Origin: Anaerolineaceae bacterium
GTDB taxonomy: Bacteria; Chloroflexota; Anaerolineae; Aggregatilineales; Phototrophicaceae
Length of the DNA: 64,000 nucleotides
Direction of reading: 5' to 3'
Assembly (NCBI GenBank): GCA_002699585.1
Contig: PABP01000004.1
Location: forward strand, 62,001-126,000
The first letter of the stretch is position 1, and the number at the start of each line of letters is the position of its first letter. The translations under genes and the position numbers were made by a program. Under the pieces are notes generated by a model, which saw only the letters and a list, made by a program, of their open reading frames with translations, had not been told where the DNA came from and searched no databases. Positions 1 to 64,000 of the stretch are shown in pieces.

Positions 1-905
1 AGAATGAAACGGTATGTTTTGCTTTCACCAGCGGCGAGAGTATCCACTAGACCCAATGACGCCGTATCAGGCCGCCCATCTGGCGACGCATCTTCATAGT
101 TGAGGTCCGTCAAACGGCCATCTTCAGTGAAGTCTGTCCACCATTCTTCTAGGAAGTCGAACCATGCTCCGCGCACCCAGTAAGGCTTGACTGTCACATT
201 GGGATGATCTGTCACCAGGCTGACGTTGCCTGCGAAAAGATTGTCGTCTGCAATATCAACGGCATCCAGGTACAAGCCGCGATAGTTATCGCTTTCGCGG
301 TATTGGTTGCGCGTACGACCTGTCTTGTTGGACTCAAAAAAGCCAAACACATTGACGTTCATCTCGCCTGTGGGGTTCATCATGGAACCGGCTAGGGTCA
401 GCTCTGCTTTTTCGTCGGTGGGGTTGGTAACGGTATAAGTCAGGATCGCGCAAGGAATACCAGAATCTTCTGCATTTAAAGGAATAAGTGGCGTATAAGC
501 CTCTAATTTCACATCGAGTGGGAATTCATCGTCTTCAAATTCGATAGACGCAATCGGATATTCGCCGACCATCGTGGCCTTGCTTAAGCGTGGCAGGCCA
601 GCACTCGTCGATGGGTGATACCCATGTGACAAATCGTGAGGCTCTTGTACCGGGCCTTCCAGCACCCGTGTGATGGGCGCACCATCACCAACCTGTGTCC
701 TTAGCGCAAAAAACGTATTGGGCAGGTCATTCCCTTTATTCGATTGATGCCCAATTTCCCAGTCGCGCAGGTTGCCGCGCGCACCGAGTGAGACGTTCCC
801 TGTTCCGATACCACCTAATGGGAAGGCAACTACCGCTGCGTCATCCGTGTAAGTGCGCGTTTCTGGCGTTGTAACGGACGGCTTCTTTTCTATTTGTTGT
901 GTCAT
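1..905 (-). CDS. GH116-family glycosidase (GBA2-like), N-terminal part, runs off window
   Basis: Reading leftward from an ATG at 905 the frame stays open to base 1, giving about 301 residues with no signal peptide. Residues 28-50 carry a glycine-rich signature including GGIGTGNVSLGARGNLRDWE, which is typical of the N-terminal beta-domain of bile-acid beta-glucosidase/GH116 proteins (known from the family). The catalytic (alpha/alpha)6 domain lies outside the window, so substrate (beta-glucoside or beta-xyloside) cannot be decided. The start codon overlaps the stop of the upstream membrane-protein gene as ATGA, so it is translationally coupled to the ABC operon and probably acts in the cytoplasm on the imported sugar. 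The family call is fairly sure; the 3' end is missing. Confidence 0.8.
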   Translation of the reverse strand, partial: MTQQIEKKPSVTTPETRTYTDDAAVVAFPLGGIGTGNVSLGARGNLRDWEIGHQSNKGNDLPNTFFALRTQVGDGAPITRVLEGPVQEPHDLSHGYHPSTSAGLPRLSKATMVGEYPIASIEFEDDEFPLDVKLEAYTPLIPLNAEDSGIPCAILTYTVTNPTDEKAELTLAGSMMNPTGEMNVNVFGFFESNKTGRTRNQYRESDNYRGLYLDAVDIADDNLFAGNVSLVTDHPNVTVKPYWVRGAWFDFLEEWWTDFTEDGRLTDLNYEDASPDGRPDTASLGLVDTLAAGESKTYRFI

Positions 906-1534
906 TGTGTATTTCCCTGTTTCGTAAGAGAGTGTATGAGATCATGAACCGTATAAACGGTAATCGAGGCCCACAAAGCGGGCAGCGCAACCAGCAGCGC
1001 CCCACCACTGACTGAAATTCCCCAGGCTATCAGTCCGCCAAAGAGGACGACACCTAAAGCCACAATGGGGTAGTGAACAGCCATGACAAAGGCATTGCGC
1101 CATGCTTCCCAAAATGTGACTGGCAAGCATTCGGCATTGGAGATCGCCATAGGTGCCAGCATCAACACCAGGATCAGCGGAATAACCGCAACCACGTAGA
1201 AGGGTGTTAGCAGGCAAAGCCCTGCGATGACCAGACATAGCCATGCGCTGAGGACAACTTTGTAATCACCGATGTTTGTCCACAATAAGGACCATCGCGG
1301 CTTGCGCTCATCTGTGGTCTTGGCGAAGAACCGGATCATCACAGCCAGTACCCACGCTGCCGGGAAGCTAAGGCATAGTGCCAGCGCGACATGCCCCAGG
1401 ATAAGGGCAAACGCGCTTGGCAACAGCGTGACAGAAAAGGCGATATTCAGCAGTACCCAGCGCGGCAGGTCAACAAAGTAGGCAATCAGAGCTCGCCCAA
1501 TGGTTGTTTCCTGTAAATAACGCAGTATCCGCAT
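902..1534 (-). CDS. small multi-pass membrane protein of a sugar ABC operon (possibly DUF624/YesL-like)
   Basis: 210 residues with about five or six hydrophobic segments and short charged loops; no catalytic motif is recognisable. I start it at the ATG at 1534 (MRILRYL), which follows the permease stop by one base and has AAAGG upstream; a longer form from 1561 would overlap the permease. Small DUF624/YesL-type membrane proteins often accompany sugar ABC permeases, and the position fits that, but the resemblance is weak and by eye. It is coupled on both sides: permease stop just before, GH116 start overlapping its TGA. Function unknown; it may assist the transporter. Confidence 0.6.
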   Translation of the reverse strand: MRILRYLQETTIGRALIAYFVDLPRWVLLNIAFSVTLLPSAFALILGHVALALCLSFPAAWVLAVMIRFFAKTTDERKPRWSLLWTNIGDYKVVLSAWLCLVIAGLCLLTPFYVVAVIPLILVLMLAPMAISNAECLPVTFWEAWRNAFVMAVHYPIVALGVVLFGGLIAWGISVSGGALLVALPALWASITVYTVHDLIHSLTKQGNTQ

Positions 1535-1535
1535 A

Positions 1536-2420
1536 TCAACCTTTGATCCCGGTCGATACAATGCTTTTGATGATGTATTTTTGCAGCATCAAGAAGACGA
1601 CGAGCACCGGTACGATGGCCATCGCCAGTGCCGCAGCAATCGGTCCTAAAGCCCCAGCGCCATATTGGCCGCGTAACAGCGTTAACCCGACTGTCAAAAC
1701 CTGTAGCTCAGGATCATTAATCATGATCAATGGCAGGAAGTAGCTGTTCCACATCGTTACAAAAGTGAGGATGGCCAGCGTCGTCAGGATCGGGCCAGAA
1801 AGCGGCAAGATGATTCGCCAATAGATCGTAAAGACATTGGCGCCATCCACCCGTGCCGCATCTTCCAGGTCTTTAGGGATCGTCATGAAGAACTGGCGGA
1901 GCAAAAACACCCCGAACGGGTTGATGAGTGCTGGTAAGATCAGTGCTGCGTGCGTGTTATAGAGGCCCAACTGGCGCATCACGATGAACAACGGAACGAG
2001 CGTCACTTGTCCAGGGATCATCAAGGCCGAAATCAGCAGCATGAACAGGACATTCTTGCCCCGGAATTCCAGTCGTGCAAAGGCGTAGGCCGCAGTCGAG
2101 CATGTGATAAGCTGCCCCAGAGTGACAATCACGGCTATTTTGACCGAATTGAACATGAACATTCCGTACGGCACTTGTTCAAATACCGATTCAAAATTTT
2201 CCAGCGAAGGATTTGCAGGGAGCCAGCGAGGTGGCAGTACAAACGCACGGGCTGTTTCGCCAAAAGCCGCTTGGATAATCCACATAAAAGGTGCGATCAT
2301 CACGACAGCGCCAAGACTCAACAAAATCGCAGAGACAATGCTCCCCCAGGGGATGCGACGTTTTGGTTTCGGGCTGGTGAAGCTCATCTCGTCCACGCGC
2401 GTTTCAGTAAGTGTCGTCAT
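1536..2420 (-). CDS. carbohydrate ABC transporter permease, MalG/UgpE type
   Basis: 294 residues with six predicted membrane helices, a cytoplasmic N-terminal extension of about 25 residues, and the EAA-loop signature (EDAARVDGANVFTIYWRIILPL) near residue 190 that docks to the ATPase. This is the second permease of a family-1 sugar importer; it pairs with the MalF-type permease encoded just upstream on the same strand (26-base gap). No ATPase gene is present in this operon; in many Gram-positive and Chloroflexota genomes a shared MsmK/UgpC-type ATPase encoded elsewhere serves such importers (known for the class, inferred here). The substrate is unknown; the linked GH116 gene suggests a beta-glycoside. 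Confidence 0.93.
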   Translation of the reverse strand: MTTLTETRVDEMSFTSPKPKRRIPWGSIVSAILLSLGAVVMIAPFMWIIQAAFGETARAFVLPPRWLPANPSLENFESVFEQVPYGMFMFNSVKIAVIVTLGQLITCSTAAYAFARLEFRGKNVLFMLLISALMIPGQVTLVPLFIVMRQLGLYNTHAALILPALINPFGVFLLRQFFMTIPKDLEDAARVDGANVFTIYWRIILPLSGPILTTLAILTFVTMWNSYFLPLIMINDPELQVLTVGLTLLRGQYGAGALGPIAAALAMAIVPVLVVFLMLQKYIIKSIVSTGIKG

Positions 2421-2446
2421 GGTTTTCTCGTTTCTACTCGTGCGCT

Positions 2447-3355
2447 TTACTGATAGAAGACCCAGCGTCGACTGAGGCGGAACTGAATGATCGTCAGGAC
2501 AAGAATGATGGCAAAGAGCGAAATCGCCAATGTGGCCGCATAGCCCATATCAAAGAACTTGAAGCCTTGTTCATAGATGTACAACACAATCGTCCGTGTT
2601 GCATCACCTGGGCCACCACTGGTCAAAATCTGAGGTTGCTCAAAGATTTGCAGCGCACCGATGATGCTAATCACCAACAAGAACAAAATCGTTGGCGACA
2701 GCAAGGGTAGGGTAATGTTGCGGAACTTCTGCCATGTATTCGCGCCATCCACCTCGGCGGCTTCGTAAAAATCGCGAGATATCGCCTGCATCCCACCAAG
2801 GAATACCAAGATGTAAAAGCCAACATTTTTCCAGACATCAGCAATGACAATGGCTAACGGCGACCACTGACTGGAATTAAGCCAATTGATGCGGCTGTCC
2901 ACACCGAGCAAGCCCAGGTAATAATTCAAAGGCCCCAGATCTCGGTTGAACAAGAACGTCCAGATCAGCGAAACAGCAACCGCAGAAACGACATATGGAA
3001 AGAAGTAACTGATTCTAAAAAAGTTGCGGATAAGTACGGGCAGCTTGCTATCAAGCAAAATCGCAAATAACAGGCCGAACGTCATGTTGGAAAAAACCAC
3101 CATGAGAGAAAGGCGCAGGGTGTTTACATAAATACCCCCCACTCGCGCATCGGAAAATAACTTTTCCCAGTTAGCCAGACCAACATACTCTGGTGGTGTC
3201 AACAGGTTCCAGTCAAATAAACTCAGCGCAAAGCTAGCGAGCATCGGCCCGACGACAAAGACTAAGAAACCTAGCAGCGTCGGCAAGATAAATGCGTAGG
3301 CAGCCATTGCTTCGCGACGTTTTAATGACCGAACAGTCATAATTTGTTCAGACAT
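2447..3355 (-). CDS. carbohydrate ABC transporter permease, MalF/UgpA type
   Basis: About 302 residues from the ATG at 3355 (MSEQIM). An upstream in-frame GTG at 3373 exists, but its own codons contain the GAGG that best serves as ribosome site. Six membrane helices and the EAA loop (EAAEVDGANTWQKFRNITLPL) near residue 205 identify the first permease of a family-1 sugar importer. It lies between the binding-protein gene and the MalG-type permease, all on the minus strand. A strong hairpin (3381-3408) separates it from the binding-protein gene and probably sets a lower permease level. Confidence 0.93.
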   Translation of the reverse strand: MSEQIMTVRSLKRREAMAAYAFILPTLLGFLVFVVGPMLASFALSLFDWNLLTPPEYVGLANWEKLFSDARVGGIYVNTLRLSLMVVFSNMTFGLLFAILLDSKLPVLIRNFFRISYFFPYVVSAVAVSLIWTFLFNRDLGPLNYYLGLLGVDSRINWLNSSQWSPLAIVIADVWKNVGFYILVFLGGMQAISRDFYEAAEVDGANTWQKFRNITLPLLSPTILFLLVISIIGALQIFEQPQILTSGGPGDATRTIVLYIYEQGFKFFDMGYAATLAISLFAIILVLTIIQFRLSRRWVFYQ

Positions 3356-3380
3356 AATAGGATATTGCCTCACTTCAGTA

Positions 3381-3408
3381 GATGAGGCAGTCGTTCGACT
3401 GCCTCATC
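3381..3408 (-). promoter_or_regulatory. intercistronic hairpin between binding protein and permease
   Basis: A perfect 13-bp inverted repeat (GATGAGGCAGTCG, 2-base loop, exact complement). There is no T-run after it on the minus strand, so it looks like an RNA-stabilising or attenuating stem rather than a full terminator. Its place after the binding-protein stop would favour more binding protein than permease. Confidence 0.7.
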
Positions 3409-3436
3409 CCTTACTGGAGTTAATTCAGTTGTGGGT

Positions 3437-4732
3437 TTAGTCACATGTAATGATGGTGGAAAGTTCGGTTTCTGCGGCACTCATGGCATCTTGAACGGAG
3501 ATTTCGTCAGCCATGATCTGGTTGTAGTAGCGCATGAAGATGCTTTCCAGCTCGTTAAAGCGGGGTGGTGATGGCACAAGTACCACGTTGCCATCCAGCG
3601 AGCCATAGAAGATTTCGTAGTTTTCAGGCGGGAACTGGGAGATTTCTTCTGCAACGCTGCGTGATGACGGAATGTTACCCAGCGGGCTGTCTTCAGTACC
3701 TACCAGGATTTCCTGGGCTTGGGCGCTGCTCATGGCCTTCAGGAATTCCCATGCTGCTGGCACGTCTTCAGATGAACGGAAGATGCCAAAGCCGTCGACA
3801 CCGTAGATGGTGGTTTGTTCGGGGTTCCCTGGCCACAGGGCAATATCGAAGTTCATGAAGTCTTCTTCGAAGAGTTGCATAATGGGCCAGCGTCCGCCAC
3901 CAAACATGGCGACATCACCGTTGATGAATTGCAGTGTGGCATCAGTCAGGACGCCCGGTGCGGGTGCAACTTCGCTTTCATAGGTCATATCATAGTTGAA
4001 CTGAATGGCTTCAATGACCTGCGGATCGGTCAGGTTAGTGGCGCAGAAATCATCGGTGACGATGTTCGTGCCATTTGCCAGGATCCAGGGGATGGTCGTA
4101 AAGAGGCCGCCGCCGCTACCTGCGAACCCAAACTGATCGTTGTTGCCATCGCCATCGCGATCTTCGGTCAGTGCCTGGGCTGTTTCGAGGAATTCTTCGC
4201 GCGTCCAGTCATCGGACGGATAAGGGATACCCGCTGCGTCGAACATTTCCTTATTGTAGTAGATGACCATGTTGTTCCAGCTATAGGGCAGGAAGTACAG
4301 GCTACCATCGACCCTAAAGCTATCGAACAGTGCCGGGGCGACGTCATCAACGTACTCATTGAGCGCATCACCTTCTGCGGCGATCAGATCGTCCAGGGGC
4401 AGGATCAAATCCAGATCCACGAGGAAACGTACGCCCTCGGTTGCAACCCAGATGATGTCAGGCGTTTCACCACCTGCAATCAAAGTGGCCGTACCCTGCA
4501 AATAATCAGACCAGATTTCGCCGGGGACACCAATCAGGTTCACATTGATGTCGGGAAATTCCATGTTGAACTGTTCGATTCGGTTTTCCCAACCTGCACG
4601 CGCAGTTGTCGAGTTCTCCCAGAACACAAATGTAATGTCACCACTCACAGAGTCTTGAGCAGAAACACTCATCGTGAAAAGGGGGATCGTCAAAAGAAGG
4701 GCGAATAGAACAAAGCGGAACGACTTTTTCAT
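3437..4732 (-). CDS. sugar ABC transporter solute-binding protein (family 1)
   Basis: 431 residues. The start at 4732 (MKKSFRF) is chosen because AAAGGA lies eight bases upstream; a start at 4747 would fall on that ribosome site. A signal peptide (KK, hydrophobic core, SVSAQD) is followed by the family-1 opening ITFVFWENSTTARAGWENRI and the GETPDIIWV segment. As an exported lipoprotein-like or periplasm-equivalent receptor it delivers sugar to the two downstream permeases. It is first in the operon and faces the divergent LacI gene across an intergenic region holding two palindromic operators. The actual ligand is not readable from sequence. Confidence 0.93.
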   Translation of the reverse strand: MKKSFRFVLFALLLTIPLFTMSVSAQDSVSGDITFVFWENSTTARAGWENRIEQFNMEFPDINVNLIGVPGEIWSDYLQGTATLIAGGETPDIIWVATEGVRFLVDLDLILPLDDLIAAEGDALNEYVDDVAPALFDSFRVDGSLYFLPYSWNNMVIYYNKEMFDAAGIPYPSDDWTREEFLETAQALTEDRDGDGNNDQFGFAGSGGGLFTTIPWILANGTNIVTDDFCATNLTDPQVIEAIQFNYDMTYESEVAPAPGVLTDATLQFINGDVAMFGGGRWPIMQLFEEDFMNFDIALWPGNPEQTTIYGVDGFGIFRSSEDVPAAWEFLKAMSSAQAQEILVGTEDSPLGNIPSSRSVAEEISQFPPENYEIFYGSLDGNVVLVPSPPRFNELESIFMRYYNQIMADEISVQDAMSAAETELSTIITCD

Positions 4733-4835
4733 AACAGATCCTTTCAAAAATCAACAATTAGTTGACATAAAAAATGAAAGCTATAGGATAATCTAGATCA
4801 ATGTTATACATAAAGTTTGATTATCACTGCCGATA

Positions 4836-4851
4836 CTGTAATCGATTACAG
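4836..4851. promoter_or_regulatory. LacI-type operator O1 (perfect 16-bp palindrome)
   Basis: CTGTAATCGATTACAG is a perfect palindrome centred on CG, as expected for LacI-family sites. It lies between the divergent binding-protein and LacI genes, 104 bases from the first and 121 from the second. A related site, O2, is centred 95 bp away. Confidence 0.8.
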
Positions 4852-4931
4852 GCATTTAGTCAAATTTTGGTTACTTATCGTGCGATAATAGCCAATAATG
4901 GGTATACTGATGTAAATCAGCTCGATATTCC

Positions 4932-4945
4932 TGTAACCGATTACA
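4932..4945. promoter_or_regulatory. LacI-type operator O2
   Basis: TGTAACCGATTACA matches O1 (TGTAATCGATTACA) at 13 of 14 positions and is palindromic in six of seven base pairs. It ends 27 bases before the LacI start, which fits autorepression. Confidence 0.75.
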
Positions 4946-4972
4946 TACTTGTGTCAAGAAGTGGACAGATCC

Positions 4973-5995
4973 ATGCACGATAGCTCCATCAATATTAGCG
5001 ACGTCGCCAAACATGCAGGGGTATCTACCGCGACAGTTTCGCGTGTTTTATCAGACAAGCGCCATGTGAGCGAAGCAACGCGCCAAAAAGTATGGAAAGC
5101 CGTTGAAGAATTAGGGTATCGTCCCAATCGGGTTGCGCGTCGGTTGCGCGTGGGCCGGGCTGATGTCATCGGGCTGGTTATTCCCGATATACTCAATCCG
5201 TTTTTCACCGTCGCCAGCCGCGCCATACAAGATGTTGCCCAGGAAGCTGACTTCAGCGTCATCTTGTGCAACACGGATGAAGACCCGAAAAAAGAGGAGA
5301 AATATCTGGCACTGCTTGAAGATGAAGCGGTTGCCGGTATCATTTTCTGCCCTGCGCAGGAAACCAACCAGATGGTAACCGATACTTTCATCAAAGAGAT
5401 GCCGTTTGTCACGCTGGACCGTAGGTTGACGAATGTGGAAACGGATCATGTCCTGCTGGATAATGTCAATGCGGCCCGAGAAATCGTTACGCATTTGATA
5501 GAGCAGGGGCACCGTCGCATTGGGGCAATCACCGGTAAAATGACCGTTACAACGGGTCGAGAGCGTCAAGAAGGGTATAAACAAGCGTTGCTAGATCATG
5601 GCATTGAGTACGAACCGGCGCTTGCGAAGAAAGTCATCCCGAAAATTGACCAGGGGCGTAAGGCTGCCCTGGAACTCATGAACCAGCCCAATCCCCCGAC
5701 AGCCATCTTTACCGGCAGTAACCTGCTCACAATAGGTCTTCTACACGCCATCCAGGAAACGTCACTCGCCATACCCGATGACATCGCTATCGCTGGTTTT
5801 GACGAACTGCCATTTAATTCGCTGGCATTGCCGTGGATCACGACGATCCAACAGCCCAATTATGAATTGGGCAAGGTCGCAGCCGAATTATTGCTCGAAC
5901 GCATACGAAACCCAATCGGAGCAAAACGTCAAATCTTACTGAGGGGAGAAATGATCGTTCGACAGTCGTCCATGCGCCACAAAGCAGCCCTATAG
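4973..5995 (+). CDS. LacI-family transcriptional regulator
   Basis: 340 residues from ATG 4973 (MHDSSINISDVAKHAGVS). TTG 4949 and GTG 4961 are in frame but would run into the O2 operator region. The N-terminal helix-turn-helix (ISDVAKHAGVSTATVSRVL) and hinge helix (RPNRVARRL) are followed by a periplasmic-binding-type sensor with DVIGLVIPDILNPFF and a C-terminal IAIAGFDELPF segment. It is divergent from the sugar ABC operon starting at 4732 and most likely represses it and itself through O1 and O2, with release on binding the imported sugar. Its stop codon lies inside a bidirectional terminator stem. Confidence 0.93.
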   Translation: MHDSSINISDVAKHAGVSTATVSRVLSDKRHVSEATRQKVWKAVEELGYRPNRVARRLRVGRADVIGLVIPDILNPFFTVASRAIQDVAQEADFSVILCNTDEDPKKEEKYLALLEDEAVAGIIFCPAQETNQMVTDTFIKEMPFVTLDRRLTNVETDHVLLDNVNAAREIVTHLIEQGHRRIGAITGKMTVTTGRERQEGYKQALLDHGIEYEPALAKKVIPKIDQGRKAALELMNQPNPPTAIFTGSNLLTIGLLHAIQETSLAIPDDIAIAGFDELPFNSLALPWITTIQQPNYELGKVAAELLLERIRNPIGAKRQILLRGEMIVRQSSMRHKAAL

Positions 5996-6015
5996 CATAG
6001 CCGTGCCATAGGGCT
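5986..6015. terminator. bidirectional terminator between convergent genes
   Basis: AGCCCTAT and ATAGGGCT form an 8-bp stem with a 14-base loop, overlapping the LacI stop and followed by TTTAT. It lies between the convergent LacI and URO-D genes, so it can serve both. Confidence 0.6.
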
Positions 6016-6045
6016 TTATGGTTTGACTACCCCTTAGCACGACAT

Positions 6046-6990
6046 TTACTCGCGTTCCCATGCATGGGCGGTATCGATAGCTGCTTTCAAGTTATCCCAA
6101 GAGGTGTCACCAGGCACTGTGCAATCAGCACCTAAGAAGAAGCGTTCCGGGGCTGCTTGTAAGACAGATTTTGTCGCTTGTCGCACTTCATCCGGCGTGC
6201 CATTCGCAAGCGTTCCCAGGCGTTCCAATCCGCCCATAAACGGTCGACCAAACAGATGGGTTGCTGCTTGCATCGTGAGGGTTTCATCACCCACATGAAG
6301 AGGGCAGTTTACGATGTCACCAGGGTAACTCACAAAACGACTGAAATCGTCATACCCCTTTTCGTAATCGCAGACATGCAGGATGTTGAAGAGGCACTTT
6401 TCATTGACTTCGTTCATCACAGCAAGGTCATATGGCTGGATGGCGATGTCAAAGGTGCTTGGATCGTCAAATTGTCCGGCTTCACCACCCTGTGTAGACG
6501 TATAAAAACCATCCACGCCTAGTTCGATACACCCACGGACAAACGTCAGCAAGCTATCAGTGACGACTTCGATCCCTTTTTTGACGGCTTCTGGATCTTG
6601 CTTAAGATGCTGAAGCAGCACATCTCTCCCCGACATCTGGCCGGCACACATGAACGGTGAATACAGCGTCACGATGACGACCGCCTCACTCTTCAGCGCC
6701 TGAACCAGCCCCTCGACTGCCTTGAGTTGTCCCTCGAAGAAATCGGCACCATAGCGCGGCACCTTGTTCCAGTCTTCCGGTTTCTGAAGCGCCGCTATCT
6801 TAGGGAAGGTCCGTTCATATTGAATTTTGACCAGATCCATCCCAGTGTATTGAAAGTATTTAATGTGCTTTTCGACCGCGGCTTGTCCCTCATGGAACTC
6901 AGTGGGGAAGTGTAGGAAAAAGGCTGCGGGAATATAGGGGGGCGTCTGTGTGTCATCTAACAAGCTTAATACGGCTTCGCGTTTATTCAT
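6046..6990 (-). CDS. uroporphyrinogen decarboxylase (URO-D) superfamily protein
   Basis: 314 residues. The start at 6990 (MNKREAVLSLLDD) has AAAGGA eight bases upstream. The fold is recognisable from the URO-D-like opening, the helical segment around EVVTDSLLTFVRGCIELGVDGFY and the C-terminal FLGADCTVPGDTSW. Such relatives are not haem enzymes; many are corrinoid methyltransferases or of unknown function and sit near sugar genes in Chloroflexota and Firmicutes (family knowledge, inferred here). No corrinoid-binding protein is adjacent, so no methyl donor can be proposed. It appears monocistronic. The 274 bases upstream to the IclR gene contain only short spurious frames. Confidence 0.8.
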   Translation of the reverse strand: MNKREAVLSLLDDTQTPPYIPAAFFLHFPTEFHEGQAAVEKHIKYFQYTGMDLVKIQYERTFPKIAALQKPEDWNKVPRYGADFFEGQLKAVEGLVQALKSEAVVIVTLYSPFMCAGQMSGRDVLLQHLKQDPEAVKKGIEVVTDSLLTFVRGCIELGVDGFYTSTQGGEAGQFDDPSTFDIAIQPYDLAVMNEVNEKCLFNILHVCDYEKGYDDFSRFVSYPGDIVNCPLHVGDETLTMQAATHLFGRPFMGGLERLGTLANGTPDEVRQATKSVLQAAPERFFLGADCTVPGDTSWDNLKAAIDTAHAWERE

Positions 6991-7264
6991 TGCTCTGTCC
7001 TTTACTGACTTCGTTGTAAACGCTGGCACATTTGCAGTCATGATCTAACGCATGTTTGGTGGCATATAGCTCTGGATACCGAAGCGCTCAAACGAGTTAT
7101 GCGTTTCGTGCTGTTCGCGTGTACGTAGTCAGTATAGACGCTATGGCTGTGGCAGCTTGCGTCTCATCCTCCTTGATGACCATGATAAATGTAACAACAG
7201 CGCACCAGGCCCACGGGATTCACTCATCGTGTCTATGTGGTGTTCCCATCAATATCGACAGCAA

Positions 7265-8077
7265 TTAATAGCCGGAGGTCGTCACTTTCTTGGCGATTTC
7301 ACTGCTCGCATTCATGACTTCATGCGCCAGTGTATCTAGATTGTCAAAATCAATCTCCTGTGGCGACCCGCTAATGCTGATGGCTCCAATGACGCCATCC
7401 TGATTCCTGCGAATTGCGACCGCCACACACTGGATACCCAGTTCTTTCTCCTGGCGATCCAGCGCGTAACCCTCGGCGCGTATCTGTTCCAACTCATCCA
7501 GTAACTGGTCCGGCTTCGTGATAGTGTTGGCTGTATAAGCTGTCAACGATGTCGATTGAATGTACTGGTGGATGTAATCATCGGGCATATGCGCGAGCAT
7601 GGCCTTGCCAATCGCCGTACAGTACAGCGGTGCTCGCCGCCCGACTGACGAATAATTCACCTGCCGCCGGATGGGAAATAGCGTTTCGACGTAGAGCACC
7701 GAATCACGATAGGGAATCGCCATATAGACAATCCGGCTCCCCTTGAGCAGTCTTTCCAGAATTGGAAAAGCAAAGTCACGGATCAGCAAATTAGATGAGG
7801 CAACGTATCCCAGTTCAAGACAGCGCAGGCCCAGTCGATAGCGGCGTGTTACAGGGGATTGATAGACAAAATTGAGGTGGGCGAGGGTGCTCAACATGGT
7901 ACTGACGCTGCTCTTGCCGATACCCAAATGGCGACTCAGATCACTGACCCCCCATTCGGGTTGCGCCTCGGAAAAACAGTCGAGGATCAGCAGCGCCTTG
8001 TAAAGCGATTTATTGACTGCCGGGTCATTTTCTTGGATTGGCGCGCCAAAACCAGTGTGATTCATCAAATCCGACAT
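7265..8077 (-). CDS. IclR-family transcriptional regulator
   Basis: 270 residues with an N-terminal winged helix (KALLILDCFSEAQPEWGVSDLSRHLGIGKSSVSTML, about residues 27-65) and a C-terminal effector domain ending in CVAVAIRRNQDGVIGAISISG. It follows the ABC/aldolase/FAD-sialidase operon on the same strand but is separated from it by a hairpin at 8179-8208 and has its own AAGGA site. It is the probable regulator of that operon. A 7-5-7 inverted repeat TGTTCTG/CAGAACA upstream of the binding protein (14896-14914) is a candidate site. The effector is unknown. Confidence 0.9.
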   Translation of the reverse strand: MSDLMNHTGFGAPIQENDPAVNKSLYKALLILDCFSEAQPEWGVSDLSRHLGIGKSSVSTMLSTLAHLNFVYQSPVTRRYRLGLRCLELGYVASSNLLIRDFAFPILERLLKGSRIVYMAIPYRDSVLYVETLFPIRRQVNYSSVGRRAPLYCTAIGKAMLAHMPDDYIHQYIQSTSLTAYTANTITKPDQLLDELEQIRAEGYALDRQEKELGIQCVAVAIRRNQDGVIGAISISGSPQEIDFDNLDTLAHEVMNASSEIAKKVTTSGY

Positions 8078-8178
8078 CTGTGTACATTATCCTTACAGTG
8101 AATTCCGCACGTTTCATTCTGTGTCACCTTATTATGTACGGAAATTCGTTATAGGCCATGATTAGATCGGCCATAAAT

Positions 8179-8208
8179 GCCTGGTATATGTGAAAACACA
8201 TACCAGGC
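8179..8208 (-). terminator. hairpin terminator after the FAD-sialidase gene
   Basis: A GCCTGGTAT arm pairs with ATACCAGGC across a loop, with extra TGTG/CACA pairing and one two-base bulge. It lies 31 bases beyond the stop of the operon's last gene (minus strand) and before the IclR gene. The T-run is weak. Confidence 0.6.
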
Positions 8209-8239
8209 CCTATATTTCCTGAACGCAGTCCATCGTTGC

Positions 8240-10759
8240 CTATGGGTTGCTCTCTGTTGGATTGTTCAGCAACAGCTCGACCCATTCGGGATAGCTGGCA
8301 TGATCGCCCAGATTGGAGAAAACCGTGTCGCCTTCTCCATTGAGATGCTCCATCGAATAGCGCGCAAACTGGATGTGTTTGCGGTCAAACGTGTAGGCAA
8401 CAGCCACCCCATCTGCGGTTGGGATAATCGCCGGGTAGGAATATTCGCCGGGAATATCCTCCAAGACTAGACGATGCGGCCATGTCTTGCCATTGTCATA
8501 GGATGTGTCGATAACCAGTGGGGTACGCTTGGCTAACCCTTCCTCTGAAGTGGGATTGTAGATAAGGGCAATCGGCGCAATCTCACCATCATATGAAGTG
8601 GGATTGTAAATGAGAGTAATGGGCGCAATGTTACCCTCATAACCTGCATCCCCCGGCGAGGGAACCAGTTTCGCCACATCAATGCCGGAATTGTTATTTG
8701 GTAAATCCGTTAAGTACACCTTGCTCCAGGTGCGCCCGCTATCTGTGGAATCACTGCGGCAGATTTGACCGACGCCGCGACTGCGCATCAAGGCATGGAC
8801 GTGGCCCGGTTTGCTCTCCCATAGCGTTGGCTGAATGATGCCTTTAGGATGGCCCTCTAGCTTAAGCGGAGGAGCAATCGTCCAGGTTTTACCCTGATCC
8901 TCGCTGCGTTCAATCTGACAGTACCACTCGGTTTCGGTTTCCACTGATGAACCCGCCAGCCAGGTGCCATCAGATAGCGCAATCGGCTTGTTCTTAATCG
9001 GCCCCAGGCAGCCTTCTGGTAGTGGTTGTGGTTCGCTCCAGTTGTGGCCGCCGTCTACGCTTTCCATAACAAAGGATTCCCACTCGGTGATTTTCTTACC
9101 CACGCGGTAAAACAGCAGCAGCTTGGGCGGACCATCTGTTTCTGAAACCGTGTTATTTTCTGCGAATAGCCGCGATGCATCCGGCATGAACAAAACCGGG
9201 TTCCACATAGGGACGTCCGGCACATGGGCGACCATGCGCGGTTCGCTCCATTTTTCTTCATGGCGGATGGATAGCCAGATATTTACATCATCGTTGCCTT
9301 CGCGGCTGCCACCAAACCACGCGCAGACTACATCGCCATTGGGTAGCTGCACCAGCGTCGTGGCATGGCACTCTGGGAAATATTTGTCCTGCTCAAAGAT
9401 GGCCTCATCGACGCTGCGCCGGGAACGCAGGTAATTAGTATAGGGGGCCAGGTCGAGCCGCACACAGCAGGCACGCAGTTGCTCCTGAATGCGCTCAATT
9501 GGCACCTCATCCAGAGCTTGCTGCGACTGCACTGCCAGCGAAGCGGTTGTTCCGGCTGCAAAACCTGTCTGGGCGCAGATGCCCATCACCCGGAAAGAAC
9601 TCATGGCGATTTGCTCGCCGGACATACTGCGGCCTGGTACCAGCACGTTGCTGGCCTCAACCGGACGCATCGCCCGCAGCGGAATCTGATAGGGTGGGTT
9701 CTGGGTGGTCAGGCCGGTACCTGCCCGCTGGACAACCGTCGGCCAATGATAATCCACATGGTAGCTGCCTACAGCGATAGCATCCTCAAAGTGCTTACCG
9801 TATAGAACATCTTCAGCCGACATGCGGTGCTGGGCGATAATCCGCCGTCCTTCACGAATGCCGATATGCGGCGCGACCCACGCCAGCTTGAAGTCAGGAT
9901 AAGTTTTGCCTTTGTAGCCCAGGGTTTGCAGATGATAGATCACGCCCATCATCTGTCGACGCCCGTCCTGTTCCGCTTCAGATAGCGATTCGCCATCGGT
10001 CGCATCGTGGCCAATCACCTTCATCTTGATGACAATGAGGTTCTCATGATCGTGGATTGTGATCATGGGGTAGTCTTCATCGCCCTTATAGATGGCTGCA
10101 CCCTCCGGCAGAATAGGTGTGATGTCCTCACTGGTTTTGACCATCGTGAAGTACAGGCTCATCGGCAGTTGCAGATGGCCGCTCTCCTCATGAATGCGTA
10201 GTTCGCCTTCTGGCAAGAAGACTGGGCCGCCTTTTTCATATTGCCAGCCGCCCATCGCGACCACATCAGCGTCACCGGTGGCGTCAATGACCTGCTTACA
10301 GGCCAATTGTTGTAATCCGCTCTTGTTGAACAAGATCAGCACCGATACCGCGTCCTGGTCCCGTTGGACATCGACCAGGCGCGTATGCAGCAGCAGACGC
10401 ACGCCTGCTTCTTGTAGCATTTCCTGCAACACGAACTTCAATGCCTCAATATCAAACTTGCGGCCATCATGGTTCGGACGATAGTCTGCGATACCGTTAT
10501 AGACCGCCAGCCGATCTAACATTTCTTGCCACGCATCATTAACCAGGCGTGTTTCTCCACAGAAAGTATGCACGCCGCCAGCGGTTCCCTGCCCGCCTAC
10601 GAACCCGTGCTGTTCAATCAAGACAACATTGCTGCCTGTTCGCGCTGCTGCCAGCGCAGCAAAAACGCCTGAAATTCCACCACCGACCACTGCCACATCG
10701 CAGGCAGGCATTTGTTTGATCATCGTACTGTAAGTAACCATGCTATCTGAGCTGGTCAT
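8240..10759 (-). CDS. fusion: FAD-dependent oxidoreductase + sialidase-like BNR domain
   Basis: 839 residues from ATG 10759 (MTSSDSMVTY; AAGGA nine bases upstream). Residues about 20-435 are a FAD-oxidoreductase of the GlcD/FAD_oxidored type: dinucleotide motif VVGGGISGVFAALAAARTG, then EQHGFVGGQGTAGGVHTF and IDATGDADV. From about 445 a sialidase-like beta-propeller follows, with FGGSREGNDDVNIWLSIR, SVDGGHNWSEP, SEDQGKTW, SDSTDSGRTWS and TSYDNGKTWP Asp-box repeats and the sialidase-like SYPAIIPTADG. The frame is open throughout and there is no signal peptide, so a cytoplasmic bifunctional enzyme is implied. It is last in an ABC/aldolase operon. A role in catabolism of a sialic-acid-like sugar is inference. 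A recent 16-residue tandem duplication lies in the propeller part. Confidence 0.85.
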   Translation of the reverse strand: MTSSDSMVTYSTMIKQMPACDVAVVGGGISGVFAALAAARTGSNVVLIEQHGFVGGQGTAGGVHTFCGETRLVNDAWQEMLDRLAVYNGIADYRPNHDGRKFDIEALKFVLQEMLQEAGVRLLLHTRLVDVQRDQDAVSVLILFNKSGLQQLACKQVIDATGDADVVAMGGWQYEKGGPVFLPEGELRIHEESGHLQLPMSLYFTMVKTSEDITPILPEGAAIYKGDEDYPMITIHDHENLIVIKMKVIGHDATDGESLSEAEQDGRRQMMGVIYHLQTLGYKGKTYPDFKLAWVAPHIGIREGRRIIAQHRMSAEDVLYGKHFEDAIAVGSYHVDYHWPTVVQRAGTGLTTQNPPYQIPLRAMRPVEASNVLVPGRSMSGEQIAMSSFRVMGICAQTGFAAGTTASLAVQSQQALDEVPIERIQEQLRACCVRLDLAPYTNYLRSRRSVDEAIFEQDKYFPECHATTLVQLPNGDVVCAWFGGSREGNDDVNIWLSIRHEEKWSEPRMVAHVPDVPMWNPVLFMPDASRLFAENNTVSETDGPPKLLLFYRVGKKITEWESFVMESVDGGHNWSEPQPLPEGCLGPIKNKPIALSDGTWLAGSSVETETEWYCQIERSEDQGKTWTIAPPLKLEGHPKGIIQPTLWESKPGHVHALMRSRGVGQICRSDSTDSGRTWSKVYLTDLPNNNSGIDVAKLVPSPGDAGYEGNIAPITLIYNPTSYDGEIAPIALIYNPTSEEGLAKRTPLVIDTSYDNGKTWPHRLVLEDIPGEYSYPAIIPTADGVAVAYTFDRKHIQFARYSMEHLNGEGDTVFSNLGDHASYPEWVELLLNNPTESNP
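8547..8642 (-). repeat. 48-bp tandem duplication inside the sialidase-like domain
   Basis: Two adjacent 48-bp units (8547-8594 and 8595-8642) share GAAGTGGGATTGTA and further bases at a 48-base offset. They encode NIAPITLIYNPTSYDG followed by EIAPIALIYNPTSEEG. The phase of three keeps the frame open. Confidence 0.85.
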
Positions 10760-10796
10760 TGTTGATTTCCTTTTTACTGTCTGGCATGAAGTTAAG

Positions 10797-11684
10797 CTAT
10801 TTTTCCAGGTGGTCAAACCACACATCGATTGAACGGCGGGTTTCCGCGGTCAGGCGCACATCCCAGCGCGTGTAGGTGGACATTTTCATGCCCTGTAGCC
10901 CCGCGATGTATTTGGCCGTTGCCGGGTAGGCAGGCCGTAGCAGCATATCGAGGAAAACCAGTTCCCGATGCAAGCGTATGGCCTGCTCGCGGTCAGTCTG
11001 GTAGGCATCCCAGAATGCCTTGACCAGATCGGCCTTGGCTGCCGATGTCACCGCCATGATGCCTTTCGCGCCCATATCCAGCGCTTCCATCAGATAGGCT
11101 GTATTGGCCTGATAGACCACCGCGTCGTTGGCGACTTGTTGCTTGGCTTGGATACCTTCAACTGTGCAGGTAGTGTCTTTGATACCTGCGATGACCTTAT
11201 TTTCAGCAAGGCGTGTGAAGACACTGTTATCCATCAGGTAGTTCGGGACTTGTGGCCACTCATACACATAAACCGGGCACGAGACCTGCTGGCTCATATT
11301 CAGCAAATAGTCATAGTAACGATCGGGTTCACCGCTCATCGTTGGCGCCGGGATGAGGACAACCGCACTGGCACCCGCATCTTCAATCTGACGGGCTTCA
11401 TCCGGGTGTTTGGCCGGGTCCGGGTCGAGATTGCCCGTTGCGATAACAGGTAGATCACCTGCGTATTGCACCGTCTGCTTGACCAACTGCAAGCGTTCAT
11501 CGCGGGTGAGCCACTTCATTTCACTGCTACCACAGACGGCAAACAGTCCCGATGGCGCTTTGGCGGCCTGCCATTCGGTATAGCGCACGTATGTCTCCCA
11601 GTCGATGCCCCCATCTTCGTTAAAGGGGGTCAACATGAGTGCAACCACGCCCATAAGCTTTTGTGTTAATTCTGAATTTGTCAT
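10797..11684 (-). CDS. DapA/NanA-family aldolase (dihydrodipicolinate synthase / N-acetylneuraminate lyase type)
   Basis: 295 residues, a usual length for this (beta/alpha)8 class I aldolase family. The Schiff-base lysine is K169 in GIKDTT, and the catalytic tyrosine is Y141 in YVYEWP, 28 residues earlier as in DapA and NanA. The pyruvate-carboxylate loop is represented by FAVCGSSEMKWLT. The enzyme makes or cleaves a bond between pyruvate and an aldehyde. Lying in a sugar ABC operon beside a sialidase-like domain, it is more likely a catabolic 2-keto-3-deoxy sugar or sialate lyase than a lysine-pathway enzyme (inference). The next gene starts 38 bases after its stop. Confidence 0.9.
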   Translation of the reverse strand: MTNSELTQKLMGVVALMLTPFNEDGGIDWETYVRYTEWQAAKAPSGLFAVCGSSEMKWLTRDERLQLVKQTVQYAGDLPVIATGNLDPDPAKHPDEARQIEDAGASAVVLIPAPTMSGEPDRYYDYLLNMSQQVSCPVYVYEWPQVPNYLMDNSVFTRLAENKVIAGIKDTTCTVEGIQAKQQVANDAVVYQANTAYLMEALDMGAKGIMAVTSAAKADLVKAFWDAYQTDREQAIRLHRELVFLDMLLRPAYPATAKYIAGLQGMKMSTYTRWDVRLTAETRRSIDVWFDHLEK

Positions 11685-11730
11685 TTCTAATTACCTGTTC
11701 CTTTTGTCAGTTACGCAAATGAGATCGTGA

Positions 11731-12579
11731 TTATCCTTTGGTCGCGCCACTGGTCATCCCACGAATAAGCTGATTTTGAATGACCCACAAGAATATCAAA
11801 GCCGGTACGAACTGTACCACGCTGGCAGCAAAGACATTCCCCCATTGCACGCCTGTTAACGAACCCACCATCTCAGCGATCAGGACCGGGGCTGTTCGCG
11901 CATTGGTCGACGTGAACAAGAAGCCAAATTGGAACTCGTTCCAAGCATAGGAGCCAACCATAATCGCTGTTGCGACGATCACCGGGCGCGAAAGCGGCAG
12001 AATGATCCGGCTAAAAACCTGGTACATGGTCGCGCCATCGACATAAGCCGCTTCTTCAATCTCAATGGGGATGCCATCAATATAGGCTTTCATAATCAGG
12101 GTGATGATCGTCGATTGGAAAGTTGTATACAGCAAGATCAACGTCAGGTGACTGTCAGATAGGCCAATCTCATTCAGAATGGGGAACAAGGGGACCGAAA
12201 TCACCAGCGGCGGGAACATACGGATAGCGATTAGCACAATCGCGCTGCGGCGGAAAACAGGAGCCTTAAATCGTGAAAACGTATAAGCTGCTGGCAAGCA
12301 CACCGAGATCGTCAGGACCATCGAGAAGAAAGTGACAATCGCGCTGTTACGCAATGCGATAACGAATTCCGGCACATCTTCAAACAGCCGAGCGAAGTTG
12401 CTAAACGTAACTTCTGCCGGGAAGTAGGTCGGCGGGTAGTTAAAGATCTCTCGTGGGATTTTGAACGATGACGAGATCGCCGTATAGATGGGAATGATCG
12501 ACCACAGGACCACGATCATCAGCAAAATCCAGTACGGCAGATTCCGTGTGATTTTTGAGAGCATATTGTTCGATGTCAT
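11731..12579 (-). CDS. carbohydrate ABC transporter permease, MalG type
   Basis: 282 residues, six membrane helices, with the EAA loop EEAAYVDGATMYQVFSRIILPL near residue 180. Its start has GGAGAG, which is formed by the last codons of the preceding MalF-type permease, so the two are coupled. Together they form the channel of a family-1 importer feeding the downstream aldolase and FAD-sialidase protein. No ATPase gene is nearby. Confidence 0.92.
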   Translation of the reverse strand: MTSNNMLSKITRNLPYWILLMIVVLWSIIPIYTAISSSFKIPREIFNYPPTYFPAEVTFSNFARLFEDVPEFVIALRNSAIVTFFSMVLTISVCLPAAYTFSRFKAPVFRRSAIVLIAIRMFPPLVISVPLFPILNEIGLSDSHLTLILLYTTFQSTIITLIMKAYIDGIPIEIEEAAYVDGATMYQVFSRIILPLSRPVIVATAIMVGSYAWNEFQFGFLFTSTNARTAPVLIAEMVGSLTGVQWGNVFAASVVQFVPALIFLWVIQNQLIRGMTSGATKG

Positions 12580-12584
12580 AAGAC

Positions 12585-13457
12585 TTAACTCTCCATCATC
12601 TGGCGGCTAAGCATGCGGATTTGCGGTGATGCAATCACAATCGTGACGATCAGGATGACAACGCCTACTGCCGCTGATGTCCCCCAGCTAAAGTAGACAA
12701 AACCCTCTTTATAAAGGTAAATCGACATCACTTCAGTCGCACGGAAGGGGCCGCCCTTGGTCAGTACCAGGATTTCGCCGAACGCACGTAGCGAAATGAT
12801 CGTGCGGAAAATCAATGCAATCAGCAAAGCCGGTCGGATCAACGGCAAGATGACATACCAGAACAAGTTGAGTTTGTTGGCACCGTCGATTTTTGCTGCT
12901 TCGACCAATTCCGGTGGAATCGAAATAAGGGCCGGGTACACCAGAATGAATACACCTGGGATGTGGTTCCATGTATAAACCAGCAGCAGCGCGGCGAATG
13001 CATAGTTCGCTTGTGTGAACCAGTAAATGGGTTCGATGCCCATCTGGTACAACGTGAAATTAATGGGGCCAAATTCAGAATTAAACAAGTATTTCCAGGT
13101 TGTACCCAAAATGGCTGGACTCATCGCCATCGGTGCCAGGATGAGCGCGATCCATAGCTTCTGTCCCCAGAATTGTCGTGAAAATAGCAGGGCAACCCCT
13201 GTCCCGAAGACAAGCTGAAGCGACACACCAAATATCACGAATCGGATGGTATTTATAAAGGCATCTTTGAAGTTGGGATCCCCCAATATTTTCTGGTAAT
13301 TTTCGAGGCCAGCATACGTAATAGGGGCACCAGGGCGATAGTTCGCCATACTCATGACGATAGCCCAGATTTCAGGGATCAAAACGACAAATATGATGAG
13401 TAAAAAAATCGGAAGAAGTAATGCCAAACCGATGGCACTTCGCTTATGTAGAGTCAT
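12585..13457 (-). CDS. carbohydrate ABC transporter permease, MalF type
   Basis: 290 residues with six membrane helices, periplasmic loop FNSEFGPINFTLYQMGIEP and EAA loop EAAKIDGANKLNLFWYVILPL near residue 190. An AAGGA ribosome site lies nine bases before the ATG. It follows the binding-protein gene after a hairpin at 13488-13521 and precedes the MalG-type gene by five bases. Confidence 0.92.
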   Translation of the reverse strand: MTLHKRSAIGLALLLPIFLLIIFVVLIPEIWAIVMSMANYRPGAPITYAGLENYQKILGDPNFKDAFINTIRFVIFGVSLQLVFGTGVALLFSRQFWGQKLWIALILAPMAMSPAILGTTWKYLFNSEFGPINFTLYQMGIEPIYWFTQANYAFAALLLVYTWNHIPGVFILVYPALISIPPELVEAAKIDGANKLNLFWYVILPLIRPALLIALIFRTIISLRAFGEILVLTKGGPFRATEVMSIYLYKEGFVYFSWGTSAAVGVVILIVTIVIASPQIRMLSRQMMES

Positions 13458-13487
13458 GTGGAATTCCTTGATGGCCGTTGAGGAAGA

Positions 13488-13521
13488 TTGGCACGAGGCA
13501 GGCTAACCTACCTCATGCCAA
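13488..13521 (-). promoter_or_regulatory. intercistronic hairpin between binding protein and permease
   Basis: TTGGCA, GAGG and AGG pair with CCT, CCTC and TGCCAA around a 4-base loop; a long stem with two single-base mismatches. No T-run follows on the minus strand, so partial attenuation or mRNA protection is more likely than termination. Confidence 0.65.
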
Positions 13522-13535
13522 TATATGTAGATTAC

Positions 13536-14828
13536 TTACTCATTTGTTGGCAGCAGCGGCGCAATGAGTTCAGCAGCGTCGGCCATGGCTTCTTCTGCAC
13601 TCTTTTGCCCAGTAATCGCCAGAACAACTTGCTCCTCAAAAATATCTGAGGCGCGGGATTGCTCATCAAAGGCAGGCCAATCTGGCTTTGCGACCAGGAG
13701 CGACTGAGCAGCAGCGTCAACCCATGCGGCATTCACTTCAGCAAATTCGGGGTCTTCATAGACCGAGAGTTTGGTCGGTGCGTTGCCGTTACGGGCCATC
13801 TCAGTGGCAGCCATATCCGACGATAGGAACTTGATGACTTCCCAGGCTGCTTCTGGATCAGCCGAGTTAGCGGGGATCGACATTGACCAGAAGGAAGCAT
13901 TCCCCGGGGCGAGGTCGAAGTCGACGGTTTCTGATGCCGGAACAGTTGTCACACCAATCTGGCCGACGACCTGCGAAGCTTCGGGGTCATTCAAGTTGCT
14001 GTAGTACGTCGGACCACGAACAGCAAAGGCGACCTGGCCATTTTGTTCCAGGGTAAGCCAGTCATCGGCAACCAGGTTCATGAAGTCCGGCGGGATCACG
14101 CCTTCTGCGTAGAGTTCTGCAGCTTCGTTGATAGCCTGAATCATGGGTTCTTCAGTAAAGAGAATATCGAAGTCACCAGAGAGCAGACCACCACCGTAGG
14201 CACGGGCACCAAGGATCACGCTGCTGGGTTCAAAGCGCATGCCATAGATGCGGGCGCCATCATCACGACGGCCAGCGATAGCAGTGGCATCAGCAATATA
14301 TTCTTCCCAGGTTGAGGGCGGCTCCGCAATGCCTGCTTCTTCCAGTAGGGCCGTGTTGTAGAACAGCACCGGACCGTAGGCACGCATCGGAATACCATAG
14401 ATATTGCCTTCGGAATCGCTCACGAAGCTGAGCATACCCTCAGCGATGCCATCAAAGTTTTCGATGGGGTCGGATTCAAGGAAATCATTAAGGGGCATGA
14501 GCTGGTTGCGAACCTGTGGCGAGTACTGCTGGCTAATCAGGAACATCAGGCTGATGTCGCTGTCTGCCAGCGCCAATTCACGAACGGTCCGTTCGAGAAT
14601 ATCCGGCCAGGGTTGCGTTTCCCACACGAGAGAAATTCCGGTGGCTTCAACAAGATCAGGACTCAGATCTACTTCGGCACCAGCACCACCAATCACTGCA
14701 GACTCATGAACAGGATGGCTCATCACCTTGATTTCGGTGGTGTCATCTTGTGCCAAGGCACCTGCGGTAATCAGGAGGAAAACGGTAAGAAGGAGAAAGA
14801 AGAGTCTATGTGAACGCCTAGATAGCAT
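13536..14828 (-). CDS. sugar ABC transporter solute-binding protein (family 1)
   Basis: 430 residues. An N-terminal signal peptide (MLSRRSHRLFFLLLTVFLL, cleavage near GALAQD) leads into a family-1 extracellular binding protein with segments MPLNDFLESD, PPSTWEEYIADA and NGNAPTKLSVYED. AAAGG precedes the start. It is the first gene of the aldolase/FAD-sialidase operon, so its ligand should be what those enzymes process; a carboxylated sugar is a guess. Upstream lies a candidate regulator site at 14896-14914. Confidence 0.92.
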   Translation of the reverse strand: MLSRRSHRLFFLLLTVFLLITAGALAQDDTTEIKVMSHPVHESAVIGGAGAEVDLSPDLVEATGISLVWETQPWPDILERTVRELALADSDISLMFLISQQYSPQVRNQLMPLNDFLESDPIENFDGIAEGMLSFVSDSEGNIYGIPMRAYGPVLFYNTALLEEAGIAEPPSTWEEYIADATAIAGRRDDGARIYGMRFEPSSVILGARAYGGGLLSGDFDILFTEEPMIQAINEAAELYAEGVIPPDFMNLVADDWLTLEQNGQVAFAVRGPTYYSNLNDPEASQVVGQIGVTTVPASETVDFDLAPGNASFWSMSIPANSADPEAAWEVIKFLSSDMAATEMARNGNAPTKLSVYEDPEFAEVNAAWVDAAAQSLLVAKPDWPAFDEQSRASDIFEEQVVLAITGQKSAEEAMADAAELIAPLLPTNE

Positions 14829-14895
14829 ACTAAAGACCTTTCAACTAAATATATATAAAGAGCGTCGTACAAGTTAGGACAGAGATAATTCACTA

Positions 14896-14914
14896 TGTTC
14901 TGATATACAGAACA
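14896..14914. promoter_or_regulatory. candidate IclR-type operator
   Basis: TGTTCTG-ATATA-CAGAACA is a perfect 7-5-7 inverted repeat 68 bases before the binding-protein start. A third half-site CAGAACA lies at 14928-14934. The remaining 14829-15191 region (363 bases between divergent genes) otherwise holds only the ArsR operator. Confidence 0.55.
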
Positions 14915-15147
14915 GTGTACATCTCTACAGAACATTTTATATCAAATTGAGTTGAACTGCAAACAGAATTGGTAAATAAGTACATGGCCTGTATGAGGAG
15001 CGCGGAAAAGTAGGTGCTTTTCCTGCTTGTATGAAACATGTGTGTCCTTGCTCTCTGCCTGTGTGTTTTGTGACAAAATTCACAGGATATTCATGACGAC
15101 TTCCATTGTTGTCTTCTGGCTCGACGGCGTAATGTATGTCTATTGGA

Positions 15148-15167
15148 ATATTCGCTTATCCGAATAT
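15148..15167. promoter_or_regulatory. ArsR-family operator upstream of the redox operon
   Basis: ATATTCG-6-CGAATAT is an exact inverted repeat ending 24 bases before the regulator's ATG; flanking GTCTAT and ATAGAC extend it imperfectly. AT-rich 7-6-7 repeats of this kind are classical ArsR/SmtB sites. Its position argues against the longer reading frame from 15027. Confidence 0.7.
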
Positions 15168-15191
15168 AGACTGAGACTGGGACAACGGCCT

Positions 15192-15530
15192 ATGCTATCA
15201 TCGACCTTAGCGCGTGAAATTTGCGAAATGGAAGCCGATCTTTGCTCTGCGTTTTCCGACCCGAATCGCATCCTTATCCTCTACGCGCTCAACGAAAAGC
15301 CCCTCAACGTCAGTGAAATCACAGCTGAGTTAGAAATCCCTCAATCAACAACATCGCGTCACCTCAAAATTCTACGCGATCGTGGACTGGTGATTTCAAG
15401 TCGCCAGGGCACAAGTGTTGAGTACCGCTTGTCAGACCCGCGTTTGATTGATGCACTCGATGTATTGAGATCTGTTTTACGTGACCGGATTGCTCGTCGT
15501 GCCAACCTGATGGACGTTGCTGACGCCTGA
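15192..15530 (+). CDS. ArsR-family winged-helix regulator of the redox operon
   Basis: 112 residues from ATG 15192 (MLSSTLAREICEMEADLC). The helix-turn-helix is LNVSEITAELEIPQSTTSRHLKIL and the wing is GLVISSRQGTSVEYRL. It has only two cysteines, C11 and C18, spaced Cx6C in the first helix; the usual metal box ELCVCDL in helix 3 is absent, as is the helix 2/helix 5 cysteine pair of SqrR/BigR persulfide sensors. It is first in the plus-strand operon with sulfur-transport and redox genes and probably represses it through the 15148-15167 repeat. Sensing of sulfide, persulfide or a thiol is inference. Confidence 0.88.
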   Translation: MLSSTLAREICEMEADLCSAFSDPNRILILYALNEKPLNVSEITAELEIPQSTTSRHLKILRDRGLVISSRQGTSVEYRLSDPRLIDALDVLRSVLRDRIARRANLMDVADA

Positions 15531-15574
15531 CCTGCAATTCTGCCTGGATTACTTCTTCTTTTTAGGAGGCATGA

Positions 15575-16453
15575 ATGCCATTTAATAAAATATCTTCTCT
15601 ATCGTTCATGACTGGGCTGACACTGCTGGTCATGGGTTTTGGTTTGTTATGGGCAACGCCGCAGACTGTAGAGGCCCAGTGCGGATCTCAGGCGTCATCC
15701 TGCAAAAATTGTCATGAAGTTCAGGGGGAGCTGCCTGTAAACAATGATGGAAACGGTTGGCACGAGTCCCATGCATTTGGGGATTTTTGTTATATGTGCC
15801 ATGCGGGCAACCCCCAGGCAACCGAAATTGATGCGGCGCATACGGGCATGGTCGCTCCTTTGTCCGATGTCAACGCAGCTTGCCAACAGTGCCACGCTGC
15901 TGATCTCGATGAGCGTGCACAGGTCTATGCTGCACTGCTGAATGTGGACTTGAACAGTGGCGATGGCGGTTCTACTTCGACAGACATAAGCGGCGGAACT
16001 ACAGAAACAACCGAAGAAACCACAACCTCCGCTGAGCAACCCGCCTCAGAAACGAGCGTTGTCCAACCCTCAGCCTCCACAACCGTATTTGAAACAGAGC
16101 TTGTGGTCGATGATCCTAACATGATCGACTATGTCGCGCGTTATGACGAAATCGTATTGGGCATACGCCCGACCAATTGGGGTAATGTCATTCTCAGTGT
16201 GATGATTGGCTTGCTGGTCGTGGCTGGCGGTGGCTTCGTCCTGATTAATGAAATTCGCCTCAATACCAGGCTTGGTGACACCCAACCCGTCGATGGCGAA
16301 TATCCTTCTGACGTGGTCGAGATGCTGCCGGCGCTGGCATCACTCAAAATACAGACACGTAACGCCTTGAGAAAAGTCCTCACTCATCCCCACAAAGCTG
16401 ACAAAGTGCTCGGCCTGATTGATGAAGTCGTATCCGAAGAAGGGGACAAATAA
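15575..16453 (+). CDS. membrane-anchored trihaem c-type cytochrome
   Basis: 292 residues. AGGAGG lies five bases before the start. A signal peptide ends near VEAQC, followed by three haem sites CKNCH, CYMCH and CQQCH within about 90 residues. A Ser/Thr/Glu-rich linker (about residues 130-175) leads to one membrane helix (VILSVMIGLLVVAGGGFVLI) and a cytoplasmic tail of about 65 residues. It is therefore an extracytoplasmic electron carrier tethered by a C-terminal anchor. As the first structural gene before the YeeE pair and the molybdoenzyme, it probably exchanges electrons with that complex; this is inference from position. Confidence 0.85.
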   Translation: MPFNKISSLSFMTGLTLLVMGFGLLWATPQTVEAQCGSQASSCKNCHEVQGELPVNNDGNGWHESHAFGDFCYMCHAGNPQATEIDAAHTGMVAPLSDVNAACQQCHAADLDERAQVYAALLNVDLNSGDGGSTSTDISGGTTETTEETTTSAEQPASETSVVQPSASTTVFETELVVDDPNMIDYVARYDEIVLGIRPTNWGNVILSVMIGLLVVAGGGFVLINEIRLNTRLGDTQPVDGEYPSDVVEMLPALASLKIQTRNALRKVLTHPHKADKVLGLIDEVVSEEGDK

Positions 16454-16458
16454 CCATC

Positions 16459-17004
16459 ATGAAGCAAATCATTAGCTATATTCGCCGCGAAGAGTGGTCA
16501 CCCTATGTTGCAGGCACCCTGCTCGGCGTCGTCGGTATCCTGGCCGTGTGGATGAGCAACAGCCTGCTTGGCGCATCTGGCGCTTTTGAAAATCTGGTCG
16601 GGTTAGCAGGGCAGGCTATCGCGCCCTCGCTCTTTGACAACATGTATTTCAACTACGTCATGCCACCTGGCATTACCTGGGGTGTGGTTTTGCTCGTCGG
16701 GTTATTTTTTGGTGGCATGCTCGGCGCAGCCACCAGCGGCACCCTCAAATGGGGCAAAAAAGGTTCCGCTAACAGCGATGACCAGTGGAAGAGCATCTTT
16801 GGCCCGCAAATCTGGAAGCGCTGGCTGCTAGCTTTTGTCGGCGCCATCATCCTCGAATACGCTGCCGGGATCGCCGGGGGATGCACCAGCGGACTCGCCA
16901 TTTCCGGCGGAATGCTCCTGGCCCCATCAGCTTTCCTGTTTATTGCCGGGATGTTCGCATCCGGCATCGTGACCGCTTACTTGATCTACCGCAAGAGGTA
17001 CTAA
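16459..17004 (+). CDS. YeeE/YedE-family sulfur transporter half (first)
   Basis: 181 residues with about five membrane helices and the family hallmark GGCTSGLAISGG near residue 140. YeeE/YedE proteins take up thiosulfate in the one characterised example (TsuA), via conserved cysteines in GxCxxG-type motifs. Here the family is split into two proteins encoded side by side with a 4-base gap. They probably act as a pair. Next to a molybdoenzyme of the polysulfide/thiosulfate reductase family, uptake of thiosulfate or another sulfur species is likely. Confidence 0.85.
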   Translation: MKQIISYIRREEWSPYVAGTLLGVVGILAVWMSNSLLGASGAFENLVGLAGQAIAPSLFDNMYFNYVMPPGITWGVVLLVGLFFGGMLGAATSGTLKWGKKGSANSDDQWKSIFGPQIWKRWLLAFVGAIILEYAAGIAGGCTSGLAISGGMLLAPSAFLFIAGMFASGIVTAYLIYRKRY

Positions 17005-17008
17005 CCGC

Positions 17009-17560
17009 ATGTCAACTTATGTGATTGCACTATTCCTGGGCGTTGCTTTCGGTTTCTCGCTGAATAAAGCGGGCCTGACCAAGTACCACAAGATCGTCAA
17101 TGTGTTCCGCTTTACGGATATGGCGGTACTCAAGTTCATGATGACCGCGCTGGTTGTCTCCATGAGTGGCTTGTATTTGCTACGCGGCCTGGGACTCGTC
17201 ACTTTCCCGGCCCCCCCAGCTACCTATATTGCTGGCAACATCATCGGCGGCCTGATCTTTGGCTTCGGCATGGCCCTCAGTGGCTACTGCCCAGGCACCT
17301 GTGCCGCTGGTAGTGGCGAGGGCAAACTCGATTATTTGATCCCCGGATTGCTCGGCTTTTTTGTCGGCGCAGCTATCTATGGCCTGACATACCAGCAAGT
17401 TTTCCCGCTGATTTCAAATATTGCCAACGAAGGTAACGTCGTCATCCCGGATTTATGGAATCTCAGCCCGCTGCTGACGGTGCTCTTCTTTGCTGTGATG
17501 TCCTTCTTCCTGTTCTACTTGATTGACCGTGCTGGTTTGCAGCGCAAAAAAGAAATCTAG
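17009..17560 (+). CDS. YeeE/YedE-family sulfur transporter half (second)
   Basis: 183 residues, five hydrophobic segments, with the signature GYCPGTCAAGSGEGK near residue 95. This is the DUF6691-like partner of the preceding gene. Two cysteines in this motif (CPGTC) are candidate sulfur-relay residues. It lies 4 bases after its partner and 56 bases before the molybdoenzyme, so it belongs to the same transcription unit. Confidence 0.85.
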   Translation: MSTYVIALFLGVAFGFSLNKAGLTKYHKIVNVFRFTDMAVLKFMMTALVVSMSGLYLLRGLGLVTFPAPPATYIAGNIIGGLIFGFGMALSGYCPGTCAAGSGEGKLDYLIPGLLGFFVGAAIYGLTYQQVFPLISNIANEGNVVIPDLWNLSPLLTVLFFAVMSFFLFYLIDRAGLQRKKEI

Positions 17561-17616
17561 CCAGTTCTAGCTCATGACAATCGGTGAAGACCGACATCTA
17601 AAGACTGGAAATTCTA

Positions 17617-19797
17617 ATGATTGACTCTTTTTCACGACGTAGTTTCTTAAAAATGGGGGCGGTTACGACGGGCGCACTCGTCGTTGGCGAGTTTCTGCCG
17701 CCCGCAGTGGCCCAAATGGCCACAGAAGCCGGAATGCTTAATGCCAGCGGTGATGGCTATATCCCTAGCATGTGCGAGATGTGCGTTTGGCGCTGCGGCC
17801 TGATTGCGAAAATTAAGGGTGGCCGCGTCGTCAAACTTGATGGTAACCCGGAACACCCGCATTCAAGAGGCCATCTCTGTGTGCGCGGTCAATCTGGCCT
17901 GATGAACACCTATGATCCCGACCGCGTGCTTAAGCCCCTCATTCGTGTGGGCAAACGCGGCGAAGGCAAGTTCCGTGAAGCATCGTGGGACGAAGCGCTC
18001 GACCTGACTGCTGGCCATATGCAGCGCATCAAAGACACCTACGGGCCGGAAGCAATGGTCTTCTCGTCCACCCATAACCTGAGCCAGGTCCAGTTCGAGA
18101 ACTTGCTCTATGCCTTCGGCTCGCCTAATTACGGCACCCAGCGCAGCCTGTGCTTCAACGCCATGATCGTCGCTAACCAGATGACCTATGGCATGGAAGA
18201 ACCGGAGCGCATCTATGATGACCAACTGCAATATGTCATCCTGACAGGCCGTAACCTGTTTGAAGCCATTTCGACCTCGGAAACAGGCGACCTCAGCGAT
18301 GCGATCTCACGCGGCGTCAAAGTTGTTTATCTCGATCCGCGCTTTACCAAAACCGCTGCCAAAGCCAGCGAATGGCTTGCGATCAAACCCGGTACAGACC
18401 TGGCTTTCCATCTGGCGCTGCTGAATGTCATCATCGACGAAAAGCTGTATAACGCTTCTTTCGTTGAGGATTACACCATCGGCTTTGATGAACTCGCGCA
18501 GGAAGTTCGGGACTTCACACCGGAATGGGCAGCTTCGCTCACCGAAATACCGGCTGATACGATCCGTCGTATTGCACAGGAATTCGCTGCCGCTGCACCA
18601 CATGCGCTGGCGCATAATGGTTGGCGTACATCCAACTTCATCAACTCCTTCCAGACCCAACGTGCCATCAGCATCCTGAATGCACTGGTTGGCAACTGGA
18701 ACGTCACCATGAAAGCATCAGCAGGCGAGTCCAGCGGGGCGCTTGGTACACCACCGCAGCCCCCGTACCCTCGTGCTTCTGCGATGCGGCTGGATGGCGT
18801 TCCCTATAAGTATCCGGTCGTCCCCTTTAAGCTCGGTGTTTTCCAGGAACTGCGCGACAACATCGTCACGGGTGATCCATACCAGGCACATGGTTGGTTC
18901 ATCTCGCGCCAGAACCCGGTGATGTCGCTGCCGGATCGCGCGAAGACCCTGCAAGCCTTCGAGAAAATGGACTTCATCGCCACCGTCGATATCTTCCTGA
19001 ACGATACCGCCTGGTTCTCCGATGTCGTGCTGCCGGAAACCTCCTATCTGGAGCGCTACGATCCGCTGTTGCCGGTTGGCAATCGTGTATTCCTGCGCCA
19101 ACCCGTGATTGAACCGCAAGGCGATGCGAAATCCGCATTATGGATCTACAAACAACTCGGTGAACGTCTCGGTCTGGAGGATTATTTCCAGTACACGGAC
19201 GAAGAAGACTACATCCGCCAGCAGCTAGAGCCACTCGGTGTGACACTCGACGAAATTCGCATGAATGGCTATGTCGACTTGCCGGAGTCTGAAGAGGAAG
19301 AAGAGCCTAGCTTCGCCTGGAATACGCCCAGCGGCAAAATCGAACTCTTCTCGGACACGCTCGATAGGGTAGGTTTCCCAGGTGTACCGACATGGCAAGC
19401 GCCACCGCAGCCGCCGCAGGGCCAATTCTATCTGCTGACGGGTAAGGTCGCTCAGGCCACCCAATTTGCCACCCAGAACAACCAGCTTCTGAAAAAGTAT
19501 TCTGATGAACCCCGCTTGTGGCTCAATACCACCGTCGCGGAAGATCGCGGCATGGAAGACGGTGATTGGGTCGAAGTTACCAGCCAGGTGGGCCAGGTCC
19601 ACATTCGTCTGAAGGTGACCCAGGGTATCCGGCCTGATTGTGTTTATCTCACTCCCGGCTTTGGTCACCTGTCCAAAGGCTTGACCGCCGCCTATGGGGT
19701 CGGCGCAAGCGACTCTGCTTTACATGTAACCTATACCGATCCCGCAAGCGGCAGTCAGGCGCTCAGCCAGACTTTCGTAACGGTCAGGAAGGCATAA
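17617..19797 (+). CDS. molybdopterin oxidoreductase catalytic subunit, PsrA/PhsA-like, Tat-exported
   Basis: 726 residues. The twin-arginine signal RRSFLKMGA directs folded export. The proximal 4Fe-4S site is C53, C56, C60 and C88 (CEMCVWRC then LCVRGQSG). C179 in the segment GTQRSLCFN is in the place of the molybdenum-ligating cysteine of the thiosulfate/polysulfide reductase group. Bis-MGD-binding elements include GSPNYG, EWLAIKPGTDLAF and the C-terminal dinucleotide-binding domain (LLTGKVAQATQFATQNNQ). With the FeS and NrfD genes directly downstream it forms a quinone-linked periplasm-facing complex. Direction (sulfur compound reduction or oxidation) and exact substrate cannot be read from sequence; tetrathionate or arsenate relatives are alternatives. 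Confidence 0.9.
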   Translation: MIDSFSRRSFLKMGAVTTGALVVGEFLPPAVAQMATEAGMLNASGDGYIPSMCEMCVWRCGLIAKIKGGRVVKLDGNPEHPHSRGHLCVRGQSGLMNTYDPDRVLKPLIRVGKRGEGKFREASWDEALDLTAGHMQRIKDTYGPEAMVFSSTHNLSQVQFENLLYAFGSPNYGTQRSLCFNAMIVANQMTYGMEEPERIYDDQLQYVILTGRNLFEAISTSETGDLSDAISRGVKVVYLDPRFTKTAAKASEWLAIKPGTDLAFHLALLNVIIDEKLYNASFVEDYTIGFDELAQEVRDFTPEWAASLTEIPADTIRRIAQEFAAAAPHALAHNGWRTSNFINSFQTQRAISILNALVGNWNVTMKASAGESSGALGTPPQPPYPRASAMRLDGVPYKYPVVPFKLGVFQELRDNIVTGDPYQAHGWFISRQNPVMSLPDRAKTLQAFEKMDFIATVDIFLNDTAWFSDVVLPETSYLERYDPLLPVGNRVFLRQPVIEPQGDAKSALWIYKQLGERLGLEDYFQYTDEEDYIRQQLEPLGVTLDEIRMNGYVDLPESEEEEEPSFAWNTPSGKIELFSDTLDRVGFPGVPTWQAPPQPPQGQFYLLTGKVAQATQFATQNNQLLKKYSDEPRLWLNTTVAEDRGMEDGDWVEVTSQVGQVHIRLKVTQGIRPDCVYLTPGFGHLSKGLTAAYGVGASDSALHVTYTDPASGSQALSQTFVTVRKA

Positions 19798-19801
19798 GCT
19801 C

Positions 19802-20605
19802 ATGGCACACACTTTCCATACGCCGCGTTACGGTTTTTTGATTGATGCCTCTAAGTGTATCGATTGCCGGACCTGCATGGTGTCTTGCAGCGTAGAGAAC
19901 AACGTCTCGATGGAGACAACGCGCATCTGGATTAAAGAGACGGGCGTCACTGGGACATTCCCCGACCTGTCGCGCTATACTGCACCCTATCATTGTATGC
20001 ATTGTGTTGACCCATCGTGCGTGTCGGCCTGTACAGTCGGGGCGCTCCAACGCACTGAAGACGGCATCGTCATGTACGACAATGAAATCTGCATTGGCTG
20101 CCGTTACTGCATGTACGCCTGCCCGTTTGACGTCCCCAACTACGAATGGGAGGAACAACTCCCGCTCGTCGTAAAATGCGATATGTGCTTCTCCCGTCTG
20201 GAAGAAGGCCAGCAGCCTGCTTGTGCCCAGACGTGCCCAACAGGGGCCATTCAATTCGGCAAGTATGAAGACATGCGCGCACTCGCGCACCAAATGATTA
20301 ACGAAAATCCTGATAAATATGTCGATCATGTCTATGGCGAAGAAGAAAATGGCGGCACGGCAACGTTGTATATCTCACCTGTTCCATTTGAGGAATTGGG
20401 CTTCCCGATTGCAGGCACGACCTCACCAGCTTATTCCAACCGTCTGGTGACAGAAGGCACGCCGCTGGTGGCCGGGGCTATGCTGGTCGGGCTGTCCGGC
20501 GCTTACCTGACGATCAAAAACGAAAAAGAAGAAGCTGAAGAAGAGCGTCGGCTCGCTGAGCAGGAGAAAGTCGCTGTCGGAGAGGAAAATAGTCATGCTT
20601 CGTAA
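19802..20605 (+). CDS. four-cluster ferredoxin subunit, PsrB/NrfC-like
   Basis: 267 residues with four 4Fe-4S sites: CIDCRTCMVSC, CMHCVDPSCVSAC, CIGCRYCMYACP and CDMC-11-CAQTC. This is the electron-wire subunit of the PsrABC/NrfCD class. A hydrophobic segment near residue 225 (LVAGAMLVGLSGAYL) followed by a highly charged Glu/Lys/Arg tail suggests an extra membrane tether, as in some HybA-type proteins. There is no Tat signal, so it likely travels with the catalytic subunit. Its last 11 bases overlap the NrfD gene. Confidence 0.92.
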   Translation: MAHTFHTPRYGFLIDASKCIDCRTCMVSCSVENNVSMETTRIWIKETGVTGTFPDLSRYTAPYHCMHCVDPSCVSACTVGALQRTEDGIVMYDNEICIGCRYCMYACPFDVPNYEWEEQLPLVVKCDMCFSRLEEGQQPACAQTCPTGAIQFGKYEDMRALAHQMINENPDKYVDHVYGEEENGGTATLYISPVPFEELGFPIAGTTSPAYSNRLVTEGTPLVAGAMLVGLSGAYLTIKNEKEEAEEERRLAEQEKVAVGEENSHAS

Positions 20606-21785
20606 ACTGGTTCATGAACTCACCACGCTGCCAAAATATATCTACGTCTTTGCAGCGATTACCGCCTTTGGCCTCAGCATTGGGATCTACCGTATGTATG
20701 CTGGCTTGGGCGTAACCACCAACCTCAGCAAAGCGTTCCCCTGGGGTATCTGGATCAGCTTCGATCTGGCGACAGTGGCGTTGTCCGGTGGGGCATTTAC
20801 GTTGGCAGCACTGGTCTATGTCTTGCATTTTGAAAGTCTACACGCCGCGGTGCGCCCGACGGTGCTTGCCGGGTTACTGGGCTATAGCTCAGTGCTGGTC
20901 ATCCTCCTGTTTGACCTGGGCCGCTGGGATCGCTTCTATAATGTGTTTTTCCATCCCAACTTTAGCTCCGCACTTCTGGAGGTCAGTTGGTGTATCGCTG
21001 CCTATTCATCGATCCTGTTTTATGAACTCAGTCCCGTGCTGTTGGAAAATTCGCGCTGGCGGCGCTTCCTGCCTGTCATCAAAAAATACACCATCCCGAT
21101 TGTGATTGCTGGCGTTACGCTCTCAACGATGCATCAGTCCTCATTGGGCACGATGTTCGTCATCATGTCGCCGCGCTTGCATCCGCTGTGGTACTCCATG
21201 ATCCTGCCGATTTTCTTCCTGGTGAGTTCTTTAGCTGCGGGTATTTCGCTAGTCATCGCTGGGGCGACCATCAGCTATTGGCTCTTTGGTCGCAGCCTCA
21301 AGATCAAAATTCTGGCGAAATTAGGCTGGTTCCTGCCCTGGCTACTCAGCTTCTACCTGGTGCTGAAGTTCGGCGAGCTGCTGATCGCTGGCGAGCTGGA
21401 CTTGCTGTTCTCCAGTGGCACCTATAGCGTCCTGTTCTGGGCGGAACTCATCATTGGTTTCTTCATCCCGATTGGATTGTTCGCTCTCAAACGGGTGCGG
21501 ACGAGCCGTAAGGCATCCTTGTTCGGTGCGCTCATGATTATGGCGGGCGTGATCCTCAACCGCTTTGACGTGACCTGGTTCGGCATGAACCCCGTCGACG
21601 GTGAGACATACGCCCCGCACTGGATGGAAGTGGCTATTCTGGTCGGTGTTGTCGCTGGGATTATCACGGTCTACAGTCTGGTCGCTCGTTACTTCCCGAT
21701 CTATGAAGAAACCGAGTTATATCGTCCTGAGCGGCCAGTCAATGAACTGTCGCGCCTGGAACGAGCGCCTGCAAGTGGTGACTAG
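20595..21785 (+). CDS. NrfD/PsrC/HybB-type integral membrane quinone-reacting subunit
   Basis: 396 residues with about ten membrane helices, longer than minimal NrfD and closer to HybB/ActC length. Recognisable elements are the opening YIYVFAAITAFGLSIGIYRMYAGLG and the helix pairs around FPWGIWISFD and SPRLHPLWYSMILPIFF. The family exchanges electrons between a membrane quinone and the adjacent FeS subunit. A GAGAGGA ribosome site lies within the end of the FeS gene, so the two are translationally coupled. It completes a PsrABC-like module. Confidence 0.9.
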   Translation: MLRKLVHELTTLPKYIYVFAAITAFGLSIGIYRMYAGLGVTTNLSKAFPWGIWISFDLATVALSGGAFTLAALVYVLHFESLHAAVRPTVLAGLLGYSSVLVILLFDLGRWDRFYNVFFHPNFSSALLEVSWCIAAYSSILFYELSPVLLENSRWRRFLPVIKKYTIPIVIAGVTLSTMHQSSLGTMFVIMSPRLHPLWYSMILPIFFLVSSLAAGISLVIAGATISYWLFGRSLKIKILAKLGWFLPWLLSFYLVLKFGELLIAGELDLLFSSGTYSVLFWAELIIGFFIPIGLFALKRVRTSRKASLFGALMIMAGVILNRFDVTWFGMNPVDGETYAPHWMEVAILVGVVAGIITVYSLVARYFPIYEETELYRPERPVNELSRLERAPASGD

Positions 21786-21828
21786 CCAATAACCTGCCAA
21801 AATGACGGATTTGTTGTAATCTTAGCGC

Positions 21829-22863
21829 ATGCGTCCAAACTTTTTTCATCATTTGCACCCACCTACGATTCCGGCTCAACAGTCCCGCTGGCGCTATACA
21901 CTAGGCGCTGGCGGGACCGCTGTTTTCCTGTTGTTCGTGTTGGCAATCACCGGCATGTTGGAGATGTTTTACTATACGCCCACGCCGGAGCAGGCCGCGC
22001 TTTCTGTCCAGACCATTAGCTATCATGTGCCCTTGGGTGGACTGGTCCGTAATACGCATTACTGGTCTGCCCAACTCCTGATGATCGTGATGGCTGCGCA
22101 CCTCATCCGTGTGGTCATGACTGGGGCCTATCGCTCGCCGCGCCGCTTCAACTATCTGCTAGGGCTGGTGCTGTTTGTTGCGGTTGTATTGCTCAACTTC
22201 ACCGGGTATATCCTGCGTTGGGATCAAGGCATCCAGTGGGCACTGGTGGTCGGGACCAATCTGCTCAAGACGATCCCCGTAGCAGGTGACGCGCTTTATG
22301 TCATGCTCATTGGGGGTAGCCAACCCGGCCCCGCCACGCTGATTCGGTTTTATGCGTGGCATATCTTCGGCCTGGGATTGCTCGTTGTCATCCTCACGGG
22401 CTGGCATATTTTCCGGGTACGGCGTGATGGCGGCATTGCCGTTCCGCCGCCGCGCCTGCGTGAAGATGATGCCCGTATCACGCGCTTTGAACTGGTCCAA
22501 CGTGAAGTGCTGGCCATGATTCTGATCACGGCTATTCTATTCATTTTGGCGATCTTTTTTCCTGCGCCCATTGACGCGCCCATTGAGCAGCTTACGACGA
22601 TGGCCAACGACGCCAGCGCGCCCTGGTTCTTCCTGTGGGTGCAGCAAATGCTCAAATGGGGCGATCCTTTTGTTTGGGGGATTGTGGTTCCACTGGTGGT
22701 CATGCTCATCCTGGCATTGATTCCCTATGTCTTGCCGCAGGCCCAGGATGCTGAATTGGGACGTTGGTTCCCGAAGTCAAACCGCTTGGCACGCCTTGTC
22801 CTGATTGGGATTAGCCTGCTCGTGATTGTATTGACTCTATTGGCACTTTTGCCAGGTTCCTGA
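21829..22863 (+). CDS. cytochrome b (b6-like) with subunit-IV-like C-terminal part
   Basis: 344 residues, about seven or eight helices. Two haem-ligating histidine pairs are visible: HYWSAQLLMIVMAAH (14 apart) and HIFGLGLLVVILTGWH (15 apart). The 14/15 spacing is that of cytochrome b6 rather than mitochondrial-type b (14/14). The C-terminal part resembles subunit IV, but at the expected PEWY quinol-site motif it reads APWF, so the glutamate is missing. A 1-base overlap (TGATG) couples it to the multihaem gene. It probably receives or delivers quinol electrons with the Rieske protein two genes on. Confidence 0.88.
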   Translation: MRPNFFHHLHPPTIPAQQSRWRYTLGAGGTAVFLLFVLAITGMLEMFYYTPTPEQAALSVQTISYHVPLGGLVRNTHYWSAQLLMIVMAAHLIRVVMTGAYRSPRRFNYLLGLVLFVAVVLLNFTGYILRWDQGIQWALVVGTNLLKTIPVAGDALYVMLIGGSQPGPATLIRFYAWHIFGLGLLVVILTGWHIFRVRRDGGIAVPPPRLREDDARITRFELVQREVLAMILITAILFILAIFFPAPIDAPIEQLTTMANDASAPWFFLWVQQMLKWGDPFVWGIVVPLVVMLILALIPYVLPQAQDAELGRWFPKSNRLARLVLIGISLLVIVLTLLALLPGS

Positions 22864-24110
22864 TGCACAATGTTCGCCGTATGACTGCTCTCGCGTCTGT
22901 TTTGTTGCTGCTGTCTGTGCTGCTGGTTTGGTTTGCTGATAGCCGCCGACCGCAATCCCAGGCATTGACGCCCCGCATGACGGGCGAAGAAGAATACTGT
23001 ATCGCCTGTCATACAGACTTGCCCGAAATTAGCCCTTCGCACCCGGTCGAAATTTTTGGCTGTGTGACCTGTCATGGCGGCGAACGTTTGGCGCTGGATG
23101 CTGACCTGGCCCATAGCACCATGCGCGGCGGCAACAACCCATCGAACTTGAGCGTGGTCGAGCAGTCCTGCGGCGGTAGCGACTGTCACAGTGGCACTGT
23201 GGAAGAAGAACGCGATCATATCCAGCGCGTGATGACCAGCGTCCAGGCCACCTACACCGGGGCCATTGCCCATATTCGCTATACGTTCGGTGCCCAACCG
23301 GATCAGGTGGCGCACTACGGCATATTCAATGTGCGTGATACCGAAGTTACGACATCGACGGGCGTCCAATCTTTAGAAGCCTTCGACCCCTCGCAGGAAA
23401 CCAATCCATCGATCCAGACCTTTGGGGAAACTTGCCTCAAGTGCCACCTCAGTGCGGAGCCACCTGAGGGCGCGGCTTTTGACCGTCTGACGGGCTGTGC
23501 CGCCTGCCATACGCCCGATGTAGATAGCTTCCCAGAAGGCAATGTCCACCAACTGACGACGGCCATTCCCTATACGCAGTGCAATACCTGCCATAATCGC
23601 GGCAATTACGACCTGCGTTCCATGGACTTTGTCGAGCGTGATGATAACCCGACGGATCGCTTCCACGATTATTACCAGCCGATTGCGCAGTTTACGCAGT
23701 GCGAGTGGACCCTGGATTGTATTGATTGCCATACTCGTTCGGAAGCGATGGGTGATGGGGATATTCATTCCAATCAAAGCGAAATTCAGTACGTCCAGTG
23801 CCGTACCTGTCACGGCACCCTCGACGAATTGCCCCTGACGCATACCATCGCCAGTGAGGATGACATCGCGCTGAGAATGGCCTTCCTGAACCCGGTCGTC
23901 AACCTGAGCGTAGGCGATACAGTTCTGGTGACGGAGCAGGGGGAACCTCTGTGGAATACGCGCGTGTTGTCTGATGGCACCTATGAGCTTGTGGGTAAAG
24001 CGACCGGGCAAGTCTTCTCATTTAGCCCGGTGATGGGGACGCAATGTACGCAAAACGCCGATGAGCAGGAATCCAGTTATTGCCATGTGTGCCATGCGGT
24101 GGACCGTTGA
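22863..24110 (+). CDS. extracytoplasmic multihaem c-type cytochrome (8-9 haems)
   Basis: 415 residues with an N-terminal hydrophobic signal/anchor (LASVLLLLSVLLVWFA). Eight CxxCH sites are visible (CIACH, CVTCH, CLKCH, CAACH, CNTCH, CIDCH, CRTCH, CHVCH) plus one unusual Cx4CH (CGGSDCH), so eight or nine haems. Spacing is uneven, with a stretch of about 100 residues (roughly 105-200) free of sites. It takes the place where a bc complex would have cytochrome c1. I do not recognise a characterised octahaem enzyme in it. It probably links the cytochrome b/Rieske part to the molybdoenzyme or to an external acceptor (inference). Confidence 0.85.
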   Translation: MHNVRRMTALASVLLLLSVLLVWFADSRRPQSQALTPRMTGEEEYCIACHTDLPEISPSHPVEIFGCVTCHGGERLALDADLAHSTMRGGNNPSNLSVVEQSCGGSDCHSGTVEEERDHIQRVMTSVQATYTGAIAHIRYTFGAQPDQVAHYGIFNVRDTEVTTSTGVQSLEAFDPSQETNPSIQTFGETCLKCHLSAEPPEGAAFDRLTGCAACHTPDVDSFPEGNVHQLTTAIPYTQCNTCHNRGNYDLRSMDFVERDDNPTDRFHDYYQPIAQFTQCEWTLDCIDCHTRSEAMGDGDIHSNQSEIQYVQCRTCHGTLDELPLTHTIASEDDIALRMAFLNPVVNLSVGDTVLVTEQGEPLWNTRVLSDGTYELVGKATGQVFSFSPVMGTQCTQNADEQESSYCHVCHAVDR

Positions 24111-24158
24111 GAGATGTTGCTGCGACTGCCAGAAATGATGAGGTTAATCTAACGACTG

Positions 24159-24575
24159 ATGCCTGAACTTGATCGCCGTGATTTTCTAAAACAAGCTACC
24201 CGTGCCTTGTTGTCTATCAGTGGATTGCTTGGCCTGGGCGGTTTAGCGCGTTTTTTCTACTTCCAGACGGAGCCACCCAGCCAGTCCGTGTTTGACCTGG
24301 GGCCTGCGACTGCCTATGCAGTCGGTACACGGACCTTGCTGCCGGATGTTCCGGCGGTTCTAATCCACAATGAAAACGGATTCTCTGCACTGAGTTTGGT
24401 GTGTACGCATCTGGGATGTACCGTAGAATCCGAAGCTAGTGAACTGGTGTGCCCCTGTCATGGCTCACTCTTTGATGAACAGGGCAATGTGGTGCGCGGA
24501 CCAGCCAGTAAACCCTTACCCACGCTCCAAATAGAAACCACCGCCGAGGGCAATCTTCAACTCTTTTTGACCTGA
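24159..24575 (+). CDS. Rieske 2Fe-2S protein
   Basis: 138 residues, shorter than bc1 Rieske proteins and similar to small b6f-type ones. An N-terminal [14 protein letters not shown] twin-arginine signal-anchor precedes the cluster motifs CTHLGC and CPCHGSLFD. These supply two cysteine and two histidine ligands. It is the last gene of the plus-strand operon and with the b6-like protein forms a quinol-oxidising bc-type unit. The preceding gap is 48 bases; no clear terminator is seen between it and the convergent FmdE-like gene. Confidence 0.92.
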
Positions 24576-24604
24576 AGCTACCTGGTACTCACGCCATATA
24601 TTAG

Positions 24605-25216
24605 TTAGTGCGATACAAGCTCATATTTATCTGTTGTCTGTTGATAATAGGCTTCGCCAAGGCAGGCAGGGCATACAGGTTGTTCATCGACGATTTCCTC
24701 GCGCTCATTGAGGACTTCTTCCCCGCAGCGTGAACAGATTACGCGCAGGCCCGGTTTGCTGATGATTTCCTGCATAGAAACCGTTAGTTCCACAGGTTGC
24801 CAACCCAGCAACTTGTCATTGGGCAAGCTTTGATAGCCAATGAGTTGCGCCTTCCAGTTGCTTTCCTCATGAGGGTGTGCTTGCTCGGCGAAGCGTCGTG
24901 ATTCCGGATGTGGCCAGATACGTATCGCTTCAGCTGTGTCGGTATCAACGAACGTCGCCGCCACGCGGCCATAATCCATCAGTCGCATTGTACGATGGCC
25001 TAACCAGCAGCCACTTGCCACCGCAACACCATCGGCAAAGCAGCCATCTGTTTCGACAAAGGCGAACAAACGCTTATCATCTTGGGGTAAATCCAGATTC
25101 AAAATTTCACCCGCCAGCATGCCCATCCGTACCCCAAGCACCTGCCGGGGACATAGATGATTATGTAGCGCGATTGTTTTATTTAAGAGTGCATCCAGAC
25201 TCAATTTCATTGCCAT
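24605..25216 (-). CDS. FmdE-like protein with C-terminal zinc ribbon
   Basis: 203 residues from ATG 25216 (AGGA six bases upstream). The FmdE domain shows HNHLCPRQVLGVRMG and then DGVAVASGCWLGHRTMRLMDYGR, matching the family HGHxCPG...TGC...DYGK layout, except that Arg replaces the usual Gly after CP. A zinc ribbon (CSRCGE near residue 160, CPACLG near 183) closes the protein. FmdE proteins are often encoded beside molybdenum or tungsten oxidoreductases, with unclear roles. The convergent position next to the PsrA-like operon fits that pattern. A role in cofactor insertion or redox sensing is speculation. Confidence 0.8.
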   Translation of the reverse strand: MAMKLSLDALLNKTIALHNHLCPRQVLGVRMGMLAGEILNLDLPQDDKRLFAFVETDGCFADGVAVASGCWLGHRTMRLMDYGRVAATFVDTDTAEAIRIWPHPESRRFAEQAHPHEESNWKAQLIGYQSLPNDKLLGWQPVELTVSMQEIISKPGLRVICSRCGEEVLNEREEIVDEQPVCPACLGEAYYQQTTDKYELVSH

Positions 25217-25396
25217 GCTTGTCCTGCTAACAAACCTATCTTTGAGACTATTGTAAACAGCACTGCTCAGCTCGGTAAGTGATAATAGGCAGCTTATATC
25301 TGGATGAGTGACTTGTCCTCCCCACCCAGCACCTGACGTCATATGGCGCATAATGGGAACGGTAGTGTTTAGCGCGTGTTCAACCTCAGCAGGCTC

Positions 25397-28300
25397 TTAC
25401 CTGAGTTGGATACCTCTCACGATGCCGGGAGAGTCCAAAACCGGAATATCTGGGATGATGACCAGCCCATCGACAACCTGGAAATTCAGTTCGTTCGCTT
25501 GGCTATTTTCATAGAGCAAGTCATAGAACGCAAAACCTTCATAGCCTGTTGATGGCATGACCAGATCACAAGTACCTACTTGATGGTTGTTATCATCTGC
25601 TTCCACCGCATCCCATAAGGCAATGATCAACTCATCATAAGCCTCGCCTGGTTTCGTGTAAGCGAGTATTTGCAAATCGCTTGCTGTGCCATTTTCACAG
25701 GTAACATCAAAAGGTGCATGCTGCATGCTGTTATCGAAAATCGCATTGATGTTCCGTACGGCATAGTAAATGGGTTTTGGCGTGTTGTCGGGTTCAACGA
25801 TATTGAAGTTATATTCGCGCTCGTACTGGCCTTCGAACGGCCTCTTGAAGATGAAATTAATCGTAGGTTCTACGCCCAGGTCAAAATCGAGTATCATTGA
25901 GCGTTGTTCGTATTTGGCCTGGGTTAACAGCGTGATATTGCGTGTATCGGTGTCTTCGTTTCGGAATGTTGAATAGCCCATTTCCGTCACTGCGATGGGC
26001 ATCTCACCGATTCGACTCCTTAGATCAGCGATCTGGCTCCGATAATCTGTCCAAAAATTGTATGGGGCAAATTCAGAAGCGCGCGCAGGGAATCGGTCAA
26101 CCAGATCGAGCCTGTACGGATGGTAACTAAACACATCGATATCGTCGAGCAAGCCTGCCTCAATCAGATTCTGAATGTATGGACGGGGTATGAAATTAAG
26201 TGCCTGCAACATGGCGATGCCCGGTGCATAGATCGTCGCATCAGGGTCGCCCTCACGGATGGCTGCCGCCGCTACGGCTGCGATGTTGGCATATTCAGTC
26301 TCAGTAATCCAGGGATTGAAATTACCCAGGTTGGGTTCGTTGTCGATTTCCCAATCATCGACATATGCACCAAACTCCTCAGCAGCTCGACGATAGAACG
26401 CCGCTACATATGCCATATCTTCTGAGGTAGTCGGAATGCGCCCATCGACTCTGGGGAAGTCCAGCCGAATGATGATACGAAAACCCAGCCGTTGGGCTTC
26501 GCTAAAATAGTCATAGTAGTGATCTGGAAATGTTTCCCAATAACTCGCTGGACTGTTGTCTGATGTGACCTGATTTGCGCCGAAATAGTCTTTGATCCAT
26601 GAATACCCGGTGTCTGAAACCATCTCCAAAAATGAGGGCAGATCGCTTAGTTCGTGGTTCTCTTTGAGCACGGTGGTATGCGTTCCGAATGGATTATCAA
26701 CCTCGCTCGTTCTTTTCGGTTCGATGACCGCCAGCGCTGCTTGTAGCTCTGATGGCAACTGGCTGAACGTCCTCACTTCCGTAAAAGTTGATTCAACGGC
26801 TGTGTCCGCAGATACAATGGCTGTAGATGTCGCCGCAGCCGAACTTGACTCACGAGACGTGATGTCAGCCGCCGCAACCAGGACGTTATACATACTGGTC
26901 TGGTCATTTAGGCCCCCATTGCCGTTAAGCGTAATTGTTTCACCAGCATCCAGTGATCTGGACGCGACAAGCCGTGTTGCTTCATCGCCGAGCAGGTCGC
27001 TGCCAATAGGCGGATAATCCGTGTTCCAATCTGTTAACCAGCTACTGACCTGGCTGTTGATATTCGTGTAAACAAGATAAACATCTACAGGTTGGCGAGC
27101 GGTGAAGCCAATTAACGGGCTATCGGCTGACGAAAATTTATCTTCATTGGCTGTCTGTAAATAGTAAAATCCCTGATATTGCGACGGAATCCCCATGAAT
27201 TGATAGGCACGATCAATGTACATCGCTTGATTGCGACTCAGATTTTGCCATTGATAGGTTTGGCTGCTGTTGACGGCAAAATCACTGATGAGGTTTTCTA
27301 AATCGGGCGCGCCTGCAAATATAGCTACAGAAGTCGGTGCAGCCGTTGGGGTCGCTGTAGTAGGGGCTGCAGGTGTTGTGTCTGGTGCTGTTTGTCCACT
27401 AACCTCCTGGCACGCACTGTCCACAGCTTGGCCATTGAGCACATTGCCACACATCAGGATGGGATTACTGGCACCGCTGATGCCTTTAAACAGCTCAGTG
27501 ACATCTGCAGCCGTCGTGTAGGCAATGGTGACATTGCCTCTCTCCATAGGATCGAAGACATCGAGGTTGAACAGCGTCTCAGACCAGGAAATGACATTGT
27601 TGCTAAACTGGTAATCCACATAGTTAAAGAACGCACCCGTCGCCGGATTCGGACGGTTATCAGCATGTATTTTGACAAAATCTGTTAAGGGATTCTCTGC
27701 TGAACTCAGGATGAAATTGTTCTGGAATACAGCCTGAGCGAGTGCTCCCAATACGACCGGACCCTGGCCGCTTGTATGGACAAAGGCATTGCTATCCAAT
27801 GCGAAGTACTTGGGCAGGCGTTCTTCGTAGATGTCGAGTGTACCGTTTTGATCGCCATCGCAGATAGCATCATTGTTTTGATGAAAATCAACGAAGTACG
27901 GGTTGTCATAAATGCCATCATGATTCGCAAAATCTAACTCCGCACTGGAGCTAACAACGCCCACAAACTGACTGCCATCAAAATGAATTGGCGCGTTGAC
28001 AAAGTAAGACTCACGGAAGAAGAGATTGTTGCCCTTAATCACACTCAAGACACTGGCATTGTCAAATGTGACGTTATCAAACAGGATGTCTTCCGTATCC
28101 TCAAAGATGATCGCCAGATGATTGCGGCCTGGGTCTTGAAAGGTCAGGTTTTTGAAATAGAAGTTCCTGACAGGGTCGTGTCGGCAAGTTCGGCCAGCGT
28201 GTGCCGAGCTATGGATATGAAACGACCCTTGTATGATCGTTCCGGGCTTGTCACTGACGAAGTGCAGGTTACTTCTGCCTGCGATATCGACATTGACCCC

Positions 28301-28693
28301 GCCTTCGACCCAGTCAAAATCAGCCGCGTATAAGTTCTGGTTCCATTCCAGAGGATTTGTCAAAATATAAGGACTGCAGTTGTTGGGGAAAAAGAGCGTT
28401 CCACCTGTAACTGGCAGTTGGGCCAAAGCTTCTTTGATCCCCGCCGTGTTGGACCCGGATGCATATTCACACACATTGACTTGCGGGCCAGAGTTGGTGA
28501 TGGTGCCGACAGGAATGTAATTGTTGGCCTGTGTAGCCGGGTTATATGGATGGTTGGCCCACCAATCGGCTGCACTTAAGGAATAATTCTGGGGTAGATG
28601 CGGTACGCCATCTGTTTGGGCCACCACAGAAATCGCCAGTAAACTAACAAAAACCAGTGAAAATATTCTCAGGAGTTTGCGAGTGAGAGTCAT
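25397..28693 (-). CDS. secreted two-module glycan-degrading protein: beta-helix + TIM-barrel glycosidase
   Basis: 1098 residues with an N-terminal signal peptide ending near VVAQTD. Residues about 30-420 read as a right-handed parallel beta-helix (pectate-lyase-like: repeated FKNLTFQD, ILFDNVTFDNASV, NLFFRESYF rungs). A Pro/Thr/Ala linker lies near 445-465, then a domain of about 200 residues without a recognised family. Residues about 690-1010 form a clan-A TIM barrel with acid/base Glu in DDWEIDNEPN (near 785) and nucleophile Glu in IAVTEMGYST (near 903), resembling GH39/GH5 enzymes. Beside a GH88-like gene it probably acts on an extracellular uronate-containing polysaccharide (inference). 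Confidence 0.78.
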   Translation of the reverse strand: MTLTRKLLRIFSLVFVSLLAISVVAQTDGVPHLPQNYSLSAADWWANHPYNPATQANNYIPVGTITNSGPQVNVCEYASGSNTAGIKEALAQLPVTGGTLFFPNNCSPYILTNPLEWNQNLYAADFDWVEGGVNVDIAGRSNLHFVSDKPGTIIQGSFHIHSSAHAGRTCRHDPVRNFYFKNLTFQDPGRNHLAIIFEDTEDILFDNVTFDNASVLSVIKGNNLFFRESYFVNAPIHFDGSQFVGVVSSSAELDFANHDGIYDNPYFVDFHQNNDAICDGDQNGTLDIYEERLPKYFALDSNAFVHTSGQGPVVLGALAQAVFQNNFILSSAENPLTDFVKIHADNRPNPATGAFFNYVDYQFSNNVISWSETLFNLDVFDPMERGNVTIAYTTAADVTELFKGISGASNPILMCGNVLNGQAVDSACQEVSGQTAPDTTPAAPTTATPTAAPTSVAIFAGAPDLENLISDFAVNSSQTYQWQNLSRNQAMYIDRAYQFMGIPSQYQGFYYLQTANEDKFSSADSPLIGFTARQPVDVYLVYTNINSQVSSWLTDWNTDYPPIGSDLLGDEATRLVASRSLDAGETITLNGNGGLNDQTSMYNVLVAAADITSRESSSAAATSTAIVSADTAVESTFTEVRTFSQLPSELQAALAVIEPKRTSEVDNPFGTHTTVLKENHELSDLPSFLEMVSDTGYSWIKDYFGANQVTSDNSPASYWETFPDHYYDYFSEAQRLGFRIIIRLDFPRVDGRIPTTSEDMAYVAAFYRRAAEEFGAYVDDWEIDNEPNLGNFNPWITETEYANIAAVAAAAIREGDPDATIYAPGIAMLQALNFIPRPYIQNLIEAGLLDDIDVFSYHPYRLDLVDRFPARASEFAPYNFWTDYRSQIADLRSRIGEMPIAVTEMGYSTFRNEDTDTRNITLLTQAKYEQRSMILDFDLGVEPTINFIFKRPFEGQYEREYNFNIVEPDNTPKPIYYAVRNINAIFDNSMQHAPFDVTCENGTASDLQILAYTKPGEAYDELIIALWDAVEADDNNHQVGTCDLVMPSTGYEGFAFYDLLYENSQANELNFQVVDGLVIIPDIPVLDSPGIVRGIQLR

Positions 28694-28923
28694 AGTCTGC
28701 CAGTCTGAGATTGGATTGCACGTATGGAATAATAGCGAGGTAGAAGGGAAATACCATAGGCTTAGGTTACTACTGAAATAGCAGAGAACCCAACGGAAAC
28801 CATTAAAAAAGTGCTAAGGTATCTGTAACCGAAATGTGTAAGCTAGTCTAAGAATAGCAGATTAGCTTGTTGACTCACAAGGGCAATCGGGAATTTCTAT
28901 AATACGACTAAACATAATAGCAA

Positions 28924-28950
28924 TGTGCACCCAGGTGACCTGGATGCACA
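28924..28950 (-). terminator. hairpin after the GH88-like gene
   Basis: TGTGCA and CCAGG pair with CCTGG and TGCACA around a 3-base loop, with a single mismatch. It lies 28 bases beyond the minus-strand stop at 28978. The other bases between 28694 and 28977 hold nothing recognised apart from the promoter region of the large secreted protein. Confidence 0.6.
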
Positions 28951-28977
28951 TATACAGACAATCTCACTCAGACTATA

Positions 28978-30348
28978 TCAGCTAAAAAAGGTGACATACC
29001 CACCGGACGCCATACGCTTAATCAGCAGCGCCAGTTCAACGGCATGATAGTCACCCCATAGTGAGGATTCCCCATAGGGTACGTTGCTGCCCTCAGGCAT
29101 ATGATCAAAGCCGCGTGGCATATGATAAACCGAATGCAATATCAGGCCCTCGTGGTTCGGGTCTGTCGATAGATATGGCTCAGACAATAATGTTTCGGCA
29201 ACCGTCAAGCCGGCTGCGATATAACGATTAGCATCGGCATCGCCCTTATTCTGTAGATACATCCCAAAGCGAATCAGCCCTTGTGCCGTAATCGCGGCAG
29301 CAGAGCTATCAACTGGCTCATATGGGTTATAGGGATCAGATACCTGGGATTGGTAATCTGGCAACTGAGCAAGCCCAGGTGCGCCCGTGTCCCAGAAGGG
29401 GATGCCATCTTTGCAGGTGTAGCCATCGATGTAATAGTCGCATGTCAGGCGTAGAATCCGCTCGTACTGCGCTTGAAGGGCATCGCGTCCACCAAATGAA
29501 CTGAGCGTATCGTCGTCGGCATATGGTAAGTACTCAAGGATTTCCGCAAACCCGCAAATGACCCAACTTGCGCCGCGTGTCCATGTGGAAAATGGCGAAT
29601 AGCCTTGCTGTGTGCTGGGGCAGCGATACTTGCCATCATTGATATTGAAAATTGATTCGTGTACCACGCGACCGGGAATGTCGTATATGTCGCGGCCTTC
29701 ACCATAATAAACATTGTATGTCGCTGTGGTGTCGGCGTGCTCCAGCGCTCGCTGGAGCAGGTTCACATGCATTTCGCCCTCACCGATTAGATGATGTCCC
29801 AGGTGATGGCTCATCGCCAACGACCGCATCGACCGGATCGTATCGGCAAACAGCGAATGGGGCCCGTTAAAGGAATAGATGTAGCCTTTTCCAGTTTCGC
29901 ACTTTTGGTAGCGCATGGCCTGCACCGCACCGGATAGCTTTAGCGCCAGAACGCATTCCGCGAGGTCACCTGCATCCAGACCCGATTTTTCTTCTAAAAT
30001 GAGCCGCCTTAGATTCCCATATGTCGAAAGAATATTGAAGCCGTGGTCATGCACGCCCGTATGTGAAATATGTGATGGCATCCAATTCAGGGTACGTTCT
30101 CGGCCTAGTTTCAGTAACCGCTCATCACCGTTGATGTCAAACAGCAGCAGCGCTTGGCCGATGAAAAATCCCAGCGTCCAGTCAGTCCAGGAGCGGGATG
30201 AATATTGGCCTTTAACGGTTACAACTGGGGAACCATCTTGCCTGTTCCAGCGATCATGGACTGCGAGTACTTTCTCAGTGGCCATGCTGGCAAAAGCATC
30301 AATTTTGGATGAGCATTGTTCGGGGGTTAAAGTGTTTTCAATCTGCAC
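28978..30348 (-). CDS. GH88/GH105-type unsaturated glucuronyl hydrolase-like protein
   Basis: 456 residues starting at a GTG with AGG eight bases upstream; no signal peptide, so cytoplasmic. The (alpha/alpha)6 barrel motifs match family GH88: WTLGFFIGQALLLFD, HDHGFNILSTYG near residue 100, and QGYSPFSTWTRGASWVICGF near residue 250. These enzymes hydrate and open 4,5-unsaturated uronosyl ends left by polysaccharide lyases. The next gene downstream encodes a beta-helix protein of lyase-like fold, which supports that pathway. Exact substrate is unknown. Confidence 0.8.
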   Translation of the reverse strand: MQIENTLTPEQCSSKIDAFASMATEKVLAVHDRWNRQDGSPVVTVKGQYSSRSWTDWTLGFFIGQALLLFDINGDERLLKLGRERTLNWMPSHISHTGVHDHGFNILSTYGNLRRLILEEKSGLDAGDLAECVLALKLSGAVQAMRYQKCETGKGYIYSFNGPHSLFADTIRSMRSLAMSHHLGHHLIGEGEMHVNLLQRALEHADTTATYNVYYGEGRDIYDIPGRVVHESIFNINDGKYRCPSTQQGYSPFSTWTRGASWVICGFAEILEYLPYADDDTLSSFGGRDALQAQYERILRLTCDYYIDGYTCKDGIPFWDTGAPGLAQLPDYQSQVSDPYNPYEPVDSSAAAITAQGLIRFGMYLQNKGDADANRYIAAGLTVAETLLSEPYLSTDPNHEGLILHSVYHMPRGFDHMPEGSNVPYGESSLWGDYHAVELALLIKRMASGGYVTFFS

Positions 30349-30498
30349 GGAATTAGCCTAATCCTACAAAATAATACATCTAGTAAATGCCTGATAATAT
30401 CTTCGCGGCGGCAGCCGACTGCTTGAATGGCTGCGCAAAAATCGATAATCACATCGATAGTCTCGCCACCGAAGTCGTTTCGAGATAGACTAGACTAT

Positions 30499-30510
30499 AT
30501 CCTATAGGAT
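30499..30510. promoter_or_regulatory. 12-bp palindrome upstream of the SDR gene
   Basis: ATCCTATAGGAT is a perfect palindrome in the 294-base region between the divergent GH88-like and SDR genes. It could be an operator for either, but no regulator is adjacent. Nothing else was recognised in this stretch. Confidence 0.3.
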
Positions 30511-30642
30511 TTTGATTCGCAAAGCGTGGGTCGCTATAGGTAGGGCTTTATGATTGCTTTTGGAGTCGTCATTTTGGTTTTTAAGTGGTTTCTTTCTTGA
30601 TCAGTACGCTTATTCTAAATATTTTCACAGTTGAGGTGGGGC

Positions 30643-31419
30643 ATGTCAGACAAACGAGTAGCCATTGTAACGGGCGGTGGACGTGGTATCGGGCGCGGGA
30701 TTACCCTCGCACTTGCGGAACAGGGCTGGCATGTCGTCATCAACTATCGCTCCAATCGCCAGGCAGCGGATGAGGCTGCCAAAACGATTGAGTCGCATGG
30801 TGGGAGCGCGTTGGTCGTGCAAGCCGATGTCGGCAATTTGGACGATCATGCGGCGATGGTTGATACGGTGCTAGAGCAGCTAGGCCGCATTGACTTGCTG
30901 GTGAATAACGCCGGCATAGGTCCGCGCCAGCGCCTTGACCTGCTAGATATGTCCGTTGAGAGTTACGATGAGGTCATGGCTGTTAATCTAAAAGGCCCCT
31001 TGTTTCTCACGCAGCGGGTAGCCAATAAGATGATTGAGTTGCTGCAATCCGGCACCATTGATGCGCCCAAGATCGTCAACATCGGTTCGATTAGTGCCTA
31101 TACCAGTAGCGTAGCACGCGGGGAATACTGCATCTCTAAGGCCGGCATGTCCATGATGACCATGCTATTTGGGGATCGCTTGGCGGAGTATGGCATCAAC
31201 GTATATGAGATTCGCCCAGGCATCATCGAAACAGACATGACCAGTGTGGTCAAAGGCAAATACGACAAGCTAATTGCCGATGGGCTGACGCCGATTCAGC
31301 GTTGGGGCCAACCTGACGATATTGGTAAGATGGTGACGGCCATTGCTGAGGGTTACCTGCCATTTTCAACAGGTGAAGTCATTAACGTGGATGGTGGCTT
31401 CCACATGCATCGTCTGTAG
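30643..31419 (+). CDS. short-chain dehydrogenase/reductase (FabG-like)
   Basis: 258 residues from ATG 30643 with GAGGTGGGG before it. Cofactor motif TGGGRGIGRG (residues 10-19), NNAG near 89, catalytic Ser near 149 (SISAYTSS), and YCISK with Tyr about 162 and Lys about 166 are all present; the C-terminal INVDGGFHMHRL is typical. It reduces or oxidises a carbonyl/alcohol with NAD(P). It is annotated in kind with 3-oxoacyl-ACP reductases, but beside GH88 and polysaccharide genes a sugar or keto-uronate reductase is plausible (inference). It is monocistronic and convergent with the next gene. Confidence 0.85.
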   Translation: MSDKRVAIVTGGGRGIGRGITLALAEQGWHVVINYRSNRQAADEAAKTIESHGGSALVVQADVGNLDDHAAMVDTVLEQLGRIDLLVNNAGIGPRQRLDLLDMSVESYDEVMAVNLKGPLFLTQRVANKMIELLQSGTIDAPKIVNIGSISAYTSSVARGEYCISKAGMSMMTMLFGDRLAEYGINVYEIRPGIIETDMTSVVKGKYDKLIADGLTPIQRWGQPDDIGKMVTAIAEGYLPFSTGEVINVDGGFHMHRL

Positions 31420-31442
31420 AATCTTTATACATACAATCAAAA

Positions 31443-31468
31443 AGGCCCGTCTTTTGATAGGCGGGCCT
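31443..31468. terminator. terminator shared by convergent genes
   Basis: AGGCCCG and CGGGCCT form a GC-rich 7-bp stem with a 12-base loop. On the minus strand it is followed by a run of five T, closing the Opp/GH4 operon; on the plus strand it follows the SDR gene. Confidence 0.75.
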
Positions 31469-31513
31469 CTCATGTTTGACTGTGCCAAAAACGAAAGATT
31501 GGGCAGAATAAGC

Positions 31514-31900
31514 CTAGATGGGCGGTCCAAACAGGCGATTTGCAGTCCGTGACGCTAATGGAATCCGTGTCTTGTAGCCTCGTAAAGCAGAGACAAACCC
31601 CAGGAACCAGGTCAATACGAAAAAGAGCAGGAACGCCAGCACCAGGGCGAAGGTTGCTGTCGCGATGATCGGTCCGAACACGGGCAGGAACGATACGAGA
31701 TAAGCGGCAATGGCCCATATAATGAGGATGAATAGGGCAGCGGCCAGTACGCCAATGGATTGGCGACCGTGATTTTTGGCAAGTTCATCATCCTGGGAGA
31801 GCGCCACAAATCCACCTACCAGTGGGATGATATAGGCAATAGCAGCCAGCGGGCGGTTGCCCTCGGCCACCTTCATTTTACTCACGTTATACTGGGACAT
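31514..31900 (-). CDS. small membrane protein, DUF4870-like
   Basis: 128 residues with about three membrane helices ([52 protein letters not shown]) and the conserved-looking [16 protein letters not shown] between the first two, a pattern of DUF4870/Tic20-like proteins. Its start overlaps the ATPase gene by 14 bases and its ribosome site AAGGGAG lies in the ATPase's last codons, so it is co-translated with the transporter. Function unknown. Confidence 0.65.
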
Positions 31901-32942
31901 GTGCGACTCCCTTTAGCTCCAGTTCATCGGCGAAGTGGCAGGCCGCCACATGGCCGGGTTTGATCTCTTTTAATGGGGGAATTTCTCGTTTGCAGATGTC
32001 CTCGGCATAACGGCAGCGTGGATGGAACACGCAACCAGAGGGCGGGTTCGCTGGGCTGGGGACATCCCCCTCTAAAATGATGCGCTCGGTCCTGATGAGC
32101 GGGTCAGCAGGCGGCACAGCCGATACCAGCGCCTCTGTATAGGGATGCTTGGGATTCCGTAGCAGTTCTTCAGTTGGCGCATGCTCAACGATCTTCCCAA
32201 CGTACATCACCGCGATGTTGTCGCAGATGTGCTCCACAACCGATAGATCATGCGAGATGAAAATGAAAGTCAGCCCAAGTTGATTCTTGAGGTCTTGCAG
32301 CAAGTTGAGCACCTGCGCCTGTACAGAAACATCCAGTGCGGAAACCGGCTCGTCTGCCACGATGAGCCGCGGTTGTAGGGCCAGTGTACGTGCCACACCG
32401 ATACGTTGTCTTTGGCCACCGCTGAACTCATGCGGATAACGACTCATATAACTGGGCGCAAGCCCGACAGCCGTCATGAGGTCGGCCACACGATCATCAA
32501 GCTCCTGACCTTTGGCCTCGTTATGAATAATCAGTGGCTCACCAATGATGTCTTTTACTGTCAGGCGCGGATTGAGCGAGCTAAAAGGGTCTTGGAAGAC
32601 CATGCGCATTTCTCGGCGCAGCTCTTTCATCGTTCTACGGTTGACCTTGGCGACATCGATCCACTCGTTGTTCGCCTGTCGGAACCAGACCTCGCCGTCA
32701 GTCGGATCATACAGCCGTAGGATACTGCGTCCGACCGTCGTTTTGCCGCAGCCACTTTCCCCAACCAGGCCGAGCACCTCGTTCTCACGCACATTCAGCG
32801 AGATACCATCGACCGCTTTGACAGTGATGGCATTCCGCTGCAAAAAGCCTTCTGTGACTCTAAAATGCTGCTTGAGTCCATCAACCTTGAGGATGAAGTC
32901 TTTTTGTCCATTCGATTGTTCGGATGTCTTGTTCTCAGTCAT
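31887..32942 (-). CDS. Opp/Dpp-type ABC transporter ATP-binding protein (OppF-like)
   Basis: 351 residues. Walker [10 protein letters not shown] near residue 60, signature FSGGQRQR near 165, Walker [14 protein letters not shown], and the family's C-terminal extension with [21 protein letters not shown], whose four cysteines bind a 4Fe-4S cluster or metal in relatives. It pairs with the OppD-like ATPase at 37494-38549 to drive import. Although the family transports peptides, this operon begins with a GH4 glycosidase, so oligosaccharide import is likely here. Confidence 0.92.
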
Positions 32943-32957
32943 CGTCGTTGGCTCTCA

Positions 32958-34115
32958 TTACAGGTTGGCATAGGGATCAGCGGCGTCACGTAGACCATCA
33001 CCCAGGAAGTTCAGGCCCAGCACAGCAATCACGATGAATCCGACAGGGGAGAGTATCCACGTATTTTGGCCGAGCGTTTCCAGATTTTGCGCATTGCGCA
33101 TCAGGAACCCCCAACTGGTTAGCGGCTCTTGAATGCCGATACCTAAGAAGCTGAGGAAAGCTTCCGCCAGAATAATGTCTGGGATGAGCAGCGATAGGAT
33201 TACGATCACATGGCTGAGCGTGTTGGGATACAGATGGCGTAGGATGATACGTGCATCTGATGCGCCTTGTTCTTTGGCTGCCAGGATAAAATCTGTCTCA
33301 CGGAGCGACAACACCTTACTACGGACTTCACGCGCGAGCACGGCCCAACGCAGCAGCGGGAAGATGAAGCTCATCACCAGGAAAACCTGGAAAGAGGTCC
33401 ATGTTCGTGGGATGACTGCCGCCAATGCCATCCACAGCGGCAGTTCCGGGAAGGACATAACCACTTCCACAAAGCGCTGAATAACATTATCGATTGCGCC
33501 GCCATAATAACCGGAGATCACGCCAACTGCCGAGCCAATCGTGACCGCAACCAGCGCAGCAATCAGACTGAGCGACAGCGATACGCGGCCCGCTAAGCAG
33601 GCTCGTCCCCACAAATCACGTCCAAACCGATCTGTGCCCAGTAAGAATAATTGGCCATCGCCTTCGACACCGATGAAGTGAATATCGGTTTCAAACAGGC
33701 CAAGCAGTTTATAGTCCCAACTGCGCACAAAAAACTGAATTTCGTAGCGCGTTTCAGTGTCTTCCGTCCACAGCGATTGAAATGTCAGCGGGTCAAGCTC
33801 GACGACCTGGTTATAGATAAATGGCCGGAAATGGAAGTTCCCCTCAGCATCGACGAAGCGTACTGTCGATGGCGGAATGTAAGAATCGCCAAGTGCATTG
33901 CGATTGAAGTCATTTGGCGAAAAGAACTCTGCGAAGACTGCCAGCATGACCAGCGTAATGACCATCATGCCGCCAACAATCGCAGCCTTACTGCGGCTGA
34001 AGCGTTGCCACACCAATTGGAAATAGGTTTCGTGGCGTTCTTCTCCGCCTGACTGTGCTGGCAGCAGTTCCTCCGGCGGGGTGTCGAAAACAGAAGCTGA
34101 GTTATCCATCATCAT
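32958..34115 (-). CDS. Opp/Dpp-type ABC transporter permease (OppC-like)
   Basis: 385 residues, longer than the usual near-300 because of a large extracytoplasmic insertion between the first two helices (about residues 70-175, including the segment [20 protein letters not shown]). The core carries [21 protein letters not shown] and [19 protein letters not shown], hallmarks of DppC/OppC, with the ATPase-contact loop [25 protein letters not shown] lies before the first of three consecutive ATG codons. The insertion is seen in oligosaccharide-linked relatives too, from general knowledge of the family. Confidence 0.92.
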
Positions 34116-34144
34116 AAATACCTTTAACGATAATCCGTCTCCTG

Positions 34145-35143
34145 CTAGCTGTACCGGATGCGCGGATCTAAGAGTGCCAGTAACAGGTCTGCAATCAAAT
34201 TGCCGAGCACCAGCAACACGCCATAGATCAGCATCATGCTGCCGGAAATATAAATATCCTGATTGAGCAGGGAGTCATAAAACATAGGGGCCAGTGTCGG
34301 AATGCCGAGCACGATTGCGGCTTCCAGTTCGCCCTGGAGCATATAGGGTAGGATTGCGCCCTGATAAGCGACAATCGGATGCAGCGCATTCGGTACCGCA
34401 TGTCGGTTGATGACTTTGCGCTCGGTCAAGCCCTTTGAGCGTGCGGTTGTCACATATTGCTCATTGAGCACATCCAACAAATTGCCGCGCATGACACGTA
34501 AGTTACGTGCCACACCACCAAAGCCTGCAATAAATATTACTGGCCACACATGCTTGAGCAAATCCAGGCCTTTTTCAATCGACCAGGGAGCCAGCACGTA
34601 CTCCGGCGAAAACAGCGAACTCACATGCTCCTGCCCCAGTTGGAAAGCCAGAATATAGATAATCATCAGCGCCAACGAGAAACGGGGTATGGATGTCGCG
34701 ATAAACGCGAATAGCGCCGCCAGGTTATCGGCCATACTGTACTGGCGGTTGGCGACATATATACCGAGCGACACGCCGACCAGTGTCGAAATGAGATGGG
34801 CGGCCAGAGCGATGCCCAATGTACGTGGCAGGCGCTCGGCGATCAGTTCGCCCACGTCTTTTTTATAGGCAAAGGAATAGCCGAACTCACCGCGTGTGAC
34901 GATGCCTGTCACCCAATTGACGAATTGCACGGGGACGGGATCATTTAAGCCATAGCGCTCCCGCAGTTTGTCCGCCTGGACTTTGGCTTCGTCGCGTGTT
35001 TGCCCACCCAGGTTGACGAGTTGATTCTCGTAAACGTCCATAAAGTCGCCGGGGGGCAGTTGGATGATAGTAAACGAGACAGCCGCCACAATCGTCAACA
35101 CGATAGCTGCTGAAATAACGCGGCCAATTAAAAAACGTATCAT
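34145..35143 (-). CDS. Opp/Dpp-type ABC transporter permease (OppB-like)
   Basis: 332 residues with six membrane helices. N-terminal [24 protein letters not shown], the loop [25 protein letters not shown] and the C-terminal PRIRYS are DppB/OppB features; the ATPase-contact loop is [20 protein letters not shown]. It is followed by OppC after 29 bases and preceded by the binding protein after a hairpin at 35277-35302. Confidence 0.92.
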
Positions 35144-35276
35144 AGTAGATGACCTATCCCAGGTAACAGGATTGCATACCGATGGTTGCGCCGTAAACCG
35201 TTTCGCGTCGGCTGGTGATAGTGTGATAATTCGTGCTTACTATTTTTCATTGCCAAGCCACGCCAACGGTGGAGTA

Positions 35277-35302
35277 GAGGGGTACGCCCAGGCGCACCCC
35301 TC
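35277..35302 (-). promoter_or_regulatory. intercistronic hairpin between binding protein and permease
   Basis: GAGGGGTACGCC pairs with GGCGCACCCCTC (11 of 12 pairs) around a 2-base loop. No T-run follows on the minus strand. It is placed just beyond the binding-protein stop, as in other operons of this window. Confidence 0.65.
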
Positions 35303-35325
35303 CAATCCGTTACATCCGTAGAACC

Positions 35326-37407
35326 TTATTCGTAAGTCGGGATGACGCCCGGTAGGACCTGGTCCAGTTGATTTTCTGGTGAGACCCAAACCTGTTCACC
35401 CATGACGTTGCTCCACGTCCATTCATAGTAGAAGGGCGGGGTGCCAACAGGAACATTGTTGAAGCGTTTGGCCAAAGCCAGACCGAAGCGGCTGGCGACG
35501 CCACCGACTGTGTAGACATTTTCCGTGTAAATCTGATTGTACTCGCGCATGAGTTCTTGGCGGGTTTCAAATTCGCCACTCAAGCAGAATTCACTGACGA
35601 TGTCAATGAGTTCGACTTCAAACGGTAGCAGTTCACGTTCGCCGCCATCAGCATGGTGCCAGATGGGCAGTTCGTCAGTGCGCGGGGCCAGTTCATCACA
35701 ACGGGTATACGGTGTCGTGAAACCTTGCTCGATGCGGTCAACTGTTGCTTCCCATGTGCCGGAATCCATAGCGTCGTCATAAGGCACACCCTGCAAAGTA
35801 CGATGGTTCACTGTGATGCCGACATCTTGCAGCAGCAGGACAACGCCTTCAGCGAGAGACACAGTAGCCGCATCAGCTTCTACCGAGTAAAGGCTCAGGC
35901 TCAGGTTTTCGCCAGCCAGCGGGCCATCTGTCCAGTTGAGGATGCCATCGCCATCGGTGTCTTCGAATCCGAGATCCGCCAGCAGCATGGCAGCCGCATC
36001 TGGATCATAAGGATAGTAAACGACCGAGTTGACATCGTAGTAACCGGAACCGGGGGCTAGACCACCGGAGAAGTCGCGTGTGAACGGACCACGTACCAGT
36101 GATTGACCAAGGCCGTCACCATCAATGGCGTGGGCCAGGGCACGGCGGAAGCGAACATCGCGGAACAGGGCACGCATGGCCTCGTCACGTTCAGTTTCAA
36201 CGCCGAGTGTCGCCGACAGGTTCAGGTTGATGTTATACAGCAGGGTTTCAGGACCCCATTCGATGTAGAAGTGAGCGTCATCTTCTTGTGAGCGCGTCAC
36301 GGCTTCTACATAGGTGTTGGGGTTTTCAAGGTTGGTATGGTCGATGGAACCCGCCAGCGTACCTAACGTACGGCCAACGCCATCGGACCCCTTCTCGAAG
36401 GTGACTTCATCCAGATAGGGCAGTTGGTTACCAGCACTGTCGACCTTCCAGTAGTACGGGTTGCGGCGGAAGACCATGAATTCATCTGTCCGATATTCAA
36501 CCGGGACCCATGGACCCATCGAGACGACCGGGAGGTCATCCGCGACCTGGAAGGTCTCAAAGGTGTTGTAATCGGAATCACTGTTATAAGTCGGGTGCAT
36601 CGGCTTGTAGATATGAGCCGGACACACGGTGAAGTCGAGGAAGTCCATATTGAAGAGCATGTAAGCTGGGCGCTCGACCGGGAAGGTCCACAGGATGGTG
36701 TAGTCATCTACAGCTTCCAGGGTGACATCTTCGCCGTTGATCTGCCAGCGGCTGCGGTTCGTCCAGGAGTTGACGTTGTCATCAAGGATGACGTCTTCCC
36801 AGGTGAACATGACATCTTCAGCGTCAAACGGATCGCCATCAGACCATTTCGCACCACGAATCAGGTTCATAGTGAGCTGAGTGCCGTCTTCTGACCATTC
36901 CCAATCGGTAGCCAGGTTCGGGAACGGCTCGATAGCGTCATTGCGCAGGAAGGCCGTACCGGACTGCACCAGCGATTCGTCATAAATGGCATTGATACCG
37001 TACCAACCCTGGGTCTGGCCTGCACACAGGTTCCAGCCTTCAGTGGCGATACCGGAGAAGTCACGCCACAGGCCACCGTACTCGCCGATGCCCGTTGACA
37101 TGAAGCCTTCCAGTATCACTTGCGGGTTTTCCGGCAGACGTTCTTCAACGGGCGGCAGGTCGCCAGCAGCAACCATTTCGGCGATCCAATCCGGCTCATT
37201 GTAAGAATCCAGTGCGCCGTAATACAGGATTTCGTCGAGCGCAAAGGTTTTGGCTTCCGTCCCACCAATAGCGACGCCCTCGGGATAGGGCTGTGGATCC
37301 GGCAGTTCATCCCAGATAGGTGGGAAATCCTGAGCGCCCACCGCACCGACGACGACTGCTACGATCATCATCACGATGATCAGACGAGATTTGCTAAAAT
37401 ATGACAT
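35326..37407 (-). CDS. Opp/Dpp-type solute-binding protein (family 5)
   Basis: 693 residues, at the long end of the family. GAGGAG lies eight bases before the start; the signal peptide ends near VGAQDF. Family-5 segments include NLATDWEWSEDGTQLTMNLIRGAKWSDGDPFDAEDV (split across residues 150-195) and RFRRALAHAIDGDGL near 425. Aromatic- and acid-rich and lacking peptide-specific hallmarks that I could use. It is encoded after OppD and before OppB, in the GH4-led operon, so I infer that it binds an oligosaccharide. An imperfect hairpin at 37450-37479 separates it from the OppD gene. Confidence 0.92.
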   Translation of the reverse strand: MSYFSKSRLIIVMMIVAVVVGAVGAQDFPPIWDELPDPQPYPEGVAIGGTEAKTFALDEILYYGALDSYNEPDWIAEMVAAGDLPPVEERLPENPQVILEGFMSTGIGEYGGLWRDFSGIATEGWNLCAGQTQGWYGINAIYDESLVQSGTAFLRNDAIEPFPNLATDWEWSEDGTQLTMNLIRGAKWSDGDPFDAEDVMFTWEDVILDDNVNSWTNRSRWQINGEDVTLEAVDDYTILWTFPVERPAYMLFNMDFLDFTVCPAHIYKPMHPTYNSDSDYNTFETFQVADDLPVVSMGPWVPVEYRTDEFMVFRRNPYYWKVDSAGNQLPYLDEVTFEKGSDGVGRTLGTLAGSIDHTNLENPNTYVEAVTRSQEDDAHFYIEWGPETLLYNINLNLSATLGVETERDEAMRALFRDVRFRRALAHAIDGDGLGQSLVRGPFTRDFSGGLAPGSGYYDVNSVVYYPYDPDAAAMLLADLGFEDTDGDGILNWTDGPLAGENLSLSLYSVEADAATVSLAEGVVLLLQDVGITVNHRTLQGVPYDDAMDSGTWEATVDRIEQGFTTPYTRCDELAPRTDELPIWHHADGGERELLPFEVELIDIVSEFCLSGEFETRQELMREYNQIYTENVYTVGGVASRFGLALAKRFNNVPVGTPPFYYEWTWSNVMGEQVWVSPENQLDQVLPGVIPTYE

Positions 37408-37493
37408 ATAAAGAACTCCTCACCATAATCTAAAACTAATTTATCTTCCTTCAGCGCTGAGTGAATACGCAGCACTGAAAGCAAAGACCTAAT

Positions 37494-38549
37494 TTATTCG
37501 TTGGCATGCAGCCAACATGCTACATTGTGTTCCCCCTCAATGTGTTTGGTGGGGGGTAGCTTTTGGCGACAGATGTCCATGACATGCGGACAGCGGTCAG
37601 CAAAAGCACAACCGGTGATTTCCGCGGTTGCGTTGGGGACGATGCCTTTGATCGGCACCAGAATGTCTTTTTTCTTTCCCAGGACGGGGATCGACTCTAG
37701 CAAGCCGACAGTGTAGGGATGTTTGGGATCGCGGAAGATGTCAATGGCTGTGCCGTACTCGACAACGCGTCCAAAGTACATGACTGCAACGTAATCCGCC
37801 ATCTGGCTGACCACGCCCAGATTGTGGGTAATAATCATAATTGATGAATCAAAATCGTCCTGAAGTTGTTCCATCAGGTCGATGATCTGCGCCTGAACGG
37901 TCACGTCGAGTGCCGTTGTCGGTTCGTCCGCGATCAAGATAGAAGGGTTACACGATAGGGCCAGGGCGATCATCACGCGCTGGCGCATGCCACCACTGAG
38001 CTGATGCGGAAACTGTTTGACGCGCGTGCTAGGGTCGCTGATGCGTACCTTATCCAGCATCTCAATCGCCAGCTTCTCAGCTTCTTTGTGGTTAAGCCCC
38101 TGATGCAGTTCGATGACTTCAGTGATTTGTTTGCCAACGGTATAAAGTGGATTGAGCGATGTCATTGGCTCCTGGAAAATCATGGAGATTTCCGCGCCGC
38201 GGATGCTGCGCATCTCTGCACCCTTGGAATCGAGCTTGACAATATCGACCTCGCTGGCGAAGGCACCCCCTTTTTGTCGCCGGAAGATGATCTCACCATC
38301 GACAATTTGGCCAGGAGGCGACTTGATCAGGCGCATGATGGACCGCGCTGTGACACTCTTGCCGCAGCCACTTTCGCCGACAATGCCCAGGGTTTGCTTG
38401 CGATCCAGCGTAAAGTCCACGCCTTTAACCGCCTGCACAACGCCCCGGTCGAGGAAAAAATGCGTCTTGAGGTTCCTGACTTCCAGGATCGGTTTGTCAG
38501 CGCGGCTATCAAAAGTGCCACTGTCCGGCTGGGTAGCAGATACAACCAT
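37494..38549 (-). CDS. Opp/Dpp-type ABC transporter ATP-binding protein (OppD-like)
   Basis: 351 residues. Walker [11 protein letters not shown] near residue 58, signature LSGGMRQR near 170, Walker [15 protein letters not shown] near 192, and the C-terminal [20 protein letters not shown] cysteine region of the family. It is the partner of the OppF-like ATPase. It follows the GH4 gene after 126 bases that hold a hairpin (38617-38643) without a T-run, so readthrough from GH4 is expected. Confidence 0.92.
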
Positions 38550-38616
38550 AAGAATCTAAGCTCTCTTCAAAAATACTAGTAGTACAAAAGGTGACGCCCT
38601 AAATTTGTCATAAGGT

Positions 38617-38643
38617 CTGGCTGCTAACCTGACGTTAGCAGCC
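38617..38643 (-). promoter_or_regulatory. intercistronic hairpin between GH4 and OppD-like genes
   Basis: TGGCTGCTAAC and GTTAGCAGCCA form a perfect 11-bp stem with a 5-base loop. No T-run follows on the minus strand, so it may be a processing or stabilising stem rather than a terminator; a terminator would break the proposed operon. Confidence 0.6.
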
Positions 38644-38675
38644 AATAATTTTAAGACCTATTATGACAAGGTTAC

Positions 38676-40226
38676 TTACTCTTTGGCAAATCCGCCTTTA
38701 TCAGACGTTTTTGCGGTCTCACGTGCTTCGTGATCTGCGGCGATTTCCTCAACGGTGCGCGTGTGCAGGCGGGCAGCGCCTTCTGTCTCGACTAGCTTGA
38801 CGCGTGTGCCGTTTGCCTCGTGGTCTGTCAGTCGTTTTTCAGCGGCAGCGATGTCTTCTGGCCGATAGTTGGGGAGCCACTCTGCCTGGGCGACCAGCAT
38901 ATCGTCAGTCATCTGCCACACTTCCTCTGGATCACAAACTGCGCCCACCAGCGGATCATGGAGCATGGCTTGTTTCAACAGCTCAATGTCGCCATGCACA
39001 GCGGCTTCCATCGCCATCTCCTGGACGCGCACACTGGCGGAGCAGGTCGCGGCGCAGGCCAGCGGCAAGTCGCCTACAACCGGCATATTGATGCCGTTGT
39101 GGTCCACATAACCCGGAATCTCGATCACACAGCCGTCAGGCAAATTGGTGATGTGTCCCTGATTGATGACGTTGAAATGCCCGCGATATAGGCGGCCCGT
39201 CTCCAGCCCTTCGATAATATAAGAACCATGTTCCAGGCTGCGATGCTCTGGGCCAAACTCAGGTGCGTCTTCTTCTAGCCAATTGGGGTAGTCCGTCTCA
39301 AACCAGTTGCGGCCTTCGGTGCAGACGCGCAAATAACCACCCGTTTCGCCGTTGATCCAGGTGGACAGATCAATCCATTTCATGATTTCGTCAGTACGTT
39401 TGCGATACCAGGGAACGTATTCGCTGAAGTGGCCGTTGGATTCCGTTGTGTAATACCCGAATCGCTTGGTCACATCGATACGGACTTTTTCCGTCTCACG
39501 GTACTCAGGGTGGTTCTCGAATAGCTGCGCCATCTTGGGGACCATGTCCATACCACGCCACTGCACCTTGATGTACCAGGTCTGGTGGTTGATGCCCGCG
39601 CAGATGATATCTACATCGTTGAGCGTGACCGTTTCATCCTCGGCGATGAGGCCTTCTTGCCGCGCCCATAGCTGGATGACGTTGGCGATCTGTTCGTGGC
39701 CATGCTGCACGCCATGACACAGGCCAATCGTCTTGACACCACCGTACTTGTTGCAAGCCCAGGTGTTCATTGCCATCGGGTTGGAATAGTTGAGGAACAA
39801 TGCGCCCGGTTTGGCGACTTCGCGGATGTCTTTACAGATATCGAGCAGCACCGGAATCGTCCGTTGGCCATACATGATGCCACCGGCGCAGATGGTATCG
39901 CCGACGCATTGGTCAACGCCGTATTTCAGCGGAATATCAATATCGAGTTTGAAAGCTTCCAGGCCGCCCTGGCGAATCATACAGATGACGTAATCGGCAT
40001 CCTGGATGGCTTCACGGCGGTCCAGGGTTGATATGACTTTGGCGGGCAAGTTGTTCGCCTTGATGTCACGTTCGCAAAGCTGGGTCACCATACGCAGGTT
40101 ATCTTCGTTGATGTCCATCATCGCAAAGGTAGTATCCGCAAATTCCGGTACGCCCAATAGGTCTTGCATCAAGCGGCGGGTAAAACCAACAGAGCCTGCG
40201 CCAATCATCGCAATTTTTAGCGCCAT
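38676..40226 (-). CDS. GH4-family glycosidase (alpha-galactosidase/6-phospho-glycosidase type)
   Basis: 516 residues from ATG 40226 (MALKIAMIGAGSVGF, AAAGG before it). GH4 enzymes use NAD and a divalent metal in an oxidation-elimination mechanism. The NAD-binding GAGSVGF is at residues 9-15, the acidic MMDINEDNL follows, metal-ligand region NYSNPMAMNTWACNK then GLCHGVQHGH with Cys-His near 168. MelA-like alpha-galactosidases have the same LCHxVQ arrangement, so alpha-galactosidase or alpha-glucuronidase is favoured, not certain. It is the first gene of the operon with the Opp-type importer and is divergent from the hybrid regulator. Confidence 0.9.
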   Translation of the reverse strand: MALKIAMIGAGSVGFTRRLMQDLLGVPEFADTTFAMMDINEDNLRMVTQLCERDIKANNLPAKVISTLDRREAIQDADYVICMIRQGGLEAFKLDIDIPLKYGVDQCVGDTICAGGIMYGQRTIPVLLDICKDIREVAKPGALFLNYSNPMAMNTWACNKYGGVKTIGLCHGVQHGHEQIANVIQLWARQEGLIAEDETVTLNDVDIICAGINHQTWYIKVQWRGMDMVPKMAQLFENHPEYRETEKVRIDVTKRFGYYTTESNGHFSEYVPWYRKRTDEIMKWIDLSTWINGETGGYLRVCTEGRNWFETDYPNWLEEDAPEFGPEHRSLEHGSYIIEGLETGRLYRGHFNVINQGHITNLPDGCVIEIPGYVDHNGINMPVVGDLPLACAATCSASVRVQEMAMEAAVHGDIELLKQAMLHDPLVGAVCDPEEVWQMTDDMLVAQAEWLPNYRPEDIAAAEKRLTDHEANGTRVKLVETEGAARLHTRTVEEIAADHEARETAKTSDKGGFAKE

Positions 40227-40550
40227 AATATTGCCTTTCTTAAATGTTGAGGAGGCATAGATAGAGGGAAAATTGTGGAATAAAAATGGTATTTTAGCGA
40301 CGCATTCATTGCAAAAGTACTCGTTAAATGTCAATAATAGTCAATATAACCAATAAATTTGCTCTTATGAGCAAGAATAGTGCATATTTAAGCGATAAAC
40401 ATGCAGTTTGTCAAGCGATCCGCTCAGATCTGTATAAGCCCATAAGAAGAGTCTTTTGTCTTTTCGTCCTCAGGCAAATTCTCTGTATGCAAAGCAACCG
40501 AAATTACTATACTAATTAGCACTCTTTACGAACACGAAGCCGCTTTTAAC
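40227..40550. promoter_or_regulatory. divergent promoter region between GH4 and hybrid regulator
   Basis: A 324-base gene-free stretch, AT-rich on its right half. It contains one copy of the 17-bp sequence AAAGTACTCGTTAAATG (40314-40330), which recurs at 45005-45021. Short open frames here have no ribosome site and no recognisable product. Confidence 0.6.
40314..40330. promoter_or_regulatory. shared 17-bp motif, copy 1 (candidate hybrid-regulator operator)
   Basis: AAAGTACTCGTTAAATG is identical to 45005-45021, and the match extends to 20 bases (GCRAAAGTACTCGTTAAATG) with one difference. It lies 88 bases before the GH4 start. AGTACT within it is palindromic but the whole is not. Confidence 0.65.
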
Positions 40551-41588
40551 ATGAATAAAACCAAGCGTCATCAGCAAATACTCAAACTCATCAATGGGAC
40601 CGGCGAATACGCACTCACGACGAAGGAATTAGCCGAGCAGCTCGATATTTCCGAGACGACCATCCGGCGTGACTTCCAGGAATTGGCCGATGCAGGTTTA
40701 ATCCTGCGTCAGCACGGGGGGGCTGTATCCCCCAGGCGGCCGCCAAATATTGTTCGCGGCGATGTCGGCGTGGTGCTGGTTTCACGCGGGGACCGTTATT
40801 CTGATCCTTTCTTCAATACGGTGCTGGAAGGCGCAGATCAGCGCTTGAACGAATTGGGCTACCGTGTTTCTTATGTAAAAACATACTTCCATATAGAAAC
40901 CGCTCGTATGGCGGGTGAACTGCTGGAGACGCAACCTGTAGATGGCATGCTCCTGTTAGGGGCACATCGCAATGCAGAAGGCATGGAATATCTACGTCGT
41001 AATGTACGCTGCTTAACAGCCGCCATTGATGACGTCGACCCACAGCTTGACATTGTCTCGTTCGATGGATACAACGGCATGCGCAATATCGTGACGCATT
41101 TGGCGAAGATGGGACGCAAGCGCCTGGGTTTTATCACGGGGGTTAAAGATCATCGCTACGATGGTTTTCTCTCAACAGTGCGCGACTTGGGCTTGCCGGA
41201 TGATCCGGCGCTGCATCTGGAAATCGATTATGGTCTCGATGGATGGTTGCCGGAAATGGGTGAAAAAGGTGCTGCCTGCTTAATGGCGCTAGATACGCCG
41301 CCCGATGCGATAGTTTGCGCGTCAGATCGGGTCGCTATTGGTGCCATGCGCTGGCTCCACAACCAGGGATATCGTATTCCTTCCGATATTGCCGTTACTG
41401 GCTTCGATAACATCCAGGAAGCTGACTTTACCTTTCCGCCATTAACGACTGTGCATGTTCACAAGTTCCACATTGGCCGCTTAGCTGCGGAGCGCGTCGT
41501 GCGCCGGATAGAAAATCCTGATGAAATTCCTCTGCGGATTACCACGCCAACCTCGCTTGTTGTCCGCAAATCATGTGGCACACCTTAA
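40551..41588 (+). CDS. hybrid regulator: DeoR-type HTH + LacI-type sugar-sensing domain
   Basis: 345 residues. Residues 1-58 are a DeoR helix-turn-helix (KRHQQILKLI, TTKELAEQLDISETTIRRDF, LRQHGGAV). Instead of the DeoR sugar-phosphate domain, residues about 70-340 match the LacI/GalR periplasmic-binding fold: VGVVLVSRGDRYSDPFFNTVLEGA, VDGMLLLGAH, LGFITGVKDHRYDGF, IAVTGFDNIQEADF. Such hybrids exist but are uncommon. It lies between the GH4/Opp operon and a sugar ABC/GH42 cluster, both having the 17-bp motif, so it probably controls both in response to a free galactoside-type sugar (inference). Confidence 0.88.
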   Translation: MNKTKRHQQILKLINGTGEYALTTKELAEQLDISETTIRRDFQELADAGLILRQHGGAVSPRRPPNIVRGDVGVVLVSRGDRYSDPFFNTVLEGADQRLNELGYRVSYVKTYFHIETARMAGELLETQPVDGMLLLGAHRNAEGMEYLRRNVRCLTAAIDDVDPQLDIVSFDGYNGMRNIVTHLAKMGRKRLGFITGVKDHRYDGFLSTVRDLGLPDDPALHLEIDYGLDGWLPEMGEKGAACLMALDTPPDAIVCASDRVAIGAMRWLHNQGYRIPSDIAVTGFDNIQEADFTFPPLTTVHVHKFHIGRLAAERVVRRIENPDEIPLRITTPTSLVVRKSCGTP

Positions 41589-41620
41589 CCGCCACGCGCC
41601 TTGACTTCCTCTGAAACAAA

Positions 41621-41662
41621 AAGGATAGCCATCTTAAGCATATCTTGCAGATGACTATCCTT
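41621..41662. terminator. bidirectional terminator between convergent genes
   Basis: AAGGATAG and CTATCCTT arms extend with CATCT/AGATG and a loop of about 14 bases. On the minus strand TTTTTGTTT follows, so it ends the sugar ABC operon; on the plus strand it follows the hybrid regulator. Confidence 0.75.
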
Positions 41663-41722
41663 ATTAGTCTAGAAATAGGGCGCTTGCGGTTTCTACCTTA
41701 GACCAGTGACCATTCTAGCGTA

Positions 41723-42568
41723 TCAGAATTTCACAGCTCCGGCAGTTAAACCAGCAATGAAGTAGCGCTGTACAAAGACGAAGACAACGATGACTGGCAC
41801 GGACATCAAAGTCGCCGCAGCCATAATCTCACCAAAGGGCGTGGCGCTGCCTGCTGCCTGTGCTTCCATACCTGCGACGCCCACAGGTAGCGTCAAGTTC
41901 ACATCACCACGTAGAATCATCAGCGGCCAAATGTAGCTGTTCCAGGAACTCAGGAATGTCCAGATGCCAAGTGCTGCCAGCCCCGGTCGCAAAATAGGCA
42001 GGACGACCTGCAAATAGCTGCGAAATTCGCTGGCGCCATCCAGTCGCGCTGCTTCTAGCAGTTCAGTGGGTACCGCCAGCGCGAACTGCCGCATCAAGAA
42101 GATGCCGAATGCGGGCGCGACCCACGGTAGAACCATCGCATAAGGCGTGTTGACCCAGCCGATTTGGCTCATCTCAATGAAAAGCGGAATCAGCATCAAC
42201 TGAAATGGAATCAGTGTCGAGCTAATCAGGAGGCCGAACAAAATATTCTTCCCCTTGAAGGTGTATTTTGCGAAGGCAAACCCCGCCAGTGAGCAGAAGA
42301 ACAGCGTCAGCAGCGTCTGTGCACCTGCAAACAACAAACTGTTCCCGTACCAGCTATCATATGTGTACCCCTCTAAAAGGCTAGCATAGTTATGAAAAGA
42401 CCAAGTCTCTGGGGGCAGCCACGGTGGATAGCGAAAGATCTCGGCTGTTGTTTTGAAGGACGAATATGCCATCCATAGCAATGGCAAAACCGTGATCAGA
42501 GCGCCGGAAATAACGACAACATGCAGCAAGAAGACTGCCAGAGGGTTCGCGTGTGAAGATCGTCTCAT
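41723..42568 (-). CDS. carbohydrate ABC transporter permease, MalG type
   Basis: 281 residues with six membrane helices and EAA loop EAARLDGASEFRSYLQVVLPILRPGL near residue 185. The start overlaps the region right after the MalF-type stop (TAATAATG), with GGGGAG in the upstream gene's last codons. It is the last gene of the ABC operon; the terminator is at 41621-41662. Confidence 0.92.
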   Translation of the reverse strand: MRRSSHANPLAVFLLHVVVISGALITVLPLLWMAYSSFKTTAEIFRYPPWLPPETWSFHNYASLLEGYTYDSWYGNSLLFAGAQTLLTLFFCSLAGFAFAKYTFKGKNILFGLLISSTLIPFQLMLIPLFIEMSQIGWVNTPYAMVLPWVAPAFGIFLMRQFALAVPTELLEAARLDGASEFRSYLQVVLPILRPGLAALGIWTFLSSWNSYIWPLMILRGDVNLTLPVGVAGMEAQAAGSATPFGEIMAAATLMSVPVIVVFVFVQRYFIAGLTAGAVKF

Positions 42569-42570
42569 TA

Positions 42571-43497
42571 TTAACTCCCCTCGTCTTCACCGAATGTACC
42601 GAAGAAGCGTAACTGTATAAAAGATATGACGAATACCACCGCAAATAGAACCGTACCTACAGAGGATGCAAAGCCGAATCGAAGTCGCTCAAAGCCACGC
42701 TCGTACAGATATTGCACGATACTTAAGCTCGCATTTGCTGGGCCGCCTTCTGTCAAGATGCGCGGTTCGTCGAATACCTGGATCGCTTGTAGCATGACGA
42801 TAATGCTGACAAACAGAATAATAGGGCGCAATAAAGGTACCGTCACATTGAAGAAGCGCTGAATCGTGCCAGCACCGTCGATCTCGGCTGCTTCATAGAG
42901 TTCGCCCGGTATGCTCTGTAGTCCCGCCAGAAAATAGATCGTCAGTAGGCCGAGAGAGCGCCACCCAATAACCATAATCAAGGCCGTTTTGACGAAAGCG
43001 CGGTCGCCTAGCCAGTCAATCGGGTCAAAGCCCAATGCAATCAAAGGCGCGTTTACCAGGCCTGAGTTTTCATTCAATAAAATCTGGAAAACGAGCGAGG
43101 TCGCGACCGTTGAAACCACCACTGGCGTAAAATACATCGCTCGCCATACCGTCGCGAAGCGCAGGGTTTTTGCATTTAACAAGACAGCTAATACGAGCGC
43201 CAGCGGCATAATGATGAAAACGCTTGCCGCTGTGTAAGTCAGGGTGTTACCTGCTGCCTGCCAGAACACAGAATCGTTAAAAATGCGTTCGTAATTGGCC
43301 AGCCCCACCCACGTAATCTCGCCAATACCATTCCAACGGAACAGTCCCAGAATCAGGGCTGACAAGCTGGGAAATAAGAAAAACAAGCCAAACAATAGGA
43401 AAAAGGGAGATATGAAGACGTACGGTGCGCACCCATATCTAGAAAATCTTGATCTACTTTGTGTGGCGATTGGCTCCGCAACGGTTGTGCTTGCCAC
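42571..43497 (-). CDS. carbohydrate ABC transporter permease, MalF type
   Basis: 308 residues starting at GTG 43497, because GGAGG lies seven bases before it; the longer frame from TTG 43515 includes that ribosome site. Six membrane helices, EAA loop EAAEIDGAGTIQRFFNVTVPLLRP near residue 210. It partners the next permease and the binding protein upstream, from which a long hairpin (43589-43628) separates it. Confidence 0.9.
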   Translation of the reverse strand: MASTTVAEPIATQSRSRFSRYGCAPYVFISPFFLLFGLFFLFPSLSALILGLFRWNGIGEITWVGLANYERIFNDSVFWQAAGNTLTYTAASVFIIMPLALVLAVLLNAKTLRFATVWRAMYFTPVVVSTVATSLVFQILLNENSGLVNAPLIALGFDPIDWLGDRAFVKTALIMVIGWRSLGLLTIYFLAGLQSIPGELYEAAEIDGAGTIQRFFNVTVPLLRPIILFVSIIVMLQAIQVFDEPRILTEGGPANASLSIVQYLYERGFERLRFGFASSVGTVLFAVVFVISFIQLRFFGTFGEDEGS

Positions 43498-43588
43498 AGG
43501 ATTACCTCCAAACAACTCGGTCTTTATGAGCCTACTCCCAGGCTCAGGTCATGCAGCGACGATTTGCCTTATTTGTTGATCCGCCAAA

Positions 43589-43628
43589 ATATGTCAGGAT
43601 GCCTCTTATGGCAGACATCCTGACATAT
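43589..43628 (-). promoter_or_regulatory. intercistronic hairpin between binding protein and permease
   Basis: ATATGTCAGGATG pairs exactly with CATCCTGACATAT once a three-base bulge near GCC/GGC is allowed; loop of about six bases. On the minus strand TTTTGG follows, so partial termination is possible. Confidence 0.7.
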
Positions 43629-43661
43629 GGCCTTACAACAAATGCTCAAACGAGAGCAGGT

Positions 43662-44954
43662 TTACGAATCGAATGCGATTTCGTCTTCAACGATGAAGAT
43701 AACTTCATCAATCAGGGTTTGCGCATCCATACTGCCGTCGAAGAACAGCGGCATACGTTCGGTAATGGCATCATTCCAGACCGCACGGTACGGGCTTTGG
43801 TACCAAACCGGAACTTCTGTAACCGTCTCTGCCCAAATCTCACCAATGGGTTGACCGCCGTAGAAGGGATCTTCGAACCCAACGACGCGATCATCTTCAA
43901 ATGCGGAGATCATGGTCGGGTAGTAGCCGATTTCTTCATAGCGCAGGACCTGGCCTTCATAAGTCAGGAAGCCGTAGTCGATCAGTTCCCAGGCAAGTTC
44001 AGCATTTGGGCTGTCTTTGGAAACAGCGAAGCCGGTGCCACCCCATACGCTGGTGCCGAGGCCTTCGCCATCATCCCAAACGGGCATCGGGGCGATACGC
44101 CATTCACCGGCCATATCTTCAGCTTGCGGTTTGATGATGTAGTCACCGTACCAGTCCGCCATGATGGAGCCAGCAAGTTGACCGGATTGGTATTCTTCGA
44201 TGGGGGTTGCGGTCCACATTTCACCTGTCAGGAAGGTTTCAAAGGCACCACTGTCCACACCCTGGCGCCACAGGTCGAGGACCTCAAGCGCGATTTCACG
44301 GTTGGCTTCTTCACCGAAGACGAAGTTGCCATCCACGTCGAAGACCTGGCCGCCGCGCTGCAAGAAATACATCTGGAACATGCTGGCATCGTCGGAAATG
44401 AAAGCCAGTGATGTACCTTGTTCGGCTGCTGCTGCACCGGTTTCAAGGAATTCGCTCCAGGTGGTTGGGACTTCGGCGCCTACGCTCTCCAGAACTGCCG
44501 GTTGGTAGAAGTACGCAACTGTCGATAGACCACTGTCCACGCCGTAGATGCCGCCTTCGTAGTTGTAGAGTGTCCAACGACCTTCGGCGATTTCATCGTA
44601 CTTGTCGCCGATAAGATCCGTTAGATTGACGAAAGCCTGGTCGATGATGCCATCACGCATGTAGCGCGGGAACTGGCCCTGTTCGATGCCCAGGATATCC
44701 GGTAGGGGCTCGCCAGCAGCTAGGTTCGACAAGACGACGGTATCGACATCGGTTACGACCTGGAAGTCAAAGGTGAAGTTGATATCAGGATGATATTCTG
44801 CGGCCCATTCTTCGGCACGCGCGCTGAAGAATTCGACATACAGACCATCATGCGTCCACAGGGTAAGGGTCACATCTTCTTGGGCGTTGACCATCCCTGC
44901 CATAAGCATGAGAGCGATCAATAGAGCAAATAAAGTTTTGCTGATCCGTAACAT
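43662..44954 (-). CDS. sugar ABC transporter solute-binding protein (family 1)
   Basis: 430 residues. AGGAGA precedes the ATG; signal peptide MLRISKTLFALLIALMLMAG ends near VNAQED. Typical family-1 segments: LTLWTHDGLYVEFFSARAEEW, PDILGIEQGQFPRYM, VWGGTGFAVSKDSPNAELAW. It is downstream of the GH42 beta-galactosidase gene on the same strand, suggesting a galactoside ligand (inference). The 17-bp motif at 45005-45021 lies 51 bases before its start, so this gene has its own control point. Confidence 0.92.
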   Translation of the reverse strand: MLRISKTLFALLIALMLMAGMVNAQEDVTLTLWTHDGLYVEFFSARAEEWAAEYHPDINFTFDFQVVTDVDTVVLSNLAAGEPLPDILGIEQGQFPRYMRDGIIDQAFVNLTDLIGDKYDEIAEGRWTLYNYEGGIYGVDSGLSTVAYFYQPAVLESVGAEVPTTWSEFLETGAAAAEQGTSLAFISDDASMFQMYFLQRGGQVFDVDGNFVFGEEANREIALEVLDLWRQGVDSGAFETFLTGEMWTATPIEEYQSGQLAGSIMADWYGDYIIKPQAEDMAGEWRIAPMPVWDDGEGLGTSVWGGTGFAVSKDSPNAELAWELIDYGFLTYEGQVLRYEEIGYYPTMISAFEDDRVVGFEDPFYGGQPIGEIWAETVTEVPVWYQSPYRAVWNDAITERMPLFFDGSMDAQTLIDEVIFIVEDEIAFDS

Positions 44955-45004
44955 TTGTAAAGTTCTCCTAGTTGAATTTGCTTTTTTGACTTTGCTTTTC
45001 AGCG

Positions 45005-45021
45005 AAAGTACTCGTTAAATG
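45005..45021. promoter_or_regulatory. shared 17-bp motif, copy 2 (candidate hybrid-regulator operator)
   Basis: AAAGTACTCGTTAAATG, identical to 40314-40330, lies between the GH42 stop and the binding-protein start. Two exact copies in front of two sugar transport units flanking the DeoR/LacI hybrid gene suggest they are its sites. Confidence 0.65.
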
Positions 45022-45083
45022 AACTGTTCATACATCTTATATGGGTCTATAGGCATGTCCTTTCTCCAAACCTCACTGAGCAT

Positions 45084-47162
45084 CTAGGATTGAACGACGA
45101 TTTTGACGTCCCACGCCCCGATGCTGAGTGCATCATTTTCGGAAATTTGCGAATCACTAAAGAGTTCACGACCACCGCCAGGGATTGAAGGCAGCGTTTG
45201 CGGCGTCCATGACCAGTTTGTAAAGAACAGCAAGCGTTCACCGCTGGTTGCCCGCGATGCAACCACTCGTACAGACGTGGGTAGCTCTTCCATGATGGGG
45301 GCGATATTGGCCTGTTCCATCGTCCAGGAAGCCAAAGCGCGACCGAGGGCTTCATTGGGGAGCGTGCCGCAGTACGTCACGCGGCCTTTGCCAACTTGCT
45401 TACTGACAATCGCTGGGAATCTTCCAAAGTGCAGATGTACATAGGTCACCAGCGCGTCTGCAGATTCCAACTCCAGACCATCGGCCCAGGCCGTCGCTGC
45501 TGCGTCTTCCGGCAGGTCGATACCGTCGCCTGTCACGGGCAGGTCCTCTAGCAGGTTGCTGAATTCCTGGTAACTAGCACCAACGGCCTCGCGCAAAATA
45601 CCTGGCGCGACGTTCCAACGTGCCCGTGCGAATTCATCGCTGTAGCCGCTACGGAACGTCACCAGCAGATGGCCGCCGTTTTCGGCATAGGCAACCAGAC
45701 GGTTTAGCAGATTGTCATCGGCGGCATACAGCGCTGGAACCACCAGCAGCGGATATTTCTCAAATTCCTGCTCTGGATGGACGATAGCCGTTTGCGCCGA
45801 AACATTGAAGAAGGCGCGATAGAAGTTATCGAAGATGCGCTCGTAGGAAATGCGGTCCGGCTGGGTTGTACCCGGCTTGGAGAGCGGCGGCATGTATGAT
45901 AGGGCATACTTGCTATCTTCGTGATACAGTACAGCAACGTTGGCTTCTGGCTTAAGGTCCGTCAGAATGTCATTGTGCTCGATGAGTTCGGTCGCAATCT
46001 GCTGGAACTCGTTGCCGATACGGCCTTTTTCCAGGCTGTGGCCCAGGACACCGCCCCAGTAGGTTTCAAAACCATAGTGCAGCGTATGCCAGTGCCAGTA
46101 GGACACCATATTCGCGCCCTTGCTGATGAAGCTGTACACAGACTGCCTCAGTTGGCCTTCATAACCAGGGAAATTGGTATGGGAGCCGCCGATGCTGTTG
46201 GCGTTCAACTCAGTAATCAGGAAGTTGTCCTCTTTACCGCTGCGCGCCCAATCGCCATTAAGGAAAATTTGGGAAACACCCACATGGTCCTGGCGTGCTG
46301 TCATCCAATCCGGGCCGCCTGAGAGTTTGTTATGTTCAACATCCAGCTCAAGCCCTGCCTGTGTGACGTGGTAGGGGTTGATGGCGACCACGTCCAGGCT
46401 CTTGCTGATCTGGAACATATCGCCTTCTGGGCGGCTGTAGGCCCCTACAAAACACTGGGTGACAAATTGATCATCACGCGCATATTCGCGGACGATTTTG
46501 GCTTCCCAATCCAACAGGTCGGTTACTAACGTAGACTGGAAACGTCGCCAATCCAGATCATAACCGGGCGTGGAATTGCCATCTGGCGTCCATAGTTCGT
46601 CCCACTCATTGATGCGATGCGACCAGTAGGTCAGGCCCCACACTTCATTGAGCTTGTCGACGGTCTTGTATTTGTCTTTGAGGTACCACAGGAACTTCTG
46701 GAAAACATCGGGATTATGAAGTTGACCACTGCTGGTCTCGTTATCAATCTGGTAGCCGATGATCGCCGGGTGAGGCGCATAATGGCTGACCAGTTCTCGA
46801 ATGACGCGCTCGGCATAGTGACGGAACGCCGGATGCGCATGGTTCATATTCTGGCGATGACCATAGGGCACATACGTCCCTGACGACCACTGCGCCATGA
46901 TTTCAGGATGTTTTTTGGCCATCCAGGGCGGGATGGCATAGGTCGGTGTGCCAAAAATAACTTTGATGCCCGCGGCATGCATTGCGTCAATGACGCGGTC
47001 CATCCAATGAAACTTGAAGACGCCATCTTCTGGTTCCCAGCTATACCAGGTAGATTCCCCCAACCGCACAACAGTCAGGTTCATCTCTTTCATCAGGCTG
47101 ATGTCTTCTTCAAGGCGCTCATAGGGCTGATACTCATGATAGTAGGCAGCGCCATACAGCAT
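45084..47162 (-). CDS. GH42 beta-galactosidase
   Basis: 692 residues from ATG 47162 (MLYGAAYYHEYQPYERLEED; GAGGAG nearby), no signal peptide, full-length for the family. The TIM barrel holds the acid/base Glu in YQIDNETSSG near residue 141 and the nucleophile Glu in LITELNANSIGG near 316. The trimerisation domain (NVAVLYHEDSKYAL, VVPALYAADDNLLNRL) and small C-terminal beta-domain follow. It cleaves terminal beta-galactosides in the cytoplasm and lies upstream of a sugar ABC operon that probably imports them. A possible terminator precedes it at 47322-47350. Confidence 0.92.
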   Translation of the reverse strand: MLYGAAYYHEYQPYERLEEDISLMKEMNLTVVRLGESTWYSWEPEDGVFKFHWMDRVIDAMHAAGIKVIFGTPTYAIPPWMAKKHPEIMAQWSSGTYVPYGHRQNMNHAHPAFRHYAERVIRELVSHYAPHPAIIGYQIDNETSSGQLHNPDVFQKFLWYLKDKYKTVDKLNEVWGLTYWSHRINEWDELWTPDGNSTPGYDLDWRRFQSTLVTDLLDWEAKIVREYARDDQFVTQCFVGAYSRPEGDMFQISKSLDVVAINPYHVTQAGLELDVEHNKLSGGPDWMTARQDHVGVSQIFLNGDWARSGKEDNFLITELNANSIGGSHTNFPGYEGQLRQSVYSFISKGANMVSYWHWHTLHYGFETYWGGVLGHSLEKGRIGNEFQQIATELIEHNDILTDLKPEANVAVLYHEDSKYALSYMPPLSKPGTTQPDRISYERIFDNFYRAFFNVSAQTAIVHPEQEFEKYPLLVVPALYAADDNLLNRLVAYAENGGHLLVTFRSGYSDEFARARWNVAPGILREAVGASYQEFSNLLEDLPVTGDGIDLPEDAAATAWADGLELESADALVTYVHLHFGRFPAIVSKQVGKGRVTYCGTLPNEALGRALASWTMEQANIAPIMEELPTSVRVVASRATSGERLLFFTNWSWTPQTLPSIPGGGRELFSDSQISENDALSIGAWDVKIVVQS

Positions 47163-47321
47163 AGTTATCTCCTCAATGATGAATTGGGCCACACGAAATA
47201 AACCTTAGCGGGTTTCATATAGCCCGAACGGTAATCTAGCTTTATAATCACGAGGTCCATGTTGTCTCGTCCGTATGTTCTGGTGATTTGGCGGTCCCTG
47301 ACAGCAGGCGAGATTGGCATG

Positions 47322-47350
47322 GACACCTCAAATAGTTGGGTGTCTTTTTT
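47322..47350 (+). terminator. possible intrinsic terminator in the GH42/LacI gap
   Basis: GACACC and GGTGTC form a 6-bp stem with an 11-base loop, followed by six T on the plus strand. No plus-strand gene ends here, so it may rather block antisense transcription, or the stem alone may separate the minus-strand LacI gene from GH42. Confidence 0.4.
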
Positions 47351-47378
47351 CTATGGATGACTCCTCATAAGCAGCTTT

Positions 47379-48413
47379 TCATAAACGTTTCCTCGAACTT
47401 CTTCGGATAACAATTTCTGGACGAATCACCGTCATTTCCGGTGCTTCAAACGTCCCATATTTGACATTCGATTCGATCATCTCAATGGCTTTGTGTACCA
47501 GGATAGACCCATAGGTATCAAAGGGCTGATGCACTGTCGTGAGCGGTGGCCAGAAGAATGCGCATTCTGGCATATCATCGTAACCTACGACGCCCATTTC
47601 ATCGGGAATACAGATACCTCGTTCGTTGAGGATACTCAGTGCGCCCAATGCCATCTGGTCATTGCAGGCGAACACCGCATCCATTTCCTGGAATTGGTCT
47701 AATAACTGGGCGACGCCTTTAGCACCGCTTTCTACACTCCAGTCCCCATAAGCAATTTGCCGCTCATCAAAAGTTATACCCCGCTCAGAAAGCGCCTCAC
47801 GCCATCCGGCGAAGCGCCGCTTGGCAACTTGCCAGTGTGAAGGGCCACCGATGATCCCGACATGCTTGTAGCCCTCATCAAACAAATGATGGACGATCTG
47901 GCGTGCTGATTCTTGCTGCCCGACGTCGAGCACACTAGGCACGCCCAGCAGATTGTATTCCATCGTGATAATCGGGATTTTCGATAACAGATTCGGACTC
48001 TCAATACGTACCGGTTCATCCCAGGTACGTGCAATTTCCCAGATAATGGCATCCGGCTGATGGGCCATCAACGCTCGTATGTGGCTTTCCGGGTCAACTG
48101 GGTCGTCAGTGTGCAAAAAGTAGGGGAGTACGCGGTAGCCTGCTGCATCCGCATCGCGGTCAATGGCGACAAACGAAGAACGAGGTCCAATGTGATGCAG
48201 ATTTGAGCTAATCAACCCGATGGTAAATGTTTGACGCGCGCTAAGCCTACGTGCCAACACATTCGGCTGATAGTCGAGCCGATCAATAATCTCCTGGACG
48301 CGCTTGCGCGTGGCAATCGCTACATCGGGATTATTATTAATCACCCTGGAAACGGTTTGTTTAGAAACCCCAGCTTCCTCGGCAATTTCTGCAAGAGTAA
48401 TTTTGCGTACCAC
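47379..48413 (-). CDS. LacI-family transcriptional regulator
   Basis: 344 residues starting at GTG 48413 (VVRKITLAEIAEEAGVS). HTH ITLAEIAEEAGVSKQTVSRVINN, hinge YQPNVLARRL, then the sugar-sensing domain (FTIGLISSNLHHIGPRSSF, GVVGYDDMPECAFFWPPLTTV). Divergent from the GH2 gene at 48638; an inverted repeat at 48457-48476 between them is the probable operator. It lies also just upstream of GH42 in the same direction, but separated by 216 bases. Confidence 0.93.
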   Translation of the reverse strand: MVRKITLAEIAEEAGVSKQTVSRVINNNPDVAIATRKRVQEIIDRLDYQPNVLARRLSARQTFTIGLISSNLHHIGPRSSFVAIDRDADAAGYRVLPYFLHTDDPVDPESHIRALMAHQPDAIIWEIARTWDEPVRIESPNLLSKIPIITMEYNLLGVPSVLDVGQQESARQIVHHLFDEGYKHVGIIGGPSHWQVAKRRFAGWREALSERGITFDERQIAYGDWSVESGAKGVAQLLDQFQEMDAVFACNDQMALGALSILNERGICIPDEMGVVGYDDMPECAFFWPPLTTVHQPFDTYGSILVHKAIEMIESNVKYGTFEAPEMTVIRPEIVIRRSSRKRL

Positions 48414-48456
48414 TTCAATGTACCAGCTTTTTAAACCAAATACTTTTGTGTTATGA

Positions 48457-48476
48457 TACCGATACCGTGATCGGTA
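48457..48476. promoter_or_regulatory. candidate LacI operator before GH2
   Basis: TACCGAT-ACCGTG-ATCGGTA is a 7-6-7 inverted repeat centred on CG with 8 of 10 possible pairs. It lies 44 bases before the LacI start and 161 before GH2, in the only shared intergenic region. Confidence 0.55.
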
Positions 48477-48637
48477 ACAATTGCCCTGAGCATATCGGAT
48501 TAATCATCAGATGTCAAATCCATTGTTCAGGTATCAAGCAATACTTATGACACGACTATGAAGTCGCCGCAGCTTTTAATTCTCTTAGTTTGGCGACCGA
48601 ATATTTATCAAGTTTTCTTCCGAAAAGGATACATGAG

Positions 48638-51013
48638 ATGCAGAAAAAATCATTTGATCTCGGATGGACGTTTAATGAGTCCAGCTTCTGGGAATCCATG
48701 TTGATGGGGGAGGCGGTTGGCCAGGTGGTCAACTTACCCCATGATGCCATGATCGCCAAACCGCGCGCGGCCAGCAACCCCTCTGGCACACATGGCGGGT
48801 TCTTCCCTGGCAGCAATGCCAATTACACCAAGTCTTTCGATGTTCCCGAAGAATGGCGTGGCCAAAAAGTGCAGCTTGAATTTGAGGGCGTTTACATGAA
48901 CGCCGAAATTTCTGTCAACAAGCAGCTTATTCAACGGCAGCCCTATGGCTATTCCAGCTTCCTGGTCGATATCACGCCGTACCTGCGTTATGGCGAAACC
49001 AACGACATTAATGTCGTTGCCAATAATACCGCCCAACCCAACTCTCGCTGGTATTCAGGCACAGGCATCTACCGTCACGTCTGGTTGCGAATTGGCGATA
49101 CCATGCATATCAAACCCTGGGGTATCTTCGTTACGACGCCATTAGCGGATACCGCAAAATCTGTCGTGCAGGTAGCGACTGAAATTGAGAGCCTGTCGGG
49201 TTTTGTTCTGGAAGGTGCGGCCCTGCGCTCGACCATCGTTGATGCTGACGAAAATGCCGTTGCCCACGTTGAGACGCTGCTAGCCAGCCTGAGCGTTGCG
49301 CAGACGCTCCAGGTAACCGATGCCAAGCTCTGGTCGGTGGATGAACCCTATCTCTACACGCTCCTGACCGAAATTGTCGTTGACGGCAGTGTGGTCGATA
49401 GTGAACAGACGCGCTTTGGTATTCGCTCAATCGAGATCGATGCTGAGAATGGCTTCCGACTCAATGGCGTACCGATGAAGCTGAAGGGTGGTTGTGTTCA
49501 TCATGACAACGGCCCCCTTGGTTCTGCCAGCTACGACCGCGCGGAGTATCGTAAAGTCGAATTGCTCAAATCGGCGGGCTTCAATGCGCTGCGTACAGCC
49601 CATAATCCACCGGCTCCGGCTTTGCTCGATGCCTGTGATGAATTGGGTATGCTGGTCATTGATGAAACCTTCGACTGCTGGCGCATGGGGAAAACGCCCA
49701 ACGATTATCACTATCACTTTGAAGAATGGTGGCAGCGCGATACCGCGGCAATGGTCAAGCGTGATCGCAATCATCCGTCGGTCATCATATGGTCTATCGG
49801 CAATGAAATTCTGGAAAGCCTGAGCGTACCTGACGGTGACAAGTGGAGCCAGCGCCAAGCGGATTATATTCGTTCGCTGGATAGTACCCGCTATACCAAC
49901 TCAGCTATTCCCGTCAACTTCTGGGAGATGTCAGAGTCACCTGATCTGGATAGCCTATTCAATCCGCCAACTGTCCCTGAGGATTACGAGCAAGACACCT
50001 GGGCGCAAATCACCCGTGACTATTGCAAGCACCTGGACGTCGTCGGCTACAATTACCTGATTAATCGCTATGAAATTGATGCAAGCCGCTTTCCGGGTCG
50101 TGTCATTGCCGGGACCGAAACGTTCCCGCATCAAGCCTTTGACTACTGGATGGAGACGGAACGCTTGCCGCATGTGATCGGCGATTTCGTCTGGACAGCC
50201 TTCGACTATATTGGCGAGGCCGGCATTGGCGGTGTGAACTATGATGAGCCGCTGACGTTCTCGAACCCCTATCCTTACCACCTGGCCAACTGCGGTGACT
50301 TCGATATTTGCGGCTTCAAGCGTCCACAATCCTACTATCGTGACCTGCTGTGGGGTGTTCGGACCGCTCCTTTCATTGCTGTGCTCGATCCTGCAGACTA
50401 TGGCAAAGAAATGAACTTTACTGCCTGGGGTTGGGAACCCGTACTGGCCAGTTGGACGTTCCCTGAAGCCGAGGGCAAAACCACCCAGGTCGATGTCTAC
50501 TCGATTGACGATGAGGTTGAACTGTTCATCAATGGCGCGTCCGTGGGACGTCAACCCGCTGGAGCCGCCAATAAGAACAAAGCCAGCTTTGAGGTGACCT
50601 ACCAGCCCGGTACGATTGAGGCTGTCGGTTATACCAATGGCACAGAAACGGGCCGTGCCCAGTTGTCGACAGCCGGTAAACCAGCCGCGCTGCGTATCTC
50701 GTCTGACCGCGATCAGCTTGCAGCGACACACGGTGACCTGGCCTACATCACCATTGAAATCGTAGACGAGAACGGTGTCGTCGTGAGCGCTGGCGAGCCA
50801 ACAGTGTCCGTGGAAGTTGAAGGTGCTGGTGACCTCGCGGTCCTCGCGACAGCCAATCCCGTTTCCGAGGAGTCTTATGTCGGTAATGAACGCAAAGCGC
50901 ACAATGGACGCTTGCTGGCCATTGTACGCACTAGCGGCGAACCCGGACAAATCACACTGACCGCGCAGACCAAGAGCCTGCCAGAGACGTCTATACAGTT
51001 ACAGGTCAACTAG
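48638..51013 (+). CDS. GH2-family glycosidase (beta-galactosidase type)
   Basis: 791 residues from ATG 48638 (MQKKSFDLGWTFN; AAGGA nine bases upstream), no signal peptide. N-terminal sugar-binding jelly-roll (about 1-180, with GTGIYRHVWLRI), Ig-like domain, TIM barrel with LKGGCVHHDNGPLG and RTAHNPPAPALLDACDELG, acid/base Glu in WSIGNEI near 389 and nucleophile Glu in AGTETFPH near 493. Two further Ig-like domains follow, of the DUF4982 and fibronectin-like kinds. It acts on beta-galactosides or related beta-linked sugars in the cytoplasm. It is monocistronic, ended by the strong terminator at 51041, and divergent from its LacI regulator. Confidence 0.9.
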   Translation: MQKKSFDLGWTFNESSFWESMLMGEAVGQVVNLPHDAMIAKPRAASNPSGTHGGFFPGSNANYTKSFDVPEEWRGQKVQLEFEGVYMNAEISVNKQLIQRQPYGYSSFLVDITPYLRYGETNDINVVANNTAQPNSRWYSGTGIYRHVWLRIGDTMHIKPWGIFVTTPLADTAKSVVQVATEIESLSGFVLEGAALRSTIVDADENAVAHVETLLASLSVAQTLQVTDAKLWSVDEPYLYTLLTEIVVDGSVVDSEQTRFGIRSIEIDAENGFRLNGVPMKLKGGCVHHDNGPLGSASYDRAEYRKVELLKSAGFNALRTAHNPPAPALLDACDELGMLVIDETFDCWRMGKTPNDYHYHFEEWWQRDTAAMVKRDRNHPSVIIWSIGNEILESLSVPDGDKWSQRQADYIRSLDSTRYTNSAIPVNFWEMSESPDLDSLFNPPTVPEDYEQDTWAQITRDYCKHLDVVGYNYLINRYEIDASRFPGRVIAGTETFPHQAFDYWMETERLPHVIGDFVWTAFDYIGEAGIGGVNYDEPLTFSNPYPYHLANCGDFDICGFKRPQSYYRDLLWGVRTAPFIAVLDPADYGKEMNFTAWGWEPVLASWTFPEAEGKTTQVDVYSIDDEVELFINGASVGRQPAGAANKNKASFEVTYQPGTIEAVGYTNGTETGRAQLSTAGKPAALRISSDRDQLAATHGDLAYITIEIVDENGVVVSAGEPTVSVEVEGAGDLAVLATANPVSEESYVGNERKAHNGRLLAIVRTSGEPGQITLTAQTKSLPETSIQLQVN

Positions 51014-51040
51014 CTCTCGATATATCCTGCGTTGATAAAG

Positions 51041-51077
51041 AAAACAGCCATTCCCCTAAGTGAGGAATGGCTGTTTT
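51041..51077. terminator. strong bidirectional terminator
   Basis: AAAACAGCCATTCC and its exact complement GGAATGGCTGTTTT form a 14-bp stem with a 9-base loop. The A- and T-tracts at its base serve both the GH2 gene (plus) and the GH15 gene end (minus). Confidence 0.9.
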
Positions 51078-51138
51078 GATCTAGCCAGTACTGTTTGAAT
51101 CTGATCAAGCCTTATCTACGCGCTCAGTACAAGACGAA

Positions 51139-52293
51139 TCACTGCCTTGCATGTGCCTGTAAGAGATGCAGCACAATGAGATACTCAGCGTGTGTCCAGA
51201 GCAAGGGGTTGGCGATCTCGCCGCGTTCCTCCACCCATTCTTGGTAGTAACTTGGGTCGAGCATGGCATCTTTGGTCTGCTCCGGCAAGTTACCCTCACT
51301 ATCCGCGTGCGATTCCGCCCAACTGAGGAGTTCTTTAGCTGCGGCGATGTCACCAACCTGGGTTTTGTACCACGCCAGCCACAATCCCAGCAGGATCCAG
51401 GCCCCGCCCCCATAATACGTGTCTTCCACATGGCGATGTACACCATGTCCCTTGGCAAGTAGGTCGCGCTCAATACGGGCAACCGTTCGCTGCATCAACG
51501 GGTCATCCGGCGCGAGAAGGCCATCATCGGGTAGGGCCGCCATGAGTAGATTGGCATCGACCATATCCAGCCCGACTGATTTTGCCAGTTCGCCGTTTGG
51601 TGTCAGTCCCTTTTCCATAATAAACGTGCGTATCGCCTCACGCGTGGGTTCGACGTCCAGTGTGGGAACCAATTGGTGGGCCGCGCCCAATCCAGCATAG
51701 ATTGCCGCCAGTGTGCTGATGTGGACATCGTCGCCGCGCTCTTCCCAACAGTCATAGCATGGCTGCTGCCAGACGGCTGACAAATAGCGAGCAACCAGTG
51801 TGATCGCCTTTACCCAGGCGATAGGCAGCGGCGTGATGCGGCATACGTCAACGTACTTGGCCAGCGACCAGACCCACAAGCTAGGCCCATCAAGCTGGAA
51901 CTCTGGCCAACTATCGGGTCCGGCATTGCCGCCATCTTCGTATCGCGCATTAAGCGTATCGGCGACTACTAGATCTTGCCCCTGTTCCATGCGGCTGATA
52001 GTGCGCTCCAATGCGTCGGCGCGGCCATTGATGATCGCCGCACACCAGCGATGGAACTTATCCGCGCTGTCCCACTGCCCAGAAATGCCCGCCGAATGCG
52101 GGACCATATTGTCGATGCCATCCAGCGTCAGGGCATACGCGATGAACGCGCCATCACGGAACCACGAATAGTGATAATCGGGCATGGTCGGGCAAGCCAG
52201 GTAGCCCCCGGCTGGCTGCTGATTGTCCATAATGACCTGTTGGCTGTGGGCATGGAGCTTGCTCAATTTGTCAGATTGGGTTTTAGTGGTCAT
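51139..52293 (-). CDS. GH15-family glucosidase (glucoamylase/glucodextranase catalytic domain)
   Basis: 384 residues: only the (alpha/alpha)6 catalytic domain, without the N-terminal super-sandwich domain of bacterial glucoamylases, and no signal peptide. Motifs: YHYSWFRDGAF near residue 45, acid Glu in CYDCWEERGDD near 183, GGGAWILLGLWLAW, base Glu in GNLPEQ near 336, and NPLLWTHAEYL. It releases glucose from the non-reducing end of alpha-glucans. Its first 11 bases overlap the GH66 gene, so it probably finishes off isomaltooligosaccharides made by the GH66 enzyme. Confidence 0.88.
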   Translation of the reverse strand: MTTKTQSDKLSKLHAHSQQVIMDNQQPAGGYLACPTMPDYHYSWFRDGAFIAYALTLDGIDNMVPHSAGISGQWDSADKFHRWCAAIINGRADALERTISRMEQGQDLVVADTLNARYEDGGNAGPDSWPEFQLDGPSLWVWSLAKYVDVCRITPLPIAWVKAITLVARYLSAVWQQPCYDCWEERGDDVHISTLAAIYAGLGAAHQLVPTLDVEPTREAIRTFIMEKGLTPNGELAKSVGLDMVDANLLMAALPDDGLLAPDDPLMQRTVARIERDLLAKGHGVHRHVEDTYYGGGAWILLGLWLAWYKTQVGDIAAAKELLSWAESHADSEGNLPEQTKDAMLDPSYYQEWVEERGEIANPLLWTHAEYLIVLHLLQAHARQ

Positions 52294-53998
52294 CAGTGTA
52301 CTCCACGACGATCATGCTCCAGTAGTGGAGCGTGGGCAAAGTAAATTGCAGCACCCCATCTGTGGCGCTGTAAGCAAGTGGTGCCATATTCATGCTGGTT
52401 TCTTCATCGGGTGATGCCACCCACACCGATGCCACCGGGCGTGTCACTGTGATCTTCACGACCACATCTTGCAGCAACGAGGGGGCATCTTCTGTGGGCG
52501 CATTCCAATTCGTCTGTTCGACGCCCATGAAGTTAATCAGGTTGAACGTATCGAACGATTCCCCGGAGCGCACAATCGGCACAACCCGGTCCCGCGCAGT
52601 AATCCCCCGTGTACGAATGTCGCCCAGGTCCACCGCACGATGCAACCCATCACTGCCGGATGTCGTCGTGGTCGAGAGCACGTTTTCGTAGCGCACCTGG
52701 AAGTCGTAATAGCGCCGGAAGATGGGTTGCTGTTCTGGTGTGAGCGTACCAAATAATGGGAAATAGGGATCAGCCAGCATACTGCCGGGTTCGCCTGTCT
52801 CCAGATGCGTACCGCCACTGGCCAGGATCACCGAATTGGTAAGCCGCCAGTTGACCGTCTGCTCTGGTGGAATATAAGCTGGAATGATGATCGGCTTGCC
52901 ATCGCCCAGGGCTTCCGCATTCGTGACAACCCGCCCCAGGTCGAGGTAGCTATCATACGGCGACCACACTTCAATGTAGGCAGCATCCTGTTGTGAAGGC
53001 GCAGCCATATCGATCGGCCAGTTACCGACACAATTGAACAGGGTAACACCCTCGTCCCTGCGCTCCTGCTGCACCAATTCAGCCGTTTGGTTGATGAACT
53101 GCGGCATCACCTCAGCCAGATCAACCGCATTGCCTGCATCATCATAGCCATTCTTGGGCGAGCCATACTGGTCGATGTGGATGCCATCAAAGGCCGTGTT
53201 TTGCAACACATCGGCGAATTCGCCCAGCAGGTGTTGATTCCAGGCTGAGCCAACCGCCGGGTTCATGATGGCAATGAAGCTATTCTCGCCAAAGTCGTAC
53301 ACCTTGCCCTGGGCATCGAATAAGCCCCATGTGGGGTGCTGGCGGTAAAACCCGGAGGAAGCGCCATAGATCGCCGTATACGGCATGGCCGCGATGCCAC
53401 TTTCATGCAATGTGTCAATCAGGCGGCGAATCGTCACCATCGATTGCGGACGGCCCAGGCCATCTTCAAAATCATCGGTTTCCGGCAGCAAGTCTTCCCA
53501 TCGATACTGCCAATCATAAAATTGCACGCCGTTAATATGGTGCAGGCGCATCCATTCGCTGATGGCTTCATAATCGTCACGGCCTGCGACAAAATTGCTC
53601 AGGAAGCCATAACGTGGCGCATCAATCCAGCGGTCGAGCACATCAAAGGCCGATGTCTGCGTGGCGACGAGCTGTTCGCCATCATATACATCGACGCTGA
53701 GGCCATAGCCGCGTGGGGCTTCCGGAGGCGGTGACCATGTGAGTGTCGCCTCGCCATCGACAATTGTCGCGTTCAAGCTGGCTAGCTCAGTCGATAGATA
53801 ATAGATATGCGCCTTAAGATGTGTTCCTGCGCCCGTCCGAATCGTGATGGTTACGGGGTCATTGGGACGATAAAAGCTCTTATCCGGCAGTATCGTGATG
53901 TGTGGTGAATCGGTAGCCAACGAGATGCTCCCTTGTACAAAGCTGAGAATAAGTAGTGCAACGAGTAGGGTAGGCAGTTTCCGCAATAGGCGGATCAT
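52283..53998 (-). CDS. GH66-family dextranase / cycloisomaltooligosaccharide-type enzyme, secreted
   Basis: 571 residues with a signal peptide (LLRKLPTLLVALLILSFVQGSISL). An N-terminal Ig-like domain (ITILPDKSFYRPNDPVTI) precedes the TIM barrel with NGVQFYDWQYRWEDLLP, nucleophile Asp in DGIHIDQYG near 273 and acid/base Glu in YIEVWSPYD near 344. GH66 enzymes act on alpha-1,6-glucans (dextran). The C-terminal beta-domain is present; no CBM35 insertion is evident, which favours dextranase over cyclising enzyme (family knowledge). The start overlaps the permease stop as ATGA. It produces oligosaccharides for the adjacent importer. Confidence 0.88.
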   Translation of the reverse strand: MIRLLRKLPTLLVALLILSFVQGSISLATDSPHITILPDKSFYRPNDPVTITIRTGAGTHLKAHIYYLSTELASLNATIVDGEATLTWSPPPEAPRGYGLSVDVYDGEQLVATQTSAFDVLDRWIDAPRYGFLSNFVAGRDDYEAISEWMRLHHINGVQFYDWQYRWEDLLPETDDFEDGLGRPQSMVTIRRLIDTLHESGIAAMPYTAIYGASSGFYRQHPTWGLFDAQGKVYDFGENSFIAIMNPAVGSAWNQHLLGEFADVLQNTAFDGIHIDQYGSPKNGYDDAGNAVDLAEVMPQFINQTAELVQQERRDEGVTLFNCVGNWPIDMAAPSQQDAAYIEVWSPYDSYLDLGRVVTNAEALGDGKPIIIPAYIPPEQTVNWRLTNSVILASGGTHLETGEPGSMLADPYFPLFGTLTPEQQPIFRRYYDFQVRYENVLSTTTTSGSDGLHRAVDLGDIRTRGITARDRVVPIVRSGESFDTFNLINFMGVEQTNWNAPTEDAPSLLQDVVVKITVTRPVASVWVASPDEETSMNMAPLAYSATDGVLQFTLPTLHYWSMIVVEYTDDH

Positions 53999-54840
53999 CC
54001 GCGCACGCCCCCGCTGGTGATGCCTTGAATGAAATAGCGCTGGAAGAATACGAATAGCAAAATAGTCGGGATAACCGCCGTTAGCGACCCGGCGAACACC
54101 AGCCCCCAGTTGGAGCTGTACTGCCCTCGGAAATTGGCAATGGCAATCGGCAGCGTGCGTAGATGCTCATCAGTTAGGAAGTTGAGCGCCAGCAGGTATT
54201 CGTCCCAGGCCCCCAAAAAGCTGAATACGGCCACTGTGCTGATGGCGGGTGCGGCTAGCGGCAGCATAATCCGAAAGAACACTGTAAAGGAATTGGCTCC
54301 GTCAATAATGGCCGATTCTTCTAGTTCACGTGGCAAATTCTCGAAGAAGCCGCGCAGCAGGAACATGTTGAAGGCCAACGGTCCCGAACTATAGACCAGC
54401 ACCAGACCGGGCAAACTGTTCAGCAGACCGAGGTTTTTCGCCAGGATGAATTGTGGAATGAGCAGCACCACACCCGGAATCATAATCATGATGAGCAGCA
54501 TGCCGAATAAAATGCGCTTGCCATAAAAATCGAAGCGCGCGAAGGCATAGGCCATTGTCGCTGCCAGCGATGTCACCATCACCGTCGTTGCGATGGCGAC
54601 AAACGCACTGTTGAGCAACGCCCGTGCGAAGTTGCGGCTGGCGAAGGCTTGCTCGAAGTTCTCAAAGGTAAGGTTTTCGGGTATGAGTCGTGGTGGGTAT
54701 TGTTGGACATAGGCTACGCCGTCAAAGGCGGTAGCTGCCATATACAGCAACGGTGCGACTGCAATGATCGCCCCCGCACACAAAACGAGGAAAATGAGCA
54801 GGTTGAGGAGCCGTTGTTGGCTGTTGGACGTTGCTAACAT
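53995..54840 (-). CDS. carbohydrate ABC transporter permease, MalG type
   Basis: 281 residues with six membrane helices and EAA loop EESAIIDGANSFTVFFRIMLPLAAP near residue 190. It starts three bases after the MalF-type stop and ends overlapping the GH66 start. It is part of the dextran/isomaltooligosaccharide locus. Substrate inferred from the GH66 and GH15 genes. Confidence 0.92.
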   Translation of the reverse strand: MLATSNSQQRLLNLLIFLVLCAGAIIAVAPLLYMAATAFDGVAYVQQYPPRLIPENLTFENFEQAFASRNFARALLNSAFVAIATTVMVTSLAATMAYAFARFDFYGKRILFGMLLIMIMIPGVVLLIPQFILAKNLGLLNSLPGLVLVYSSGPLAFNMFLLRGFFENLPRELEESAIIDGANSFTVFFRIMLPLAAPAISTVAVFSFLGAWDEYLLALNFLTDEHLRTLPIAIANFRGQYSSNWGLVFAGSLTAVIPTILLFVFFQRYFIQGITSGGVRG

Positions 54841-54842
54841 GT

Positions 54843-55805
54843 TTAGTACTCCAAATCCTGGTCGCCGCGGCCAAAGAATTTCGACTGTGCGGCGCTCACA
54901 ATCACGATCACAACCGCCAGTACATAGCTCAACGCAGCCCCATAGCCAAAGTTGAGGTTGCCAAAGGCTTCGTCAAACATATACGTCAGGGCCACTTCCG
55001 TGCGATGCAGCGGACCGCCGCCTGTCATCAACAACACAGAGATAAATACCTGGAAGCCGCCAATCATCAGTGCGATGAGCACGAAGAAAATCGTCCGGCG
55101 GATGAGGGGCAGGGTCATATGCCGGATGCGCTGCCACTCGTTGGCTCCATCGATAGCCGCCGCTTCATATAGCTCAGGTGGAATGCCCTGCAAGGCCGCC
55201 AGGAAGATGACCATCGCCCAGCCCATACCTTTCCAGATACCCAGGCTGTAAATGGCGATCCAGGCGGTGCTGCTATTAGCCAACCAGGAAATCGGCTCTT
55301 GGATTGTGCCCGTCTTCATCAGGGCGAAGTTCATCAGACCTGCATCGCCTGGGCTGAAGATGTAGACAAACAAGAAACTGACCACCACCCACGATGTCAC
55401 CACTGGTAGATAGTAGATTGTCCTGAAGAAACGCTTGGCAATCGTTACGCGATTGACGAGGATGGCCAACGTCAGGCCGATGACCATCTGGCCAGCGACA
55501 GTTATAACGGCATACATGGCCGTGTTTTGCATCGCCAGCCAGAATGTTTTGTCGGTCAGCATGGCCTGGTAGTTAGCCAGACCAACGAACTCGCTTGTTT
55601 GTCCTGGGATAATGCGCCAGTCAAAGAAGCTGATATAGAGCTGATAGAGCAGGGGGTACACGGCCCATAACAGATACAGGGCCAACCCCGGCAGCAAGAA
55701 CAGGTAAGGGACATAGGGACGGTAGTAGGGCTTACCGCGATGTCGTTTGTGGCTTTTCATCTTTTTTGCTGGATCAGCCATAGCTTGCATGGTGTTGCTA
55801 CTCAT
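54843..55805 (-). CDS. carbohydrate ABC transporter permease, MalF type
   Basis: 320 residues from ATG 55805 (MSSNTMQAM), with AAGGA eight bases upstream; the ATG at 55814 falls on that ribosome site. A basic cytoplasmic leader (KKMKSHKRHRGKPYYRPY), six membrane helices and EAA loop EAAAIDGANEWQRIRHMTLPLIRR near residue 220. It follows the binding-protein gene after 76 bases. Unlike the other operons here, no strong hairpin is seen in this gap. Confidence 0.9.
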   Translation of the reverse strand: MSSNTMQAMADPAKKMKSHKRHRGKPYYRPYVPYLFLLPGLALYLLWAVYPLLYQLYISFFDWRIIPGQTSEFVGLANYQAMLTDKTFWLAMQNTAMYAVITVAGQMVIGLTLAILVNRVTIAKRFFRTIYYLPVVTSWVVVSFLFVYIFSPGDAGLMNFALMKTGTIQEPISWLANSSTAWIAIYSLGIWKGMGWAMVIFLAALQGIPPELYEAAAIDGANEWQRIRHMTLPLIRRTIFFVLIALMIGGFQVFISVLLMTGGGPLHRTEVALTYMFDEAFGNLNFGYGAALSYVLAVVIVIVSAAQSKFFGRGDQDLEY

Positions 55806-55881
55806 GGCAACCATCCTTCATTCGCGTGTCGCCAGATGATAGACATCTCAAAGCTCAATTTCACTAACCGTCCCATTGATT

Positions 55882-57099
55882 CTAGTTGCCTGCCAGCAGG
55901 GCGTCGATTTCTTCTGCGGCCAGGTCCATTGCTTCCTGTGCGTCCATTTCACCACGGAGGACGAGATGAGCAGCATCGCCGAGTACGGTTTCGATGTCAT
56001 TGTAAGCCGGGACAGGTGTACGAGCTTGTGCTGTCTGCAACTGCTCAAGGAACATGCCGTAATACGGATGATCGGTGAAGTATTCGTCTTCAATCAACGT
56101 GCTGAGCACGGTCAACTGGCCAACTTTGGACATTTCCAGTTGGTACACATCGCTCTGGGTGAAGCGTAGGAACTCAAGTGCTTCTTCGGGATGGTTGGTG
56201 CTGGCCATCACAACCACATTTTCGCCACCGACCACGGAAATATGACCGCCGTCACCGGCTGGCATGAGTGCTGCGCCTGTTTCAAAGTCCGGGTATTGGC
56301 CTTCGAGGGTGGGGTAGAACCAGGGGCCTTCTAACATGGAAACCAGCGTACCGCCGAAGAAGCTGCCCCAGGTATCGATGCCGCTGCCGATAAATCCATC
56401 GGAGAAGCAACCACTCTGGACCATATCTGCCAGGAATTGAACAGCCGCCACAGTGGCTTCGCCATTGACGTAACCTGTTGCGGTCGTCATGGCTTCATCG
56501 GTGACATCGCCACCAAAGCTCCAGATCCAGGGTAGGATAGCCCAGCCATAGGTGCCGCCATCGCTGAACAGATAGGTATCTTCTGGCAGCGAGTCGCACA
56601 TAGCCGCGAAATCGTCGATGGTTTCTGGTGCTGTTTCCATCAGTGCCGGGTTGTAGACCAGGATACGCGTATTGGTATCCAGCGGCAGGCCGTAATACGA
56701 CCCTTCGTACATATTGGTTGATAGCGGGCCTTCAAAGACATTGGCTGCCAGCTCGTCAAAATCGGGTAGGGCATCGCTCAGGTTCATCAGAATGCCTTGC
56801 TCGGCAAATTCTGGTGACCAGATGATGTCCAGGCGTACCAAATCAGGGCCTTCGCCACCAGCGGCGGATGTCAGCAGCGCCTGACGGAATCCATCGTAAG
56901 GGTAGGGCACGGATTCGACACTGATGCCGGGGTGTTCTTCTTCAAACATGGGGATCAGAACGTCAGTCAGCGTTTCGTTTTCTGGCGAAATTTCGTTGTA
57001 GGTATGCCAGAACGTAATCGTGACGGCATCTTGGGCGAGTGTCGCCGGGGCGACCAGTAGCGTAACGAACAACAGAGCTAAGATGATACGAGTTTTCAT
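55882..57099 (-). CDS. sugar ABC transporter solute-binding protein (family 1), isomaltooligosaccharide-type
   Basis: 405 residues from ATG 57099 (MKTRIILALLFVTLLV; GAGGAG nine bases upstream). Signal peptide ends near TLAQDA. Family-1 features: ITFWHTYNEISPENETL, GGEGPDLVRLDIIWSPEF, PLDTNTRILVYNP, ISVVGGENVVVMASTNHPEEALEFL. It resembles MalE/IsmE-type binding proteins; with GH66 and GH15 genes in the same operon, an alpha-1,6-glucooligosaccharide ligand is likely. A LacI operator (57177-57190) lies 78 bases upstream of its start. Confidence 0.92.
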   Translation of the reverse strand: MKTRIILALLFVTLLVAPATLAQDAVTITFWHTYNEISPENETLTDVLIPMFEEEHPGISVESVPYPYDGFRQALLTSAAGGEGPDLVRLDIIWSPEFAEQGILMNLSDALPDFDELAANVFEGPLSTNMYEGSYYGLPLDTNTRILVYNPALMETAPETIDDFAAMCDSLPEDTYLFSDGGTYGWAILPWIWSFGGDVTDEAMTTATGYVNGEATVAAVQFLADMVQSGCFSDGFIGSGIDTWGSFFGGTLVSMLEGPWFYPTLEGQYPDFETGAALMPAGDGGHISVVGGENVVVMASTNHPEEALEFLRFTQSDVYQLEMSKVGQLTVLSTLIEDEYFTDHPYYGMFLEQLQTAQARTPVPAYNDIETVLGDAAHLVLRGEMDAQEAMDLAAEEIDALLAGN

Positions 57100-57176
57100 T
57101 TGGGTCTCCTCAAATAAACACATTATTCATACAGAAGCCATCAAGTTATCTGGGGTGTAAAAAACATCCTCCTTTA

Positions 57177-57190
57177 TTGAACCGGTTCAA
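57177..57190. promoter_or_regulatory. LacI-type operator before the dextran operon
   Basis: TTGAACCGGTTCAA is a perfect 14-bp palindrome between the LacI stop and the binding-protein start, identical to the core of the site at 58243-58260 before LacI itself. Confidence 0.85.
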
Positions 57191-57203
57191 AATTGGCAAA
57201 AAT

Positions 57204-58232
57204 TTACTGCGGAACGCCTGTAGACTGGCGAGCGATTAATTCAGGTTCGATCAGTTGTCCACCGATATGTTCAAGCGATTCTTGATTGATCATTTTCATA
57301 AGCAGGCTGTACAGCGCTTTACCAATTTCATGTGTGGGCTGGTTGATGGTGGTCAATGGGGGATTGCTATATCGTGCCAGTGGGATGTCGTCAAAGCCGA
57401 TCACCGAAACATCCTGGCCCACGACCAAGCCTCGCGCCTGGATAGCACGCATGGCGCCGAATGCCATCCGGTCATTGTTGCAAATGATGGCTGTGGGCGG
57501 GTCGTATTGGTCGAGCAAATAATGTGCCCCTAATTGGCCGGATTGCTCACTAAAATCTCCCTCGAAAACCAGCGACTGATCAATGGGCAGGTTGGCCTGA
57601 CCCATGCCATTGACAAAACCGTCCCACCGCAATTGCGTCAGATACTGTTCATGGGGTGGAGAAAGATACGCAATCCGCCGATGTCCCAGGTCTGCCAGGT
57701 GTTTGACAGCCAATTCGATCCCGACCGCACCGTCAACGTCGATCCAATTCTGGCCTTTCTCCGACTGAAAGCGCCCAAACACGACAAATGGAAAATTCTG
57801 CTCCGTCAGGTAAGCCACGCGGGGATCGTTCTCGCGCAAGGCGAAAACAATCAACCCGTCAATCTGTCGGCTGGTCACCAATTGCTTGTAAAGCTGCATT
57901 TCGCCTTCACCTGCTGGGACCGTCCAGAAGGTCAGCCCGATGCTGCTGCGCGTTGCTTCACTGGTGATGCCATCAATCAGGTCAAGCACAACCGGGTCGC
58001 TCTCGATAGCATCGTTTGGCAAACGAATCTCACTGCGGATCAGGCCAATCGTATTGGTGCGCTGCGTGTTCAAACTGCGTGCAGCCGCTGTCGGATGATA
58101 GTCGAGTGCGGCAATCGCTTCCAGAACCCGCTCCCTCGTTTCGCTTTTAACCAGCGTACTTCCGTTGAGAACGTTAGAAACTGTTCCCACGGAGACCTTG
58201 GCGTATCGAGCGACATCACGAATGGTTGGCAT
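57204..58232 (-). CDS. LacI-family regulator of the dextran/isomaltooligosaccharide operon
   Basis: 342 residues from ATG 58232 (MPTIRDVARYAKVS); a longer frame from 58295 would run through the operator. HTH TIRDVARYAKVSVGTVSNVLNGS, hinge YHPTAAARSL, sensor domain with NTIGLIRSEIRLPN and VSVIGFDDIPLARYSNPPLTTI. It lies directly upstream of the binding-protein gene in the same direction. Two identical palindromic cores, one 10 bases before its own start and one before the binding protein, indicate that it represses both itself and the operon. Confidence 0.93.
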   Translation of the reverse strand: MPTIRDVARYAKVSVGTVSNVLNGSTLVKSETRERVLEAIAALDYHPTAAARSLNTQRTNTIGLIRSEIRLPNDAIESDPVVLDLIDGITSEATRSSIGLTFWTVPAGEGEMQLYKQLVTSRQIDGLIVFALRENDPRVAYLTEQNFPFVVFGRFQSEKGQNWIDVDGAVGIELAVKHLADLGHRRIAYLSPPHEQYLTQLRWDGFVNGMGQANLPIDQSLVFEGDFSEQSGQLGAHYLLDQYDPPTAIICNNDRMAFGAMRAIQARGLVVGQDVSVIGFDDIPLARYSNPPLTTINQPTHEIGKALYSLLMKMINQESLEHIGGQLIEPELIARQSTGVPQ

Positions 58233-58242
58233 CTTTAACCTT

Positions 58243-58260
58243 AATTGAACCGGTTCAATT
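58243..58260. promoter_or_regulatory. LacI-type operator, autoregulatory
   Basis: AATTGAACCGGTTCAATT is a perfect 18-bp palindrome ending 10 bases before the LacI ATG, and thus over its ribosome site region. Nothing else was recognised in the 276 bases from here to the divergent IclR gene. Confidence 0.85.
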
Positions 58261-58537
58261 TTAGTAAACCATCTATGCTTGGATTTGTCAACCAACTTGT
58301 ATCAAAGCTCGTTTTATTTGCACAAATAGGATGTCGTTTTTTCCTGTTTGCATCGTTTTCCCGCCAGATATGTATAATTCTGTGCAGGTTATGGATACGA
58401 TCCTTAAATGACAGCCTGTTGGTGTTATTGACTTTTCAGTATCCTCACCCCATAGAATAGGCTATGGTTATGATTGATTTGTCAGGGCATCGTACCTTGA
58501 GTATATTGACTTGCCTAAAAATAGAACGAAGTAGAGT

Positions 58538-59338
58538 ATGTTGATGCCAAAGCCAGAATTAGCAGAACAACAACCCAGCCGCACCTTAGCCAAAGGTCTC
58601 CTTATACTAGAGGCGTTTAGCATACATAAACCTCAGTGGGGGGTCCGTGAACTTGCACGCGAGTTGGACATGAGTCCAGCCACGGTCGCGCGCTTGCTGG
58701 CAACGCTCCAAAACATGGGCTATTTAGAGCAGTTCAGTGGAACACAGCAATACAGGCTAGGCCCGATGGCGATGCGCCTGGGTAATATCTATGCGCATCA
58801 TAATCCGCTGCCGACCCAGGCGCAGAATATTTTTGAACAATATGTGGATCGTTTTGCTTATAATTTTTACCTCGGTATCCTGGATCGTGATGAAGTCATT
58901 TATTTGGCAGCACTCGATGGGCGGGGACCCATAAAAGTGGTGGTGTCTCCGGGTGGGGCAACGGGCTTGCATTCAACCGCACTAGGTAAGGTCCTCTTAG
59001 CTTACCAAGGTAATGACTACATCCGGCAGATCATCAACAGTGGCTTGGGGACTCACACCCCTCATACCGTTACCAATTCACAGGATTTATGGGCCCAAAT
59101 CGATGAGATTCGGGCCGTGGGCTATGCCATCAACATAGGCGAACAGTTCGAGGACATCGGAGCTGTTGGTGTTCCCGTCCGCAATACATATGGGGATGTC
59201 GTTGCGGGTGTCAGCCTCGCTTATCCCCAGGTGCTCATTCAGAATGGTAACCTTGATTTAGCCGAAATCATCGAATTGGCAAAAGAAGTCGGGCATGCCA
59301 TTACCGCACTCAAACTTGACGGTAATGTCATTCGTTAG
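58538..59338 (+). CDS. IclR-family transcriptional regulator
   Basis: 266 residues. Winged helix TLAKGLLILEAFSIHKPQWGVRELARELDMSPATVARLLATL (about 16-57, given in pieces here) and C-terminal effector domain with LHSTALGKVLLAYQ and VGVPVRNTYGDVVAGVSLAYP. It is directly upstream of the Liv-type ABC operon on the same strand, separated by 177 bases that contain a KdgR-like palindrome (59436-59450). It probably controls that operon. Effector unknown; IclR proteins commonly sense aromatic acids, keto-acids or sugar acids. Confidence 0.9.
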   Translation: MLMPKPELAEQQPSRTLAKGLLILEAFSIHKPQWGVRELARELDMSPATVARLLATLQNMGYLEQFSGTQQYRLGPMAMRLGNIYAHHNPLPTQAQNIFEQYVDRFAYNFYLGILDRDEVIYLAALDGRGPIKVVVSPGGATGLHSTALGKVLLAYQGNDYIRQIINSGLGTHTPHTVTNSQDLWAQIDEIRAVGYAINIGEQFEDIGAVGVPVRNTYGDVVAGVSLAYPQVLIQNGNLDLAEIIELAKEVGHAITALKLDGNVIR

Positions 59339-59435
59339 TCTCCAATTTAACCATTCGCACAAGCCATACAGCCATAGTTTCGTGGATTTGTACCAATGCG
59401 GAAGCCCAGTGCAACATAGTAAAACATATATAGAG

Positions 59436-59450
59436 TGAAACACTGTTTCA
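59436..59450. promoter_or_regulatory. KdgR/IclR-like operator
   Basis: TGAAAC-ACT-GTTTCA is a perfect 15-bp inverted repeat followed by TT, 65 bases before the binding-protein ATG. It closely resembles the KdgR site of enterobacteria (recalled as GAAACAnTGTTTCA-like), and KdgR is itself an IclR protein. Confidence 0.65.
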
Positions 59451-59515
59451 TTATGTGGAACAATTCGGTGTTTAAGCTCCGTTTTGTCCGGCAGGTACCG
59501 TTTCAGGAGAAGGTA

Positions 59516-60718
59516 ATGAATAAACGCATCCTCACCAAATCGGCTACGCTCTTTTCGTTGGTTACGACTATCGTCCTCATTTTGTCGCTCGGTGTTCTTA
59601 GCACGGCTGCCCAAGATGAACCTGAACCAATCAAAATTGGTCTTTATGCTCCTATGACGGGCCCCGTTGCCTTCCTCGGTGAAGGCTTTGAACTGGGCGC
59701 AACGATGGCCTTAGAAGAATTAGACTATGAAATTGAAGGTGTTCCGGTTGAGCTTGTTGTCGCTGACAACATGTGTAACCCAACGGATGCCGTCAATGCT
59801 ATCCGCAAGCTAATTGAAGTTGATGAAGTTGACGTCATCCTCGGTGGCGGCTGTAGTTCCGCAACCGTTGCCGCGCAACCCATCATTGCGGAAGGTGAGA
59901 CACCTGCCGTCTCAGCTACATCAACCAACCCCAGCATTTATGATGGCATGGGCGTCGGTGGCAATATCTGGCAGTTCCGTGTTAATCCCGATGACCTGAT
60001 TATGGCAAATGCATTTGCTGATCTTATTGCAGACGATGCTGGGTCACTGGGACTCGTTGCTGAAAACACTGACTTTGGCCGTGGCGCGCTCGCCGCTTAC
60101 AAACCGCTTTTTGAAGAAATGGGTGTTGAGGTTGTATACGAAGACTACTTCGACCTGGGCACAGCCGACTACCGTGCTGGTCTGACCGCCATTCGTCGTG
60201 CCAACCCGGATGCGCTTCTGATCGTGATGACTGAACGTGACGGCTCAACCTTCATGCGCCAACTGCGTGAGGTCGGCTTGGAGCAGACCATCTTCTCGCG
60301 TGGTAGCCTGACATCACCGCTGTTTGTGGAATTCACCGAAGATGATCCTACCATCGGTGAAGGTATCCTTGAGTTCTCCTTCTGGGCTTTCGGTCTGGAC
60401 CCAGAGCATGATGAAGCCTTCTTTGAGCGCTTTGATACAGCCAATTCACCGCACCGTGGCATGTCTTACTATGTCGTCAAAGACGTCATTGCGGAAGCTA
60501 TCCGTGCTGCTATTGAAGAAACAGGTGAAGCCACTCGTGAATCGATTCGTGATGCTCTAGCGGAAATCGACATCGAAACCCCGATTGGCCCGGTTGCCTT
60601 CGACGATCACAATCAAGCTTATCCGTTCGGTACTATCCAGACCATTCAAGATGGTGTTCCCACGCTCCTTGATACCATCGAACTGGTCCCCGTTGAGCGC
60701 GAAACCTCAGAAGAGTAA
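59516..60718 (+). CDS. Liv-type ABC transporter solute-binding protein (branched-chain amino acid family)
   Basis: 400 residues from ATG 59516 (MNKRILTKSATLF; AGGAGAAGG just upstream). Signal peptide ends near STAAQDE. Family features: PIKIGLYAPMTGPVAFLGEGFELGA, VIGGGCSS-like VILGGGCSSATV, and VSATSTNPSIYDG. The family binds branched-chain amino acids, but many members bind aromatic acids, urea or other small organic acids; the ligand is not determined. The IclR regulator and KdgR-like site hint at a carboxylic acid or sugar acid. A hairpin separates it from the permease genes. Confidence 0.9.
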   Translation: MNKRILTKSATLFSLVTTIVLILSLGVLSTAAQDEPEPIKIGLYAPMTGPVAFLGEGFELGATMALEELDYEIEGVPVELVVADNMCNPTDAVNAIRKLIEVDEVDVILGGGCSSATVAAQPIIAEGETPAVSATSTNPSIYDGMGVGGNIWQFRVNPDDLIMANAFADLIADDAGSLGLVAENTDFGRGALAAYKPLFEEMGVEVVYEDYFDLGTADYRAGLTAIRRANPDALLIVMTERDGSTFMRQLREVGLEQTIFSRGSLTSPLFVEFTEDDPTIGEGILEFSFWAFGLDPEHDEAFFERFDTANSPHRGMSYYVVKDVIAEAIRAAIEETGEATRESIRDALAEIDIETPIGPVAFDDHNQAYPFGTIQTIQDGVPTLLDTIELVPVERETSEE

Positions 60719-60736
60719 CTGAGTAAACGTTATCGA

Positions 60737-60766
60737 GGCCGGCCATCTCTAAAAAGGTAGCCGGCC
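60737..60766 (+). promoter_or_regulatory. intercistronic hairpin between binding protein and permease
   Basis: GGCCGGC and GCCGGCC form a 7-bp GC stem extended by partial pairing of CATCT with AGGTA. No T-run follows closely; probably an attenuating or stabilising stem after the binding-protein gene. Confidence 0.6.
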
Positions 60767-60800
60767 CACTTAATTAGCCTGACATCACAGAGCCTTCCGC

Positions 60801-61688
60801 ATGTCCATTGAACTTGAGATTTTCCTGGAAACCATCATAAACGGCCTGACACTGGGTGCATTGTACGCCCTCGTCACGATGGGGTTGGCCCTCATATTTG
60901 GTGTGGCACGTTTGGTCAATTTCGCGCATGGTGATCTGTTTATGATCGGCGGCTATGCTCTATTCGTCCTCCTGGGCGTGGAAGGCATGGAACTGCCATA
61001 TGTGCTGATTGTGCCCCTGGTAGTCATCGTCACGATGGCCTTTAGCTGGATCATTGAGCGCACCGTGATTCACCGGGTTATCAATCAAAGTTGGCGTGTT
61101 CATGCTGTCGCGACCCTGGGCATCTCCATCGTGCTGCAAAACATCGCACTGATCCTGTTCACCACCGATCCCAAACAAACCCCGACAATCTTCTCTCGAC
61201 AGATCATTGAGCCGTTTGGCGTGCGCATGTCGATGCAGCGGGTGATTATTCTCGTTGTGGTGATCGTCGTCTTTTTAGGATTGCAGTACTTCGTGCGCCG
61301 GACAAAACTCGGCAAGGCGATTCGTGCCGTCTCTCAAAACCGGGATATGTGCGCCATCGTCGGCATTGATGTCAAGAAGATCGTAATGATTACCTTTGTC
61401 ATCAGCGGTGGTCTGGCTGGCTTGGCTGGAGCATTGCTTGCTCCTTTATACAGCGTTACGCCCATGATGGGATCTTTGCTGACGCTAAAGGGCTTGGCGG
61501 CGGTCGTGCTTGGCGGCCTGGGGTATATCAATGGGGCCGTATTCGCTGCATTTGGCCTGGGCATTATTGAAGCGCTTTTCAGCACCTATGTATCATTTGC
61601 TTTCAAGGATGTCATCGTGTTTGGCATTTTCATACTATTCCTGTTCTTCAGACCGCAGGGTATCTTTGGGAGGCGTGTCGGCTTATGA
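60801..61688 (+). CDS. Liv-type ABC transporter permease, LivH-like
   Basis: 295 residues with about eight membrane helices. Opening FLETIINGLTLGALYALVTMGLALIFGVARLVNFAHGDLFM (cited in part: NGLTLGALYALVTMG, NFAHGD) is the LivH hallmark; the ATPase-contact loop includes RAVSQNRDMCAIVGIDVKK. It forms the channel with LivM, whose start overlaps its stop by 4 bases. Confidence 0.92.
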   Translation: MSIELEIFLETIINGLTLGALYALVTMGLALIFGVARLVNFAHGDLFMIGGYALFVLLGVEGMELPYVLIVPLVVIVTMAFSWIIERTVIHRVINQSWRVHAVATLGISIVLQNIALILFTTDPKQTPTIFSRQIIEPFGVRMSMQRVIILVVVIVVFLGLQYFVRRTKLGKAIRAVSQNRDMCAIVGIDVKKIVMITFVISGGLAGLAGALLAPLYSVTPMMGSLLTLKGLAAVVLGGLGYINGAVFAAFGLGIIEALFSTYVSFAFKDVIVFGIFILFLFFRPQGIFGRRVGL

Positions 61689-62692
61689 ACAACGCCCACA
61701 TAGATGTCCGAACAGTCCTATTTTGGGGGATTTCCGCAGTCATTTTGCTGATTTTGCCCCAGCTATTCCCACTTGGCTATTTAGTCAATGCCATGATTAC
61801 CACCGTCGTATGGATCATCTTTGCCCTGGCTTTTGACCTCAGTGCGGGTCATGTCGGCGCTGTCTCTTTGGGACATGCCGTGTTTTTCGGGGTAGGGGCA
61901 TATGTGGCCGCTATCGCCGCTCCCCAATTAGGGCTTGGCTATTTTGGCAGCATGGGCTTGTCGGCTGTTACGATGGGCATTCTGGCCCTCATTGCTGGGA
62001 TCGCCTTCTTTCGTATTGCGGAAGTCTCCTTTGCGATTGGCACACTGGGTGCGCTGATTATCGCGCAGCAGATCGCCAACAATGCCTATGATCTGACAAA
62101 CGGCCCTATGTGCATTCAATCTGTGCCTAACCCGACCATCCATCTACCCGGTAATGCCATCAGCGTGACGCAGCCTGTGGAGTATTATTATGCGCTGCTG
62201 CCGCTCTTGCTGCTTACCCTGATTGTGTATCGTTTGCTGACCACGCAGCGTATTGGCCGTGCCTTTGCCTCTGTCAGGGAAGATGAAGTGCGTGCGTCAG
62301 CGATGGGTGTGCATCCGCTGCGTTATAAGTTGCTGGCATTTAGCGTCGGCGGTGCGTTGATTGGCGCCCTCGGCAGCTTTCAGGCGCAGTACATTACGGT
62401 CGTTTGTCCCTCAGAACTGGCCATAGACTATACGCTGACCATGCTCATTATCGTGTTTGTGGGTGGGGCCGGGCGTATGCGCGGTGTCGTTATTGGTGCC
62501 ATTCTGTTCAATACATTGCCCCGTATTTTAGAAAACATTGGCGGCGGAACAATACCGCCAGCCTATCAGCAAGTCATCTACGGGCTGATTTTGCTAGGCG
62601 TCGTGCTTTATATGCCCGATGGCATTGATGGCCTCATCACTCGTCTGACGGGTGGCCGCAAATCTAAGCGTCAGGTGGTCACCGATGCCTGA
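61685..62692 (+). CDS. Liv-type ABC transporter permease, LivM-like
   Basis: 335 residues with about nine or ten helices. FDLSAGHVGAVSLGHAVFFGVGAY is the LivM signature (shown in part: SAGHVGAVSLGHAVFFG), and the contact loop is SVREDEVRASAMGVHPLRYK. It starts within the end of LivH (ATGA) and its stop is overlapped by LivG by 8 bases. Confidence 0.92.
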   Translation: MNNAHIDVRTVLFWGISAVILLILPQLFPLGYLVNAMITTVVWIIFALAFDLSAGHVGAVSLGHAVFFGVGAYVAAIAAPQLGLGYFGSMGLSAVTMGILALIAGIAFFRIAEVSFAIGTLGALIIAQQIANNAYDLTNGPMCIQSVPNPTIHLPGNAISVTQPVEYYYALLPLLLLTLIVYRLLTTQRIGRAFASVREDEVRASAMGVHPLRYKLLAFSVGGALIGALGSFQAQYITVVCPSELAIDYTLTMLIIVFVGGAGRMRGVVIGAILFNTLPRILENIGGGTIPPAYQQVIYGLILLGVVLYMPDGIDGLITRLTGGRKSKRQVVTDA

Positions 62693-63446
62693 TACCTTGC
62701 TTGAAGTACGCAAATTAACCAAGCATTTTGCAGGTGTAACCGCCTTGCTTGATGTCGATATCGATGTCTATCCCGGCGAACTGCTCAGCCTGATCGGCCC
62801 CAATGGCTCTGGCAAGACGACCATGTTCAACTGCATCAGCGGCCTGCTGAAGATCGACACTGGCAGCGTACGCTTCAAGGGGGCGGACATCACCCGTAAA
62901 CGACCCGACCAGATCGCGCGTTTGGGTCTACGGCGCACCTTTCAAGATGTGCGTAACTTCCCCAATATGACCGTCATGGACAACCTCTTGATGGCCATCC
63001 AACAGCAGCAGGAAGACAACCTGATTGCCCGTGCATTCCGTACGCCGCGTATTCAAGAGTATGAAGCGATAGCCTATGAGCGCGCCCGTGACGTGCTTGA
63101 GTTGACAGAACTCACGCGCGTTAAAGACCAGGTTGCCGGGAGCTTGTCTTATGGTCAGCGCAAATTGTTGGAATTCGCCTGTGCGCTAATGCCCGACCCG
63201 GATCTGATCCTGCTCGACGACCCCGCCGCAGCCGTCAGCGCCACCATGATCACGCGCATGAAAGCCTACATACGGGAATTAAATCAGCAGGGTAAAACGT
63301 TCCTTGTCGTGGAACATAATATGAAAGTCGTGATGGACCTTTCTCAGCGCATCATCGTATTGGATCACGGACAGAAGATCGCTGAAGGAACCCCCGACAT
63401 GATTCGTAGTGACCAGAAAGTGCTAGAGGCCTACTTCGGTGACTGA
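62685..63446 (+). CDS. Liv-type ABC transporter ATPase, LivG-like, with altered Walker B
   Basis: 253 residues from ATG 62685 (MPDTLLEVRKLTKHFAGVTALLD), overlapping LivM by 8 bases. Walker A GPNGSGKTT near residue 42 and signature LSYGQRKLLEFA are normal for LivG. At Walker B the protein reads LILLDDPAAAVSATM where the family has LLLDEPAAGLN: the catalytic glutamate is aspartate and the D-loop is changed. The partner LivF has a canonical LIDEPTIGLAP. This suggests an asymmetric pair with one degenerate ATP site, or a slow one. Frame and reading are otherwise intact. Confidence 0.9.
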   Translation: MPDTLLEVRKLTKHFAGVTALLDVDIDVYPGELLSLIGPNGSGKTTMFNCISGLLKIDTGSVRFKGADITRKRPDQIARLGLRRTFQDVRNFPNMTVMDNLLMAIQQQQEDNLIARAFRTPRIQEYEAIAYERARDVLELTELTRVKDQVAGSLSYGQRKLLEFACALMPDPDLILLDDPAAAVSATMITRMKAYIRELNQQGKTFLVVEHNMKVVMDLSQRIIVLDHGQKIAEGTPDMIRSDQKVLEAYFGD

Positions 63447-64000
63447 AAACGCAGTGCAAAGCAACGAAACCATCCTGGCGATGCGCAATATCCAGGCCGG
63501 TTATGGCGACATGACCGTATTGGAAGACGTCAACATGGAAGTCAAACGGGGCCATATCGCCACCATTATCGGCGCGAATGGGGCAGGCAAATCGACGCTT
63601 CTAAAGACCATTTTCGGCCTGGTGAAGCCGACACGCGGCAGTATCGTGCACCAGGGCGAAGACATCGCTGGCAAAGGTACGCTGGACGTGCTCCGGCGCG
63701 GCATCACCTTTATCCCTGGCGGACGCGCCAATTTCCCTGCGATGAGTGTTCAGGAAAATCTGGAAATGGGCGCTTATTTGCGCAATGACAAAGACCAGAT
63801 CCGCGCAGAAATCGACCAGCTTTGCCAACGCTTCCCTTTACTACAGGAAAAGCGCAATACCGCTGTTGGTAACCTCAGTGGTGGCCAGCAGCAAATGGTG
63901 GAAATGGCCATCGCCATGATGCTCAAGCCGGATATCATGCTCATTGATGAACCGACTATTGGCCTCGCCCCGCTGATCGTCAATGAAATTTTCCAGGTGA
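63439..64000 (+). CDS. Liv-type ABC transporter ATPase, LivF-like, truncated by window end
   Basis: About 187 residues visible, open to the end of the window. I start at GTG 63439, overlapping LivG by 8 bases as LivG overlaps LivM; ATG 63481 (MRNIQAGYGDM) is a possible shorter start. Walker A GANGAGKST, signature LSGGQQQMVEMAIAM and Walker B MLIDEPTIGLAP are all canonical. The C-terminal part is missing. Confidence 0.9.
   Translation, partial: MTENAVQSNETILAMRNIQAGYGDMTVLEDVNMEVKRGHIATIIGANGAGKSTLLKTIFGLVKPTRGSIVHQGEDIAGKGTLDVLRRGITFIPGGRANFPAMSVQENLEMGAYLRNDKDQIRAEIDQLCQRFPLLQEKRNTAVGNLSGGQQQMVEMAIAMMLKPDIMLIDEPTIGLAPLIVNEIFQV

Follow-up and report, generated by a model that had tools for sequence, protein, structure and literature searches.

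A redox gene cluster in an Anaerolineaceae genome

The window analysed here is a stretch of 64,000 nucleotides from an Anaerolineaceae bacterium (contig PABP01000004.1), and all coordinates refer to it. Ten genes follow one another on its plus strand. They begin with an ArsR/SmtB-type regulator (15192..15530; HTH_5/ArsR family match), a c-type cytochrome with three CXXCH motifs and no Pfam match (15575..16453; the trihaem cytochrome, c3), and two half-size YeeE/YedE proteins that match the C-terminal (16459..17004) and the N-terminal (17009..17560) half of Sulf_transp, respectively. Next lie a PsrA/PhsA-like molybdenum enzyme with a TAT signal and the Molybdopterin family set (17617..19797), a PsrB-like, HmcB/HybA-like four-cluster FeS protein with 16 conserved Cys and a Fer4_11 match (19802..20605), and an NrfD-family membrane subunit of HybB type (20595..21785; NrfD match). 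The remaining genes encode a cytochrome b in which a b6-like N-terminal part is fused to an ExtQ-like C-terminal part (21829..22863; Cytochrome_B match), an ExtM-like nonahaem c-type cytochrome (22863..24110; multihaem family matches), and a Rieske protein with CTHLGC and CPCHGSLFD boxes (24159..24575; Rieske family match). An FmdE-domain protein with a TraR-like zinc finger (24605..25351; FmdE match) is encoded convergently on the minus strand.

A preliminary description had listed the same ten genes and the convergent FmdE-like gene, and all are at the places claimed, with intact cofactor ligands. Some details change: both YeeE halves are present in swapped order, the C-terminal half of Sulf_transp coming first and the N-terminal half second; the frame of the FmdE-like gene runs to 25351, position 25216 being an internal start; and the subunit called NrfD/HybB-type belongs to that family and, more exactly, to the HybB/HmcC/QrcD type. 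The ten plus-strand genes overlap or are separated by at most 56 bases. A terminator scan listed no terminator-like site in the 43 bases between the NrfD-family and cytochrome b genes. Its longest stem lies within the first codons of the cytochrome b gene (21882-21917), and its total of 14 is within 1.3 sd of the shuffled mean of 10.0 (sd 3.2). No fusion gene joins the Psr and b/nonahaem halves in any stop-to-stop frame of 200 amino acids or more.

The molybdenum enzyme and its quinone adaptor

PsrA aligns end to end with the Psr of Thermus thermophilus (2vpw; E 4.5e-137). In an alignment of 61 sequences, C53, C56, C60 and C88 of the N-terminal 4Fe-4S site are conserved, as is C179, whose aligned counterpart in T. 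thermophilus PsrA is the ‘SLC’ Cys. The TAT_signal match (E 1.6e-4, 21.9 bits) falls slightly below the gathering cut-off of 22.7, and the best NCBIfam model, PhsA, gives 599.3 bits, below its cut-off of 694. By sequence and comparison, PsrA belongs to the PsrA/PhsA family and is a Mo-type enzyme that is exported.

The membrane subunit is 31% identical to Escherichia coli HybB. It scores 264, 246 and 149 bits with the NCBIfam HybB, HmcC and QrcD models, each below the model cut-off; the Qrc models, QrcB at 164 of 440 bits and QrcD at 149 of 570, are both below theirs. A single-sequence search found no PDB relative of this protein at E <= 0.1. Residues of its quinone site and proton path are conserved. 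D57, S125, Y97, Y137, E144 and H180 each occur in at least 33 of the 34 rows of an alignment that took in NrfD types I and II only. The matching positions in QrcD/HybB are described as important for menaquinone reduction in the available parts of two papers (PMC13059093, PMC8076601). In nearly every mapped locus with sufficient sequence, the gene after PsrB encodes a quinone-type membrane subunit; in L133 none was called. The PsrB/PsrC adaptor is of HybB type here, and elsewhere its place is taken by NrfD subunits of other types or by one of b561 type; its label changes seven times on the PsrA tree, one wrong label having been dropped.

Cytochrome b, the nonahaem protein and the Rieske protein

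The haem His residues of cytochrome b (H77, H91, H178 and H193) are kept in at least 95% of 74 rows, and the 2Fe-2S Cys/His ligands of the Rieske protein in at least 95% of 67. The window's cytochrome b is without any Cys, the residue that covalent attachment of haem c to cytochrome b requires. Its Qo motif position reads APWF in 67 of the 74 rows, APWI in six and APWY in one, and PEWY, with Glu at position 2, is absent from them. An APWF-type motif is not disqualifying, because systematic variation of the Qo motif among bc complexes is reported in the available part of a published study (PMC9162462).

The multihaem protein, previously given as an ‘8-9-haem cytochrome’, contains eight CXXCH motifs and one CX4CH. 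An alignment of 30 sequences shows every one of the nine haem sites to be invariant, site 3 taking the form CX2CH, CX3CH or CX4CH, so nine is the likely number of haems; the assignment stands and the count is narrowed. The structure model of this protein is of low confidence (mean pLDDT 60.2, pTM 0.45). A single-sequence search returned no PDB relative at E <= 0.1, and no plasmid copy of the gene was found at E <= 1e-10.

The nonahaem gene adjoins the cytochrome b gene in 38 of 56 public loci. A cytochrome c motif is fused to cytochrome b in 15 of the 18 loci without a nonahaem gene versus 0 of the 38 with one, and the stand-alone relatives of cytochrome b represent another form, with PsrA nearby in none of 16. 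Copies labelled as with and without the nonahaem gene interleave on the cytochrome b tree (five changes), some of the ‘without’ labels being contig cuts (L048, L055, L121). The suggestion that a multihaem protein takes the place of cytochrome c1 is borne out by the relatives without it, which stand alone and are mostly c-fused. The Rieske protein has a c-type haem partner in the nonahaem protein, in the cytochrome c1 position.

The trihaem cytochrome, the YeeE pair and neighbouring genes

The trihaem cytochrome has an N-terminal hydrophobic segment and, besides its three CXXCH motifs, an additional invariant C36. A second hydrophobic helix near the C-terminus is predicted by a low-confidence structure model (mean pLDDT 63.1, pTM 0.27), and no PDB relative was found at E <= 1 in a single-sequence search. 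One Cys is conserved in each YeeE half, C142 in the first gene (54/54) and C98 in the second (48/54). Of the 48 ArsR copies aligned, 47 have C18; a sulfane-sulfur-sensing Cys pair in this regulator was rejected, since C18 is its only widely conserved Cys.

The FmdE-like gene recurs as a neighbour, with calls in 18 of the 76 loci, and is absent from most. A rhodanese lipoprotein occurs in nine of the 76, with four domains in the single copy tested (L012). In five loci (L012, L014, L034, L044, L108) it lies divergently beside the module's ArsR gene. These include four of the five loci without the YeeE pair, the fifth (L023) being cut at ArsR.

Co-inheritance across the class

Our survey, centred on Chloroflexota, covered 396 genomes of the same class as the window. 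PsrA orthologues are present in 43 of them and the nonahaem gene in 42; 39 genomes in 14 families hold both, and four and three hold one of the two (Fisher p about 1e-45, uncorrected for relatedness). The three genomes with the nonahaem gene only are contig cuts, in which the edge holds Psr-adaptor genes (L140, L141) or a dihaem cytochrome (L139). Where the PsrA contig is long enough, the nonahaem gene lies within 8.2 kb of PsrA in 28 of 29 loci, four of them inverted (G339, G469, G621, G651), and adjacency also survives reordering (L127, L132, L133). The order c3-YeeE-YeeE-PsrA-PsrB-PsrC-b-nonahaem-Rieske recurs on one strand in 17 of the 56 public loci found through cytochrome b; contig ends truncate several of the remaining loci. 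This recurrence excludes chance. When the whole collection was scanned with exact short peptides of one sequence, all titles returned were of Chloroflexota type. PsrA and the nonahaem gene are gained and lost together, in a module that is probably inherited patchily in Anaerolineae-type Chloroflexota. The co-inheritance and the recurrent nine-gene order agree with the earlier proposal of a dedicated system.

It is very improbable that the Psr half and the b/nonahaem half are separate systems and mere neighbours. Such a view could draw on G603, which holds ArsR, trihaem, YeeE, PsrA, PsrB and b561-type genes and no nonahaem gene, and on the relatives of the b gene that exist alone as c-b fusions. 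However, those relatives are the different form that was never found near PsrA (0/16), and the two halves are not always apart elsewhere, since they lie together in 28 of the 29 decidable loci, across 14 families and despite four inversions. Among public nonahaem-type loci, no PsrA was found upstream in L025 (over 5 kb) and L056 (4.1 kb), and no NrfD match within 2.3 kb in L039.

Pairwise identities of PsrA correlate with those of the nonahaem protein (rho 0.82), cytochrome b (0.80) and the trihaem cytochrome (0.76), and with those of PsrB and PsrC at 0.47 and 0.25. PsrBC is the exchanged part, and the nonahaem, b6 and trihaem genes follow PsrA. The nonahaem gene can also outlast its neighbours. 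G541 retains it but neither b6 nor Rieske, the contig continuing for 2.9 kb past the gene, and in G410 and G572 it is kept without b6, the Rieske N-terminus there having no hydrophobic segment as judged by eye. A menaquinol-oxidising step is therefore not universal. Direct wiring would accommodate these three genomes and the closeness with which the two multihaem genes, more than PsrB/PsrC, follow PsrA: the trihaem and nonahaem proteins would exchange electrons with PsrAB in a Qrc-like manner, b6/Rieske being accessory. We regard this arrangement, which is compatible with the other readings, as unlikely, given the quinone-type subunit behind PsrB nearly everywhere mapped and the b gene beside the nonahaem gene in 38 of 38 public loci, themselves found through b.

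Proposed function and direction

We propose, with about an even chance of being right, a dedicated respiratory module that handles sulfane sulfur and sends electrons via menaquinone to the b6/Rieske/nonahaem arm. The module would act on a sulfane-sulfur compound, polysulfide or thiosulfate, at the outer face. Its oxidation would release electrons that pass from Mo through the FeS clusters to menaquinone via the electrogenic HybB-type subunit. The b6/Rieske unit would re-oxidise the menaquinol, and from the nonahaem protein the electrons would go on to c-type carriers, to an oxidase or to an acceptor outside. A sulfur species may be carried into the cell by the YeeE pair, to be used there or sensed by the ArsR protein. 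The two quinone enzymes would need no contact, a shared quinone pool being enough. A closer union also seems rather unlikely: a quinol-bifurcating assembly coupling PsrABC to b6/Rieske/nonahaem, in which the downhill flow from Rieske to nonahaem to acceptor pays for sulfur chemistry at PsrA that would otherwise be unfavourable, or is fed by it. If it were true, the nonahaem protein and not cytochrome c1 would be the outlet, the quinone adaptor between the halves would be an exchangeable cartridge, and the whole would be a sulfur counterpart of the NAD(P) reduction proposed for anammox Rieske/b complexes.

The alignment of PsrA with 2vpw, the single Cys in each YeeE half and the rhodanese neighbours favour a sulfur substrate. 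Direction is the least certain step, and we weakly prefer sulfur oxidation over reduction. Characterised Rieske/b complexes oxidise quinol, and COX1-family genes are found in 42 of 46 carriers versus 236 of 350 other genomes, relatedness being ignored and PF00115 (the COX1 family) also taking in nitric-oxide reductases; together with the conserved QrcD/HybB-type residues, these points favour the oxidative direction. HybB-type subunits run in both directions, and the characterised PsrA/PhsA enzymes nearest to the window's PsrA are reductases.

Sox and Dsr profiles were checked in 25 of the 46 carriers. SoxB was above cut-off in none of the 25, with weaker matches in 13 (the best, in G568, at 467 of 550 bits), DsrA was above cut-off in five, and neither was above cut-off in the window's genome. 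Sox and Dsr were rejected as an explanation of the module. Most tested carriers are without Dsr and none has SoxB above cut-off, so the analysis found no known route for sulfur oxidation downstream.

The module might instead serve sulfur reduction, with PsrABC spending menaquinol and proton motive force on thiosulfate or polysulfide and b6/Rieske/nonahaem acting as an alternative menaquinol outlet or an entry for outside electrons. We consider this doubtful, while recognising that the closest solved relative of PsrA is T. thermophilus Psr, that its best NCBIfam model is PhsA (599 bits), that the adaptor is swapped in some loci for a b561-type subunit, the type used by PhsC, and that dsrA also occurs in 5/25 carriers. 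On the other side, two menaquinol consumers within one co-inherited module would be an odd economy, COX1-family genes are enriched in carriers, and the residue pattern is that of HybB/QrcD, not that of Wolinella PsrC as given in the available parts of the sources.

Sediments and sludge commonly contain Anaerolineae, most of which are uncultured. A conserved respiratory module with defined genes would offer this group a testable part to play in the sulfur cycle and, possibly, in extracellular electron transfer. It would also provide a natural series in which one enzyme's quinone adaptor is swapped while the remainder is fixed.

Comparison with known systems

A literature search by title and start of abstract, with few subscription journals covered, found no description of the gene set itself. 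The earlier statement that no operon with this set has been described agrees with this search as regards the whole set, but its b/Rieske/multihaem part has a named relative in Geobacter ext.

In PsrABC/PhsABC of Thermus, Wolinella and Salmonella, the exported Mo enzyme has the domain set seen here and a Cys at the aligned position, and it is likewise joined by a four-cluster FeS subunit and a quinone-type membrane subunit. These systems differ in that the window's PsrA scores below the PhsA cut-off, its anchor is of HybB and not PsrC type, and its Psr genes are co-inherited with b6/Rieske/nonahaem, trihaem and YeeE genes. In QrcABCD, Hyd-2 HybAB and Hmc, too, a HybA/HmcB-like FeS subunit goes with a HybB/QrcD-like membrane subunit whose functional residues are the same, as far as these are given in the available text; in contrast, the window's proteins score below the cut-offs of those models, and their catalytic partner is PsrA-like and retains the position of the Cys ligand. 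Two half-size YeeE-family proteins recall PmpA/PmpB and SoxT/TsuA. One conserved Cys in each Pmp half, and a tie between YeeE-like proteins and transcriptional repressors in sulfur oxidisers, are described in the available part of one paper (PMC11582611). Compared with the about 130 residues given for those systems, the halves here have 181 and 183, and they are linked to Psr, not Sox.

The Geobacter ext cluster (ExtM/ExtO/ExtP/ExtQ) also brings together a b6-type cytochrome, an ExtQ-like piece, a Rieske protein and a multihaem cytochrome. The genes named in the available text (PMC5877670) are extHIJKLMNOPQS, a rhodanese-like gene included, with PsrA and YeeE absent from that list; a rhodanese is near the module in some loci here. 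Unlike ext, the window has the ExtP and ExtQ parts in one protein, nine and not 12 haems, and PsrABC and YeeE in addition. The ExtI porin and ExtKL cytochromes were not recognised among recurrent neighbours, most single neighbours being unannotated. The true substrate could be selenite, tellurite or another oxyanion, as proposed for ext, in which a porin mutant is defective in selenite and tellurite reduction (PMC5877670, available text). We find this quite improbable: cytochrome b, the nonahaem protein and the C-terminal part of b do match the ExtP (214/290 bits), ExtM (141/800) and ExtQ (57/150) models, and the rhodanese-like gene is shared, yet all three scores are far below the curated cut-offs and the ext list as given is without PsrA or YeeE.

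Anammox Rieske/b complexes (Kuste4569-4574, Kustd1480-1485) have a multihaem cytochrome in place of cytochrome f and, in the available part of their description (PMC12954380), resemble the window in combining a b6-like cytochrome b with a subunit-IV-like part, a Rieske protein, a multihaem protein and a second oxidoreductase. In those complexes a putative NAD(P) oxidoreductase, located on the cytoplasmic side, fills the place of the second enzyme; no such subunit is encoded among the window's eleven genes, where that place belongs to an exported Mo enzyme that has a quinone adaptor of its own. The window's cytochrome b also differs in having no Cys for covalent haem c. The anammox complexes are a mechanistic precedent for the b/Rieske/multihaem part (PMC12954380, available text). 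For bioenergetics, the Anaerolineae module would add a further lineage, beside anammox bacteria and Geobacter, whose Rieske/b unit has been reorganised around a multihaem cytochrome, in this case with a link to a Mo enzyme of sulfur type.

Gene content and cofactor ligands of the module

Genome G000 of the window (G000:C18:62001-126000) comprises 6.70 Mb in 42 contigs. The gene families named for this locus in the preliminary description are present; reading frames, Pfam, and NCBIfam bore out the module's eleven genes. Conservation of cofactor ligands was assessed in MAFFT alignments of script-extracted copies (PsrA, 61 rows; PsrB, 65; PsrC, 34; cytochrome b, 74; nonahaem protein, 58; Rieske protein, 67; trihaem protein, 58), of which those for b and Rieske also take in stand-alone copies. 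PsrB retains 16 cysteines, cytochrome b four histidines, the nonahaem protein its nine haem sites and two additional cysteines (C280 and C395), and the trihaem protein an additional cysteine (C36).

The longest stem of the window's terminator scan is a 14-pair hairpin at 21882-21917, within the first codons of the b gene, with a late and short T run. Directly upstream of the module, on the other strand, lies a gene for an extracellular solute-binding protein (13536-14828; Pfam SBP_bac_1), apparently unrelated.

Co-occurrence of the two halves

The module is real and conserved. In a class sample of 396 genomes, searches with PsrA (E <= 1e-90) matched 65, among which the 43 with a row of at least 60% identity were taken to hold orthologues and rows of 33-42% were excluded as paralogues; searches with the nonahaem protein (E <= 1e-40) matched 42. 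Both genes occur in 39 of the 396 genomes, spanning 14 families, which bears out the suggestion of a dedicated system conserved across the class; three genomes have the nonahaem gene alone and four PsrA alone. The 14 families are a better measure of this co-occurrence than the Fisher test (p about 1e-45), which ignores relatedness. In each of the three nonahaem-only genomes the contig is cut, with PsrB and PsrC (locus L141), a b561-type gene (L140), or a dihaem cytochrome (L139) at the edge. In three of the PsrA-only genomes, G371, G515, and G622, the contig runs on for no more than 1.6 kb past PsrA, and G603, with 72 kb and no nonahaem gene, is a true exception.

The PsrABC-like and b6/Rieske/multihaem halves, which the preliminary description had joined in one operon, are therefore found together and not always apart: the nonahaem gene lies on the same contig, 2.4-8.2 kb away, in 28 of the 43 PsrA genomes, in 14 others no more than 4.1 kb of contig remains, and the last is G603. 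The b/nonahaem/Rieske block is inverted yet adjacent to the PsrA part in G339, G469, G621, and G651, and its order is changed in L127, L132, and L133; the association is stronger because the arrangement varies. Distribution of the module is patchy. Only G000 and G541 matched within the window's family in this sample, and the one further genome sampled from its genus, G584, gave no match in either search.

A set of 56 public loci was found through the b gene; it shares some genomes with the class sample (e.g. L001 and L099), and the counts are not additive. All 56, at identities up to 80%, have Chloroflexi/Anaerolineae-type record titles, the named genera being ones that we take to belong there. 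The nonahaem gene adjoins b in 38, and PsrA lies upstream in 25 of the 26 of these with at least 5 kb of upstream sequence, the exception (L025) being a contig that stops inside the nonahaem gene. There was no PsrA in the 4.1 kb upstream in L056 and no NrfD in the 2.3 kb upstream in L039. The other 18 have no visible nonahaem gene (L048 and L055 end right after b), and PsrA was found in none of the 16 nonahaem-less loci with at least 5 kb upstream.

The nonahaem protein in place of cytochrome c1

Among the public loci, an in-frame N-terminal CXXCH stretch on b is present in 15 of the 18 without the nonahaem gene versus none of the 38 with it; the remaining three are contig cuts, just before b (L054) or just after it (L048, L055). 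The nonahaem protein stands in the place of cytochrome c1, as had been proposed for the multihaem protein. All forms of b carry APWF/I/Y instead of PEWY (74 of 74 rows). In the stand-alone complex, seen in L016, L041, and 13 more public loci, b carries a cytochrome c stretch as an N-terminal fusion and has the Qo motif APWF, and a Rieske gene usually comes next. G000 has two further cytochrome b genes (C31 and C23), each about 1 kb or less from a Rieske gene.

A fixed core and an exchanged adaptor

Pairwise identities, whose correlations are descriptive only since pairs are not independent, follow those of PsrA most for the nonahaem protein (Spearman coefficient 0.82 over 41 loci), b (0.80, 40), trihaem protein (0.76, 53), YeeE1 (0.75, 48), Rieske protein (0.71, 40), and YeeE2 (0.64, 48), and least for the adaptor, PsrB (0.47, 53) and PsrC (0.25, 29), which correlate with each other (0.88). 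A b561-type gene (Pfam Ni_hydr_CYTB, checked in L007) replaces NrfD in eight of 76 mapped loci: L007, L036, L044, L105, L110, L112, L115, and L134. Eight changes of the adaptor label are needed across the PsrA tree, or seven without L102, whose label was dropped as it came from an NrfD match foreign to the module.

The b6/Rieske pair can be lost. G541 has a dihaem cytochrome and b561-type gene, then the nonahaem gene, with neither Rieske nor b in the 2.9 kb past it. G410 and G572 retain nonahaem and Rieske genes, the Rieske N-terminus having no hydrophobic segment by eye, and no b gene was seen in the sequence stretch examined around the nonahaem gene. All three genomes have b genes elsewhere.

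Other genes also accompany the module. A MobA-like frame (by eye) lies past the nonahaem gene in G541 (L142:1-2962). Many loci from other families have a dihaem c lipoprotein between adaptor and b, and several an HTH and PocR-domain regulator near or replacing ArsR (L119-L128, L132, L133 and L115, L117). A NifX-like protein (dinitrogenase iron-molybdenum cofactor domain; Pfam on L002) is found beside or inside the module in L002, L010, L021, L030, L120, and L131.

PsrA paralogues with a candidate selenocysteine

PsrA paralogues, about 36-42% identical to the window's copy, include forms with one in-frame TGA at GGAGG[U/C] (L137:773-3037, plus strand; L131:2080-4353, minus strand), where other copies have cysteine (L122, L063, L064, L138); PsrA of T. 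thermophilus has a similar AGGC stretch. One TGA occurs at nine places among the PsrA search matches, its position being verified in one of the nine, L137 (G417), and in one copy besides them, L131. The TGA-bearing paralogue is likely a selenocysteine Psr-type enzyme. Paralogues lie about 10 kb or less from the main module in G401:C40 (L120), G571:C3 (L122), and G568:C55 (L131).

Proposed sulfur function and direction

PsrA and the YeeE halves point to sulfur chemistry, as does a rhodanese lipoprotein. The latter occurs in nine of the 76 mapped loci: divergent and adjoining the module's ArsR gene in L012 (where four rhodanese domains were verified), L014, L034, L044, and L108, near that gene in L052, L099, and L135, and alongside the PsrA paralogue set in L120. 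The YeeE pair is missing between trihaem gene and PsrA in L012, L014, L023, L034, and L108; the rhodanese is present in all of these five but L023, which is cut at ArsR.

We read the module as one that may oxidise sulfur and feed menaquinone: electrons from sulfur would pass into menaquinone, and the b6/Rieske/nonahaem arm would be their outlet. In Chloroflexota, whose cells have a single membrane, the nonahaem protein would be exposed to the outside. The adaptor retains HybB/QrcD-type residues, which PMC13059093 assigns to quinone and proton handling. COX1-family genes are present in 42 of 46 carriers (genomes with the PsrA orthologue and/or nonahaem gene) versus 236 of 350 non-carriers; the Fisher test, which takes no account of relatedness, gives p 4.9e-4. 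Searches for SoxB and DsrA covered 25 of the 46 carriers: SoxB exceeded the cut-off in none (13 gave weaker matches) and DsrA in five. No known downstream route for sulfur turned up, which weighs against sulfur oxidation.

Comparison with known systems

The literature searched for the module's gene set yielded no paper on it, in agreement with the earlier statement that no operon with exactly this set had been described. One study of cable bacteria (PMC13047784) treats PsrABC, YeeE, and an incomplete complex III of a single organism, and its available part does not link them in one cluster. The b/Rieske/nonahaem arm is a relative and not a member of the Geobacter ExtP/Q/O/M proteins, its scores falling below every cut-off. 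The closest mechanistic precedent comes from anammox bacteria, whose Rieske/b complexes contain multihaem cytochromes and are proposed to bifurcate electrons (PMC12954380).
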